Position numbers and translations under genes: made by a program
Source: a bacterium
GTDB lineage: Bacteria; Cyanobacteriota; Vampirovibrionia; Gastranaerophilales; Gastranaerophilaceae
Reading direction: 5' to 3'
Length of the DNA stretch: 49,151 bases
NCBI GenBank assembly: GCA_017409065.1
Contig: JAFQTK010000153.1
Coordinates: 1-49,151 of the forward strand
The notes under the pieces: generated by a model
Databases searched by the model: none
What the model saw: only the letters and a program-made list of their open reading frames with translations
Told to the model about the DNA's origin: nothing
Shown here: positions 1-49,151 of the stretch, piece after piece
Position numbering within the stretch: the stretch's first letter is position 1
Layout: the number at the start of each line of letters is the position of its first letter

Positions 1-336
1 ACATATACAGGTGTTAACTTGCTTGAAGATTCAACAGGTAAATTTAACTACATAACATTACCTGATGGTTCACAATATTCATTGAATTTGGATGAAGTCG
101 CTGACGATGCTGGCTATGACCAAGCAATGACAGACTACAATTACCAAAAAATGGTTTATGACAAAACAATACAAGACATAAACGCAAAAACAGAAAAAAT
201 CCAAGCTCAAGACAGAACTCTTGAATTGCGTCTAAAACAACTTGATACAGAACAAGAAGCACTTCAAACAGAAATGGATGCGGTTAAAAAAGTTATTGAG
301 AAAAACGTAGAAGGTACGTTCAAGACTTTCGCATAA
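1..336 (+). CDS. Partial coiled-coil protein, C-terminal part
   Basis: The frame is open from the first base, so this is the 3' part of a longer gene; a TTG at 19 is not a convincing start. The visible 111 residues end in a charged coiled coil (about residues 50-105) closing with KKVIEKNVEGTFKTFA. The protein at 1787-2110 ends in a similar way (KQMISKNIKESFSY), so the two look like members of one family. I recall this type of small coiled-coil protein as common in Gastranaerophilales, with no assigned function. It is followed after 42 bases by the next gene on the same strand. Confidence 0.7.
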   Translation, partial: TYTGVNLLEDSTGKFNYITLPDGSQYSLNLDEVADDAGYDQAMTDYNYQKMVYDKTIQDINAKTEKIQAQDRTLELRLKQLDTEQEALQTEMDAVKKVIEKNVEGTFKTFA

Positions 337-378
337 AAAACATTAAACAAAAATTATAGGAAACACGAGGTTAAATAA

Positions 379-1191
379 ATGGCTTACAAAAACGACTCAT
401 ACTTAGTTATATCAAACAAATTTTCAAAATCAGCAAGTGATGCAAAAGCACATTTGTTTGAAACATATGACAGATTGCGTGACCTTACGGTTAGTGGTTC
501 AGCAATGGACGGAGCCGGATTTGGAACAGCCGGAAACTTCTTGTGGGAAATCGCAAGACTTATTGCCCCAAGCTCATTTATGACTGTAATGGGTGGAAAT
601 ACATCAATGAATATTCCAGGTACATCATACTGGACACCTGCAAGCGGCGGTAACGTAATTTGGGACGGTGCAAACTCAGCATTTGGAACAAGTAACCTAG
701 GAAACTATCCAGGTTTCCCAAGTGGTGCTGCTCCTATTCAATGGGGATTTGGTTCTTCATCAGGAGTTGCAACCGGTGGAGCTGCCAGCATGAGCCTAGC
801 CAATGACATTGCCGGAATGACTGGCATAAACGCAGCTGCATACGGCGTAGGTGCAGGAACCGGATTTGGCTTCGGTAATAACTGGATTCTCCCTATGGCA
901 GGAGTAATTTCTGGATGGGGCGGAATTATGCAAGCTGCTGCTCCTTACCTTGATGCATTTGGTTTACCTGCAACTGTAATTGGTAACTTAATGCAAGGTA
1001 CATCATCTGCTGCACTATCAGCATACCAAAGAGTTACAGGAAACATTACATCTAACGCAGATACAATCTTAAGTAACAAAGTTAAAAACATTGAAACAGT
1101 AGTAAAAATGTTAGATGCTCAAGGTGATGTTTTGAAGAAAATGCTTAAAGACTCTATCGAAGGCGACAGCAAAACAATTCAAAATATGTAG
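379..1191 (+). CDS. Glycine-rich protein of unknown function
   Basis: A 270-residue protein that I do not recognise. The first 45 residues are charged and helical, the middle (about 45-215) is rich in Gly, Ala, Ser and Asn with several small-residue hydrophobic stretches, and the last 45 residues (VKNIETVVKMLDAQGDVLKK region) look like a coiled coil. There is no Sec signal peptide. The ATG at 379 follows a GAGGT Shine-Dalgarno by about 10 bases. The gene sits between two members of a coiled-coil family and may be co-transcribed with them. The composition could suit an exported structural or surface protein, but this is only inference. Confidence 0.7.
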   Translation: MAYKNDSYLVISNKFSKSASDAKAHLFETYDRLRDLTVSGSAMDGAGFGTAGNFLWEIARLIAPSSFMTVMGGNTSMNIPGTSYWTPASGGNVIWDGANSAFGTSNLGNYPGFPSGAAPIQWGFGSSSGVATGGAASMSLANDIAGMTGINAAAYGVGAGTGFGFGNNWILPMAGVISGWGGIMQAAAPYLDAFGLPATVIGNLMQGTSSAALSAYQRVTGNITSNADTILSNKVKNIETVVKMLDAQGDVLKKMLKDSIEGDSKTIQNM

Positions 1192-1234
1192 TGAAATATC
1201 AACATTATACAATTTAAAACTATGCGGAGGAAAA

Positions 1235-1384
1235 ATGAATCACTATTTGTCCAAAACAATGCTAAAAAGTATTGTAAACTTTTATTGCAATATTTTAGGA
1301 TTTAATCATAATACCCTAAAGTATTTGGAAAAAGAGCCGATATTAAATATATACGATGCAAAAATCTTAGTTCAAGTGCATTAA
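1235..1384 (+). CDS. Small ORF, 49 residues
   Basis: A short open frame with a strong GGAGG Shine-Dalgarno at 1226-1230, four bases before the ATG. It encodes 49 residues beginning MNHYLSKTMLKSIVNFYCNI, slightly amphipathic with a hydrophobic N-terminal half. It fills most of the gap between the neighbouring genes and runs in the same direction. No family is recognised. The good ribosome binding site is the main support; codon use cannot be judged at this length. Confidence 0.45.
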   Translation: MNHYLSKTMLKSIVNFYCNILGFNHNTLKYLEKEPILNIYDAKILVQVH

Positions 1385-1394
1385 GTGTGAAAAT

Positions 1395-1422
1395 GTGAAT
1401 GTTACAATTTATTTACATTCAC
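1395..1422. repeat. Inverted repeat in intergenic region
   Basis: Perfect 8-base arms GTGAATGT (1395-1402) and ACATTCAC (1415-1422) around a 12-base centre. There is no T tract after it, so it is not a typical terminator. It also holds two TTACA words 11 bases apart (1402-1406 and 1413-1417), close to but not at the 10-base period of the direct repeats described elsewhere in this window. It may be an mRNA processing hairpin or an operator. Confidence 0.5.
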
Positions 1423-1502
1423 CGGAACATAGGCAATAAATAGAGAAAGATTGTTTTTATATTCATGGAAGAGTCTTTCTTTATTGGAAAGTAAAGGTAA
1501 AG

Positions 1503-1775
1503 ATGATACAACAAGCAGTAATGCTACAAACACAAAGATTTAGAAGCTTTATGAATTTTGCAAGACATTTCTTGAGAAGACAGAATTTCTTGGAATCAAT
1601 TCAAAGGTCAATAAGTGCAGTGTTTAGAGATATCTTTACGGTAAAGAAAAAGCTCAAAATGGCTCAGTATCGTGTAAATTATCAGCAATTTAAATTAAGA
1701 CAAATGGAACAATTAATTGCAGAAAATAATGAACACGTATTTCTAAAAGGGAATAAGATTAACGAACTTAGATAG
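1503..1775 (+). CDS. Small basic helical protein of unknown function
   Basis: A 90-residue, strongly basic (Arg/Lys/Gln-rich) protein predicted to be almost fully helical; the second half (about 45-80) has coiled-coil spacing. The ATG at 1503 follows AAAGG at 1493-1497. It is separated by 11 bases from the next gene and probably co-transcribed with it. No family recognised. Its neighbours are coiled-coil proteins of a lineage-type family, so it may act with them. Confidence 0.6.
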   Translation: MIQQAVMLQTQRFRSFMNFARHFLRRQNFLESIQRSISAVFRDIFTVKKKLKMAQYRVNYQQFKLRQMEQLIAENNEHVFLKGNKINELR

Positions 1776-1786
1776 GTGGAACCGAT

Positions 1787-2110
1787 ATGGGTTATGCAGT
1801 AGCGACAATCAGATTAATGATGATAAAGGCACAACGCCTTGATTTGGAATACAAACTCCAAGTGATTGCCGATGCAAAAATGAATTTAAGCAGAACCGTT
1901 ACAGACTTAATGTCTGTTGGTACTGACTTAGACCCAGATTCACCTGTACTGAAAAAATTAGAACAACGAAAAGAACGGCTATACTTAATTGAGAAAAAAC
2001 TTGATTTGCAAATGGAACAATATAGATTGAAACTGCAAGCTCTTGAAGCTGAGGAACAATCTTGTAAGCAAATGATATCGAAAAATATCAAAGAATCATT
2101 CTCTTACTAA
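1787..2110 (+). CDS. Coiled-coil protein, related to the gene at 1-336
   Basis: A 107-residue helical protein beginning MGYAVATIRLMMIKAQRLD and ending in a coiled coil with a KQMISKNIKESFSY tail. The tail resembles the end of the partial protein at 1-336. The start follows AGGTGG at the normal distance. I recall similar proteins that start MGMAASQARLL in Gastranaerophilales genomes, with no known function. It lies last in the run and is followed by a hairpin terminator at 2147-2190. Confidence 0.7.
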   Translation: MGYAVATIRLMMIKAQRLDLEYKLQVIADAKMNLSRTVTDLMSVGTDLDPDSPVLKKLEQRKERLYLIEKKLDLQMEQYRLKLQALEAEEQSCKQMISKNIKESFSY

Positions 2111-2146
2111 ACAATATTTTAGCCAACACGGCAATTTAAGTAACGC

Positions 2147-2190
2147 AAAAAAACTCGTATTCTGAAATAAAATATTCAGAAGGGGTTTTT
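2147..2190 (+). terminator. Rho-independent terminator overlapping the next RBS
   Basis: Arms TTCTGAA (2160-2166) and TTCAGAA (2175-2181) form the top of a hairpin. A lower stem pairs the A-rich stretch at 2149-2156 with GGGTTTTT at 2183-2190, with one G-T pair and a small internal loop. The descending arm contains AAGGGG at 2180-2185, which is the only Shine-Dalgarno for the gene starting at 2192. Folding would therefore both end transcription of the upstream run and hide the ribosome binding site of the next gene. Confidence 0.6.
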
Positions 2191-2191
2191 A

Positions 2192-2992
2192 ATGCGTTAT
2201 TTTTTATTGTTATTTACTATACTAATTGGGCTACAAGGCTTTTGCTACACATTTACAACATACGAACATCCTGAAGTAATTGTGAACAATTACACAACTT
2301 ACCCTAAAATTTCTCAGCTTGAAAATATAATTTTTCAAAAAACTTATGAAAACGAAGATATCGAAAAAAGATTAGAACGACTGGAGAAAAAAACATGTGC
2401 AAGAAGTTTTACCGGTGCAGACTTAGCGTGGAGAACCGATAACATAATATCACATATAGACCAAAGTGAACTCTATAATATTCCGTCAAAAGATTTGGCA
2501 TTTGTTGAAAAGAAAATCCTAGGTCGCAGTTATAAAAAAGATAATCTTGAAAACAGGCTGACTCGACTTGAACAAAAAATGTTGGGAGCTGTACAATCAG
2601 GAAAACCAGATGAGCGATACCAAACAATATTAACAGCCTCAAATCACTACACTGATTTTGGCAATAACGCACCTTCATTTGGCAACACAATAGGTTTAAC
2701 ACAAGGTAATGGCTTAAAAAACACTCTCCAGAACATCTTTGGCTCAATGTTTAACAATGGATATATGACAGGGTTCACTCCGCCAATAAGTTCATACGAC
2801 TACAATGTACCATATGGATTCAGTCCTAACTATGGGACTTACGGACCTAGAATGCCGTACTATGCACCATATCACAATTACAACAGAGGTTACGGGAATA
2901 ACGGATACCACCGTTCAATTCGAACCAATACAGGTTACTATAACTCATTTGGACAAACCGGCTCCGGTTGCGGAATCAATATCCTCGATTAA
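2192..2992 (+). CDS. Secreted protein with repeated LEK-type helical motif
   Basis: A 266-residue protein with a clear Sec signal peptide (MRYFLLLFTILIGLQGFCYT). Two copies of an approximately 40-residue helical motif follow: LENIIFQKTYENEDIEKRLE near residue 40 and VEKKILGRSYKKDNLENRLT near residue 105. Each has the pattern (L/V)E-x-(I/K)-x-(F/L)-(Q/G)-(K/R)-(T/S)-Y, then ENRLTRLEQK. The last 100 residues are rich in Tyr, Gly, Asn and Pro and look disordered. I recall the motif from secreted proteins of Cyanobacteria and Melainabacteria, but I do not know a function. Translation may depend on the overlapping hairpin upstream. Confidence 0.75.
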   Translation: MRYFLLLFTILIGLQGFCYTFTTYEHPEVIVNNYTTYPKISQLENIIFQKTYENEDIEKRLERLEKKTCARSFTGADLAWRTDNIISHIDQSELYNIPSKDLAFVEKKILGRSYKKDNLENRLTRLEQKMLGAVQSGKPDERYQTILTASNHYTDFGNNAPSFGNTIGLTQGNGLKNTLQNIFGSMFNNGYMTGFTPPISSYDYNVPYGFSPNYGTYGPRMPYYAPYHNYNRGYGNNGYHRSIRTNTGYYNSFGQTGSGCGINILD

Positions 2993-3005
2993 ATATTAAA
3001 ATTTG

Positions 3006-3014
3006 TGATATAAT
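3006..3014 (+). promoter_or_regulatory. Extended -10 promoter giving a leaderless smpB mRNA
   Basis: TGATATAAT at 3006-3014 is an extended -10 box. A transcription start seven bases after its last base falls on the A of the smpB ATG at 3021. No Shine-Dalgarno is present between them. There is no good -35 hexamer, which is common for extended -10 promoters. Confidence 0.6.
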
Positions 3015-3020
3015 CCAAAT

Positions 3021-3473
3021 ATGGGTAAAAAAATCTTATCACCAAACAGAAAAGCATTTCATGACTTCCTCATTTTTGATAAATATGAGGCTGGGATTGT
3101 GTTGTGTGGCACGGAAATTAAATCAATAAGAAAAGGTGGCGTTAATTTAAAAGATAGCTTTATAAAAATAGAGGATTCTGAAGCTTGGCTTTACAATTGC
3201 CATATTAGCCCATACGAACAAGGAAATAGATATAACCACGAAGCCGAAAGAACCAGAAAATTACTTCTCAACAAAAAAGAGATAATGAAGATGTTGGGAA
3301 AAATAAAAAAAGAGGGCTATGCCATAATTCCACTTGAACTATTCTTGCAAAACGGTTGGGCAAAATTAGAAATTGCACTGGCAAAAGGTAAAAAATTACA
3401 CGATAAACGTGATGCAATAAAAGAAAAAGCACTAAAAAGAGATATTCAAAGAGCTTCAAAAATAAGTAAATAG
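3021..3473 (+). CDS. smpB: SsrA-binding protein SmpB
   Basis: SmpB binds tmRNA and brings it to stalled ribosomes for trans-translation in the cytoplasm. The 150-residue length is normal for the family. Recognisable family segments are NRKAFHDFLIFDKYEAGIVL near the N-terminus, GTEIKSIRKGGVNLKDSF (residues about 30-47), the SPYEQGNRYNHEAERTRKLL segment near residue 63, and the basic tail with KGKKLHDKRD. The ATG is preceded by an extended -10 box only seven bases away and by no Shine-Dalgarno, so the mRNA appears leaderless. The tmRNA gene is not in this window. Confidence 0.97.
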   Translation: MGKKILSPNRKAFHDFLIFDKYEAGIVLCGTEIKSIRKGGVNLKDSFIKIEDSEAWLYNCHISPYEQGNRYNHEAERTRKLLLNKKEIMKMLGKIKKEGYAIIPLELFLQNGWAKLEIALAKGKKLHDKRDAIKEKALKRDIQRASKISK

Positions 3474-3499
3474 TTTAAAATATTAACATATATTAAGTA

Positions 3500-3538
3500 T
3501 TGGAAATCATCTCTTTTGGCAGTATAATTTTATTATAC
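3500..3538 (+). promoter_or_regulatory. bamA promoter with palindrome over the -10 box
   Basis: A -35-like TTGGAA (3500-3505), 17-base spacer and TATAAT (3523-3528) form a good sigma-70 promoter. The -10 box lies inside a perfect inverted repeat: GTATAAT (3522-3528), three bases, ATTATAC (3532-3538). The repeat could be a repressor site or be an accident of AT-rich sequence. Predicted start of transcription is near 3535. Confidence 0.5.
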
Positions 3539-3563
3539 CACTTGTTGCCAGAGGATTAGTACG

Positions 3564-5525
3564 ATTATTAGGTTTATATATAACAAAAAACTTATAGGGA
3601 TATTACTGGGGTTGCAGTTGCTTGTGCAATTTTCTGCTCCTGCTGAAGCGGCATGGTTTAAAAATAAAGAAAAAAAAGAATCCGCAGTAGAACAACCTGC
3701 TGTTTTTAAAGACCCTGAATTAATAAAGACTGATAAAGAAAAAGAAGAAGCCGAAAAACTTAAAAATAATCCGAATGCAGTTTACATAAAAGAAATACAA
3801 TTTGATGGCAACAAATTAATAGCAAATTCTGAAATCGCAACTGCTATGAAGGTACAAGCCGGTGATGTATATAGCCGTGATATGGTACAACAGAGCTTAA
3901 AGCAAATTTATCAGATGGGTTATTTTACGGAAAAAATTAAAGCTCTCCCAATAAAAATTGACGAACACAATGTTATACTAAAAATCACGGTTGAAGAAAA
4001 TTTACCAATAACCGGATTTACTATTGAAGGTAATGAAGTTCTGACTGTTGGCGAAATCACAAATGCTATCAACTATCTAAAAGGCAAGCCTCAAAATATG
4101 GTTTTAGTCAATCAGGCAATCACTGACATAGAAGAGGTTTACGCAGAAAAAGGATACATTTTAGCAAGAGTTACTGCCGTATTTGATGACCCTGACGGTG
4201 TTATCAACTTTGAAGTTGAAGAAGGACATATTAATTCGATTGCAATTGAAGGGAACAAAAAGACCAAAGACTTTGTCATTGAAAGAAATATCCTGTCAAA
4301 ACCGGGAGAAGTTTACAATGAAAATCAAATTAAATCTGATTTAACACGATTATATGGTACTCAAGCATTCAAAGATGTAACAAGAAGTATTCAAAAAACT
4401 AATTCAGATACGGATTTATACGACATTACAATAAATGTAGAAGAGCAAAGAACAGGAACATTGTCACTCGGTGGTGGTGTAGATACAGCCACCGGTTTAT
4501 TTGCAACACTAGGCTTTGCTGAAAACAACTTCCGTGGTTTAGGACAAAGAGTATCACTTAACGTTATGACCGGTACGGGGATAATGCTTAATGACCGTTC
4601 TATGTTGAACCGTGCGAATATTCAGTCCGAATTAAGTTTCTATGAACCACACTTAAAAGGTAGCGACAATTCCTTGTTATCGAAAGTATTTTATAGAGAT
4701 TTTGCCAGCTATCAAATTCCTCTTGCTATTGAGCGTAGATTCGGATTTGAAACAACACTTGCAAGACCTCTTAACACTGAAAAAACTCTGCGAGGGCAAA
4801 TCAGCTTGGGCATAGAAAATATAGATGTTAGAGAAGGTGATTCAGAAGAAGTCCAAAAAAGATTTGCAAAATACAATATTCCAATATCTGAACGTGCGAA
4901 ACAGCTTGAAGGTGGCTTATTCATAGGCATTGCCCCAAGCTTGATTTATGATACAAGAGATAATGCTATAACACCAAGAAATGGGGTATTGGCATCAATA
5001 AGATTTGACCAAAATGTAGGGCTTGAAGACATTAGAGATACACATGGAAAAATCACCGCTAGCATAAAAAAATATTACCCTGTTATGAAAAAATCCAGTT
5101 TTTCACTTATGGGTAGAGCCGGTGGACGATTGTACGGAGATATGCCTGAAGTTATGGCATATCGCTTAGGTGGACCTTATACAATTAGAGGTTTCAGAAT
5201 GAGCGAAGTTGGTACTGGTGACGGCTTTATGATGGCTTCGGCTGAATTACTAACTCCACTACTATTTTTAGATAGGATAGAAAAAGTTAAATTCTTAGAC
5301 AACGTAAGGTTAGCATTCTTCGCTGATGCAGGTAAATTGTTTAGCACATCAGTTAGTGACAGGATGTATGACAGACCTGGTGAAGCTATCAGTGTTGGTG
5401 TAGGTTTGAGAGTATTTGTACCTGGAATCGGACCATTAAGCGTAGACTGGGGTTATCCGCTTACAAATGTCGGACACGGAAACAAACGAGGAGCATTTAC
5501 ATTTGGAGTGGGTGAGTTTTACTAA
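3564..5525 (+). CDS. bamA: Outer membrane assembly protein BamA (Omp85 family)
   Basis: Omp85/BamA inserts beta-barrel proteins into the outer membrane. With residues counted from the TTG at 3612, three POTRA repeats lie at about 58-130, 135-206 and 209-280, followed by a barrel with the family's RGF motif (YTIRGFRMSEVG) and an aromatic C-terminus (GVGEFY). Three POTRAs match cyanobacterial Omp85 rather than the five of proteobacteria. No ATG exists nearby, and a start at TTG 3612 would cut off the signal peptide. Reading from ATT at 3564, nine bases after AGAGG (3550-3554), gives a basic N-terminus, a hydrophobic core and an APAEA cleavage region, so I place the start there. The conventional alternative is 3612. 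The gene overlaps tsaE (TAATG). Confidence 0.93.
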   Translation: MIRFIYNKKLIGILLGLQLLVQFSAPAEAAWFKNKEKKESAVEQPAVFKDPELIKTDKEKEEAEKLKNNPNAVYIKEIQFDGNKLIANSEIATAMKVQAGDVYSRDMVQQSLKQIYQMGYFTEKIKALPIKIDEHNVILKITVEENLPITGFTIEGNEVLTVGEITNAINYLKGKPQNMVLVNQAITDIEEVYAEKGYILARVTAVFDDPDGVINFEVEEGHINSIAIEGNKKTKDFVIERNILSKPGEVYNENQIKSDLTRLYGTQAFKDVTRSIQKTNSDTDLYDITINVEEQRTGTLSLGGGVDTATGLFATLGFAENNFRGLGQRVSLNVMTGTGIMLNDRSMLNRANIQSELSFYEPHLKGSDNSLLSKVFYRDFASYQIPLAIERRFGFETTLARPLNTEKTLRGQISLGIENIDVREGDSEEVQKRFAKYNIPISERAKQLEGGLFIGIAPSLIYDTRDNAITPRNGVLASIRFDQNVGLEDIRDTHGKITASIKKYYPVMKKSSFSLMGRAGGRLYGDMPEVMAYRLGGPYTIRGFRMSEVGTGDGFMMASAELLTPLLFLDRIEKVKFLDNVRLAFFADAGKLFSTSVSDRMYDRPGEAISVGVGLRVFVPGIGPLSVDWGYPLTNVGHGNKRGAFTFGVGEFY

Positions 5526-5986
5526 TGAAGACATTTGTTTGTAAAAATTTAGATGATACAGATTTACTTGCAGAAAAGTTTGCCAAGTTGGTAGAAAATG
5601 ATGGCTGTTTTGTTTGCATGTTTGGTGACATTGGTGCAGGAAAAACTGCTTTCGTCAAAAAAGTTGCAAAACACCTTGGAGTAGAAGAAAAAGTGACCAG
5701 TCCAAGCTTTGTCATTTTAAACGAGTATCATTGCGGAAAAATACCAATATTTCATTTTGATTTATACAGACTTGAAAATGAAGGTGTAAGAACAATTCTT
5801 GATGAACTTGAAGAATATTCTCAGGGCAGATGTCTAACATTTGCTGAATGGGCAGAATTTTCGCAGGGAGAAATTCCTCTTGACAGACTTGAAATACAAA
5901 TCGAGTATGTTGCAGAAACCGAACGTAATTTTACTTTTATTGCTTACGGCGAAAAAGCACAAACAATATTGGAAGGATTGAACTAA
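5525..5986 (+). CDS. tsaE: tRNA t6A biosynthesis ATPase TsaE
   Basis: TsaE is the ATPase that works with TsaB and TsaD in making N6-threonylcarbamoyladenosine at position 37 of ANN-decoding tRNAs. The 153-residue protein has a Walker A motif GDIGAGKTA (residues 34-42), the SPSF segment after it (TSPSFVILNEY) and the HFDLYRLE motif, all typical. Start and stop codons overlap with bamA upstream and tsaB downstream (both TAATG), so translation is coupled. The tsaE-tsaB order supports both assignments. Confidence 0.95.
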   Translation: MKTFVCKNLDDTDLLAEKFAKLVENDGCFVCMFGDIGAGKTAFVKKVAKHLGVEEKVTSPSFVILNEYHCGKIPIFHFDLYRLENEGVRTILDELEEYSQGRCLTFAEWAEFSQGEIPLDRLEIQIEYVAETERNFTFIAYGEKAQTILEGLN

Positions 5987-6648
5987 TGCATTTTTTGACT
6001 TTTGATACATCTTTAGACAAAACCTATTTAACCTTATTCAATGAGAAAAATGCAATTGATACAGAAATAATAGAAACTCACGATGACAAATATCACTCAG
6101 CCTACCTAATTCAAAATTTGGTGAATTTGCTCAAAAAACACAACCTAACAGTAAAAAACATTGAAGCTATTGGGGTAAATATCGGGCCGGGTAGCTTTAC
6201 AGGAATAAGAGCTTGCCTTACCATAGCAAGAGTTATAGCACAACAACTCGAAATTCCGTTAGTTGGGGTACCATCAACAGTAATTCTTGCACAAATTAAT
6301 AAGAATAAAAACAAAACAATTGTTTTAATGGATGCAAGAAAAGGAATGTGTTACTTTGCTGAGTACGATAATAATGGAGAAGAAATTCAAGAACCTCATT
6401 TAGAGCCAATTGAAACACTAAGTATTCCTGATGAATCTACTATTATATCAGATAAGGTTATGCAGAATTTTCTAAAGGAACAAGAAATTAACTCAATATG
6501 TTTCTCTGATATTAATGAAGATTTGGGTGTGCTATTAGGGAGTCTAACATATAAAAAGCTACAAAAAGGTAGTTATCACTGGGCGAAAGTGAAACCATTA
6601 TATTTACAAAAACCATCAATTACTATTTCAAAGAAAAATCTTATATAG
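5986..6648 (+). CDS. tsaB: tRNA t6A biosynthesis protein TsaB
   Basis: TsaB is the inactive ASKHA-fold partner of TsaD in tRNA threonylcarbamoylation. The 220-residue protein starts with the FDTSLDKTYLTLF strand pair and carries the diagnostic GVNIGPGSFTGIRACLTIAR segment near residue 65. It overlaps tsaE by one base and lies 11 bases before the methyltransferase gene, in the same transcription unit as bamA. Confidence 0.93.
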   Translation: MHFLTFDTSLDKTYLTLFNEKNAIDTEIIETHDDKYHSAYLIQNLVNLLKKHNLTVKNIEAIGVNIGPGSFTGIRACLTIARVIAQQLEIPLVGVPSTVILAQINKNKNKTIVLMDARKGMCYFAEYDNNGEEIQEPHLEPIETLSIPDESTIISDKVMQNFLKEQEINSICFSDINEDLGVLLGSLTYKKLQKGSYHWAKVKPLYLQKPSITISKKNLI

Positions 6649-6659
6649 AAGGAATAAAA

Positions 6660-7526
6660 ATGTCCGAAACAACTTTAAATTGGTCACAATGGCTTATCAA
6701 ATCACGTTTTTCATACATGACTGAAGAACAAAAACAACAAACACTTAATTGGTTACTAAGTGTCAGAGATGCTGTTTTGAATAATGCTGCGATACGTCCG
6801 TCTGACACAATTCTTGATATCGGAACAGGCACAGGACTTTTAGGCTTCGGTGCATTTGACTATATAGATGAGTCAGGAAAAGTTATTTTTTCTGATAAGT
6901 TTGAAGACTGCATTGATAGTTGCAAACAACTTGCGAAAGACCTGAATATAACAAAGCCACATGATTTTTTAGTAAGTGACTGCTGCAACATAAAATTGCA
7001 TTCAAATAGTATTAACAGAGCGGTTATGCGTTCAGTTTTGGTGCATATTTTTGAGAAACAGCAAGCTTTTTCTGAAATACATAGAGTTCTAAAACCACTT
7101 GGTGTTTTTTCCGCTTTTGAGCCGGTAATCAGTTCAAACACAAGATGTTGGGAACTTGTTCCTGAAAACTCATTGAGTGATTATAACGATTTTAAAAAGG
7201 CGGAAGAAGAGTGCATGACTGCTCAAGATGACCCCTTAACTAACTTTGATGAAACAACCATAGCTGAATTATTAAAAGAAGTAGGGTTTTCTCAAAGAAT
7301 CATAGATAAACAAGTGGTAGAGTCTACATACACAGTTCAATCAGGAATGGTAGAAAACTGGTTAACAACACCGCCCAGTCCAACTGCAAAATCTATGAAA
7401 GAAAAATTTTTACTTTATTTTGAAGAAGCAAAAGTTAATAACTATATCAAAGAATTACAAGCTGCACTTGAAAATAAACCTGTTTGCATAAAATCCAATG
7501 CGTTATATATAAAAGCAGTAAAATAG
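6660..7526 (+). CDS. Class I SAM-dependent methyltransferase
   Basis: A 288-residue protein with the SAM-binding motif I DTILDIGTGTGLLGFGA (about residues 45-61), an acidic residue after the next strand (IFSDKF) and a motif IV-like region near RAVMRSVLVHI. This is the UbiE/Methyltransf_11-25 type. The substrate cannot be told. A Shine-Dalgarno AGAAGGAA precedes the ATG. It is the last gene of the bamA-tsaE-tsaB unit, whose t6A genes do not need it, so the grouping may be only transcriptional. Confidence 0.85.
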   Translation: MSETTLNWSQWLIKSRFSYMTEEQKQQTLNWLLSVRDAVLNNAAIRPSDTILDIGTGTGLLGFGAFDYIDESGKVIFSDKFEDCIDSCKQLAKDLNITKPHDFLVSDCCNIKLHSNSINRAVMRSVLVHIFEKQQAFSEIHRVLKPLGVFSAFEPVISSNTRCWELVPENSLSDYNDFKKAEEECMTAQDDPLTNFDETTIAELLKEVGFSQRIIDKQVVESTYTVQSGMVENWLTTPPSPTAKSMKEKFLLYFEEAKVNNYIKELQAALENKPVCIKSNALYIKAVK

Positions 7527-7559
7527 TTGACTATATATTTTTTTTTATTAAACAAAAAG

Positions 7560-7593
7560 AAAGACCTCATACAAATAGATGTAGTAGGTCTTT
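7560..7593 (+). terminator. Probable terminator after the methyltransferase gene
   Basis: Arms AAAGACCT (7560-7567) and AGGTCTTT (7586-7593) form a perfect 8-base-pair stem with an 18-base loop. The T run is only three bases, so termination may be weak. Confidence 0.5.
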
Positions 7594-7643
7594 AAGGGTT
7601 AGGTCATAATAAATATGTATAGTTGTAATTATTTTGAGAAATT

Positions 7644-8126
7644 ATGCCTTTTAGATACCGACTTCAGAAAGTAATTGAATTTAGAATCCGTAAAAAAGAA
7701 GAACAATTGCAAGTCGTAATAAAAGCACAAGCAGAAGTAGCTCGAATTGAAGGTTTAATAGAACAAAATAAGCAAACAATTATAAAAACAAGACAAGATA
7801 TGCGAACAGCAGACCCTATGATGTATGAAAGTTACGACAATTTTCTTCATCATTTGTACGAAGTTGGCGAACAACTGGAAGTAGAAAAACAAGAGGCTAT
7901 TGCTCGTTTAGAAGAAGAAAAAAGAATACTTATTGAACGAGAAAAAGATGTAAAAATCCTTGAAAAACACAAGGAAAAAATGAAAGAAGCTTATATCGCA
8001 GAAGAAAAAGCCGCTGAGCTAAAAAGGTTATCAGAAGTCGCAGTCCAAAAACACTTCAGCAAAACAAAAGAAAACGAAGAAGAAGCATACTTAGAAGAAT
8101 TAAAACAACTAGAAGGGTATAACTAA
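7644..8126 (+). CDS. fliJ: Flagellar protein FliJ
   Basis: FliJ is the central stalk of the flagellar type III export ATPase complex and escorts chaperones. The 160-residue protein starts with FRYRLQKVIEFRIRKKEEQ, the typical FliJ opening, and is a long two-helix coiled coil rich in Glu, Lys and Arg. A GAGA element lies shortly before the ATG. Its stop overlaps the next start (TAATG). The following FliK-like and hook-type genes match the common fliJ-fliK-flgE order and support the call. Confidence 0.8.
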   Translation: MPFRYRLQKVIEFRIRKKEEQLQVVIKAQAEVARIEGLIEQNKQTIIKTRQDMRTADPMMYESYDNFLHHLYEVGEQLEVEKQEAIARLEEEKRILIEREKDVKILEKHKEKMKEAYIAEEKAAELKRLSEVAVQKHFSKTKENEEEAYLEELKQLEGYN

Positions 8127-8830
8127 TGAACATAGAATCAGTTTCAACGGAAAAACTCACAGACAAAAGTCAACAAAACATTTCAAGTTATAACGACTCA
8201 GAAAATCAAACTTCGTTTTCTGAGGAATATAAATTATTATTAGCACAAAACGGGCTAAATCTCGGGATTAATGACCAAGCTTTATTGGCGTCAATAATTA
8301 ATAATGCAAAGGCAGACACTAATAGTTTTTTGGGGTATGCTAACAGCCTAAATTCTATTCGTTCAGCTTTTAATTATGATACTTTGACAATTTCAAAAGA
8401 TGATGCACTATTTTTCAACGAATTAGTTGAAAAAACAGATTACATTGTAAACGAAAAAAATGATGGAACGGCTTTTCAAACGAATTTACTCAAAATAGCT
8501 AACACTTCAGAAACTCAAAGTTTAAAGTCAACAGAAGTATCCAAAGCGTTGATGAATTTGATAGAAGAAGCCTATAAAACTCAAAAACCGACTCGTATAG
8601 ATTTTGACAATAATGTTTCCGTTATTTTACGAATAGGTCGTGACGGCAAAGTTTCTGCGGAATTTCTTCCCGGTGACAAAGCTGTTGAACAATACCTAAG
8701 AAACAACATCGGATATCTTAAAGAAAGATTTGAAGAACAAAATCTGGAATACGGAGATATTATGTACAAACCTTTTAAAGATAACAGTAGACGACAGAGA
8801 AACAATAACCAAAATGGAGGGCAGCAATAA
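8126..8830 (+). CDS. FliK-like flagellar hook-length control protein
   Basis: A 234-residue protein with a polar, Ser/Asn/Gln-rich N-terminal part and a compact C-terminal region (about 155-220): the sequence runs RIDFDNNVSVILRIGRDGKV, then FLPGDKAVEQYLRNNIGYLK and ERFEEQNLEYGDIMYK. This fits the strand-helix pattern of the FliK C-terminal domain, in which a helix pair precedes a final strand. The gene lies between fliJ and a hook/rod gene with overlapping stops and starts, the usual place for fliK. It is shorter than typical FliK. The call rests on domain pattern and position together. Confidence 0.6.
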   Translation: MNIESVSTEKLTDKSQQNISSYNDSENQTSFSEEYKLLLAQNGLNLGINDQALLASIINNAKADTNSFLGYANSLNSIRSAFNYDTLTISKDDALFFNELVEKTDYIVNEKNDGTAFQTNLLKIANTSETQSLKSTEVSKALMNLIEEAYKTQKPTRIDFDNNVSVILRIGRDGKVSAEFLPGDKAVEQYLRNNIGYLKERFEEQNLEYGDIMYKPFKDNSRRQRNNNQNGGQQ

Positions 8831-9663
8831 TGAATGATGCTTTTATAAACTCTCTTAATGCTCAAAAATCAACAGACACTTGGATTAACGCTTTGACTCA
8901 AAACATGTCAAATATGTACACTCCGGGTTACAGAGAAAGTGCAATAACATTCAAAAACTTTTTAACAGGTACGGTTGCGGATAGTCACATGAAAAATACA
9001 GGACAAGGTAAATCTATCCCAGGTACAAGTAGTGAAAACGTATTCCTTGAAGGTACTGGCTATTTTATGCTTAGACGAAGCAATGGAAACATTGTTTATT
9101 CTAGATTAGGTGAATTTCGCTTTGATGCAGAAGGCATCTACAAAAATGCATCCGGTGCAGAAGTTCAAGGTTTCATTTTGAACGATAAAGGTGAAATTAT
9201 GCAAGGTGCTAAACCGGCAGCAGCTAATATATACGAAGACACCGCACTTGAAGGTGGGGCAATAAATATTCCAACAACGAATATTAAAATGTGGATTGAT
9301 CCTAATAACGGCAAGTATCTCGGAAAATACGAAGAATTTGAGATTAAGGACGACGGCATTATTTACGGCAAATCCGATTCAGGAAAAACTATCGTTCCGT
9401 TGTACAAAATCGCAATTATGAATTTCCATAACCCTGAAGGGCTTTATGAAGTAAAAGAAGGCGAATTTATTGAAACGGATGATTCCGGAAAACCTGTATT
9501 TGGTCGTGCTGACGTAAGAGGTGGACTCATTGAACAATCAAACGTCGACTTAAAAGCCAATATCTCATATTACCAACAAGCAAAAGTTCAATTAGATATG
9601 GCAAATAAAATTATTTCAACAAACAAGCAACTGCTTGAACAAGCACTGGGCTTGTTGAGTTAA
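8830..9663 (+). CDS. Flagellar hook/rod protein (FlgE/FlgF/FlgG family)
   Basis: An axial flagellar protein of 277 residues. The N-terminal rod domain is recognisable (MNDAFINSLNAQKSTDTWINALTQNMSN, with TPGYRES), followed by the FLEGTGYFMLR and YSRLGEFRFDAEGIYKNASG segments shared by FlgE, FlgF and FlgG. The C-terminal part has GGLIEQSNVDLKANISYYQQ and an MANKIISTNKQLLEQAL helix. The length suits FlgF/FlgG or a short FlgE; position after fliK suggests FlgE. It ends in front of a strong terminator. No flgD lies between fliK and this gene, although that is a frequent arrangement. Confidence 0.82.
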   Translation: MNDAFINSLNAQKSTDTWINALTQNMSNMYTPGYRESAITFKNFLTGTVADSHMKNTGQGKSIPGTSSENVFLEGTGYFMLRRSNGNIVYSRLGEFRFDAEGIYKNASGAEVQGFILNDKGEIMQGAKPAAANIYEDTALEGGAINIPTTNIKMWIDPNNGKYLGKYEEFEIKDDGIIYGKSDSGKTIVPLYKIAIMNFHNPEGLYEVKEGEFIETDDSGKPVFGRADVRGGLIEQSNVDLKANISYYQQAKVQLDMANKIISTNKQLLEQALGLLS

Positions 9664-9691
9664 TTTTTTCACATACCCTGGTTATTGTTTC

Positions 9692-9723
9692 ATTCCCGAT
9701 ATTTTATCGGGAATTTATTTTTT
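9692..9723 (+). terminator. Terminator of the flagellar cassette
   Basis: Perfect 9-base-pair hairpin ATTCCCGAT (9692-9700), loop ATTTT, ATCGGGAAT (9706-9714), followed by TTATTTTTT. The T tract reaches the stop codon of the convergent aroF gene. Confidence 0.9.
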
Positions 9724-10780
9724 ATAAACAAACCCTTTGCTTACTTTTTTCTAACTTATTATCATAGTCAATACGACCAATAAGCTTGTTAATTCTACGT
9801 TGAACATCTTTGAATTGTTCAATAGACAAACTTTGAGCTCCATCTGATGATGCATGGTCAGGGTCATGGTGTACTTCCATCATAATACCGTTAGCACCTG
9901 CAATTAATGCCGATTTTGTCATTGGCTCAATTAAATACCTGCGTCCGCAACCATGGCTTGGGTCTGCAATAATAGGTAGGTGAGAATATTTTTTAACGAT
10001 AGGAATAGCCGCAATATCCAAAACGTTACGAGAATAAGTTGAATCTAGCCCTTTCACCCCTCTTTCACAGAGAATAACATTTTGGTTACCGTTGCACATA
10101 ATATGCTCTGCAGCCAATAAAAATTCACGAATTGAAGCTGCAGGACCTCTTTTTAAAAGAACAGGTTTATTTGCCTTCCCAACAGCTTTCAATAGCTTAA
10201 AGTTCTGCATATTTCTTGCCCCGATTTGAACCAAATCAGCATAATCTAAAATTAAAGGCAAATCTAAAGTATCCATAACTTCTGTCACAACAAGCATGTT
10301 TGTTTTTTCTGCAGCTTCTTTTAAGTAAATAAGAGCTTTTTCTTCTAAGCCTTGGAAATCATAAGGTGAAGTTCTTGGCTTGAACGCACCCCCTCTTAAA
10401 AATTCACAGCCCATTTCTTTTGCAGCAAGAGCAACCTGCATAAGTCCGTCAAAATCTTGCTCAACAGAGCAAGGTCCTACCATCATAACCGGTTTTTCGT
10501 GTCCACCAATTTTAACTCCGTTTGGAAATGTTATAACGCTATCTTCCGGACAGCTTTCTCTTGATGCGAGCTTAAATGGTTCTTGAATAAGTTTTACCTC
10601 ACGAACACCTTCATAAGAAGCCAAAGAATCAGGGTTCACAAGTCTTCTGTCCCCAATTGCAGCAATGACAGTCATAACTTCACCTTCATTCAATACAATT
10701 TTAAATCCTTTATCTTCAAGGATTCCAACCATTCTTTGTATTTGTTCTTTTGTCGCTTTAGGCTCCATTACTACTATCAT
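9722..10780 (-). CDS. aroF: 3-deoxy-7-phosphoheptulonate synthase (DAHP synthase)
   Basis: DAHP synthase joins phosphoenolpyruvate and erythrose 4-phosphate, the first step of the shikimate pathway. The 352-residue protein has an N-terminal ferredoxin-like regulatory domain (about 1-70, MIVVMEPKATKEQIQRMVGI) and the type I-beta catalytic barrel, with MMVGPCSVE, GGAFKPRTSPYDFQG, IGARNMQN, LLKRG and IADPSHGCGRR. The N-terminal domain is the feedback-control module seen in Thermotoga-type enzymes. The ATG follows a GGAGG Shine-Dalgarno. It lies convergent to the flagellar cassette. Confidence 0.95.
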   Translation of the reverse strand: MIVVMEPKATKEQIQRMVGILEDKGFKIVLNEGEVMTVIAAIGDRRLVNPDSLASYEGVREVKLIQEPFKLASRESCPEDSVITFPNGVKIGGHEKPVMMVGPCSVEQDFDGLMQVALAAKEMGCEFLRGGAFKPRTSPYDFQGLEEKALIYLKEAAEKTNMLVVTEVMDTLDLPLILDYADLVQIGARNMQNFKLLKAVGKANKPVLLKRGPAASIREFLLAAEHIMCNGNQNVILCERGVKGLDSTYSRNVLDIAAIPIVKKYSHLPIIADPSHGCGRRYLIEPMTKSALIAGANGIMMEVHHDPDHASSDGAQSLSIEQFKDVQRRINKLIGRIDYDNKLEKSKQRVCL

Positions 10781-10865
10781 AAATAAACCTCCAATATGTG
10801 TCTGTATGTAAATACTTTAGACCATGCCAGAAAAAAAGGCAATAAAATGTGAATTTTAGTAAAAA

Positions 10866-11483
10866 CTAAGCTAAAGTTAAAACATCTAACCCTTTATAGT
10901 TATACAGAATTTTTGCAGAGTTTTCTTCCGAAATTTTATGAGCCATAATTGCCCCTAAAATTGCTTCCAGCTGCGAAACTGGCAACATATTTGTAGGTAA
11001 TTCGTACATATTGTATTCAGTTTTTAAAATATTCTGCAAAAACTTGCAATCATGATGAGAACGATTTTTAAACATTCCACTCAGATGCAACTTCATTTTA
11101 ATATCAGCTATTTCATAGCGAAAAACATCATACCCTTGTTCTTTCAACTTATTAAAATATTCAGCACCTCGACTGGAGAACCTATCTTGCCAATTCTCAA
11201 CATTACGAATATTTCCGGTAGTTTGAACAAGTGCATAACGTTTTGAATAAACTTTCCACTTATGAGAAAGCATAGTGGCATTATCAGTCATCGAAATAAC
11301 AATCAAAGCATCGTCTTTTCCATACAAATTTTCAAGAAAAAACGTGATGTCATCTACTGTATACAACTTATCCAAAGTAACTATTTTTAAATTTTTATCA
11401 AGAATAGCTACGCCAGTATCGTTTGCTGACTGGTTTCCAAGTGAAATCCCCACAAATGTTTGCTTAGTCGAAAAATCCTTCAT
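10866..11483 (-). CDS. DUF429-like predicted RNase H-fold protein
   Basis: A 205-residue protein whose opening TFVGISLGNQSANDTGVAIL and following VISMTDN region look like the first strands of an RNase H fold, as in the DUF429 family of predicted nucleases. The C-terminal segment PVSQLEAILGAIMAHKIS matches the last helix of that fold. The acidic residues usually expected at the first strand are replaced by SLGN, so catalytic activity is doubtful. No Shine-Dalgarno is seen; a TTGACA (complement of 11513-11518) and a TAGCTT box (11490-11495) end six bases before the ATG, so the mRNA may be leaderless. Confidence 0.5.
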   Translation of the reverse strand: MKDFSTKQTFVGISLGNQSANDTGVAILDKNLKIVTLDKLYTVDDITFFLENLYGKDDALIVISMTDNATMLSHKWKVYSKRYALVQTTGNIRNVENWQDRFSSRGAEYFNKLKEQGYDVFRYEIADIKMKLHLSGMFKNRSHHDCKFLQNILKTEYNMYELPTNMLPVSQLEAILGAIMAHKISEENSAKILYNYKGLDVLTLA

Positions 11484-11531
11484 ACATTTAAGCTACAACA
11501 TTTGTGAGGATGTGTCAAATTATATTAAATG

Positions 11532-12578
11532 TTAACACATAGATGCAATCTGATTCGATATTTTGGTAACTGTTGGTAACCAATTTTTGTTCAAACCTTT
11601 TGGATCATTTGCGGCACCAATAGGACAGTATTTCGGTTGAATTTTAGCTAATGTATCTAGTCCTTTGTCGAAGTAATTCCGTTTCAGATTGCTCGCCATT
11701 GCCCTCAACCCCTCTTCTAAAGAGCCGAATTTTTTAAGTGTTTTGCAACCATTGCTTGCATCCATGATTCCACCAGGGTTGTTGTATTGCCTTATTGCTT
11801 TACTTTTTCCCCAACCGGTTTCAGCGAAAATTATTGCTGCAAAAATATGAACAGGAATATCGTATTCTTTTGCTATTTGAGCAATTAGCTCACCTTTACC
11901 TTCTAAAGCTCCTCCTTTACCATTTTTATCCAATAACTTGTTAAGTGCTGCACCTGCTTTAGTTTCATCCAAATTCGCACTATCAGAATTTTGTAAATTA
12001 TTTGATACTGGGCTTACAGAAGACGTACTAGACATTGGTGTAGTCGATACAGGAACAGAAGCCCCCCCCTGAGCGTTAGCGGCTGGCTCAGATGTCTTCA
12101 CAGTATTAGGTTCAGTTGCAAGTGCTCTAATGTAATTACCCCAGTACTTTATTTTGTCATCAAGAGAAACTTGCCCATCACCATCCATATCCATCATTAG
12201 TGTTTCAAAAAATTTTCTTTCTTCTAATGAAACTTTTCCATCCTTGTTAGCATCCATAGCTTTTTCGATATATGATTCATATTCATTCCCTGATACTTTT
12301 CCGTTTTTATCTGTATCAGCTTCTTTCTGTAAATACAGTTGAACTTCTACGTCTGTTATTGCACCATCACCATTAATATCTGCTGCTTTTTGAATGTTAA
12401 GAATATTCAGTTCTAATGGGTTTGTTGTATCATTGCTAAATTTATTTGCAAAAAGTGAAACGTTACTATTTGGGTTCATTGGATTCGAAGTCTGAAAACC
12501 CCCTTCCGGTAACTTCGGACCTTCAGATGTCCTTCTTGCCCCTAGTGCATTCGCCAAAAATGCTGAATAAATATCCAT
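11532..12578 (-). CDS. EF-hand protein with glucosaminidase domain
   Basis: A 348-residue protein with four canonical EF-hand calcium loops at about 67-78 (DINGDGAITDVE), 88-99 (DTDKNGKVSGNE), 109-120 (DANKDGKVSLEE) and 130-141 (DMDGDGQVSLDD). A Ser/Thr/Pro linker follows, and then a C-terminal peptidoglycan glucosaminidase-like domain (about 230-348) with the catalytic Glu in FAETGWGKS (E253) and YNNPGGIM. It should cut cell-wall glycan under calcium control. There is no Sec signal, as in flagellar FlgJ-type muramidases, so export by another route is possible. I use the ATG at 12578, after AGGGAG, rather than the TTG at 12584. Confidence 0.8.
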   Translation of the reverse strand: MDIYSAFLANALGARRTSEGPKLPEGGFQTSNPMNPNSNVSLFANKFSNDTTNPLELNILNIQKAADINGDGAITDVEVQLYLQKEADTDKNGKVSGNEYESYIEKAMDANKDGKVSLEERKFFETLMMDMDGDGQVSLDDKIKYWGNYIRALATEPNTVKTSEPAANAQGGASVPVSTTPMSSTSSVSPVSNNLQNSDSANLDETKAGAALNKLLDKNGKGGALEGKGELIAQIAKEYDIPVHIFAAIIFAETGWGKSKAIRQYNNPGGIMDASNGCKTLKKFGSLEEGLRAMASNLKRNYFDKGLDTLAKIQPKYCPIGAANDPKGLNKNWLPTVTKISNQIASMC

Positions 12579-12675
12579 GCTCAAATCTCCCTATAATAAA
12601 TATCCCTCGTATAAATATAAAGTAATTTTTTATAAGAATATTGCGTTAAATTGAGAAAATATTAACTTTTGTAAA

Positions 12676-14388
12676 TTACTTAATAAAATCAGAGAATGCA
12701 GTATCTCTCAAAGAATTTTTTAATGCTTCCAATGGAGTTCTTTTAACTCCGTCAGCCTGAGATAACATGCGAACATTATAAACAGATTGCATTTGCTTCT
12801 TACGATTATTGAGTTCAGTCATTTTAATATTTAACTTGGGAATCAACCATCCCAAAACTACTCCGGAATAAATATATCCTGCAGCCTGTGCAATGTTTAA
12901 ATATTTAACTTTTTTCAATGAATCTTGCATATTTAATTGTTTAGCTTTTGCTAACAATTCTTTATATGACAATGCTTTTCCATCTTCAGTAACAGTTTTT
13001 ACACCTTTTTCCAGCAGGTCTTTTTGCAAAATTTCATCAACAGTCTTAATGGATTTATTTTGAAGCCAATTCAAAACACCTTTTTTAGTGCCATCACCTT
13101 TTGCGTTAAGCAAGTTTTTACCATCGAGCATTGTTGCAACACCCTTTGCAACAAAACCACCTAAAATTAGCCAGTTGGCAAACCCTAAGAAATCTTTAAA
13201 ACAAGCTTCTCTCAATTCATCACCGCTTCTTGCCGCTAAAAATCTTGAGGCAATAGTAAAACCATAAACAAACTTAAAGTGGTTCATAGTAGGGAATTTA
13301 CCCTTAAACTGTATTTTGTTCGGTATTTCTTTAATATTAGTGCTAATAGACCCTAAAGATAAACCCAATATTGATGCTGCAGCTGCTGCCTTTGCAAGGA
13401 TAAACTTAGAAGAACCGTCTGCTTTTTTATTTTCAGCATTTGGATTGTTTGACACTCCGACGAAACCGTCATTACCGGTCCTTTTTTTAGTTAACCAACG
13501 GTTAAACGGTTGAACACATGCACCGATACCGCTTGATATTGATAAACCTAAAAGTGCAGAACGAAGTTTTAACCCTTTTAACTCTTTTATGAAAGAGTTT
13601 GCGTTAAAATCATTTACCGAAGCTTTAAATGCTTCTGCAACTTTATCAGTTGAAAACGCACGACCCATTGCTAATAAATCATCTAAGAAAGATGTCACTG
13701 CAAACTCTACTGTTTGCTTACCATCCTTAGAAACCAATTTAAAAGATTTTTCAGCCCCTGTATCAGAGATAATAAGGTTTCTTAAATAATTCAGCTTATC
13801 TTTCGGGATTCTTTTCCCTTTCAGCTTTTCATCAGCGTTAAGCTCTACTAGTGTATCTGTTAATTTCCCTACGGTTTCGTCTTTTAGCCCAACCCAATTT
13901 TCAGATTTTCCATCAACAGATGCTAAGCCGGACATTCGCTCAAATGCGGTTTTGTAAAATTGTTTTTGTTGTTCTTGAACAGGCTTATCTTGATACCCCA
14001 AAAAGTCCTCATGCCAAATACGACCCAAAATATCTATTGTTTCACTATTAGCAAAAATAGCGTGTGACTTAACACCGTAATTCTTATTAAAAGCTTGACT
14101 CAAAGCATAAGCCGCCCCGCCACCAATAGTTCCAATCATTACATGGTTTGCGGTACCGGAGTTTTCACGAATACCTGTTTCAATACCTGCATCCAACCCT
14201 CTTGTTGAATCCACAATAGTACGAGGTAATGCCATTGAAAAGAAGTCAACTAAAGTAGCCCCGACTGATTCATTAACGCTTAAATAACGTAAACTTTGTG
14301 CTACCGCTCCACCGGCAGAACCGAAAGAAGGCTGCTTAGCCTTTATATTTTGAGAATTATAATTTGTTGAATTAATATTAATATTCAT
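12676..14388 (-). CDS. Large unknown protein, paralogue of the next gene
   Basis: A 570-residue protein with no recognised domain. It is a paralogue of the product of 14480-16129: both share PxNRW(L/I)T(K/R)K, an F(K/Q)FKG-x-FPTM motif, AS-R-(F/V)-LAA followed by a E(L/V)RE-x-(C/T)-F-(K/R)-D motif, VAKG-(V/L)-AT, and a W-x-x-N-(K/Q)-S-(I/L)-K segment. Several Gly/Ala-rich hydrophobic stretches (near 85-105, 275-295, 335-360, 415-440 and 505-530) may enter a membrane. The N-terminus is Asn-rich with a KQPSFGS motif at about residue 18 and no Sec signal. I recall proteins with an N-terminal SFG/SFxG motif in Gastranaerophilales, function unknown. No clear Shine-Dalgarno. Confidence 0.7.
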   Translation of the reverse strand: MNININSTNYNSQNIKAKQPSFGSAGGAVAQSLRYLSVNESVGATLVDFFSMALPRTIVDSTRGLDAGIETGIRENSGTANHVMIGTIGGGAAYALSQAFNKNYGVKSHAIFANSETIDILGRIWHEDFLGYQDKPVQEQQKQFYKTAFERMSGLASVDGKSENWVGLKDETVGKLTDTLVELNADEKLKGKRIPKDKLNYLRNLIISDTGAEKSFKLVSKDGKQTVEFAVTSFLDDLLAMGRAFSTDKVAEAFKASVNDFNANSFIKELKGLKLRSALLGLSISSGIGACVQPFNRWLTKKRTGNDGFVGVSNNPNAENKKADGSSKFILAKAAAAASILGLSLGSISTNIKEIPNKIQFKGKFPTMNHFKFVYGFTIASRFLAARSGDELREACFKDFLGFANWLILGGFVAKGVATMLDGKNLLNAKGDGTKKGVLNWLQNKSIKTVDEILQKDLLEKGVKTVTEDGKALSYKELLAKAKQLNMQDSLKKVKYLNIAQAAGYIYSGVVLGWLIPKLNIKMTELNNRKKQMQSVYNVRMLSQADGVKRTPLEALKNSLRDTAFSDFIK

Positions 14389-14479
14389 ATTGTAGTTGGG
14401 TCATGTATTCACTGAGGTATAAAACTTGTGAATATTTTTATTTGCTAGTAAACCTTATATTTTTTATCGGACTTTAATA

Positions 14480-16129
14480 TTACTTAAAATTTGTAATTTT
14501 TTCAAATCCACCGAATGCACTTGATACTTCTTTATTATTCCACTTATGCCACAACAAAGACATAGTGGACTCAGGACCGTTCGCAAGCAAACTTTGTTTG
14601 TTTTGAGATAAATTCTTCAACATGTCTAACTCTTTTGCTCTGTTTTTTTCGGTTTGTTTTCTATTCCAAATAGGAATAAACAAACCTAACAACAACATTG
14701 ATGCACCCAACGATGTTGCCTGACAAACTGCACGTTTTGTTTTTAATTCCTTAGGTACTTCATCAAAAGATTTTAAACTTTGGTTTTTAATCCAATTACC
14801 AAATTTTGTGAAAACATTTGCATCTTTATGAACAAACTTATGTTTATTAATTAAATCTACGGATGGGTCAACTTTATGCATAACAGTTGCCAAACCTTTA
14901 GCCACATAATCACCCAAGAAATACAAACTTGCAAAGCCTGCCATATCTCTAAAGGTTGATTCTCTTACTTCATTTTTATCTTCTGCTGCTAAAACACGGC
15001 TTGCAAAAGTTATCGCTGCAATCCATCTTGCTTGGTCCATTGTTGGGAATAATCCTTTAAACTGGAACATTTTTAAACTTGGTTTCTTCATCATAGAAGC
15101 CATAGCCAGCCCCATTATTGAACCAGCACCAAATATCCTGTAAGCCCAAAGAGATGAATCTTTTTCCTTTTTAGGTTTGTTATCTGTGCTACCAAAATCT
15201 CTGTATATTGGAGCACCTTTCACACCAGATTTTTTGCGGGTTATCCATCTGTTAATATACTGCATAGATGCCGCTAACGGCAACACAACGGCTAAACCTG
15301 CAAAACTTTTTTGTTTAACAAATTTTATAGCTGTTTCTGAAAAAGCATCAATGTTCTTTAAAACGGCTTTGTCATTAAACTTAGAACCCATATCCACAAC
15401 ATCTCTTAAAATCGAAGATAGATTAGAGTTAAAAGTTTTACCGTTATCAGCTGAAAAACGAATAGTTTCAGTAGCATGAGTAGAATCAGCAAGAAGCCTA
15501 TAAGCTTCACTAACAGCTTTTTTCTGTTTGGCTCCACTTTCAATAGCATCAGACAATACGCTAACAGCCTTATCAAAATCCTTCTCAGATGTTGAATATT
15601 TTACCCAATTCCCCTCTTTTGATGAATTATAGCCTTCTAAATCACCCAAAACAGAACGAACAAATGCTTTAGTTCTAGCTCCTTTTTCTTCGCTATTAAC
15701 AGTTGAAGCCGCCGTTTTAAAGTGTGATGAAAGTTTGTTTATAGTATCCTCATCCGCCCAAGACGATGCCAAACCTAAATGTCTATATTCTTTAGGCACA
15801 GAAAGATGCTTGAGCAAACTTGCAGTCCCCATGACGATATAACTTGGTAATAAACAGTTAACCAACAGTCCTGATGATTCACGACGAAGTGTTTCCAAAC
15901 CGGCATGGGCATTTGTATTAAAATCAACAGCTGCACGAGGTACGATACATGTTGCAGCATCAATAACCGACACTCCAATCATAGGATGTTGTTCGCATGC
16001 CTGAAGACTCGCTGTTAAGACGGAACCTAAACCGCTAAAGCTTGTATCTTTAGAAGTTTTTTGATTTTTATTTAACAGAGAGTTATTAGTGATTTGGCTT
16101 TTTGGGTTTATACTTAGCTGTTGTATCAT
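14480..16129 (-). CDS. Large unknown protein, paralogue of the previous gene
   Basis: A 549-residue protein of the same family as 12676-14388, with a similar order of motifs: DTSFSG near residue 30, a PRAAVD segment matching PRTIVD of the paralogue, NRWITRKKSG, FQFKGLFPTMD, FASRVLAAEDKNEVRESTFRD, YVAKGLATVM and a final PIWNRKQTEKNR. The motif order suggests an old tandem duplication. Hydrophobic stretches could associate with membrane. There is no Sec signal peptide. Both genes read towards the EF-hand glucosaminidase gene and may form a unit with it. Confidence 0.7.
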   Translation of the reverse strand: MIQQLSINPKSQITNNSLLNKNQKTSKDTSFSGLGSVLTASLQACEQHPMIGVSVIDAATCIVPRAAVDFNTNAHAGLETLRRESSGLLVNCLLPSYIVMGTASLLKHLSVPKEYRHLGLASSWADEDTINKLSSHFKTAASTVNSEEKGARTKAFVRSVLGDLEGYNSSKEGNWVKYSTSEKDFDKAVSVLSDAIESGAKQKKAVSEAYRLLADSTHATETIRFSADNGKTFNSNLSSILRDVVDMGSKFNDKAVLKNIDAFSETAIKFVKQKSFAGLAVVLPLAASMQYINRWITRKKSGVKGAPIYRDFGSTDNKPKKEKDSSLWAYRIFGAGSIMGLAMASMMKKPSLKMFQFKGLFPTMDQARWIAAITFASRVLAAEDKNEVRESTFRDMAGFASLYFLGDYVAKGLATVMHKVDPSVDLINKHKFVHKDANVFTKFGNWIKNQSLKSFDEVPKELKTKRAVCQATSLGASMLLLGLFIPIWNRKQTEKNRAKELDMLKNLSQNKQSLLANGPESTMSLLWHKWNNKEVSSAFGGFEKITNFK

Positions 16130-16594
16130 ATTTTCTCTATATAAACGACCTAAAACTATATTAACAAGACCGTGAATATAAATAAAATCGGACAGATTTT
16201 TTTTTGCTAGTTAATAAATAGAACTTTTTTACAAAAAACTAAAAGATAGACGAATAATAGAACTTTTTAATCTGTTGTTTTTTTCTAAATACAACTTATT
16301 GCTGCTTTCATAGGAATAAAACTAACTTTTTATAAATTGTATGCGAAAAAAATTTTTAAAATTCAACTTAACAAAAGTTAAAAAATATGCCTAAAAATAG
16401 GCAATTATCTAGCTTGTATATACTTTTAATATATAGGAGAACATGATGAGTTATTTATTTTTTAAATTTTTTAATAGAAATAGAAGATTTACAGTTTGTG
16501 ATTTAGTATAAATTTAGGTTTTATTTCTTTACAGATACTTGTTAAAAGCTAAAAAACATGCCAAAATATCTTATACACGATTAGGGATAAATGC
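16130..16594. other. AT-rich intergenic region between divergent genes
   Basis: This 465-base divergent region holds the promoters of the paralogue pair and of the two-component operon. I see a small perfect hairpin, TGCCTA (16388-16393), AAAA, TAGGCA (16398-16403), and one tiny ORF with a good ribosome binding site (separate entry). I could not fix a convincing promoter for the regulator gene. A single TTTACAGA at about 16529 resembles half of the direct-repeat element found elsewhere in the window. Confidence 0.5.
16443..16511 (+). CDS. Tiny ORF, 22 residues, upstream of two-component operon
   Basis: AGGAG at 16435-16439 is well placed for the double ATG at 16443/16446. The peptide MMSYLFFKFFNRNRRFTVCD plus LV is hydrophobic then basic. 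It ends 83 bases before the response regulator. It could be a leader peptide or chance; length prevents any coding test. Confidence 0.25.
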   Translation: MMSYLFFKFFNRNRRFTVCDLV

Positions 16595-17317
16595 ATGTCT
16601 AGAAATATATTGGTTGTTGATGATGATGATGAAATTCGTGATTTGCTTGAATTTGATTTGCAGCAAAGCGGATACAATGTAGAAACAGCAAGCAACGGTT
16701 TAGAAGGTTTAGAAAAGGCACTTTCAAATCGTTATGATTTAATTCTTTTAGATGTAATGATGCCTAAAATGAACGGGTTTGATGTATGCAAAAACATTAG
16801 AAAAGCCAAAAACTCTGTGCCTATTTTGCTGTTGACTGCCAAAGGAACAATAAATGACAAGACAGAAGGTTTTGAGTGTGGGGCAGATGATTACCTTATA
16901 AAGCCATTTGATATACAAGAAGTTCTTCTTAGAGTAAGAGCGTTAATGCGAAGAGGCTTAAACAGTAACCAGTCTGACAATATATTTAAAAATGAAGTAC
17001 TGAAAGCCGGTGACTTAGAGATATTTCCGGATGAGCTAGAAGTCGCTATTGAAGGGCAAAAAATAAAACTTACACCAACTGAATTTGAGATTTTGTATTG
17101 TTTGATGCAGCATTTCAATAAAGCGGTTTCACTAGCAACACTATTAAACGAGGTTTGGGGCTATGATAGTGATGAAGATGTGAGAATGCTTCGTGTACAT
17201 GTTGGAGGTTTGAGGCAAAAAATAGAAAAAACTCCAAAATCACCTCAATATCTCCACACGGTTATAAATGTAGGATATAAACTTACACCATTCAAAGAAG
17301 TCGAAAATGAAGTTTAA
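16595..17317 (+). CDS. OmpR-family response regulator
   Basis: A 240-residue transcription factor with an N-terminal receiver domain (phosphoacceptor D53 in LILLDVMMPKMNG, acidic pocket VVDDDDE, and the KPF lysine near 105) and a C-terminal winged-helix domain (about 140-235; LTPTEFEILYCLM, VNEVWGY-like NEVWGYDSDED, and NVGYKL at the end). The general form resembles cyanobacterial RpaA/RpaB, but the DNA-binding half is too divergent for me to call it RpaB. AGGGA precedes the ATG. It overlaps the histidine kinase gene by 11 bases, so the two form a pair. Confidence 0.93.
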   Translation: MSRNILVVDDDDEIRDLLEFDLQQSGYNVETASNGLEGLEKALSNRYDLILLDVMMPKMNGFDVCKNIRKAKNSVPILLLTAKGTINDKTEGFECGADDYLIKPFDIQEVLLRVRALMRRGLNSNQSDNIFKNEVLKAGDLEIFPDELEVAIEGQKIKLTPTEFEILYCLMQHFNKAVSLATLLNEVWGYDSDEDVRMLRVHVGGLRQKIEKTPKSPQYLHTVINVGYKLTPFKEVENEV

Positions 17318-18989
17318 TTATCGTTTTAAAATCATTGAACAAATCATAATAGTTATGGTTATTGCCGTTCTAACCCCAATGGTCGTGAGCGGAATCATAA
17401 TAAGTAATGTTAGCCAACATACAATTAGAAGAGAGCTTAACTATTCTGTATCAATGCTTAGTGAAGTTGTTGTAAAAAACTTGGAAACAGTTTTTTATGC
17501 TGCACAAAGTGAACTCAATACAGTTACAATGGCAATAAAACATTTTCCAAAAAGCACTCAAAGGAAAAAATTCTTGGAATCACTCCGAAAATATTCGACT
17601 GAAATCAACGATATAAGAATTGGAGATATTGCTGAATATAACGAAAAATTTAAAAACAATAAAAACTATTATTATGATAAAGCAACAGAAAAACTTTTAC
17701 TTGCACAACCTTTAGACTCAAAAAACTGTCTGATTGCAACAGTTGATAGAGATACTTTAACCAACAAACTGTTTGAAATTTTCAAAAATGACTCCAGAGA
17801 AGTTTACATATTGGACGAAGATAGGAATTTGATTCTTACAAATAATTATTCGGAAGAAGAATACAAATACACAATGGATTCACTTCCTCAAAAACTTGTA
17901 GCAAATAAAGCAAAAAACTTTGGAAAAGTAAAAAACCAACCTTTATCGTATTACAAGGCAGACAGTCCACCACTTACAGTTATTGTTAACACAACAAGTG
18001 CAGTAACCCAAAACACTATAAACATTGCTCGTTCTAAAATAATACTCGCAATAGTATTATCGGTAATTTTCATTTTTGTCACGGTGGGTTTGTACACATC
18101 ATACCTTTACATAAACATTAAGCAATTATTTAAAGGTATTATGGCTTTATCAAAAGGAAACTACAAAAGAAAAATCCGTTTAATATCCAAGTTTTTTACC
18201 CCTTTTGAACTAATATTTCTTGCAAATGAATTTAACGCAATGGTAGAAGAAATCAACCTCTCTTATAGAAGATTAATGCAAAAAAACAAGGAACTTAAAC
18301 AACTTGATGAACTACGTTCAAATTTAGTTGATACAGTTAGTCATGAATTTAGAACACCTCTAACAAGTATCAAAGGATACACTTCCAGGTTGTTAAGACA
18401 AGATATTGAAATAGATAAAGAAACTGAGATAAAATCTCTCAAAACAATAAAACGACAAGCTGAAAGATTATCCCGAATGGTAGAAGATTTACTTGTAATC
18501 CCTGATATTGAGGGAGCTAAACTAAATATGAATATTGACAAAATTAATCTCACAGAATTAGCTGAGCTTGCACTGCATTCACTAAAATCGGTAGAAACTG
18601 ACAACATTAAAATTGATATCCCTGAAAATTTTCCACAAATTTATGCTGATAAAGACAGATTAGAGCAAGTATTAATAAACCTATTGGAAAATGCAAAGAA
18701 ATATGCAAAAGAAGATTCATTGATTCACTTAACAGCATACGCAAAAACAGATGTAGCGTACATAAAAGTAGAAAATGAGGCACCATATATTCCAAAAGAA
18801 AAAATAGAACAGCTTTTTGATAAATTTGCAAGATTGGATGACAAAACAACGAGAACGACAAGAGGTGCCGGCTTGGGATTGTTTATAGTAAAAGGTTTGG
18901 TGGAAGCTATGAGTGGCACAATTAAAATTCATTCTACGCAAGATGATAAATTTGTAGTAAATATAACAATGCCGGTAGCAAATGATTAA
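17307..18989 (+). CDS. Membrane sensor histidine kinase
   Basis: A 560-residue kinase and partner of the upstream regulator. Transmembrane helices lie at about 11-33 and 244-268, with an extracytoplasmic sensor domain of about 210 residues between them. A HAMP linker (about 268-325) leads to the HisKA domain with phosphoacceptor H346 (SHEFRTPLTSI) and an ATPase domain with NLLENAKKYA, the RGAGLGLFIV glycine box and a final GTIKIHS segment. There is no PAS domain, unlike NblS/Hik33 of cyanobacteria. The gene overlaps tadA by eight bases. Confidence 0.93.
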   Translation: MKFNYRFKIIEQIIIVMVIAVLTPMVVSGIIISNVSQHTIRRELNYSVSMLSEVVVKNLETVFYAAQSELNTVTMAIKHFPKSTQRKKFLESLRKYSTEINDIRIGDIAEYNEKFKNNKNYYYDKATEKLLLAQPLDSKNCLIATVDRDTLTNKLFEIFKNDSREVYILDEDRNLILTNNYSEEEYKYTMDSLPQKLVANKAKNFGKVKNQPLSYYKADSPPLTVIVNTTSAVTQNTINIARSKIILAIVLSVIFIFVTVGLYTSYLYINIKQLFKGIMALSKGNYKRKIRLISKFFTPFELIFLANEFNAMVEEINLSYRRLMQKNKELKQLDELRSNLVDTVSHEFRTPLTSIKGYTSRLLRQDIEIDKETEIKSLKTIKRQAERLSRMVEDLLVIPDIEGAKLNMNIDKINLTELAELALHSLKSVETDNIKIDIPENFPQIYADKDRLEQVLINLLENAKKYAKEDSLIHLTAYAKTDVAYIKVENEAPYIPKEKIEQLFDKFARLDDKTTRTTRGAGLGLFIVKGLVEAMSGTIKIHSTQDDKFVVNITMPVAND

Positions 18990-19419
18990 TACTGATTTTA
19001 TGGATGCAGCAATTCAAATAGCTCTACAATCCGAAAGAGATATACCTGTCGGAGCGGTTATAGTTCACAATAATCAGATATTGGCAACAGCTTGCAATAG
19101 AAAAGAACGTTTACAAAACCCGACTAGGCATGCCGAAATGATTGTTATAGAGGAAGCTTGTAAAAAGCTAAATTCTTGGCGATTGGAAGAGTGTGAACTT
19201 TATGTGACTTTAGAACCTTGTCCAATGTGTGCTTGGGCAATAATACAAAGCAGGATTAAATCAGTTTACTTTGGTTCATTTGACTCATTATACGGGGCAT
19301 TAGGTTCAAAACTGGATTTGAGAATACTTACAAATTCAAAAACAAAAGTTATAGGCGGAATAAAAGAAAACGAATGTAACATATTACTGAGAGAGTATTT
19401 TGAAAGAATAAGAAAATGA
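18982..19419 (+). CDS. tadA: tRNA-specific adenosine deaminase TadA
   Basis: TadA converts A34 to inosine in tRNA-Arg(ACG). The 145-residue protein has the zinc site H50-A-E52 (TRHAEM) and C80-P-M-C83 (LEPCPMCAWAI), where E52 is the proton shuttle. The length is slightly short but normal. It overlaps both the kinase gene upstream and the DUF2400 gene downstream (ATGA), so it is translated as part of that operon. Confidence 0.93.
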   Translation: MINTDFMDAAIQIALQSERDIPVGAVIVHNNQILATACNRKERLQNPTRHAEMIVIEEACKKLNSWRLEECELYVTLEPCPMCAWAIIQSRIKSVYFGSFDSLYGALGSKLDLRILTNSKTKVIGGIKENECNILLREYFERIRK

Positions 19420-20174
19420 TAACCAAAAATAGACTTGATGAACTTGCAGCACAATACGAAACAGCTGATTTTATTGAATCAGACCCTGTTAAATTTATCC
19501 ATCGTTTTTCAAAAAAAGAAGATATTGAAATTGCAGGTTTTCTATCAAGCATGTTTTCCTATGGAAACAGAAAGGCATTTCTCCCAAAACTTGAAGAACT
19601 TTTCAAAATAATGGATGAACAACCCCTAAATTACATACTCAAATTTGATGAAACATTCAAAGATTTTGATAACTTTGATTATAGATTTTCAAAAGGTTGT
19701 GACATAAAAGAAATAATACTTATCTTAAACAAACTGTACAAGGAACAGAACTCAAGCCTTGAAGCCCTATTTGCATATGGTTGGCAACAACAAAAAACGG
19801 TGAAAGGAATGCTTTGTGTCGTGTGTGATTATTTTTACTCAAATATTTCAAACGAGGTCACAAAAGGTTTTTATCACTTAATACCTGATGCACATAAATC
19901 GAGTGCATTGAAAAGACTAAATATGTTTTTAAGATGGATGATTAGAGATGGAGTTGTAGACAAAGGCATTTGGTCGTTCATGCCAAAATCAGAATTAATA
20001 ATTCCTCTGGATGTACATGTTGGGAAATTATCTGTAAAAACAGGACTAATAGCAAAATCCAATGGCGACTTTAAAACCGCACAAATGATTACAGAAGTTT
20101 TGAAACAATTTGATAATAATGACCCGATAAAGTATGATTTTGCACTATTTGGCTATGGCGTAAATAATAAATAA
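19416..20174 (+). CDS. DUF2400/TIGR02757 family protein
   Basis: A 252-residue protein matching the TIGR02757 (DUF2400) family by DPVKFIHRFSKKEDIEIAGF, FSYGNRKAFLPKLEEL, the LNMFLRWMIRDGVVDKGIW segment and IIPLDVHVGKLSVKTGLI. The last two segments resemble the helix-hairpin-helix base-excision glycosylase fold, but no catalytic role is established that I know of. Its start overlaps tadA by four bases. Confidence 0.8.
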   Translation: MITKNRLDELAAQYETADFIESDPVKFIHRFSKKEDIEIAGFLSSMFSYGNRKAFLPKLEELFKIMDEQPLNYILKFDETFKDFDNFDYRFSKGCDIKEIILILNKLYKEQNSSLEALFAYGWQQQKTVKGMLCVVCDYFYSNISNEVTKGFYHLIPDAHKSSALKRLNMFLRWMIRDGVVDKGIWSFMPKSELIIPLDVHVGKLSVKTGLIAKSNGDFKTAQMITEVLKQFDNNDPIKYDFALFGYGVNNK

Positions 20175-20258
20175 TACAATTTCTTAACAAAAAACAAAAA
20201 AACAATGACAAAAAAATAACGTTCAATTATTATATTTTTATACATTAGGGATTTGGTT

Positions 20259-20744
20259 ATGGAATCATTTACATATTCGGAAAATAATTTAGTTACGCAA
20301 ACAACCGGTTTATCAGCATTAAGCACTGAAAAAGATAAATTTTCATCGCTTTCAACGTCGGCAATGTTGGCTCGCAGTGAGGTTCCGCCTTCACATAGAA
20401 GAGTTGCTGACAATTATATGATAATTAAGAAAATCTACGGTTTTTCTGCTATGCAAAGCAGAATTTCGCATGCGGATAAAGCTTTATTGGCTAAGTATGA
20501 TTTTAATCCATTAGAATTTTCTACAATCAAACAAATTAACGAAGAGCTTGCATATCTTAAAAAATGGTCTGTTTCTCACGAATCAGTTTTAAGAACTGAA
20601 GCTGATGAATTAATTCAGATACGTTGCAAAGAACTTAAATACATTGTGTCTAGTAGCTATGCAACCATTACAAACGAAGTTTATAACGGATATATGGCAT
20701 TAAATAAATATTTTGAAGATATTTCAAAATACTACAACAACTAA
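20259..20744 (+). CDS. Unknown protein, helical C-terminal half
   Basis: A 161-residue protein with a Ser/Thr-rich N-terminal half and a helical second half (about 85-160) that could be a coiled coil. It contains the motif VPPSHRRVADNYMIIKKIYG near residue 42. No family recognised and no signal peptide. I chose the ATG at 20259, eight bases after AGGG, rather than the TTG at 20253. It lies alone between the two-component operon and a TPR gene; a TATATT box at 20231-20236 may be its -10. Confidence 0.65.
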   Translation: MESFTYSENNLVTQTTGLSALSTEKDKFSSLSTSAMLARSEVPPSHRRVADNYMIIKKIYGFSAMQSRISHADKALLAKYDFNPLEFSTIKQINEELAYLKKWSVSHESVLRTEADELIQIRCKELKYIVSSSYATITNEVYNGYMALNKYFEDISKYYNN

Positions 20745-20839
20745 CTACACCATATAGACTATTTTTTTAAGATTAAGTTAAATAAAATAAAAATTGTGCC
20801 GACATCTACATAGAGAGAAACTGTGTAAACGAGGACACA

Positions 20840-22507
20840 ATGCTTAAGCTTAAAGAACAAGAAGGAATGATACCCCCTGATTCAACGAATAGTTGTTTAG
20901 GGACTAACACTTTAGAACTGGCAAGAAAAGCTCATGAACGATATTTGCTTAGATTGTCGCATAAAGATTTAAATGAAGCTTTGGACTACTACATCCAAAC
21001 AATAAAAACAAATCCTGAGCTACCTGAAACTTATTACAGGTTAGCTAGTTTGTTGTTTGAAGATGGGCAAATCGGCATTGAAACAGCTATTGAGCAATGT
21101 AAAACTGCATTGGCTATTGATCCTCAGAATTATAATGCACACTTATACACAGGTTATTTCTTAAAATTAGCTAAAAACTTTGATGAAGCAGAAAAAGAAT
21201 TTACAAAAGCTATGAAAATAACACCTTTCAATTCTGCTCGTGCAAGAGTGGTTTTAGGGGTGATGCTGCTTCAAAAAATGAATAATCAAAAAGTTTCTTT
21301 TGTGGATTTTGTAAGAAGTATGTATTACATGTGTTCAGGTAGCATAATGCTGTTGTTAGATTACCCGACACTAAGAATGCTGTATAAAAATTTTAAAGAT
21401 GATTTTTCTATATTTGCTTATAATTTAACAGGTAATATTTTCCAAAAAATAAACAAAGATTCTTTGGCTGTAAAAACCTATGATATAGCTGCGGAAAAAA
21501 CAGGTCACAATGAATTGTTCTATGAAAAGATAGGTGATGTTTCCATAAGAAACTCCGCCCCTGAAATTGCATTAGACGCATACAAAAAGGTTCTTCATTC
21601 AAATCCTTACAATCGTGAAGCTTTAATTAAGACTGCAACGCTTATTCAAACCTATTTTGAGGAAAGAGCGGATGAAGCAATAGACTGCTACACAAAGCTT
21701 TTGGATATAGAACCGGAAAATTCAAGAATTTATTATGAACTTGGTCACTTATATGTAAGTAAAAAAGACATCATAAATTCGGTAAATGCATTTACCTTAG
21801 CTTTGGAAAGAGATAGTGAAAATGCATTTTATCACAACAGTTTAGCATTTGCCCTGCTTCAGGCTGAACAATATGATGATGCGATTGACCACTACAAGTA
21901 TGCAATTAACTTAAATCCTGACAATGAATGGACGGCAATAGTATGTCAGGCACTAGGTGCTTTATATCACCAAGTTAAAGAAAATCCTGATGCGGCAATG
22001 ACAATGTACCAAACAGCATTGGTTTTAGATCCAAATAGTTTTGATGCATATATTTCTATTGGTGATTTATATTTAGATATGAATGACTTAGATAGTTCAA
22101 TAAATGCATACTGTGAAGCTATAAAACTCGCACCCGACAATGCAAGAGCATACTGTAAAATGGGTATAGCTTTGTGGGAAAAGGATTATCTTGAAGAAGC
22201 GATTATCGCTTATAACAAATCAATAACATACAATCCTGAGTATGATATAGCATACAATAATCTGGGGGTTATTTATCTTGATGGAATAGGCAACACAAAA
22301 GAAGCATTAAGACTATTCAAGATAGCAATTGACATTAACGAAAATTACGCACTTGCTTACTTTAATGCCGGACGTGCTGAACAAATCATGGATAACAAAA
22401 CCACCGCTGCACACTATTATCAAAAGGCATTAGAATTAAACAGAATTAGTTGGGATTTAACAGAAGAAGAAATTTTAGAAAAACTTCACAGCTTATTTGA
22501 AGTGTAG
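20840..22507 (+). CDS. Tetratricopeptide repeat protein
   Basis: A 555-residue protein built almost wholly of TPR units (for example ALDYYIQTIKTNPELPETYY, AIEQCKTALAIDPQNYNAHL, AIDCYTKLLDIEPENSRIYY, AIDHYKYAINLNPDNEWTAI, SINAYCEAIKLAPDNARAYC). About eleven repeats are visible, with an irregular stretch near 145-185. No signal peptide or enzyme domain, so it is probably a cytoplasmic scaffold for protein contacts. GAGGA lies before the ATG. A bidirectional terminator follows. Confidence 0.88.
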   Translation: MLKLKEQEGMIPPDSTNSCLGTNTLELARKAHERYLLRLSHKDLNEALDYYIQTIKTNPELPETYYRLASLLFEDGQIGIETAIEQCKTALAIDPQNYNAHLYTGYFLKLAKNFDEAEKEFTKAMKITPFNSARARVVLGVMLLQKMNNQKVSFVDFVRSMYYMCSGSIMLLLDYPTLRMLYKNFKDDFSIFAYNLTGNIFQKINKDSLAVKTYDIAAEKTGHNELFYEKIGDVSIRNSAPEIALDAYKKVLHSNPYNREALIKTATLIQTYFEERADEAIDCYTKLLDIEPENSRIYYELGHLYVSKKDIINSVNAFTLALERDSENAFYHNSLAFALLQAEQYDDAIDHYKYAINLNPDNEWTAIVCQALGALYHQVKENPDAAMTMYQTALVLDPNSFDAYISIGDLYLDMNDLDSSINAYCEAIKLAPDNARAYCKMGIALWEKDYLEEAIIAYNKSITYNPEYDIAYNNLGVIYLDGIGNTKEALRLFKIAIDINENYALAYFNAGRAEQIMDNKTTAAHYYQKALELNRISWDLTEEEILEKLHSLFEV

Positions 22508-22519
22508 ATATATAAAAAT

Positions 22520-22542
22520 AAAGCACCTGAAAAGGTGCTTTT
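22520..22542. terminator. Bidirectional terminator between convergent genes
   Basis: AAAGCACCT (22520-22528), four-base loop GAAA, AGGTGCTTT (22533-22541). T-rich sequence follows on both strands, so it can serve the TPR gene and the minus-strand gene at 22576-22965. Confidence 0.85.
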
Positions 22543-22575
22543 AATTCATTACACGAAAAGGAGTGAGAAATAAGA

Positions 22576-22965
22576 CTAACTAACCATTTTGTCAGCTGAA
22601 GCTAATACTATATTCATCTTTGCTTCATCTGACAACGCATTGCCGAACTCAGCCGTTACAGACTGCAAATTCTGAGCAACAATATCTTCAAAGCTGGTTA
22701 CAAATCCTGCAATTCTTTGTGCTTGTTCAGGAGTTACATATTTTGATACATCATATGTTTTCGCAGAACTTATAGCAGATTTATTAAATGCTGCTTGCTG
22801 AGCCATAACATTTAAAACCTCGTCTTGCGACATAAGGTTAAGCTCACCTTTTACTTGCGGAGTATCTTTTACAGACTCTTCCTTCATCTGAGGAGCTGAT
22901 TCTTTTTGAGGTAAATTAGTATTCAAACCTATGCCGATACCATTAATGTTATTTAAGTTTGTCAT
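22576..22965 (-). CDS. Small unknown protein under a sigma-28-like promoter
   Basis: A 129-residue protein. The first 45 residues are polar and probably disordered (MTNLNNINGIGIGLNTNLPQ); the rest is helical, with YVTPEQAQRIAGFVTSFEDI as its best-defined segment. There is no Sec signal. It does not carry the C-terminal pattern of the anti-sigma factor FlgM, though the small size and flagellar-type promoter invite that comparison. AAGGAG precedes the ATG. Its promoter matches the two RTX-like genes, and like them it has an NG(I/F)-type motif close to the N-terminus. Confidence 0.7.
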   Translation of the reverse strand: MTNLNNINGIGIGLNTNLPQKESAPQMKEESVKDTPQVKGELNLMSQDEVLNVMAQQAAFNKSAISSAKTYDVSKYVTPEQAQRIAGFVTSFEDIVAQNLQSVTAEFGNALSDEAKMNIVLASADKMVS

Positions 22966-23001
22966 TTTAGATCTCCTTAGTCTACTCTTTTCATACCATA
23001 T

Positions 23002-23029
23002 GTATCGGCATAATATTTAATAAACTTTA
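23002..23029 (-). promoter_or_regulatory. Sigma-28-like promoter of the 129-residue gene
   Basis: On the minus strand: TAAAGTTT (23029-23022), 12 bases, GCCGATAC (23009-23002). This matches the flagellar sigma-28 consensus (TAAAGTTT then GCCGATAA) in all but the last base, with a spacer one base longer than the enterobacterial form and within the range of SigD promoters. It lies 37 bases upstream of the ATG. Confidence 0.75.
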
Positions 23030-23063
23030 GGGAAAAGTCATTAAATATTAAGAAATTGTTACA

Positions 23064-24299
23064 TTATTTAGAATTTAATAACAACCACTTTCCCGAAACA
23101 TCCGCCAATAATGATTTTATATCTTTATCCTCTAATAAAATTGTTTCAATTAAATTATTTAAGAGAGTTGTAATTTCTCTATAGTTTTTTGTGTCTTTTG
23201 AATAAAAGGTTGGCTTTGATAGTTGCATTGCACCAATAGTTCTTGCCTTTGAGTACAAATCCTGTTCATCATACTTTGTAAAAAATTCATCAGATAAAGT
23301 TTTTTTATTGCAGGGTAAAACGCCTGTTTTCTTAGCAAATTCCAATTGATTAGACGAATTAGTAATAAACCTTGCAAACAACAATGCTTCGTCTTTATGT
23401 TTAGCTTTTTTAGGAATAGCCAAAGTCATAAGAGAAAAATCGTACGTTTTGTCATTGCCTGAAAACTGTGCTGCTACATCAGTTTTGTTATAAACGTCCA
23501 AAGAGTTTTCTCTGATTATGTTCAGAAAATTAGCCCCTATTTGCAAATACGCAATCTGTCCCGCACTATATTTTTCCAAAACTTCTCTATGCGTCTGAGA
23601 TATTGATTCTTTTGGAATTTTACCAACTAAATAAAGTTCTTTTAAGTTACTAAACAAATTAAATGACTTTTCCGTATCCAATGTTTGTGGCGAATTAATA
23701 TTATACTTATTCAAAAGCTTGTACAAAGTATCATTTTCCGTAAGTGTAGGCATAAACAAGTATTTATTAGGAATTATTTTAGAATTATTTAACTGAGAAA
23801 TAAGCTCATCATAATCACTCGGAGGTGTGACAAACCCAAACTTATTCATTAATTCTTTATTGTAAACGGTAATTGCAGACGTCGCATAGAAAGGAATCCC
23901 CCACACTTTATCCTGATAAGAAAGGACTGAAACGAGAGCATCATTATATTCTGCAAAACCGCTTTCAATATTCTGTAACGCACCCTTAGTTGCCAAAGTT
24001 CTATTAAAATCTGAAGTTATATTGATTAAATCAGGCATGCTATTTGAAAGTAAACTTGCTAGAACACGTTTTTCAACTTCAGCGTAAGGTACATCTATCC
24101 ACTTAATCTTTATATCCGGATTTGTTTGTTCAAACTCACCTATGACGGAATTTATATAATCTGAAAAAGGTGCAAGTTGAACTGTCCAAAAAACGACTTC
24201 CGCCCTATGATTTTGTTTTTTTGTTAAAAATAAAGCAGATAAACCGCTTGTTAAAATAATAATTATAAAAAACAATAAAAATATTTTAATTTTTTTCAT
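23064..24299 (-). CDS. Extracellular solute-binding protein, sugar type
   Basis: A 411-residue protein of solute-binding family 1 (carbohydrate ABC importers). An N-terminal membrane segment (residues 4-26) has no lipobox Cys, so it is either a signal peptide or a membrane anchor. Family features are IGEFEQTNPDIKIKWIDVPY, NSMPDLINI, VWGIPFYATSAITVYNKELM and AKHKDEALLFARFITN near the end. GAGGAAA precedes the ATG. No permease or ATPase gene lies nearby, so its transporter must be elsewhere. It is divergent from rarA. Confidence 0.85.
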   Translation of the reverse strand: MKKIKIFLLFFIIIILTSGLSALFLTKKQNHRAEVVFWTVQLAPFSDYINSVIGEFEQTNPDIKIKWIDVPYAEVEKRVLASLLSNSMPDLINITSDFNRTLATKGALQNIESGFAEYNDALVSVLSYQDKVWGIPFYATSAITVYNKELMNKFGFVTPPSDYDELISQLNNSKIIPNKYLFMPTLTENDTLYKLLNKYNINSPQTLDTEKSFNLFSNLKELYLVGKIPKESISQTHREVLEKYSAGQIAYLQIGANFLNIIRENSLDVYNKTDVAAQFSGNDKTYDFSLMTLAIPKKAKHKDEALLFARFITNSSNQLEFAKKTGVLPCNKKTLSDEFFTKYDEQDLYSKARTIGAMQLSKPTFYSKDTKNYREITTLLNNLIETILLEDKDIKSLLADVSGKWLLLNSK

Positions 24300-24353
24300 A
24301 TTTTCCTCTAAAAGATGCTAAAATAATTATATAGAATTTTTAGGAAAAAGGGA

Positions 24354-25586
24354 ATGAATTTATTTGATACATTGGAAAATATAAACAAACAAATTCCATT
24401 AGCCGAAATATTACGCCCAAAAACATTGGAAGAATACCTCGGTCACAATAAAATTATTTCCAACAATTCACCCTTATACAGGCTTTTACATTCTAACAGA
24501 TTGTTTTCCTTTATTTTTTGGGGACCTCCAGGATGTGGAAAAACAACATTAGCCAGATTAATAGCAGAAAAAACAAACAGTCACTTTTTGGAAATTTCAG
24601 CTGTTACATCAGGGATTAAGGAAATAAAAGAAGCCGTTGAAATTGCAAAAGAACAGCTTCGTCATGGACATAAAACTCTTTTATTTATTGATGAAATCCA
24701 TAGATACAACAAAACACAACAAGATGCACTGCTTCCCCATTTAGAAAGCGGGTTGTTATACCTTGTTGGTTCTACAACTGAAAATCCATCTTTTCAGGTG
24801 ATTCCGGCACTTTTGTCGCGTGTTCAAGTTATTCAACTCAAAGAACTTGATGATGAAGCTATGTTCAGAATAATAGAACGAGGCTTCAAATATTTATCAA
24901 CTCAATATGGTCCGATAAATGTTAACAAGGATGTTATAGAAAAAATAGCTTCTTTTGCGAGAGGAGATGCAAGAGTTGCACTTAACACAATTGAAGCTTG
25001 CTATTTTGCCTCGGAATTAAAAGATAACCTTAGAACTTTGAAAATCCCAATGATAGAAGAACTTGTTCAAAAGAAAATCACAAAATACTCAGAACAAGAA
25101 CATTATGATTGTGCATCTGCATTTCAAAAAAGCTTAAGAGGCTCTGACAAAAATGCGGCAATATATTATCTTGCAAAAATGCTTGTTAGCGGAGAAGATC
25201 CACGTTTTATAGCACGCAGATTAATAGTTTGTGCTGCTGAAGATGTATCTAACGCAGACCCGCAAGCCCTACAAATCGCAATAGCAGCATTTCGGGCAAC
25301 AGAACACTTAGGAATGCCGGAAGCAAGAATCCCACTGGCTCAGGCAGTGGCATATGTAGCAGATGCACCAAAATCAAACAAAACATGTGTTGCTATTGAT
25401 AAAGCAATCAATGACATACAAAACGGGTTAGATTTTCCGCCACCGATTCACCTAAGAGATGCACATTACAAAGATGCATCAAAATACGGATTTGGTATCG
25501 GTTATATTTATACGCATGAAAATCCTGACGAATATCAACAATTCATGCCCGATGAGTTAATAGATAGAAATTATTTTGAAGACTAA
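24354..25586 (+). CDS. rarA: Replication-associated recombination ATPase RarA
   Basis: RarA (MgsA) is an AAA+ clamp-loader-like ATPase acting at stalled replication forks. The 410-residue protein has Walker A GPPGCGKTT (57-65), Walker B LLFIDEIHRYNK (109-120), sensor 1 LVGSTTENPSFQVIPALLSR and the C-terminal oligomerisation part with SEQEHYDCASAFQKSLRGSD, GEDPRFIARRL and GMPEARIPLAQAV. All are typical. A Shine-Dalgarno AAAGGGA is in place. The 3' end overlaps the convergent gene by four bases. Confidence 0.95.
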   Translation: MNLFDTLENINKQIPLAEILRPKTLEEYLGHNKIISNNSPLYRLLHSNRLFSFIFWGPPGCGKTTLARLIAEKTNSHFLEISAVTSGIKEIKEAVEIAKEQLRHGHKTLLFIDEIHRYNKTQQDALLPHLESGLLYLVGSTTENPSFQVIPALLSRVQVIQLKELDDEAMFRIIERGFKYLSTQYGPINVNKDVIEKIASFARGDARVALNTIEACYFASELKDNLRTLKIPMIEELVQKKITKYSEQEHYDCASAFQKSLRGSDKNAAIYYLAKMLVSGEDPRFIARRLIVCAAEDVSNADPQALQIAIAAFRATEHLGMPEARIPLAQAVAYVADAPKSNKTCVAIDKAINDIQNGLDFPPPIHLRDAHYKDASKYGFGIGYIYTHENPDEYQQFMPDELIDRNYFED

Positions 25587-26734
25587 TCATATACAGCTTT
25601 TAATTCTAAGCCGTTAGAACTTACTCCGACAGCCATTGGTTTATCCGATAAAAATTCTGTACTTTGACCTTTTGAGTCTACTGAAAAAAGCCCCAAAAAC
25701 ATTGTAGTTTTTTTAGTTGTATATGCATAAGCACAAACAATGAGCCTATCTGCATGAACAGAATCCCACCCTAACGGAATTATATCCCATCTGTAATCAT
25801 CTATATTTACATTTTTGTTTTCTTTCCACCAATATTTAACAGAATCTCTAACTTCAACTAATTGTTTTGTTGTGTTATCCGTCAAATCATAAACCCAAAG
25901 ATTAGTCTGCCAAATACCAAATGTTGAAGACCCTATTCGTTCTTTGATAGCTAATTTAGAACCATCTTCAGACCAATCCAAAATAGTTAAAGTTTTAAAA
26001 AGAGTCGGATATTCTTCTTTAATAGCTGAATCAAGCAGTTTAACCGGAGTTTTGTTAGCTAGCGAAGCCGACTTTATTCTACTTTTAGGTGGTTTACTCG
26101 TATCTAAATCCACATAAAAAACTTCACTTGAAATTTTATCGTTATACCCAACATAATAAACCGACGTGAATGCCATTTTGTCTTTCTGCGGAGAAACAAC
26201 AGCTCTGGAATTTAATTGTCGTTCTTGTCTTAACTTTCTTAAATCAATATTTTGAGTTCCGGGAGGGTTATTATATTTTACAAGAACATATCTGGGGTCA
26301 GGCACTTTTACAATTTTTTCATCTCTATCGTATTTTGGTGTACCAGTTTTTCTATCCGCACGCTTTATATCCTTGGACATTTGTTTATATTCTTCAACGG
26401 TCTTAGGCATTTCCCTATATGAATCTAAAAGACGCTTACGTTCTTCCTTTGTAAGTTTCTTTTTAGTGCTTAAATTTTGAGCCCCCAACACCATTGTTCG
26501 TTCAAAATCATCTTGAATGCGAATCATCTCATCAACTTCACTTTCAAATATTTTCTGAAGCTGAAATCTCGCATCCCAATACTGTTTTGCAGGAGTCGTT
26601 TCTATTTTATCTTCAAAATTTTCGACACTATTCTCAATAGTTTCAGAAATATCTTCTTGTCCAGGAACCGCAAACCCACAAGTCAAAACAATTCCACAAA
26701 GAATGGAAAGAAAAGCCAAAAATCTCAACGGCAT
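25583..26734 (-). CDS. Secreted protein with PD40/beta-propeller-like repeats
   Basis: A 383-residue protein with an N-terminal signal peptide (MPLRFLAFLSILCGIVLTCG); the VLTCG stretch is only a weak lipobox. After a charged helical part (about 30-130) comes a beta-rich part with WSEDGSKLAIKER, TNLWVYDLTDNTTKQLVE and MAVGVSSNGLELKAV, which resemble TolB/PD40-type propeller blades. The function is unknown. It begins one base after the stop of the NarL-type regulator gene and probably belongs to its operon. Confidence 0.7.
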   Translation of the reverse strand: MPLRFLAFLSILCGIVLTCGFAVPGQEDISETIENSVENFEDKIETTPAKQYWDARFQLQKIFESEVDEMIRIQDDFERTMVLGAQNLSTKKKLTKEERKRLLDSYREMPKTVEEYKQMSKDIKRADRKTGTPKYDRDEKIVKVPDPRYVLVKYNNPPGTQNIDLRKLRQERQLNSRAVVSPQKDKMAFTSVYYVGYNDKISSEVFYVDLDTSKPPKSRIKSASLANKTPVKLLDSAIKEEYPTLFKTLTILDWSEDGSKLAIKERIGSSTFGIWQTNLWVYDLTDNTTKQLVEVRDSVKYWWKENKNVNIDDYRWDIIPLGWDSVHADRLIVCAYAYTTKKTTMFLGLFSVDSKGQSTEFLSDKPMAVGVSSNGLELKAVYD

Positions 26735-27400
26735 TTACACCAATCCTTCTTTTAATGCCGTAATCGTTGCTTGAGTTCTGTTCTCTGCATAAAGTTTTTG
26801 CAAAATACTATGCACATGAGCCTTTGCAGTTGCTTTTGCGATAACTAACTTTTCTGCAATTTGAATATTTGTTAGGCCGTCAACTATTAAGCTCAATACA
26901 TCCAACTCTCTATCCGTAAGTCCATAAGCATTAGCCTTTGCCATATCAACATCGCCCTTAACGGTCGGTTTAGCCTGTTTTTGAATATTAGAAAGAACCA
27001 ATTTTGCAACAGCCGGGTCAAGCCAAGCAGTACCTTCGTTTACTGCTTTAATCGCACTTTGCAATTGTTCTGGGTTAATTCCTTTCATAACGTATCCGTC
27101 AGCACCCGATGACAATGAAGCAAACACATCATCCTCGCTATCTCTTGACGTGAACATTAAAATCTTAGAATTTAAACCTGAATCTTTTATAATCTTTGTT
27201 GCTTCAATACCATCTATAATAGGCAATCCAATATCCATCAAAATAACATCAGGTAATAATTCCTTAGCTAACTCAACACCTTTTTTTCCATCTTCAGCTT
27301 CACCAATAAGAGTAATACCCTCAGCTTGAGCCAAAACTAAGGACAGCCCCATTCTCGTCATAGTATGATCTTCTATTAGTAAAACTTTAATATCGCTCAT
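26735..27400 (-). CDS. NarL/LuxR-family response regulator
   Basis: A 221-residue regulator. The receiver domain has LIEDH at residues 8-12 and phosphoacceptor D56 (VILMDIGLPIIDG). The C-terminal helix-turn-helix (about 155-215) has LTDRELDVLSLIVDGLTNIQ and AKATAKAHVHSILQKL, typical of the LuxR class. AAAGGGTG precedes the ATG. It follows the hybrid kinase gene by 19 bases and is its likely partner; the kinase's receiver could modulate the relay. Confidence 0.94.
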   Translation of the reverse strand: MSDIKVLLIEDHTMTRMGLSLVLAQAEGITLIGEAEDGKKGVELAKELLPDVILMDIGLPIIDGIEATKIIKDSGLNSKILMFTSRDSEDDVFASLSSGADGYVMKGINPEQLQSAIKAVNEGTAWLDPAVAKLVLSNIQKQAKPTVKGDVDMAKANAYGLTDRELDVLSLIVDGLTNIQIAEKLVIAKATAKAHVHSILQKLYAENRTQATITALKEGLV

Positions 27401-27419
27401 TATTCACCCTTTAAGTTAA

Positions 27420-29003
27420 TTATAACTTATCTCCTACACCTTGGGCAACATTTTCTTTCTCACAAATTGCATCAGGCAATAAAAATAAAAACTCAGTTCC
27501 TTTACCTTTATCGGTTTCTAACCAAATTTTACCGCCATGTGCCTCAACAATTTGCCTTGATAAGTATAACCCCAAACCTGTCCCAACCGAACGTTTTTCA
27601 CTAGTTCCCTGAGAAAAGCGTTTAAACATTTTTGGAATATCTGATTTGGGAATACCTGCACCGTCATCTTTCACACTCACAACAATATCATTTTTTTGAA
27701 TAGAAGCACTAACCTGCACAGTCGTTCCCTGAACATTATGATTAATTGCATTTCCCAACAGATTAAAGACAACTCTTTTAATTTCATTTTTATCTGCAAA
27801 AATAGCCAATTTATCAGTAGCAGCCAAATCCATAACCAAATTAACTTCTTTTTTAGTTGCAAGATTATCAATTTCTGATTTACATTGTTGCAAAAAGTCA
27901 TTTAACAAAAACTTTGTTTTGCATAGATTAAGCGTTCCTGACTCATACTTATAAACTTCAAGCAACGCATTAACCAAACCCAAAATATCTTCATTACTTT
28001 TTTTCATGGTAGCTAAAAAGAATTTTTGACGTTCATCCAATTCACCCAATGCACCATCTATAAAAAAGCTCAAAGTCTGAATCGTTGCCAAAAGCGGAGT
28101 TCTCAAATCATGAGTCAATGTTGCAATAAAATCATCTCTCAATCTATCCATATCTTTTTGGATACTTTCATCTCTTATAACAGCAACAAACCTTAAAACA
28201 TTTTCACTTTCATCATAAATAGGAGATATACTAATTTCTACCGGAATCTTTTTGCCATTTACTCTATTTTCTACATAAAAGTCACGCAAAAAAGCTTCTT
28301 TATCTCCGGATAAAAATGATTTATCAATTTTCCCCTTTTCAGGAATAAATACGTTAAAAATGCTATCACCTGATAACATTGATTGTGCAACACCAACCAA
28401 ATCTTCACCCGCAGGGTTAAGCGATTCGATAATTCCTTCAGGTGAAAAAACAACTATGCCATCAGCACAATAGTTTATTACCGCAAAAAGTTTATTGTTA
28501 AGCTCTACTAAATCCTGAGTCCTTTGAGCAACCATTTCTTCTAATGAATGAGAGTAACGCTCCAATTCCTTCTTTGCAACTTCTAACTGAACAACCTTAT
28601 CTTTTAAGTTTGTAATTAAATCAGAGCGTTCTAAACCATTTTTTATATTTATAATTAAATCATCGTTATCCCAAGGTTTTTCTAAATAACGATATATTCC
28701 GACGTCATTAATAGCCTTGATAGCATTTTCTTTGTCCGCATATCCGGTTAACAAAATCATTGTTAAATCTTCATAAATTTCTTTTGCTGCTGCCAAAAAC
28801 TCAATACCGTTCATCTTTGGCATCAAAAAATCAGAAATCAATAAAGCAGGCTTATTTTCCTCATCTTTTATAAACTCCAAAGCCTCAAACGGACTATTGA
28901 AAAAGCTTACATTTGAAAAGCCTTCAAGTTTTAACAACATTTTCAATGCTTGTGTAACTATATTATCATCGTCAACGATTACTATTTTATTATCGATACT
29001 CAT
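27420..29003 (-). CDS. Hybrid sensor kinase: receiver-PAS-HisKA-ATPase
   Basis: A soluble 527-residue kinase. An N-terminal receiver domain (1-125, D58 in LLISDFLMPKMNG) leads through a coiled coil (130-170) to a PAS domain (about 170-285, FAVINYCADGIVVFSPEG). HisKA follows with phosphoacceptor H298 (TLTHDLRTPLL), then an ATPase domain with NLLGNAINHN, KDDGAGIP and GTGLGLYLSRQIVEAHGG. No transmembrane segment is seen, so it senses something inside the cell. The ATG at 29003 is preferred to the TTG at 29009. It is first in a three-gene operon. Confidence 0.92.
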   Translation of the reverse strand: MSIDNKIVIVDDDNIVTQALKMLLKLEGFSNVSFFNSPFEALEFIKDEENKPALLISDFLMPKMNGIEFLAAAKEIYEDLTMILLTGYADKENAIKAINDVGIYRYLEKPWDNDDLIINIKNGLERSDLITNLKDKVVQLEVAKKELERYSHSLEEMVAQRTQDLVELNNKLFAVINYCADGIVVFSPEGIIESLNPAGEDLVGVAQSMLSGDSIFNVFIPEKGKIDKSFLSGDKEAFLRDFYVENRVNGKKIPVEISISPIYDESENVLRFVAVIRDESIQKDMDRLRDDFIATLTHDLRTPLLATIQTLSFFIDGALGELDERQKFFLATMKKSNEDILGLVNALLEVYKYESGTLNLCKTKFLLNDFLQQCKSEIDNLATKKEVNLVMDLAATDKLAIFADKNEIKRVVFNLLGNAINHNVQGTTVQVSASIQKNDIVVSVKDDGAGIPKSDIPKMFKRFSQGTSEKRSVGTGLGLYLSRQIVEAHGGKIWLETDKGKGTEFLFLLPDAICEKENVAQGVGDKL

Positions 29004-29093
29004 GCCCAAATCTTTATCATGTACAGTAATATAGTAAATTATTTTGTAATTTTAGACAAATTAATTAAGTTTTGTATAAAAACTTACATGTCA

Positions 29094-29132
29094 TTTAACA
29101 TTATTTATAGTAAACTATACTTACTATAAATT
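29094..29132 (+). promoter_or_regulatory. nadA promoter with palindromic operator
   Basis: TTTAAC (29094-29099), 17 bases, TATACT (29117-29122) form a sigma-70-type promoter. An inverted repeat covers the -10 box: ATTTATAGTAA (29104-29114), seven bases, TTACTATAAAT (29122-29132), perfect over 11-base arms. Inside it, TATAGT-AA-ACTATA (29107-29120) is a second inverted repeat. The position suits a repressor. NAD genes are often controlled by NrtR, NiaR or NadR, but which one would bind here is not known. Confidence 0.65.
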
Positions 29133-29149
29133 GAAATAAGGCATGAAAT

Positions 29150-30076
29150 ATGCAACAAACAGATAAAAGAACATTAATAGACAAAATTAACAAATTAAAA
29201 AAAGAAAAAAATGCAATAATATTAGCTCACTGCTACCAAAATGTGGAAGTTGATGAAGTAGCAGATTTTGTAGGGGATTCATTAGGTCTAAGTCAACTTG
29301 CAGCAAAAACTGACGCTAAAATCATAGTATTTTTAGGCGTTACATTTATGGCAGAAACAGCAAAAATTCTTAGTCCTGACAAAAAAGTTCTTATACCTAG
29401 CCTTAATGCAGGTTGCGATATGGCAGATATGGTTAATCTTGAACAACTAAGAGAATTTAAAGCCAAATATCCAAATGTTCCTGCTGTTTGTTATGTCAAC
29501 TCAACTGCAGAAGTAAAAAGTGAAGTAGATATCTGCTGCACAAGTTCTAATGCAATAAACGTTGTTAAGAGTCTAAATGCAAAAAAAGTTTTATTTCTTC
29601 CTGATGAAAATCTTGGCAATTGGGTAGCTAAAAACTTACCTGAAGTGGAAATCGTTACATACAACGGATGTTGTCCTATTCACAAATCTATTACTACCCA
29701 AGAAATAAAAGACTTAAAGCAAAAATACCCAAATGCAAAAGTACTGATTCACCCTGAATGTACGGCTGAAGTTTTGGCTTTAGGCGATTTTATCGGTTCT
29801 ACTACACAAATTATGAAGTACATAAAAGACAATAATTACAATTCATACATTATTGTTACGGAAAAAGGTGTGGTCGACAGATTACAAAGAGATTACCCGC
29901 AAAAAGAATTTATTCTCGTATCTCCAAAAGCATACTGCCCAAATATGAAACGCAATTGTTTGGAAGATGTTTTAAGAGCATTGGAAAACGAAGAACACGA
30001 AATATTTGTAGATAGAGAAATAGCAAAAAAAGCACTACTTCCTATTGAACGAATGGTTTCAACCGAAAAAAACTAA
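29150..30076 (+). CDS. nadA: Quinolinate synthase A
   Basis: NadA condenses iminoaspartate with dihydroxyacetone phosphate to quinolinate in NAD synthesis, using a [4Fe-4S] cluster. The 308-residue length is normal for the compact form. Likely cluster ligands are C89 (LNAGCDMADM), C174 or C175 (YNGCCPIH) and C263 (AYCPNMK). Other family segments are AHCYQNVEVDEVADFVGDSL, YVNSTAEVK, FLPDENLG, HPECTAEV and GSTTQI. No nadB or nadC lies beside it here. A palindromic operator overlaps its promoter. Confidence 0.96.
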   Translation: MQQTDKRTLIDKINKLKKEKNAIILAHCYQNVEVDEVADFVGDSLGLSQLAAKTDAKIIVFLGVTFMAETAKILSPDKKVLIPSLNAGCDMADMVNLEQLREFKAKYPNVPAVCYVNSTAEVKSEVDICCTSSNAINVVKSLNAKKVLFLPDENLGNWVAKNLPEVEIVTYNGCCPIHKSITTQEIKDLKQKYPNAKVLIHPECTAEVLALGDFIGSTTQIMKYIKDNNYNSYIIVTEKGVVDRLQRDYPQKEFILVSPKAYCPNMKRNCLEDVLRALENEEHEIFVDREIAKKALLPIERMVSTEKN

Positions 30077-30091
30077 ATAAAGCAAAAAAAA

Positions 30092-30119
30092 GCTCCTTTA
30101 TTAGGAGCAATGCTTTTTA
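30092..30119 (+). terminator. nadA terminator
   Basis: GCTCCT (30092-30097), loop TTATT, AGGAGC (30103-30108). An outer pairing of AAAGCA with TGCTTT (30111-30116) and the run of T complete it. Confidence 0.8.
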
Positions 30120-30243
30120 TAGGAAGGGAAGGTTAGGAAGTTAGTTAGTGTGAAATTTTTATGTTCTAGTTGATTAGTTGCATTTGACTTACATATATAT
30201 AAAGTATATTTTATATATAAAATTGCGTAACTGAGTATATATT

Positions 30244-30261
30244 TTTACATTTCTTTACAAT
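30244..30261 (+). promoter_or_regulatory. HLR1-like direct repeat (site 1)
   Basis: TTTACATT (30244-30251), TC, TTTACAAT (30254-30261). This fits (G/T)TTACA(A/T)(A/T)-N2-(G/T)TTACA(A/T)(A/T), the HLR1 element bound by RpaB in cyanobacteria, with no mismatch. It lies between nadA and the inverted-repeat cluster, about 500 bases before the pilin-like gene. A possible promoter (TTGACT at 30184-30189, TATATT at 30205-30210) lies just upstream. Confidence 0.55.
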
Positions 30262-30307
30262 TTGCACTCTAACAGCCAAGAATCCCGCCACACGGAGTCT
30301 ACACTAC

Positions 30308-30602
30308 ATGAGATTCTTCGTCTCGTTGCACTCGCTCAGAATGACGATGAGGTTGAAAAGCTGCCACTACGGCGAATCCTAAAAAGAGTCGTCATTCTGA
30401 GGGAACGCAGTGACCGAAGAATCTCGACGCCGGAAGCTTTTATTCCATGAGATTCTTCGCCTCGTTGCACTCGCTCAGAATGACGATAAGGTTGAAAAGC
30501 GGCGGTGCCGCCGTCATCCTGAGGCAAAGCCGAAGGATCTCTCCGAAGGTAGTCTATATTCCATGAGATTCTTCGTCTTGTTGCACTCGCTCAGAATGAC
30601 GA
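30308..30602. repeat. Cluster of alternating GC-rich palindromic repeats
   Basis: Five related units in alternating orientation. Forward copies (GAGATTCTTCG ... CTCAGAATGACGA) lie at 30308-30347, 30445-30486 and 30561-30602. Inverted copies (CGTCATTCTGAG ... GAAGAATCTC or GAAGGATCTC) lie at 30390-30425 and 30512-30541. The first two forward copies are followed by the same GGTTGAAAAGC stretch, so a unit of about 55 bases is also directly repeated. A partial CGTCATTCTT follows at 30609. The cluster is much richer in GC than its surroundings. This resembles dispersed REP-type elements seen in many bacterial genomes and can fold into long hairpins. The open frames inside it are spurious. Confidence 0.85.
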
Positions 30603-30758
30603 ATTTTCCGTCATTCTTGTATATTTTACGAAATTGTTCACTACCACTCAATACGACAATAAAATTGTAAACTTTTATTTTGTTTCTTCCATCAATAGGT
30701 TATTTTTTCTCAAATTTGGGTATATAGTTAATATAGGATTATTAAGAGGATAGAATTT

Positions 30759-31502
30759 ATGAGGTTTGATTCATACATAGTTTCTGATACAAAAACGGCA
30801 TTTTCTGTTCCGATAGAAAGAGAATTGTTGCCGAAGAAAAGCTTAAAACAAAAAGCTTTTACTTTAGCTGAAACTTTGATTACTTTATCTATCATCGGTG
30901 TTGTCGCAGCAATAACCGTTCCAACTTTAATGTCGGGAGCTCAAAAACAAACATATGTAACAGGGCTTAAAAAAGCTTACAACCAGCTTCAACATGCTAT
31001 GCAAATGATACCGATTAACGAAAATTGCCCTTCTGGTGATTATGAGTGTGCAGGTACTTTTACGGAAATACAAGATGGGAAATTTAACAATAAATTAATG
31101 CAATCCTTAGCTACCGCACTAAAAGCCAAAAGATATACAGAAAAAGATTTTTATTATGGACTGTGTCATACAGAAGGATACGATGCTGAATGCTATATTA
31201 CAGAAGACGGAATGATTTTTGCCCCATACTGGAGCGATGGTCTATTTGTAGATGTAAATGGTCCAAAAGGAAATTCTGTTAGAGGACGAGATGTATTTGT
31301 ATTCGCTTTTGCAACAGAAAATAAAAATGGTATCAAACAGGGAATGATTTTACCCAGTGGTTCAAAACAATATGCGACCTATCATAACCAGCCCTATTGG
31401 TACTGGAGAAACTGTCCACATGCAAGCAAAGGAATTACAGGGCAAGCTTGTGATGACGAATTAACCGGCCGAGTTATAGAAACAGGCAAGATGGATTATT
31501 AG
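30759..31502 (+). CDS. Type IV pilin-like protein (prepilin)
   Basis: A 247-residue prepilin with an unusually long 33-residue leader followed by the KQKA/FTLAETLITLSIIGVV processing region; cleavage is expected between A33 and F34, with the conserved E at position +5. The hydrophobic N-terminal helix covers about 34-57 (ITVPTLM). The C-terminal part has paired cysteines (for example CPSGDYEC, CHTEGYDAEC, and NCPHASKGITGQAC). This form is typical of the many pilin-like proteins in Gastranaerophilales. AAGAGGA lies eight bases before the ATG. No pilus assembly genes are adjacent. Confidence 0.88.
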   Translation: MRFDSYIVSDTKTAFSVPIERELLPKKSLKQKAFTLAETLITLSIIGVVAAITVPTLMSGAQKQTYVTGLKKAYNQLQHAMQMIPINENCPSGDYECAGTFTEIQDGKFNNKLMQSLATALKAKRYTEKDFYYGLCHTEGYDAECYITEDGMIFAPYWSDGLFVDVNGPKGNSVRGRDVFVFAFATENKNGIKQGMILPSGSKQYATYHNQPYWYWRNCPHASKGITGQACDDELTGRVIETGKMDY

Positions 31503-31524
31503 TCATATAAAACATATTCAAAGC

Positions 31525-31553
31525 AAAAAGCGGGATGTTTAATCCCGCTTTTT
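31525..31553. terminator. Bidirectional terminator between pilin and RTX-like genes
   Basis: Perfect 12-base arms AAAAAGCGGGAT (31525-31536) and ATCCCGCTTTTT (31542-31553) around GTTTA. It ends in T runs on both strands and separates convergent genes. Confidence 0.93.
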
Positions 31554-31579
31554 GAGTTTATTAGCATGAACGTAAAATA

Positions 31580-33703
31580 TTATGACATAAGTTCTTGAAG
31601 CTCAGCATTTGCTTGTTCAGCTTCAGCCTTCAACTCGTCTTCTTTTTCAGGGTCTGTATTGTCAAAGTATAGTTTATTTGCTTCTAATGCTTTGGCAATT
31701 GCATCAGGCAGAGCTGAGAACTTAGCATTGTCAGTCGCATATAAGTCTGTTGCAGATTGAATCAACGGCAAACCTGACTTAACAACAACAGCTTGTTTAG
31801 CATTTAATGTACTTATTTTTTTGTTGTAAGTTGCGACTGCTTCTGCATCATCATCGAAGTTAACAGAACCGTCATCAGTAACGTTTGTCATTTTTTCAAA
31901 ATACTCAGTACGAGCTGCATCACGAGCCTCTTTCAAATCGGCTACAAAACCATCTGACAGTGTAGCCAGCTCATCCTTAGTTGGAAGTGTAACGCTCGGA
32001 GTTACAGGCACATCCGGAGTGACTGGAGTATCAGGAACGTCAGGTGTGACAGGTGTATCTGGTACAGCTGGCGTATCCGGTACGACTGGGGTGTCTGGTG
32101 TTACCGGTACATCCGGAGTTGGAATTGAGCCGCCGGCATTACCGATAGTCAACTGATCTGTTGCTAATTTTTCAAGGATAGTTTGCATATTACCTGGGTT
32201 AGCTACAGTATTACCTTGTGCATCATAGTAAACTAAATCACCTGCTGCAATATTGATGGTTTCATCACCTTGCTTAACAACAGCTGAGCCGTCAGCGTTG
32301 AATGTGATGTTTTGGCTTTCGGAGCCATCATCATTGTATTTAAGAACGCTACCTTCACCGGTGATGTTGTTATATGAAGTTTTTGCATCAAGTTCACGGT
32401 ACGCAATATCTCTGTACTCAGTGTAGTACATAGGTTCTTCTTCATACTTATCTGTGTATGTATTGTCGTCATAAGCTCGGACTTCGTGTCCATCAAGAGC
32501 TTCCGGCAAGTTTGTATATGGAGGTCCATCGGAATCATCACGTTTTGCCCAATCTTCAAAGTCTTTAGCATCCGTGATTTTATTTTCTACACGGAACTCG
32601 TGACCTTTTCCGATTTCAAAATCATTGCCGACACCTTCTGTTTCGTTGTAGTAAGATGCATCAGTTCCGTCTTGTCCATAGAAAGTATTTTTTGCACCAA
32701 TAGCGAAGAAGTTATCGCCACCGCCTTGACCGTGAGCAATGTTGTAGTTACCTGCCATCCAAACAGTATCATCATCAAAACTCATATCTGCGGTGTTGTA
32801 ATTACCACGCATTTTGATAAAGTCGTTTCCTGCACCACCATAAATCATGTTGCCTTCACCTTCAATCTCAATGCCGTCATCGCCTTCACCCATATCAATA
32901 CTGTTATTATTTCCAAGAACTTTTATGTTATCTGTGGCATTGCCTTTGTTAGATGTAACAATAACATCATTAGCCTCAATAACAAGGTTAGTTCCGTCGA
33001 AATAATATGCTACGTTGTTAGGTGCCATAGAGTTGTTAGTAATCGTGATTGATTGTCCGTTTACTTCCAATGTTTTTGAACTGTTTTGAAGAATCCTTAC
33101 ATATTTCAATTCCATTGATGCATCCGGATTATTCGCAGCACCGCCTGTTGCTCCTGTTTCCGGAGTGGTTGTGACATCATCTTTTGTGTTGTTGTCTACT
33201 GTTGTGTCATCCTGCGTATTATCCGTAGGCGGAGTTGGCGTTACATTATCGACGACATTATCATCAGTCACATTATCCGAAGTTGTATCGTCCGGAATTG
33301 GGAACAATGAGGATGCAGGGTCGTCATCTTCATCAACAGCCGGAGTATCAGTCGACGGAGTATTTACACTTGGAGTGTCGACCGTTGGGGTGTCAACTGT
33401 TGGTGGATTGACAGTTGGAGTGTCAACGGTTCCTGACTCAACTTTAGGAACAGCTCCATCCTTAATTGCATTTAACAATAATCTGGTTGACACTTTTGCA
33501 GTATTCCCTGCGTTATCTAAAGTATCAAACAGTGCCAACACATCTTCGTCAGAAATATCTGCCGGCAGCGTAATCTCATTGGTAAGCTTTGTATATTCCC
33601 AAAGCACTTCCAATTCTTCCTTGCTGTGATCCACTTTGTCTTTGCTTTGCAAGTACTTCGTTGCTTGTGCTTGCAAGTTTGGATCAATTCCGTTTACGTT
33701 CAT
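31580..33703 (-). CDS. RTX-like beta-roll protein A
   Basis: A 707-residue protein. Residues 1-85 form a helical domain shared with the next gene (LPADISDEDVLALFDTLDNA region, then NTAKVSTRLL). A Val/Thr/Pro-rich linker follows, then a glycine/aspartate-rich beta-roll (GEGDDGIEIEGEGNMIYGG, GAGNDFIKMRG) of the calcium-binding RTX type, one approximately 100-residue module ending NMQTILEKLATDQLTIGNAG, a second linker of PDTPV repeats and a helical C-terminal domain (about 575-707). There is no Sec signal. The true start is the ATG at 33703 after AAGGAG; a longer frame to 33778 overlaps the promoter. Possible roles are adhesion or surface layer. Confidence 0.85.
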   Translation of the reverse strand: MNVNGIDPNLQAQATKYLQSKDKVDHSKEELEVLWEYTKLTNEITLPADISDEDVLALFDTLDNAGNTAKVSTRLLLNAIKDGAVPKVESGTVDTPTVNPPTVDTPTVDTPSVNTPSTDTPAVDEDDDPASSLFPIPDDTTSDNVTDDNVVDNVTPTPPTDNTQDDTTVDNNTKDDVTTTPETGATGGAANNPDASMELKYVRILQNSSKTLEVNGQSITITNNSMAPNNVAYYFDGTNLVIEANDVIVTSNKGNATDNIKVLGNNNSIDMGEGDDGIEIEGEGNMIYGGAGNDFIKMRGNYNTADMSFDDDTVWMAGNYNIAHGQGGGDNFFAIGAKNTFYGQDGTDASYYNETEGVGNDFEIGKGHEFRVENKITDAKDFEDWAKRDDSDGPPYTNLPEALDGHEVRAYDDNTYTDKYEEEPMYYTEYRDIAYRELDAKTSYNNITGEGSVLKYNDDGSESQNITFNADGSAVVKQGDETINIAAGDLVYYDAQGNTVANPGNMQTILEKLATDQLTIGNAGGSIPTPDVPVTPDTPVVPDTPAVPDTPVTPDVPDTPVTPDVPVTPSVTLPTKDELATLSDGFVADLKEARDAARTEYFEKMTNVTDDGSVNFDDDAEAVATYNKKISTLNAKQAVVVKSGLPLIQSATDLYATDNAKFSALPDAIAKALEANKLYFDNTDPEKEDELKAEAEQANAELQELMS
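31998..32115 (-). repeat. Coding repeat: PDTPV/PDVPVTP linker
   Basis: Within RTX-like protein A, a tandem series of near-identical short units encodes repeats such as PDTPVVPDTPAVPDTP and PDVPDTPVTPDVPVTP. Such arrays change length easily by slippage and usually act as a flexible spacer in surface proteins. Confidence 0.75.
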
Positions 33704-33743
33704 TTTTTTCTCCTTATATTTAAGACATGATACTATGCTACTT

Positions 33744-33771
33744 ATATCGACATTTTGTGCCTGAAACTTTA
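33744..33771 (-). promoter_or_regulatory. Sigma-28-like promoter of RTX-like gene A
   Basis: On the minus strand: TAAAGTTT (33771-33764), 12 bases, GTCGATAT (33751-33744). The -35 part matches the flagellar sigma-28 consensus fully and the -10 part differs at one core base (GTCG for GCCG). It lies 41 bases before the ATG at 33703. Confidence 0.7.
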
Positions 33772-33824
33772 GGCTCAAAAATAACTTTTTTTCGGAAGTA
33801 TATTTATTATTGAGTTTCAGCCAC

Positions 33825-33842
33825 TTTACAATTGTTTACACT
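33825..33842 (+). promoter_or_regulatory. HLR1-like direct repeat (site 2)
   Basis: TTTACAAT (33825-33832), TG, TTTACACT (33835-33842). The TTACA words are exactly 10 bases apart; one A/T position of the second unit is C. It lies about 120 bases upstream of RTX-like gene A and overlaps the stop codon of RTX-like gene B. Confidence 0.45.
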
Positions 33843-36453
33843 ATGAAGTTCCATCATTTAGGACTACAACTAATTGTCCAGTTGCCAATCCAAGTAAGAT
33901 TTCTTGTGTGCTTAAATTTGAAACAATTGTTCCCGCTTTGTCTGCATAACGGACTTCTGATGTGAAGTACGTATTATCAAAAGCTAGGTTTTTGATATTA
34001 AGATTTCCGTCCTTATCTATTGTATACATTGTATTTCCTTCAGCGGTGACAGCATAGTTGTATTTAACCATTGATGTTTCTCCGCTTGTCGGATTTTCTA
34101 TTATTTGTGCATATGAATTTCGATATTGTAAATCTTTTACATCAGTGTAGGTTACACCGTTAGCAGTATAGCTATCTGAATAATATTCATCATTAAGTTT
34201 TGAAATAATGTGACCTTCTGTAGCTTCAGGTAAAACAGACTTAGATTTAAAATCAATTTCACCTGTTGCAAGCAAGTGCAGCAACTCCTGAGTAGAGGAA
34301 GGTCTATTCACAGCTTCACCTGTTTCTACATTGAAAAATTCAACATTATCAGGTTCTAAGGTATGGACATTTGGCCCGCCCCCAATCATGCCAGTATGAT
34401 GTTTGATTGTTCCGTCAGCGGCAATTACGATATTTTCAACACCTATTTGCAATTTTCCTGTATTCAAAGATGAATCATAAGATGTTGTGGCTGTTTTATT
34501 TCCGTTATCATCAGAATATGTTCTTTGGGTTACATTGCCATCAATTGTTTCAGTGTATTCTGATTTTTCAGCTTCTATAATCGATTCTCGCTGCATATTT
34601 CTTATTAGGATTTCACCACTAGCCAACATATTAGCAAGCTCAACTAATGACTCTGGTTTCTCTATTGATTCACCTGTTTCAACATTATAAAAATCGGCAT
34701 CATCCACTGTTCCAGTATACGAAACACCGTCCATTGGACCTCCTGTCATATTTCCAACGGCAACAAGGGTACCATCAGGATGAATTGTGTATCTCAACAT
34801 CGTTCCGCCACATTGAGTATGCGTTAAATAAGTAGAATACTGAGCGGAAATAATGCCTGTTTCATCATCAACTTTTACAAAACACGGGTTTTCTATTACC
34901 GGTAGGTCAATAACGGGTCTATCAAATTCCGGTTTAGCAGGATTTATAGCTCCGTTTGCATTGCCAACAGATAACGTTCCGGTTGCAAGTTTTTCCAGTA
35001 TAGCTTGCATATTTCCTGGGTTTGCTACGATATTACCGTCTTTGTCATAGTATTTCAATTCAGCCGCATTAATGTTAATCGTTTCATTACCTTGTTTTAC
35101 TACAACTGAACCGTCAGGGTTGAAGGTAATATTTTGATTTTCTGTGCCGTCATCTTTGAATGTCGCAACATTACCTTCTCCAGTGATGTTGTTATATGAA
35201 GTTTTCGCATCAAGTTCACGATACGCAATATCTCTGTACTCAGTGTAGTACAGAGGTTCTTCTTCGTACTTATCTGTGTATGTATTATCGTCATAAGCTC
35301 GAACTTCATGACCTTCAAGAGCTTCCGGCAATTGAGTATACGGTGGTCCATCAGGTTCATTGCGTTTTGCCCAATCTTCAAAGTCTTTAGCATCCGTGAT
35401 TTTATTTTCTACACGGAACTCATGACCTTTACCGATTTCAAATTCATTGCCAACGCCTTCTGTTTCATTATAGTAAGATGCATCAGTTCCATCTTGTCCA
35501 TAGAAAGTATTACCTGCCCCAATAGCAAAGAATTTATCTTCGCCGCCTTGTCCGTGTGCAATATTTTTATTACCTGCCATCCAAACAGTATCATTTCCAA
35601 GACTCATATCTGCGGAGTTATAATTACCACGCATTTTTATAAAATCATTGCCATCACCGCCGTAAATCATGTTGCATTCGCCTTCGATTTCAACAATATC
35701 GTCGCCTTCACCTAAATCAACGACGTTATTGTTTCCAAGAACTTTTATGTTATCTGCAGTATTTTTATCTTGGTTAGACATAACAGAAACATTGTTTCCC
35801 TCAACGACAACACTTGTACCATCAAATCTGTACGCAATATTATTTATCGTAGATGAAGAATTTTTAATTGTGTAAGATTGTCCATTGACCTCAATAGTAG
35901 TCGACCCGTTTGGCATTAATCGAACATAAGTCAACTCAGTTGCCGCAGGCTGATTAGGCACTACCGGACTTGGAGTTATAACAGAAGTTGGAGGTTCAGG
36001 AGTACTTACTTCCGGCTCTTCAACTTCAGGGGTTTCAACAGTAGGCTCTTCAACTTCAGGTGTTTCAACAGTAGGCTCTTCAACTTCAGGTTGAGAAGGT
36101 GTTTCAGGCACACTAACTTCCGGAGTTGAAACCTCAGGTGTTGATGGTTCTACACTGGGAGGAGTACTGGGAGTTTCTGCACTACTTCCACCAATTTTGT
36201 CTTTAAGCCAATTCATAAAAAGTCTATACGAAATCTTAGCTGTATTATTTTCGTTATCAAGAGTATCCATCATTTCCAAGACTTGTTCATCTGTCAAATC
36301 GGCAGGCAACTGAATATTTTCCTCAGCTTTTGTATACTGCCAAAGAATTTCCAAGTCATCTTTTGCCAAATTTTGTTTTTCTTTACTTTTTAGCAATTCA
36401 TTAGCTCTTGCCTTAATTTGAGAATCAATACCAAATCCGTTTATTTCTGCCAT
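33841..36453 (-). CDS. RTX-like beta-roll protein B
   Basis: An 870-residue paralogue of protein A. It has the shared N-terminal helical domain (1-90), a linker of VEEPTVETPE repeats (about 95-165), and a beta-roll (about 200-330) with GEGDDIVEIEGECNMIYGG and GDGNDFIKMRG. The rest is four consecutive approximately 100-residue modules, each ending in a strand-helix unit such as NMQAILEKLATGTLSVGN, SLVELANMLASGEILIRN, STQELLHLLATGEIDFKS and STQEILLGLATGQLVVVL. Protein A has one such module. There is no Sec signal and no helical C-terminal domain. AGGAG precedes the ATG. Export route unknown; type I secretion is usual for RTX proteins, flagellar-type export is suggested by the promoter. Confidence 0.85.
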   Translation of the reverse strand: MAEINGFGIDSQIKARANELLKSKEKQNLAKDDLEILWQYTKAEENIQLPADLTDEQVLEMMDTLDNENNTAKISYRLFMNWLKDKIGGSSAETPSTPPSVEPSTPEVSTPEVSVPETPSQPEVEEPTVETPEVEEPTVETPEVEEPEVSTPEPPTSVITPSPVVPNQPAATELTYVRLMPNGSTTIEVNGQSYTIKNSSSTINNIAYRFDGTSVVVEGNNVSVMSNQDKNTADNIKVLGNNNVVDLGEGDDIVEIEGECNMIYGGDGNDFIKMRGNYNSADMSLGNDTVWMAGNKNIAHGQGGEDKFFAIGAGNTFYGQDGTDASYYNETEGVGNEFEIGKGHEFRVENKITDAKDFEDWAKRNEPDGPPYTQLPEALEGHEVRAYDDNTYTDKYEEEPLYYTEYRDIAYRELDAKTSYNNITGEGNVATFKDDGTENQNITFNPDGSVVVKQGNETININAAELKYYDKDGNIVANPGNMQAILEKLATGTLSVGNANGAINPAKPEFDRPVIDLPVIENPCFVKVDDETGIISAQYSTYLTHTQCGGTMLRYTIHPDGTLVAVGNMTGGPMDGVSYTGTVDDADFYNVETGESIEKPESLVELANMLASGEILIRNMQRESIIEAEKSEYTETIDGNVTQRTYSDDNGNKTATTSYDSSLNTGKLQIGVENIVIAADGTIKHHTGMIGGGPNVHTLEPDNVEFFNVETGEAVNRPSSTQELLHLLATGEIDFKSKSVLPEATEGHIISKLNDEYYSDSYTANGVTYTDVKDLQYRNSYAQIIENPTSGETSMVKYNYAVTAEGNTMYTIDKDGNLNIKNLAFDNTYFTSEVRYADKAGTIVSNLSTQEILLGLATGQLVVVLNDGTS

Positions 36454-36489
36454 GTTATTCTCCTGACATATAAATATTACTTAGTCTTA

Positions 36490-36517
36490 GTATCGACACC
36501 ATACTGTAAAAACTTTA
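36490..36517 (-). promoter_or_regulatory. Sigma-28-like promoter of RTX-like gene B
   Basis: On the minus strand: TAAAGTTT (36517-36510), 12 bases, GTCGATAC (36497-36490). Same -35, same spacer length and same altered -10 (GTCG) as RTX-like gene A, 37 bases before the ATG. Confidence 0.72.
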
Positions 36518-36547
36518 GCCCTAAAAAAAAGTTTTTATTAAAAATGT

Positions 36548-36588
36548 TGATATAATTGGGTTTTAATTACTTTACAATTAGTTACAAT
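36548..36588 (+). promoter_or_regulatory. Extended -10 promoter plus HLR1-like repeat (site 3)
   Basis: TGATATAAT (36548-36556) is an extended -10 box reading rightwards. Just after the predicted start lies a perfect HLR1-type repeat: TTTACAAT (36571-36578), TA, GTTACAAT (36581-36588). A factor bound there would block rightward transcription towards the gene at 36655 and lies about 120 bases upstream of the divergent RTX-like gene B. Confidence 0.55.
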
Positions 36589-36654
36589 TATCTCAAATTA
36601 TTAAGATTATGTAAAAATTCGACTCTATGCAAAAATTTCACTAGAATACTATTA

Positions 36655-37026
36655 ATGGATAATCTTGACTACAACAAAATACAATCAGAAATTATAAGAC
36701 CTCAAAGCTTGTGCCTGCACTGCGGAAGATGCATGCCAATTATTGATGGGCAAAATTTAAACAGTGATAACATAGATGTTAACGCAGTAAGAGGACCAAT
36801 AAGCGTATGGGACGAATATCCAGAAGAGTGTGGATTTACAGGTTGGCTATTTTGGGAACGAGAAAAACAAAAACATTTGGTTAGACAAATTAAAGAAGAA
36901 ATAATCGCTTTATCTTCGCTTAGTGAAGATACAATAGTTGGTAAAGACTTAACAGCCAAAACAAAAATAGAACAACTTCGCTCACAAATTGAGCCTTGGA
37001 TGAAGCATGGGGCTGATAATTGGTAA
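36655..37026 (+). CDS. Small cysteine-motif protein, possible Fe-S or zinc site
   Basis: A 123-residue cytoplasmic protein with CLHCGRCMP near residue 18 and a further Cys in EECGFTGWLFWEREKQKHLV, giving four cysteines that could hold a metal or Fe-S cluster. The rest is helical. I do not recognise a named family. I chose the ATG at 36655; the frame is open to 36556 but that extension is AT-rich and covers the HLR1-like site. A TAGAAT box at 36642-36647 ends seven bases before the ATG and no Shine-Dalgarno is seen, so a leaderless start is possible. Confidence 0.6.
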   Translation: MDNLDYNKIQSEIIRPQSLCLHCGRCMPIIDGQNLNSDNIDVNAVRGPISVWDEYPEECGFTGWLFWEREKQKHLVRQIKEEIIALSSLSEDTIVGKDLTAKTKIEQLRSQIEPWMKHGADNW

Positions 37027-37038
37027 CCTTCTAAATTC

Positions 37039-38880
37039 CTAGATTTTAAACAATTTCCAAATAAGAAATTTTAATGGGTTAACTGTGGTCTTGTACAATA
37101 AAGCAACTTCATCAAATTGAGAAACAGCTTTTTTTCTACGTTCAGGTTCATTTATCGACAAAATGTTTTGACGTAACAGTTTTAAAGCCTGCTTGTAATC
37201 TTTTTCTTCTATATAAATATCAATTAAACGATTAATTATTTCCTTGTTGTCACTTTTCAAAGAACGTGCCACATATAAATATCTCAGAGCTTCTTTGTTT
37301 CTACCTAGTTTTTTAAGCAGATTTGCGGCATTCAAGAAATAATCAACATTTTTAGAATCAACCAAAATTGCTTCTTCATAATATTTTAAAGCAATATCAA
37401 ATTCAGCTTTTTCCATATAACAAGCCCCTAATAGAGCGTATGCTTCTGATTTGTGCGGATTATAATTAAGCAATTTTTGTGCCGTATTAATAGACTCATC
37501 GTACATCTGAAGCCCTATTTCCGCCAAAGCTTTAAGATATAGAGAATCTTCATTGTTCAAATCCAATGCCAACGCTTCATTGGTCGTCTTTAAAACATTT
37601 TTAAAATCAAACATTTTTATATATATTTTAGATGCTAAAACATAAGAATTAACGTACTTTGGCTTTTCTGCAATAATAGAAACAACAAGCCTTGCAGCTT
37701 TCTCATACTTTTGCAAATCAAAATAAACTCTAGCCAATTCAAAACGATAATCCATCGACTGAGGAGATATTGCTAACAATTTTTCATAGGTTTCAGCAGC
37801 GAGTTCATTTTTATACAATGCCCTATATATTTTTGCTAATAAAACCAGATATTCTTCATTCGAATCTGAAAAATTTCCCTGTTTCAATTCTTTTTCTGCG
37901 AAGAAATACTTATCTTCATCATACAAAATGTTAGCCTGCAATAATCTTGCTGCTTCAAAATCACTATTTCGTTGTAATACTTGGGATAAAATTTGTTTTG
38001 CCTTAGTCAATTCTTCTTGTTTATAATACAAATATGCCAAAGCGTATCTATATTCATCAACATCAGGCGAATCAGAAATAGCTTTTAAATACGCATTTTT
38101 TGCCTCTTCCAACTGTCCGTTCAAAAAATATGCTGTTGCTAAATTGTAAAAGTACAATCCATTGGATTTTAATTTCACTGCAATTGAAAAGAAATTAATG
38201 GCAGACTCTATTTTATTTCTACCCAGCTCAATTTCTCCACATAAATTATAAGTTCTTGCAGACTCGGAATTTTTTGTAAACGGATAAAGTAATTCATATG
38301 CTTCATTTTCTTTACCCAATTGATAAAGTGCTAAAGCATAATAGAATTGAACTTCTTCATCAAAAGAATATTTATCTGAATAATATTGAAGCGTTTCCAG
38401 TGCCTCTTTATAAAGCTTTAAATTAACAAGAGCAATAACATAATGCTTGTTTAATTTTTCAGAATGATAAGAATCTAATTTTTTCTCATTGTAAATTTCA
38501 ACAACTCGTTCATAGCAACGCATAGTATTCATTGCACTCAAATAGACAGAATAAGCAGACTCAGAAGGATAAGCCAATATAAATTTTTCAATTACCAACT
38601 TAACCTTGTCATAATTAAACACACCTAAATAATAATTAACCAATCGTTCAAGAATATCCGCATCGTCAGGCTTTTGAGCTAACAATCTTTCATATATTGC
38701 ACAAGCAGAAGTCGGATTATTTAATAAGACATGAAGTTCAGCTACCTGAGAAAGTATTTCAACATTTTCAGGACAAATAGTCAAAGCCTTATATAAAAGT
38801 TCCAACGCATGCTTATACTTTGTCTGTCTTTTTAATTCAAATGAATCTTTTAATAATTGTATAACCTCTTTATTTTCCAT
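37039..38880 (-). CDS. Tetratricopeptide repeat protein
   Basis: A 613-residue protein made of about fourteen TPR units (for example ALELLYKALTICPENVEILS, ACAIYERLLAQKPDDADILE, AKNAYLKAISDSPDVDEYRY, AAETYEKLLAISPQSMDYRF and ALKYYEEAILVDSKNVDYFL). There is no signal peptide. The ATG at 38880 follows AGGAA and starts the first repeat; the open frame continues to 39156 but that stretch is hydrophobic, covers a promoter region and overlaps an opposite gene, so it is not coding. An HLR1-like repeat lies 74 bases upstream. Confidence 0.88.
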   Translation of the reverse strand: MENKEVIQLLKDSFELKRQTKYKHALELLYKALTICPENVEILSQVAELHVLLNNPTSACAIYERLLAQKPDDADILERLVNYYLGVFNYDKVKLVIEKFILAYPSESAYSVYLSAMNTMRCYERVVEIYNEKKLDSYHSEKLNKHYVIALVNLKLYKEALETLQYYSDKYSFDEEVQFYYALALYQLGKENEAYELLYPFTKNSESARTYNLCGEIELGRNKIESAINFFSIAVKLKSNGLYFYNLATAYFLNGQLEEAKNAYLKAISDSPDVDEYRYALAYLYYKQEELTKAKQILSQVLQRNSDFEAARLLQANILYDEDKYFFAEKELKQGNFSDSNEEYLVLLAKIYRALYKNELAAETYEKLLAISPQSMDYRFELARVYFDLQKYEKAARLVVSIIAEKPKYVNSYVLASKIYIKMFDFKNVLKTTNEALALDLNNEDSLYLKALAEIGLQMYDESINTAQKLLNYNPHKSEAYALLGACYMEKAEFDIALKYYEEAILVDSKNVDYFLNAANLLKKLGRNKEALRYLYVARSLKSDNKEIINRLIDIYIEEKDYKQALKLLRQNILSINEPERRKKAVSQFDEVALLYKTTVNPLKFLIWKLFKI

Positions 38881-38953
38881 ATAAAATTCCTGAACTAAAC
38901 GAATTGTCACTGATATCATACCAAAATTATCGCTGTAATTCAAATCAGGCGTC

Positions 38954-38971
38954 TTTGTAACTTTTTGTAAA
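38954..38971 (-). promoter_or_regulatory. HLR1-like direct repeat (site 4)
   Basis: On the minus strand: TTTACAAA (38971-38964), AA, GTTACAAA (38961-38954), a match to the HLR1 layout at every defined position. It lies between the divergent TPR gene (start 38880) and the 47-residue gene (start 39055). Confidence 0.55.
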
Positions 38972-39054
38972 ATAGATTGGCTAAAAACTAAAGTTGACTT
39001 AGAAAAAATCCGTATTAAATAACAGATAAGGATTATGTGTGAAAGGACAAAAAA

Positions 39055-39198
39055 ATGTACAGAGATTTTGAAAGAGAAGAACAAACAGTAAAAGACATAA
39101 GAGAACTTGTTCAAAATATCGAAACAGCAAAAGAAAACATGACAATTTATTGCCAATTGATGAAAGATATTTTCTTATCAGGTTCAGGTAAAAATTAG
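39055..39198 (+). CDS. Small coiled-coil protein, 47 residues
   Basis: AAAGGA lies well placed before the ATG at 39055. The 47-residue product (MYRDFEREEQTVKDIRELVQ, then NIETAKENMTIYCQLMKDIF) is acidic and has regular heptad-like spacing over its first 40 residues. A strong terminator follows 33 bases after the stop. Ribosome binding site, amphipathic pattern and terminator together support a real gene. No family is recognised. Confidence 0.65.
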   Translation: MYRDFEREEQTVKDIRELVQNIETAKENMTIYCQLMKDIFLSGSGKN

Positions 39199-39231
39199 TA
39201 TCTTTTAGTGTTGCAAAGTGTAAAATAAAAT

Positions 39232-39264
39232 AAGGTCCGCAATATTCGGACCTTCTTTTATTTT
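39232..39264. terminator. Terminator after the 47-residue gene
   Basis: AAGGTCCG (39232-39239), seven-base loop, CGGACCTT (39247-39254), then CTTTTATTTT. The opposite strand is also T-rich after the stem, so it can work both ways. Confidence 0.88.
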
Positions 39265-39707
39265 CCCCTACAACCTTCTCCAAAATTTTATTAACATAAA
39301 TTTTATTACTTAATAGTCTTTTTCATACATAATGTGCGACTAGCACTCTTTTTCATTTCTTTCTTAAATAAAACTTTTTATTTCTTCCCTAGATTCAATT
39401 ATATCCCTAATCCCTAACAGCTATGCCATCACTCCTTTCTTAATCCCTTATTTATCTCCCTGACTTGTTATCTATAATACTCTTTTATAAATCATGTTCA
39501 AGATAATTTTTATAAAAAAATTTTTACAATTAACCATGCCCCCATTCGCTCTAGCTTACCAATAGAATTTACAAACTTAATGAAGTAAATTTAATGAAAT
39601 TAAGTAACAAAATTTTGTATTTTTAATTGACAAAAAATTTTCATAAAAATTTTAAGTTTTTTAAAAGAAACTCTAAAAAACCGCTTGATTATTAATTATG
39701 CTTGTGT
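39265..39707. other. AT-rich, pyrimidine-biased gap without a gene
   Basis: No convincing ORF on either strand. The plus strand from about 39350 to 39480 is rich in T and C with repeated CCCTAA/CCCTTA words (for example TCCCTAATCCCTAACAGC). It could be a decayed gene or an untranslated region. A TATAAT at 39711-39716 with TTGATT at 39685-39690 (20-base spacer) marks a possible promoter for the rpsP leader that follows. Confidence 0.4.
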
Positions 39708-39721
39708 TTATATAATATCAA

Positions 39722-39835
39722 GCTTGAATTTAGCCCATCCTCAGGGGATTGCAGCGTAGGTTGTTTGGACAGGCGGTCAGTTCTTAGGGCAAATGAAAGT
39801 TTGCGGCTGGTTTTAAAAGTTAAAACCTTAAGGAG
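39722..39835 (+). ncRNA. Candidate structured 5' leader of rpsP
   Basis: About 110 bases much richer in GC than the flanking intergenic DNA. Visible pairings are ATCC/GGAT (39737-39740 with 39746-39749), GCCC/GGGC (39733-39736 with 39787-39790), GCAAA/TTTGC (39789-39793 with 39800-39804, an alternative to the last pair) and the perfect GGTTTTAA/TTAAAACC (39809-39816 with 39820-39827) next to the AAGGAG at 39830-39835. The mutually exclusive pairs and the hairpin beside the Shine-Dalgarno suggest a regulatory leader. It does not match any riboswitch, SRP, RNase P or tmRNA signature that I know. Confidence 0.45.
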
Positions 39836-39845
39836 AAAAACAAAA

Positions 39846-40238
39846 ATGGTAAAAATCAGATTAAAAAGATTGGGTTCAAAGAAAAACCCGTTTTATAGAA
39901 TTATCGTAATCAATTCTACTAGCAGACGCGAAGGTGCTCCAATTGAAGAGCTTGGAAACTACAATCCAAAAACTAAAGAATTAAACCTTAAAAAAGCAGC
40001 TGCGTTGGATTGGATTAAAAAAGGTGCACAACCTACTGAAACTGTTGCGTACTTAATTGAAAAATCTAACGATGAAGGTAAACTTGTTTACGAACAAAAG
40101 ACTGAGAAAAAGCTTTCTAAAAAAGCACTTGCTAAATTAGAAGCTGAAAGAGAAGCAGCGAAAGCAGCTGAAGAAGCTGCAGCAGCCGCAGCCGCGGAAG
40201 CAGCAAATGCTGAAGCGGAAGCTGTTCCTGCTGAATAA
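39846..40238 (+). CDS. rpsP: 30S ribosomal protein S16
   Basis: S16 binds 16S rRNA in the body of the small subunit. The first 80 residues are typical: MVKIRLKRLGSKKNPFYRII, then EELGNYNPKTKE and ALDWIKKGAQPTETVAYLIEK. The protein is 130 residues, longer than the usual 80-90, because of an Ala/Glu-rich tail (EREAAKAAEEAAAAAAAEAA). The ATG at 39846 follows AAGGAG by 10 bases; an upstream extension of the frame covers the structured leader and is not coding. A strong terminator follows. Confidence 0.97.
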   Translation: MVKIRLKRLGSKKNPFYRIIVINSTSRREGAPIEELGNYNPKTKELNLKKAAALDWIKKGAQPTETVAYLIEKSNDEGKLVYEQKTEKKLSKKALAKLEAEREAAKAAEEAAAAAAAEAANAEAEAVPAE

Positions 40239-40264
40239 TTTTTAGAGGGAAAAGAACACTTATT

Positions 40265-40293
40265 AACCGCTTCATCAGAAGCGGTTTTTTTTT
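40265..40293 (+). terminator. rpsP terminator
   Basis: AACCGCTTC (40265-40273), ATCA, GAAGCGGTT (40278-40286), followed by a run of T. Confidence 0.93.
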
Positions 40294-40305
40294 AGTTTAA
40301 GGACA

Positions 40306-41286
40306 ATGAATAAAAATACACAAAATAAAAAACTTAATATTTTAGTTATTCTACCGCATAGTATAGGCGGCAGATTAACTACATCAAGTATTTCAGACGG
40401 ATTCGTACAAAACAATTGCAAAGTAACTAAATTTGATGAACTTAAGCAGCCACTAAGCGAGCTTAAAACTCTCTTAAAAAGTTCAAGGTTTGATTATATT
40501 GTAGGTTATGATTTTTCTGCGATAAAAATTAAAACCGAATTAAACTTACAAATAAAAACTATAAATTACTTTAGTGATGAAATTGATAAACCAACAGCCG
40601 GAGTAGGCTTCAAAGAACTGCGTAAGTACCTAAATGATGAATCCAATTTCACTTTTTATTGGGATAAAGAATTGTTTTTGGAAGAAAAGAAAAACGTTAA
40701 GAATATATTTTATCAACCGCATTTTGTGAACACGGATATTTACAAACCAATACCAACAAAAATCAAATATGATGTGATGTTTGCAGGTCGACTGGATACA
40801 GATTACAGACTTAATTTTATAGTTGAGTTAGCTAAAGAATACAATTTTGCTTGGTTTGCAATCGAAAAGCACTATATCGATGCTTTAAACAGAGTAAATG
40901 AAGAAGATAAAAAAGTAATACAGAATTGCTATAAGGGATTTATAGACAATGAATCAGACATGGCACAAGCTATAAATAGCTCAAAAATAGTAATTAATAT
41001 GCACTCACAAGGTAAAAGTTCATTTAACTATCGAACATTCCAAACAATGGCTTGTGCAAAATTATTACTTTCTGAGTATAGAAGCGAGGCAGCAGAATTA
41101 TTTGGAGAAAAAGACTTAGTTTTTTATAAAGATTTGACAGATATAAAAGAAAAAATTTTACATTATTTGTACAACGAAGTGGATTACAACGAGGTAATCA
41201 AAAACGCACGAGCCAGAATTGAGAGTGATTTTAATTCCCAAAAATGTGTTAATAACATGCTTCAGATAGTACAAAATAAAATATAA
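40306..41286 (+). CDS. CgeB-like glycosyltransferase
   Basis: A 326-residue protein with a GT-B-like layout. The C-terminal half matches the glycosyl transferase family 1_2 / CgeB type: VMFAGRLDTDYRLNFIVELA, then IINSSKIVINMHSQGKSSFN-like text (NSSKIVINMHSQGKSSFNYR) and FQTMACAKLLLSEYRSEAAELF. The N-terminal half has an ILVILPHSIGG opening. Sugar and acceptor cannot be told; a role in cell-surface glycans or protein glycosylation is likely. AAGGAC lies before the ATG. Confidence 0.75.
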   Translation: MNKNTQNKKLNILVILPHSIGGRLTTSSISDGFVQNNCKVTKFDELKQPLSELKTLLKSSRFDYIVGYDFSAIKIKTELNLQIKTINYFSDEIDKPTAGVGFKELRKYLNDESNFTFYWDKELFLEEKKNVKNIFYQPHFVNTDIYKPIPTKIKYDVMFAGRLDTDYRLNFIVELAKEYNFAWFAIEKHYIDALNRVNEEDKKVIQNCYKGFIDNESDMAQAINSSKIVINMHSQGKSSFNYRTFQTMACAKLLLSEYRSEAAELFGEKDLVFYKDLTDIKEKILHYLYNEVDYNEVIKNARARIESDFNSQKCVNNMLQIVQNKI

Positions 41287-41298
41287 AAGGATAAAAAA

Positions 41299-42501
41299 AT
41301 GACAAACAAAATAGACATTAAACCATCAGATAAGATTTTAAACTTACCAAAATATATTTTCGCAGAATTAGATGAATGGAAAGCAGAAGCTAGAGCAAAG
41401 GGAATGGAGTTGATAGATTTAGGGATAGGAAATCCAGATGGTCCGACACCCAATGAAGTTGTAGAGGCTGCACTTGAATCAATCCAAAACCCAATAAGTC
41501 ATGGTTATCCAAGCTTTAGAGGAAAGCAAGAATTTAGAGAATCTATATCAAAATGGATGAAAAGTCGCTACAATGTTGATATTTGTCCTGAATTTGGCAT
41601 CCAAACTTTGAATGGAGCAAAAGAAGGATTGGCTAACATTGCTTTAGCATTTACAAACCCCGGTGATATAAATATAGTTCCCGACCCATATTATCCTGTA
41701 CTATCAAGAGGTACTTGGATTGCGAGCGGCGAAGTTTACCATACACCACTAATTGCAGAAAACAATTTTCTTCCTGATTTAAAAGCAATTCCTGAAGATG
41801 TGGCACAACGTGCAAAACTGTTTTTTATAAATTATCCTAATAATCCGACTGCAGCTGTTGCACCACTGTCATTTTTAAAAGAAATTGTAGCTTTTTGCAG
41901 AAAATACAGCATACTTTTGGTTTCAGACCTTGCATATGGAGAAATTTGTTATGACGGCTATCGTCCGCATAGTATATTCGAAGTAGAAGGGGCAGAAGAT
42001 ATTGCGGTTGAATTTCACAGTTTTTCAAAAACATTTAACATGGCAGGCTGGAGAGTTGGTTTTGTTGTCGGGAAAAAAGAGTTTATTGATACAATTTATG
42101 CAATGAAAACAAATATGGACTACGGAACTGCAACTATTGTACAAGATGCGGCAATAAAAGCTCTTAACATGGACTATAAAAACGTTGAAGAAATTGTAAG
42201 TAACTATGCTCGAAGAAGAGAAATGGTTGTAGATTTATTAAAAGAATTAGGATGGGAAATTCAAAAAACATCAGCGACAATGTATCTTTGGTTAAAAGTA
42301 CCTGAAGGTTATACTTCGAAAGAATTTTGCAAATATGTTTTAGATTCTACCGGAGTTGTCTTAACCCCTGGAATTGCATTTGGCTCATGTTCTGACGGGT
42401 ATTTCAGACTTTCTTTGGTCCAACCTGATGAAAAAATAAATGAAGCTTTAACTCGTTTGAAAGATGCAAATATTGGATATAATCTTCTTACAAAATGTTA
42501 A
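41299..42501 (+). CDS. PLP aminotransferase, class I (LL-DAP aminotransferase-like)
   Basis: A 400-residue fold-type I aminotransferase. Family segments are LIDLGIGNPDGPTP, GYPSFRGKQEFRESI, FINYPNNPTAAV, SDLAYGEICYDG and the PLP lysine in HSFSKTFNMAGWRVGF. The overall text resembles LL-diaminopimelate aminotransferase-like and alanine aminotransferase-like proteins, which cyanobacteria and relatives use in lysine and alanine metabolism. Substrate is not certain, so no symbol is given. It follows the glycosyltransferase by 12 bases with AAAGGA before the ATG. Confidence 0.85.
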   Translation: MTNKIDIKPSDKILNLPKYIFAELDEWKAEARAKGMELIDLGIGNPDGPTPNEVVEAALESIQNPISHGYPSFRGKQEFRESISKWMKSRYNVDICPEFGIQTLNGAKEGLANIALAFTNPGDINIVPDPYYPVLSRGTWIASGEVYHTPLIAENNFLPDLKAIPEDVAQRAKLFFINYPNNPTAAVAPLSFLKEIVAFCRKYSILLVSDLAYGEICYDGYRPHSIFEVEGAEDIAVEFHSFSKTFNMAGWRVGFVVGKKEFIDTIYAMKTNMDYGTATIVQDAAIKALNMDYKNVEEIVSNYARRREMVVDLLKELGWEIQKTSATMYLWLKVPEGYTSKEFCKYVLDSTGVVLTPGIAFGSCSDGYFRLSLVQPDEKINEALTRLKDANIGYNLLTKC

Positions 42502-42515
42502 GCGTATTCTATAAT

Positions 42516-42544
42516 TTTGCAATATAAAAAATAATGTGTATAAT
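42516..42544 (+). promoter_or_regulatory. Promoter of the Flp-type pilin gene
   Basis: TTTGCA (42516-42521), 17 bases, TATAAT (42539-42544), a good sigma-70 promoter for the gene at 42573. Confidence 0.6.
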
Positions 42545-42572
42545 ATAAGAGTAGAAGCATGAGGTTTATAGT

Positions 42573-42821
42573 ATGAGATTTAATAAAAAAGCAGCACAAA
42601 GTTTAATTGAATACGGATTAATTTTAGCACTTGTAGCAGTTGTGGCTATTGCGGCGTTACAAATACTAGGTCAAAGAGTAAATAATGCAGCAACAACTGC
42701 AGGTGAAAATATTGAAGCAACATCGCAAAATGCTGCTCAAGCATATTGTCAATCTATTAACGGACAATGGAATGCTGAAACAGGTGTTTGTACTCCGGCT
42801 GCTAATAACGCAGGGGAATAA
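42573..42821 (+). CDS. Flp-type (tight adherence) pilin
   Basis: An 82-residue protein with a short basic leader (MRFNKKAA) followed by QSLIEYGLILALVAVVAIAA, the Flp pilin signature with the conserved E and Y after the cleavage site. The expected processing is by a prepilin peptidase just before the QSLIEY segment. The C-terminal part has a Cys pair (AYCQSINGQWNAETGVCTP). It is longer than the shortest Flp pilins but within range. A GAGG Shine-Dalgarno, a sigma-70 promoter and its own terminator mark it as a single-gene unit. No tad genes are adjacent. Confidence 0.85.
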   Translation: MRFNKKAAQSLIEYGLILALVAVVAIAALQILGQRVNNAATTAGENIEATSQNAAQAYCQSINGQWNAETGVCTPAANNAGE

Positions 42822-42843
42822 CAATCAATCTATAATAAATTTG

Positions 42844-42870
42844 AAAGCCTCTTTGTAAAGAGGCTTTTTT
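42844..42870 (+). terminator. Terminator of the Flp-type pilin gene
   Basis: AAAGCCTCT (42844-42852), TTGTAA, AGAGGCTTT (42859-42867) followed by T. Its loop TTGTAA (42853-42858) is also the best -35 for the next gene. Confidence 0.88.
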
Positions 42871-42880
42871 AGTATATAAT
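42853..42880 (+). promoter_or_regulatory. Promoter giving a leaderless ldpA-like mRNA
   Basis: TTGTAA (42853-42858), 16 bases, TATAAT (42875-42880). The last base of the -10 box is seven bases before the ATG at 42887, so the predicted transcript begins at the start codon. No Shine-Dalgarno is present. Confidence 0.6.
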
Positions 42881-42886
42881 TCCAGT

Positions 42887-43807
42887 ATGAGTAATTTATC
42901 TTTTGATACTGAAAAATATTTTAAATTAGTTCTTGGACTTGGAAATTGCTCGTTAGATAATATTGAGCAATTATGTAATGTATATGCTCAAGCAGGTGCT
43001 GATATATTTGATTTGAGTCCAAATATAAAATCATTAAAAGCTGCACAACTTGGTGTTAAAAAAGCGGGTCTAAACCCGTATGATTTTAAATATTGTGTTA
43101 GTTTTGGGGTAAAAGGTGATTCTCACATAAAAAAAGCACAAATTAACACAAAAAAATGTAAACGATGCTATAAGTGTGTTTCAAAATGTCCACAAAATGC
43201 TATTGTTATGGGCGAGAATGGATATCCAAAAGTTCTTACTGAAAAATGCATAGGCTGCCGTAGATGTGAAAAAAGCTGTATAGATTTTCATGATTACGAA
43301 GTTAATATCAAGGATACGGCAAAAGATTTCAAAGGTGAAAAACTCGATATTGTTGAGCTTCACATATCATCATTAAACAAAAAAGATATTTTCAAAAAAT
43401 GGGAAACTATTTTAGATAATTTTGACTGTCAAAAATCCATATGTATAGATAGGAGTAAGTACGGAACAGAAAAACTGATTAAACTTGTCAGAGAAATGAC
43501 AAAGCTAAATTCTGAGCCTACAATTATACAGGCAGATGGAGTCCCAATGAGTGGAATGGAAAGTTTGCCTTGCACCTTACAGGCAATTGCTCATGCTCAA
43601 ATTTATAAAGATTTGAACATGCCAATATTTATTTCAGGTGGAACTAACTCATTCACAAGAGAATTAGCAGACAAATTTGAAATCAGCTACAACGGAATAA
43701 CTATTGGCTCATATGCCAGAGCTATTGTAAAAGATGCTATAACTTGCGGGGACATAAAACTTGCAGTAGAAATAGCAAAACGGCTTGTTGATAATGTGAA
43801 AAACTAG
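42887..43807 (+). CDS. LdpA-like protein with two 4Fe-4S clusters
   Basis: A 306-residue protein. Two bacterial ferredoxin-type cluster motifs are complete: C91-x2-C94-x2-C97-x3-C101-P and C121-x2-C124-x2-C127-x3-C131. The N-terminal part (KLVLGLGNCSLDNIEQLCNV, YAQAGADIFDLSPN) and the C-terminal barrel-like part (ISGGTNSFTRELADKF, NGITIGSYARAIVKD) follow the layout of LdpA of cyanobacteria, a redox-sensing protein feeding the circadian clock. In a non-photosynthetic relative its role is presumably general redox sensing or an enzyme activity. It forms an operon with tilS and hpt, with gaps of one base. Confidence 0.7.
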   Translation: MSNLSFDTEKYFKLVLGLGNCSLDNIEQLCNVYAQAGADIFDLSPNIKSLKAAQLGVKKAGLNPYDFKYCVSFGVKGDSHIKKAQINTKKCKRCYKCVSKCPQNAIVMGENGYPKVLTEKCIGCRRCEKSCIDFHDYEVNIKDTAKDFKGEKLDIVELHISSLNKKDIFKKWETILDNFDCQKSICIDRSKYGTEKLIKLVREMTKLNSEPTIIQADGVPMSGMESLPCTLQAIAHAQIYKDLNMPIFISGGTNSFTRELADKFEISYNGITIGSYARAIVKDAITCGDIKLAVEIAKRLVDNVKN

Positions 43808-43808
43808 T

Positions 43809-45152
43809 ATGATTAACGCACTTAAAATATTTTTAAAAAATAATGCTTTATATTCTCAAAATGTGACTCTATTGGTCGGATTTTCAGGAGGATTTGATTC
43901 TTGTGCTTTGCTGCACATGTTGTCTGTTTTAAAAAAAGAAACAAACTATACACTTTGTGCTGCACACTTAAACCACGGTTGGCGTGCCGATTCTGCAGAT
44001 AATGATGAAATTAATTGTTCAGAATTTTGCAAAAAACACAATATAGAGTTCTATACGGAAAAATTAGGGAATGACATTCCTCAGACTGAAACCGCTGCAC
44101 GAGAAGCTAGATATAAATTTTTTGAACGGGCAGCAAAACACTTTAATACAAATATTATACTAACAGCACATACTAAGTCTGATAATGTTGAAACCTTGAT
44201 ATATAGAGTAGCTAAAGGCACCGGTATCTACGGTTTATGCGGGATTGAACCTCAACGTGAATTAAATGGTTTGCAAATTTTTCGTCCATTACTATCTATG
44301 TCAAGACAAGACATAGAAAATTATTGCCAAAGTAATGACCTATCGCCAAACAATGATGAAAGTAATTTTGATATTAAATATAAAAGAAATTTTATAAGAC
44401 ATCAAATAATTCCACAACTTAAAAAAATTAACGATAATGCAGAGTCGGCAATTAACACACTTATAGAAAATGCGGTTTCGGACAATGCTATAATTAATGA
44501 ATATTTGCAGCAAATAAAACAAACAATATCAATTGAAAATAAATATCTAACACCCAAATTTTTGGAGCAATCAAAAGAAGTTCAGCAAAGATTAATTTTA
44601 GATTTTGTGACTGAAAAAAAACTTGATTATGACAAAAATAAAATTCAAGAGATACTAACTTTCATAAAAACAGCAGCAACCCATAAAGCAGGAAAAACTC
44701 TTTCGTTGACTTCCGACTTATGGCTCTTTTGTTCCGCAGCTGAGATGTATCCTATAAAAAATGAGATAAAGAACAACACTTACATAAAAATTACAGATTT
44801 AAGTAAAAAATATAAAATCGATAATTTTGAATTTAGTGCTGAACCATGTGACATTCGACCAAAAGATTTTCCGCTTGAAAACGAAAATTATGCATATGTA
44901 GATTTATCAAATCAAACAAATTTGGAAATTAGGTACAGAAAAGACGGTGACAGGATTCAACCATTTGGGATGAAGAACTCTATAAAACTAAAAGACTTTT
45001 TTATCAATAAAAGTATTCCACAACATAAAAAAGACAAGATTGTGTTATTATGTAATCAGGATGAAGTCCTTTGGGCATGTAACGTTGGATTAAATGAAAA
45101 ATTAAGAGTAACATCCAATCCAACTCACATCATAAGAATAGAAGAGGTTTAA
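43809..45152 (+). CDS. tilS: tRNA(Ile)-lysidine synthetase
   Basis: TilS adds lysine to C34 of tRNA-Ile(CAU), changing its decoding to AUA. The 447-residue protein has the PP-loop SGGFDS (26-31), the AAHLNHGWRADSADND segment, TAHTKSDNVETLIYR with RVAKGTG, and the C-terminal TilS domain (FGMKNSIKLKDFFINKSIPQ, then LWACNVGLNEK-like text near the end). It starts one base after ldpA and ends one base before hpt. Confidence 0.95.
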   Translation: MINALKIFLKNNALYSQNVTLLVGFSGGFDSCALLHMLSVLKKETNYTLCAAHLNHGWRADSADNDEINCSEFCKKHNIEFYTEKLGNDIPQTETAAREARYKFFERAAKHFNTNIILTAHTKSDNVETLIYRVAKGTGIYGLCGIEPQRELNGLQIFRPLLSMSRQDIENYCQSNDLSPNNDESNFDIKYKRNFIRHQIIPQLKKINDNAESAINTLIENAVSDNAIINEYLQQIKQTISIENKYLTPKFLEQSKEVQQRLILDFVTEKKLDYDKNKIQEILTFIKTAATHKAGKTLSLTSDLWLFCSAAEMYPIKNEIKNNTYIKITDLSKKYKIDNFEFSAEPCDIRPKDFPLENENYAYVDLSNQTNLEIRYRKDGDRIQPFGMKNSIKLKDFFINKSIPQHKKDKIVLLCNQDEVLWACNVGLNEKLRVTSNPTHIIRIEEV

Positions 45153-45153
45153 A

Positions 45154-45696
45154 ATGGTAGCTATTGACAAACAACTTAAAGATTTAACAGTACTTATTGA
45201 TGAACAACAAGTTTCTCAAGGAGTTAAAAAGATTGCAGAGGAAATAAACAATGCATTTCCTTTAGACGAAACCCTACATCTGATTTGCGTTTTAAAAGGT
45301 TCTGTTATGTTTTTTGTTGATTTGGTCAAACTGTTGAAAATGCCGACCCAGTTGGAATTTATAAGACTTTCAAGCTACGGCGATGACGATAAATCTTCAG
45401 GTCGGGTGAAATCAATAGACATGAACCTGCCAATATTGGAAGATAAAAATATTTTGATAGTTGAAGACATTGTCGATACAGGTTATACGGCTCAATTCTT
45501 AACAAACATTCTTAAAGCAGAACAACGGCCGAAAAGACTTAAGTTCGCAGCATTTCTCAACAAAGAATGTTCCAGAAAAGTGGAATTTCAACCTGACTTT
45601 TACTCATACATAGTTGACGATAAGTTTTTGGTCGGTTACGGTCTTGATTATAAAGGCTACTACCGAAATTTACCGTATGTTGGCTATTTTTCTTAA
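45154..45696 (+). CDS. hpt: Hypoxanthine phosphoribosyltransferase
   Basis: Hpt salvages hypoxanthine and guanine with PRPP. The 180-residue protein has the PRPP-binding motif ILIVEDIVDTGYT (100-112), the flexible-loop RLSSYGDDDKSSG, VLKGSVMFFVDLV near residue 47, and the VGYGLDYKGYYRNLPYVG end. The tilS-hpt order is widespread in bacteria and supports both calls. A GAGG lies before the ATG. The 3' end overlaps the convergent ald by four bases. Confidence 0.95.
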   Translation: MVAIDKQLKDLTVLIDEQQVSQGVKKIAEEINNAFPLDETLHLICVLKGSVMFFVDLVKLLKMPTQLEFIRLSSYGDDDKSSGRVKSIDMNLPILEDKNILIVEDIVDTGYTAQFLTNILKAEQRPKRLKFAAFLNKECSRKVEFQPDFYSYIVDDKFLVGYGLDYKGYYRNLPYVGYFS

Positions 45697-46814
45697 AAAC
45701 CGACCATCATAGCTAGTTCAACATGCTTCATATTTAAAGCTGATGCAACTTCTGCTTTAACAATTTCGCCATTAAAAGTATTCACGCCTCTTTCCAAAGC
45801 TGAGTCTTTCTTAATCGCACCAATAAAGCCATTATTAGCAATACTGAGCAAATATGGAAGAGTTGCATTTGTAAGTGCCAAAGTTGACGTATGAGCTACG
45901 GCTCCAGGTATATTTGCAACAGAATAATGTATTACCCCATGCTTTTCAACAACTGGATTTGCATGAGTAGTTACATTGTTAATAGTTTCCACAATACCAC
46001 CTTGGTCAATAGCAACATCCACAATAACTGAACCTTTTTTCATGGACTTAACCATATCCTCAGTTATAATTCTCGGAGCTTTACTGTTTGGAATAAGTAC
46101 TGCACCAACAACTAAATCAGCTTTCTTGCACTCTGTTTCCAAGTTAGCTGGGTTTGACACCACAGTTTGCACTCTGCTTCCAAATAAATCATCAATTTTT
46201 CTGAGTTTATTTATGTCAACATCTGCAATAGAAACGTGAGCCCCTGTTCCGATAGCAGTTCTTAATGCGTTAATACCAACAGTTCCGGCACCTACAATCA
46301 AAACGTTTCCTGATCTAACCCCCGGAACACCACCTAAAAGAACACCCGCTCCGCCATTATGACTTTCTAAGAAATGAGCACCTATCTGCACAGACATTTT
46401 TCCTGCAATTTCGCTCATAGGAGTTAATAACGGAAGTTCACCTGTTTCTTTTTGTACCGACTCATAAGCAATAGAATTAATTTTTTTCTTTGTCAAAATT
46501 TCAGCTAACTCAGGTTCTACTGCTAAGTGCAAGTATGTAAAAAGGTTTTGTCCCTTTTTCAACATGTCATATTCAATCGGCTGCGGTTCTTTAACCTTAA
46601 CAATCAAATCAGCCTCTTGATAAACGGCATCCATAGTATCAATGATTATAGCACCGGCTTTCTTATATTCAGCAGTGGAAAAACCGCTTCCTTCCCCTGC
46701 ATTTTTTTGAACATAAACTGTATGTCCATTTTTAACAAGTAATGCTACACCATCCGGCACAACAGAAACTCTGTTTTCATTATCTTTAATTTCTTTTACT
46801 ACACCTATTTTCAT
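45693..46814 (-). CDS. ald: Alanine dehydrogenase
   Basis: Ald interconverts alanine and pyruvate with NAD and ammonia. The 373-residue protein has the residues known for the family at the same numbers: R15, K75 (VKVKEP) and H96 (YLHLA). The NAD-binding Rossmann segment is VLIVGAGTVGINALRTAIG from about residue 171, and VDVAIDQGG contains the later catalytic Asp. It follows pyrF by nine bases on the same strand, so it is probably co-transcribed with it. Confidence 0.96.
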   Translation of the reverse strand: MKIGVVKEIKDNENRVSVVPDGVALLVKNGHTVYVQKNAGEGSGFSTAEYKKAGAIIIDTMDAVYQEADLIVKVKEPQPIEYDMLKKGQNLFTYLHLAVEPELAEILTKKKINSIAYESVQKETGELPLLTPMSEIAGKMSVQIGAHFLESHNGGAGVLLGGVPGVRSGNVLIVGAGTVGINALRTAIGTGAHVSIADVDINKLRKIDDLFGSRVQTVVSNPANLETECKKADLVVGAVLIPNSKAPRIITEDMVKSMKKGSVIVDVAIDQGGIVETINNVTTHANPVVEKHGVIHYSVANIPGAVAHTSTLALTNATLPYLLSIANNGFIGAIKKDSALERGVNTFNGEIVKAEVASALNMKHVELAMMVGF

Positions 46815-46823
46815 AAATTATAC

Positions 46824-47579
46824 CTAACCTTCTAATTGTAAAAGTGCTTCATCTATTTCATCAATAATTAGCATTGCTGCTGCTTTAGGGTCTTTTGCTC
46901 CGGTAATAGGTCGCCCAACTATCATATAATCAACACCCGATTTAATTGCATCTGTAGGTGTCACTACACGAATTTGATCATTTACAACTGACCAAGTCGG
47001 ACGAACAGCCTGACAAATTATTATAAAATCATTTCCATATTTTTGACGAATAACCTTGGCTTCGCTTGCGGATGCCAAAACGCCATCCAACTCACAATCC
47101 AAAGCTAATTTTGTCAATTGAGTAACGTAATCAATAAGATTAACATTTACACACAACTCTTCTGTTAACGTTTTTTGACCAAAGCTGGATAACAATGTAA
47201 CTCCAACTACAGTCGGACGAGGCAACTCCATTTTTTTTGCGGTTTCTTTTAACAACTTAACAGTAGTATTAACCATTTTTGAGCCGCCAATCAGATGAAT
47301 ATCAAAAAAATCAGCCCCATGCTTCATATAATTTACACATGTTTTAGCAACAGTATTTGGAATATCAATGGGTTTTGTATCCATAAAGACTTTACAACCA
47401 TGTGATTTAATCATATTTATAGCTTCATAGCCTGTTGCCGAAATCAACTGCAAGCCAACCTTGAAATAACCAACATAGTCTTTCAATTCTATAACTAATT
47501 TTTCGGCTTCTTCTATAGTGTTTACGTCTAGTGCTAAAATTATTCTGTCTTTTGCACTAACGGGTTTTCCTATACTCAT
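46824..47579 (-). CDS. pyrF: Orotidine 5'-phosphate decarboxylase
   Basis: PyrF makes UMP from OMP, the last step of pyrimidine synthesis. The 251-residue barrel has ILALDVN at the first strand, the catalytic set D67-K69-D72 (FMDTKPIDIPNT), a phosphate-binding end GRPITGAKDP, and KVGLQLISATG. GGAG lies before the ATG. It heads a pyrF-ald pair. Confidence 0.95.
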   Translation of the reverse strand: MSIGKPVSAKDRIILALDVNTIEEAEKLVIELKDYVGYFKVGLQLISATGYEAINMIKSHGCKVFMDTKPIDIPNTVAKTCVNYMKHGADFFDIHLIGGSKMVNTTVKLLKETAKKMELPRPTVVGVTLLSSFGQKTLTEELCVNVNLIDYVTQLTKLALDCELDGVLASASEAKVIRQKYGNDFIIICQAVRPTWSVVNDQIRVVTPTDAIKSGVDYMIVGRPITGAKDPKAAAMLIIDEIDEALLQLEG

Positions 47580-47661
47580 ATTACCCCTTCTCCTTTACAA
47601 CGTATAACAGAGGTGCAGAATAATATTATCATTTTTTTTTCCAGTTAGCAAGATTTATTCT

Positions 47662-47689
47662 TTGACTATATCTCAATTTTTTATATAAT
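47662..47689 (+). promoter_or_regulatory. Promoter giving a leaderless peptidase mRNA
   Basis: TTGACT (47662-47667), 16 bases, TATAAT (47684-47689). The ATG at 47696 is exactly seven bases after the -10 box and only T residues lie between, so there is no ribosome binding site and the mRNA appears leaderless. Confidence 0.7.
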
Positions 47690-47695
47690 TTTTTT

Positions 47696-48334
47696 ATGTT
47701 CAAATGTATAAAAACAACTACCACACAAAATAAAAATTCTGTTAATTTGTATCAAAGCCCACACACAACAGGGAAAAAAGTACTTATTATAGCAGGCACA
47801 CACGGAGATGAGCCGCAAGGTACTGATATCCTTTCGCTGTATATAAAAGAAAACATAACCTGCAAAAATAATTTATATATAATCCCCTGCGTAAATCCGG
47901 ATGGCTATGAACAAAAATTAAGAACAAACAGCAACAATGTAGACTTAAACAGAAATTTTCCGACAGAAAACTGGGAACTTACAGAAAAAAATGAATTTTT
48001 CGGAGGCAATTCTCCTTCTAGCGAAATAGAAACCCAATTTTTAGTCGAAATAATTACAGAAATTAAACCTGATATTATTTTAACAATACATGCACCTTTC
48101 AAAATTGTTAATTATGATGGACCTGCAGAAAATATAAGCAAACAAATTGCTAAAATAATAGATTACCCTGTACAACACGATATAGGCTATCCGACCCCAG
48201 GAAGTTTCGGTACATATTGCGGTCTTGAAAAAAATATTCCGACAATTACACTTGAACTGGGTGAAGACGAAGCATTCAATTGGCAAAAAGACCGTTGCTA
48301 TAAGATTTTAGAACTATTAGCCAACCAGTATTAA
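47696..48334 (+). CDS. M14-type zinc carboxypeptidase, MpaA-like
   Basis: A 212-residue metallopeptidase of the M14 family. The zinc ligands are H36 and E39 (AGTHGDEPQG) and H132 (LTIHAP). The substrate Arg lies in VDLNRNFPT (R86) and the catalytic Glu in ITLELGE (E187). The small size and NNVDLNRNFPTENW segment resemble MpaA, which cleaves gamma-D-Glu from diaminopimelate in murein peptides; succinylglutamate desuccinylase-like enzymes are an alternative. There is no signal peptide, which fits murein-peptide recycling in the cytoplasm. It is a single-gene unit with its own promoter and terminator. Confidence 0.82.
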   Translation: MFKCIKTTTTQNKNSVNLYQSPHTTGKKVLIIAGTHGDEPQGTDILSLYIKENITCKNNLYIIPCVNPDGYEQKLRTNSNNVDLNRNFPTENWELTEKNEFFGGNSPSSEIETQFLVEIITEIKPDIILTIHAPFKIVNYDGPAENISKQIAKIIDYPVQHDIGYPTPGSFGTYCGLEKNIPTITLELGEDEAFNWQKDRCYKILELLANQY

Positions 48335-48358
48335 ATATATTGTAAACAAATATTAAGT

Positions 48359-48387
48359 AATATTGCCTTAAAAAGGCAATATTTTTT
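48359..48387 (+). terminator. Terminator of the peptidase gene
   Basis: AATATTGCCTT (48359-48369), AAA, AAGGCAATATT (48373-48383) followed by T. Confidence 0.9.
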
Positions 48388-48532
48388 ATATAAAAGTTTT
48401 TATATAAGAGTAAGGAGAAACGAGCTAAACAAACTTAATCATAATTTATTAACACACTAAAACCTACCACACACTAACCTACACACGAGTGAAACTAGAG
48501 AAAGATGTAACAAGATTTCAAAAGTTTCCGAG
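48388..48532 (+). other. Gap between two terminators, possible small RNA
   Basis: No ORF. The stretch begins with an AT-rich region holding TATATA (48401-48406) and an AAGGAG without a following start codon, then an A/C-rich part with repeated ACACACTA and AACCTAC words (about 48450-48490). It ends at a second plus-strand terminator. A short untranslated RNA could start here, but no good -35 was found. Confidence 0.3.
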
Positions 48533-48561
48533 GGGATTTGATTATCAAATCCCTTTTTTTT
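48533..48561 (+). terminator. Second plus-strand terminator
   Basis: GGGATTTGA (48533-48541), TTA, TCAAATCCC (48545-48553), then eight T. The opposite strand lacks a T run, so it does not serve the minus-strand GGDEF gene. Confidence 0.85.
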
Positions 48562-49151
48562 ATTCTCTATTTTCTACAAATACAAATTTACCTTCATTGT
48601 AAAGATGAACACAGTTTTTACCATGATGTTTTGACTCATACAAAGCTTTATCAGCAAAATCCATCAACGTTAATTCATCTTCCGCTGCATCCGGGAATGC
48701 TGCAATACCGACACTAACAGTTACTTTTACAACTGTGCCGTCATTCAATGTCAAATTAATAGCTTCAACTTTACGTCGTAATCTGTGTGCAATGATAGTT
48801 GCATCTTCACCCTTTGTTTCAGGCAAGATAACAGCAAACTCTTCTCCGCCATATCGTGCAGGCATGTCTATCTTTCTTACAGTTTTTGCTATTACACTTG
48901 CAACTTCTCTCAATACCTTATCACCCACAGCATGCCCATAAGTATCATTGATAGACTTAAAGTTATCAATATCCATCATTACAACAGACATGACATGGTT
49001 ATATCTTGCTGCACGTTTGATTTCAGTATCCAACAATGTAAAGAAGTGTCTGTGAGTATATAGCTTAGTCAAGCCGTCTTTTGTAGCCAATTCATACAAT
49101 TTAGCATTATCAATAGCAATTGCAGCTTGATTTGCCAAAGCTTCCATAAAC
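48560..49151 (-). CDS. GAF-GGDEF protein, C-terminal part (diguanylate cyclase)
   Basis: The gene runs off the right end of the window; the Met at 49147 is internal. The visible part begins with the last helix of a GAF domain (MEALANQAAIAIDNAKLYEL) and continues with a full GGDEF domain: DGLTKLYTHRHF, MMDIDNFKSINDTYGHAVGD, and the active-site loop RYGGEEFAVILPET. GGEEF is the active form, so the enzyme should make cyclic di-GMP from GTP. The inhibitory RxxD five residues before the loop is not present. Confidence 0.9.
   Translation of the reverse strand, partial: FMEALANQAAIAIDNAKLYELATKDGLTKLYTHRHFFTLLDTEIKRAARYNHVMSVVMMDIDNFKSINDTYGHAVGDKVLREVASVIAKTVRKIDMPARYGGEEFAVILPETKGEDATIIAHRLRRKVEAINLTLNDGTVVKVTVSVGIAAFPDAAEDELTLMDFADKALYESKHHGKNCVHLYNEGKFVFVENRE

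Follow-up and report, generated by a model that had tools for sequence, protein, structure and literature searches.

The window that we analysed is the whole of a 49,151-nucleotide stretch of DNA from a member of the Gastranaerophilaceae (Cyanobacteriota). Near its end, at 42887-43807 on the plus strand, an ATG-started open reading frame encodes an LdpA-family protein of 306 residues and heads a short operon with tilS and an hpt-type gene. The homology, cluster motifs, predicted fold, distribution, conservation and operon structure given here are computational results. The features of the locus are as follows.

42844 to 42867, listed on the minus strand: terminator-like hairpin AAAGCCTC-TTTGTAAA-GAGGCTTT, between a pilin-like ORF and ldpA
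42853 to 42858, plus strand: -35-like hexamer TTGTAA with a 16-nt spacer, situated in the hairpin's loop region (consensus match only)
42875 to 42880, plus strand: -10 hexamer TATAAT of a leaderless-type promoter for ldpA-tilS-hpt; 6 nt separate it from the ATG (sequence, spacing in relatives)
42887 to 43807, plus strand: LdpA-family protein, 306 aa, predicted (beta/alpha)8 barrel with an inserted 2x[4Fe-4S] ferredoxin module
43157 to 43189, plus strand: first 4Fe-4S motif, C91-X2-C94-X2-C97-X3-C101 (sequence, alignment)
43247 to 43279, plus strand: second 4Fe-4S motif, C121-X2-C124-X2-C127-X3-C131 (sequence, alignment)
43337 to 43741, plus strand: LdpA_C domain (PF12617), residues 151-285, barrel strands 4-8 (Pfam, alignment, model)
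43809 to 45152, plus strand: tilS, tRNA(Ile)-lysidine synthase, 1-nt gap after ldpA (ORF list, Pfam)
45154 to 45696, plus strand: hpt-type phosphoribosyltransferase, 1-nt gap after tilS (ORF list, Pfam)

A leaderless start of the ldpA-tilS-hpt transcript, as the first-pass annotation had proposed, is predicted from this promoter and is well supported, because the same spacing recurs in relatives. In a survey of 739 ORFs from 80 named loci, TATAAT ended 6 nt before the start codon in 20 cases and 7 nt before it in 4, whereas any other spacing below 13 accounted for 0-2; the cases in the peak include homologous genes, among them six tilS-linked ldpA genes. Before the ldpA of relatives the spacing is 6 nt in L071 and 7 nt in L074. 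The hairpin at 42844-42867 is followed by TTTAG on the plus strand. TATAAT also stands 6-7 nt before the starts of several unrelated genes (L172-L251), suggesting that leaderless mRNAs are common in Gastranaerophilales. Directly upstream of ldpA is an 82-aa pilin-like ORF (42573-42821, plus strand), which keeps the same place in L071.

The protein genuinely belongs to the LdpA family, of which it is a divergent but full-length member. Both 4Fe-4S motifs are intact: its eight cysteines lie in two CX2CX2CX3C motifs between the N- and C-terminal halves. In Pfam searches LdpA_C (PF12617) matches residues 151-285 with 50 bits (E 3.5e-13; cut-off 22.2), and generic 4Fe-4S models match as well. The top full-length match is the NCBIfam model ‘circadian clock protein LdpA’ (NF045992; residues 5-284, 94.8 bits), far under its equivalog cut-off of 450, which is also missed by some genomes of photosynthetic families (288-402 bits). 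The LdpA Fe-S profile PF25160 stays under its cut-off (16 vs 27.6 bits), as it does in L112, L007 and L123 (25.8, 21.9 and 26.8) from other non-photosynthetic lineages. The N-terminal half is nevertheless homologous to LdpA: NF045992 aligns from residue 5, and K13, G37, D42, S72 and H80 are common with the cyanobacterial rows. Cyanobacterial LdpA proteins align with it over the full length at about 25-30% identity, with tblastn E values down to ~1e-23. When a profile built from the fetched relatives was run on the ferredoxin-domain ORFs of the fetched loci, all LdpA proteins scored at least 258 bits and every other ORF at most 46, a gap which makes the homology firm and rules out a better match to another ferredoxin family.

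Thus the earlier recognition of an LdpA-like protein that keeps both cluster motifs and its flanking domains holds. The idea that this is instead an unrelated ferredoxin-domain protein, to which the low score with the LdpA-specific Fe-S profile might lend something, is already refuted by the profile, alignment and conservation results (LdpA_C over cut-off, the full-length alignment to cyanobacterial LdpA, the 258-to-46 bit gap and invariant residues shared with LdpA outside the Fe-S part), and we give it next to no credence. We assign the protein as an LdpA-family (PF12617) paralogue and do not class it as circadian clock LdpA, because it lies below both the equivalog and the Fe-S profile cut-offs and because neither KaiB nor KaiC was detected over cut-off in its genome.

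That genome (assembly of 2.18 Mb, about 90% complete) differs from those of cyanobacterial LdpA bearers in several ways. PsaA and PsaB were not found anywhere in it, so that the lack of photosynthesis genes first noted for the window extends to the whole assembly. Searches for KaiB and KaiC found no KaiB, and for the KaiC family only 54 bits against a cut-off of 408. Incompleteness could hide a gene, yet KaiB was likewise not found in any of the 35 other genomes of the same family that were searched. The gene at 42887-43807 also stands in a different operon from cyanobacterial ldpA, and a second, differently linked copy, 37% identical in protein sequence, lies on contig C83 of the same genome; this copy does reach PF25160 (34.6 bits vs 27.6). 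Most of the named relatives that we found are MAGs of Gastranaerophilales, often from the rumen or gut, which places the window in this non-photosynthetic order of Cyanobacteriota.

The second copy is of a HAD-linked type (L069 = G000:C83, L070, L130-L137) whose LdpA is 78-87% identical between genomes in which TilS is only 42-51% identical (87 vs 42% for G001/G308, for example); LdpA identity so far above that of TilS points to horizontal transfer among Gastranaerophilales. At L141, L143, L085, L164 and L165 ldpA clusters with HAD, 4-hydroxy-2-oxovalerate-aldolase-like and HpaI/GarL-like aldolase genes, together with acetolactate-synthase-like, epimerase and glycosyltransferase genes, a neighbourhood suggestive of sugar or surface-glycan chemistry.

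To the sequence homology the structural prediction adds a barrel. An AlphaFold2 model from a 58-sequence alignment (pLDDT 92.8, pTM 0.90) has eight strands in TIM order (11-15, 40-43, 68-74, 155-160, 182-188, 213-217, 247-250 and 270-273), with the dicluster ferredoxin module placed between strands 3 and 4 of the predicted (beta/alpha)8 barrel. Residues invariant in photosynthetic and non-photosynthetic LdpA alike are, in the Fe-S part, C91, C97, C101, C121, G123, C124 and C127 and, elsewhere, K13, G37, D42, S72, H80, E157, H159, Q215, D217, G218, G251-T253 and G274; those outside the Fe-S part lie at or just past barrel strands, except G37 and H80, and the polar ones among them mark the C-terminal ends of strands. 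LdpA_C thus contributes E157, H159, Q215, D217, G251-G252-T253 and G274, with R278 nearly invariant across the phylum. The best 50 matches of a PDB fold search were nearly all TIM-barrel enzymes, at TM about 0.4-0.5 and with no family standing out; direct PDB sequence searches with LdpA returned ferredoxin-module matches only, and no barrel relative. Radical-SAM activases, which also carry dicluster inserts and gave a weak score, were ruled out since the sequence has no CX3CX2C after strand 1.

Profile comparison suggests that the LdpA barrel is a distant relative of DUF561 (PF04481), the family of Ycf23-type proteins. The DUF561 profile matches LdpA N-termini in several genomes, although the protein at 42887-43807 itself misses the cut-off (14.5 vs 21.6 bits), and no separate DUF561 gene was found in its genome. 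Aligned with hhalign, phylum-wide LdpA matches DUF561 over the whole barrel (98.3% probability, E 2.5e-14) with the Fe-S insert as a gap, DUF561 having no ferredoxin insert; a Gastranaerophilales-only LdpA profile gives a weaker comparison (89.6%, E 1.9e-6). The K, D, S, E, Q-x-[DE]-G and glycine loop positions correspond between the two. When DUF561 itself was compared with the PDB, it matched barrels that bind FMN or phosphate, over their C-terminal halves (FabK, nitronate monooxygenase, glycolate oxidase, IMPDH; best E 1.7e-6). By way of DUF561, then, the C-terminal glycine-rich region of LdpA resembles that of FMN/phosphate-binding TIM barrels such as FabK, nitronate monooxygenase, IMPDH and type II IPP isomerase, with which LdpA also shares the barrel fold, although at TM about 0.5 the similarity in fold is generic and the resemblance to FMN-binding oxidoreductase barrels consists of fold and distant profile similarity only.

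We propose that LdpA is a redox-active (beta/alpha)8 barrel and probably acts as an oxidoreductase: the two [4Fe-4S] clusters of the module inserted after strand 3 would pass electrons to, or receive them from, a small ligand at the barrel mouth. The putative ligand, perhaps of phosphate or flavin type, could be held by the invariant K13, D42, S72, E157/H159, Q215/D217 and the SGGTN/GSYAR loops; binding, catalysis and electron transfer, in either direction, are what we infer from the model and the conservation. Photosynthetic cyanobacteria may later have recruited the same protein to feed redox information into the clock. Counting against this reading, the fold matches are generic and name no specific enzyme, the protein falls short of PF25160 and of the equivalog cut-off, and the DUF561 comparison weakens with Gastranaerophilales LdpA alone.

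The main rival to this proposal is that LdpA is a non-catalytic redox sensor, whose clusters sense cellular redox and whose barrel is a protein-interaction scaffold. This is how LdpA is usually described in Synechococcus, where redox is sensed via the Fe-S cluster (PMC13421787; PMC5520375), and the active-site-like conservation could also suit such a sensor. However, cysteines aside, conservation is highest at the ends of the barrel strands, in positions that match those of the DUF561 barrels, which have no clusters; this is the pattern expected of a ligand site. Furthermore, the genome studied here lacks KaiB and KaiC, the partners known for LdpA. We therefore regard a purely sensory LdpA as rather unlikely, though it deserves to be taken seriously.

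The distribution of the family bears on what LdpA did before any clock. PF12617 occurs in 286 of the 292 phylum genomes sampled and in 55 of the 59 relatives and, among 14 control genomes, only in Synechococcus elongatus; the genomes with no match belong to non-photosynthetic families (G101, G174, G203, G314) and to photosynthetic ones (G208, G283). In a sample of 146 genomes, PsaA/PsaB were present in 63, all of which had KaiB, and the remaining 83 included about 2 with KaiB over cut-off and 3 more that were marginal, with LdpA_C in nearly all. LdpA_C being near-universal where KaiB is almost absent, LdpA routinely occurs without a clock. KaiC exceeded its cut-off in only two of 29 relatives (G036 and G042), and KaiB was found in the non-photosynthetic G144 and G069. 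In G036 and G042, two non-photosynthetic genomes that also belong to Gastranaerophilales, kaiB adjoins kaiC (L067-L068, L279-L280).

Maximum likelihood applied to 95 LdpA proteins gave an unrooted tree in which a single clade (support 100/99) holds the photosynthetic sequences, save for one odd sequence from G261, and the deep branches mostly track lineages, so that the gene tree is largely vertical. At 9 of the 11 photosynthetic loci whose flanks were read (all except L095 and L103) the gene directly after ldpA encodes an R3H-domain AAA ATPase (R3H plus SpoIIIAA-like domains), and the same pair occurs in the non-photosynthetic families f3, f4, f9, f10, f12, f19, f20 and f26; it was not seen beside ldpA in the family of the genome studied here. 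A pair common to photosynthetic and non-photosynthetic lineages speaks for orthologous genes and an operon of long standing, and implies that LdpA probably predates their split and needs no clock.

The odd sequence comes from a family otherwise photosynthetic in our sample: the LdpA of G261 (L151/L127) falls within the Gastranaerophilales branch, together with the f23 type, and its gene adjoins HAD and aldolase genes. In G208, of the same genus, we found a low-scoring LdpA only (G208:C1:674032-674967).

The near-universal LdpA_C in Cyanobacteriota without PsaA and KaiB, the largely vertical tree and the shared gene pair together bear out the suggestion in the first-pass annotation that LdpA had an ancestral role before the clock. 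LdpA is probably an old gene of the phylum, older than Kai clocks and oxygenic photosynthesis, and its original job was probably not timekeeping, since it is found in nearly all clock-less relatives and has a predicted enzyme-like barrel. On the whole we lean towards the view that the protein at 42887-43807 is a divergent LdpA paralogue in a clock-less host, belonging to an old phylum gene for a redox-active barrel, probably an oxidoreductase, whose clock role was recruited later. The fuller proposal, that LdpA is an ancient phylum-wide Fe-S barrel enzyme, with a dicluster ferredoxin set in a DUF561-type barrel and once encoded with the R3H/AAA ATPase, and that clock input is a later recruitment of the redox or ligand state of this enzyme, we judge to be evenly balanced.

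Alternatively, the common ancestor may have had a Kai clock with LdpA, the non-photosynthetic lineages then losing the clock while LdpA persisted, either as a relic or because it had taken on a new task. The KaiB and KaiC of a few non-photosynthetic genomes (G036/G042, with KaiB in G144 and G069) speak for this, but these occurrences are sporadic, no relative from the family of the genome studied here has KaiB, and LdpA has been kept with intact cysteines across clock-less lineages, which is not relic-like; we consider this history improbable.

The gene order ldpA-tilS-hpt recurs at L071-L074, L076-L078 and L147-L150, and at 12 further named loci (L172-L182, L186) tilS follows ldpA, with hpt next except at L173 and L182. 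The tilS-linked LdpA proteins, drawn from several genera, are only 34-50% identical to the protein studied here, and those of their genes that were used in the tree all fall in one 16-sequence group (96/98), together with unlinked f6 genes. The operon is thus real but lineage-specific, limited to one LdpA subfamily within Gastranaerophilales. Most other relatives have tilS-hpt pairs without ldpA, and other Gastranaerophilales ldpA genes adjoin unrelated genes (HAD, aldolase, TPP-enzyme, glycosyltransferase). The description of ldpA as ‘fused’ into a tRNA/purine operon is correct as to co-transcription with tilS and hpt across the 1-nt gaps, but there is no fusion protein.

LdpA might still be a dedicated partner of TilS or Hpt that links the redox state to lysidinylation of tRNA(Ile) or to purine salvage; the tight operon, kept across several genera at such low LdpA identity, would suit this, as would the position of ldpA at its head, downstream of a leaderless promoter that recurs in relatives. 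However, linkage within one subfamily, where even the f6 genomes of the same clade lack it, the many tilS-hpt pairs without ldpA and the different neighbours of other ldpA genes leave unsupported any particular link of LdpA with tRNA or purine metabolism, and likewise a redox sensor so linked as a general role for the family. We find such a partnership very improbable; the operon gives co-expression with housekeeping genes, which does not imply a functional link.

One review presents LdpA as a clock input found only in cyanobacteria (PMC5520375). Reviews state that it senses redox by an Fe-S cluster and modulates CikA abundance by a mechanism that is unknown (PMC13421787; PMC5520375), and one of them still counts its mode of action among the unresolved points (PMC13421787). 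When Melainabacteria were described in 2013, homologues of RpaA, RpaB and NblS were noted, but not LdpA (PMC3787301). Our literature search, which omitted most subscription journals, found no report of LdpA with Melainabacteria, Vampirovibrio or Sericytochromatia, and none joining LdpA to a TIM barrel or to ycf45, although domain databases may already label the non-photosynthetic proteins automatically. If nearly all clock-less relatives do possess this enzyme-like barrel, then the biochemistry of LdpA would be open to study without the clock, and the conserved residues of the barrel mouth would offer direct mutational tests in Synechococcus.
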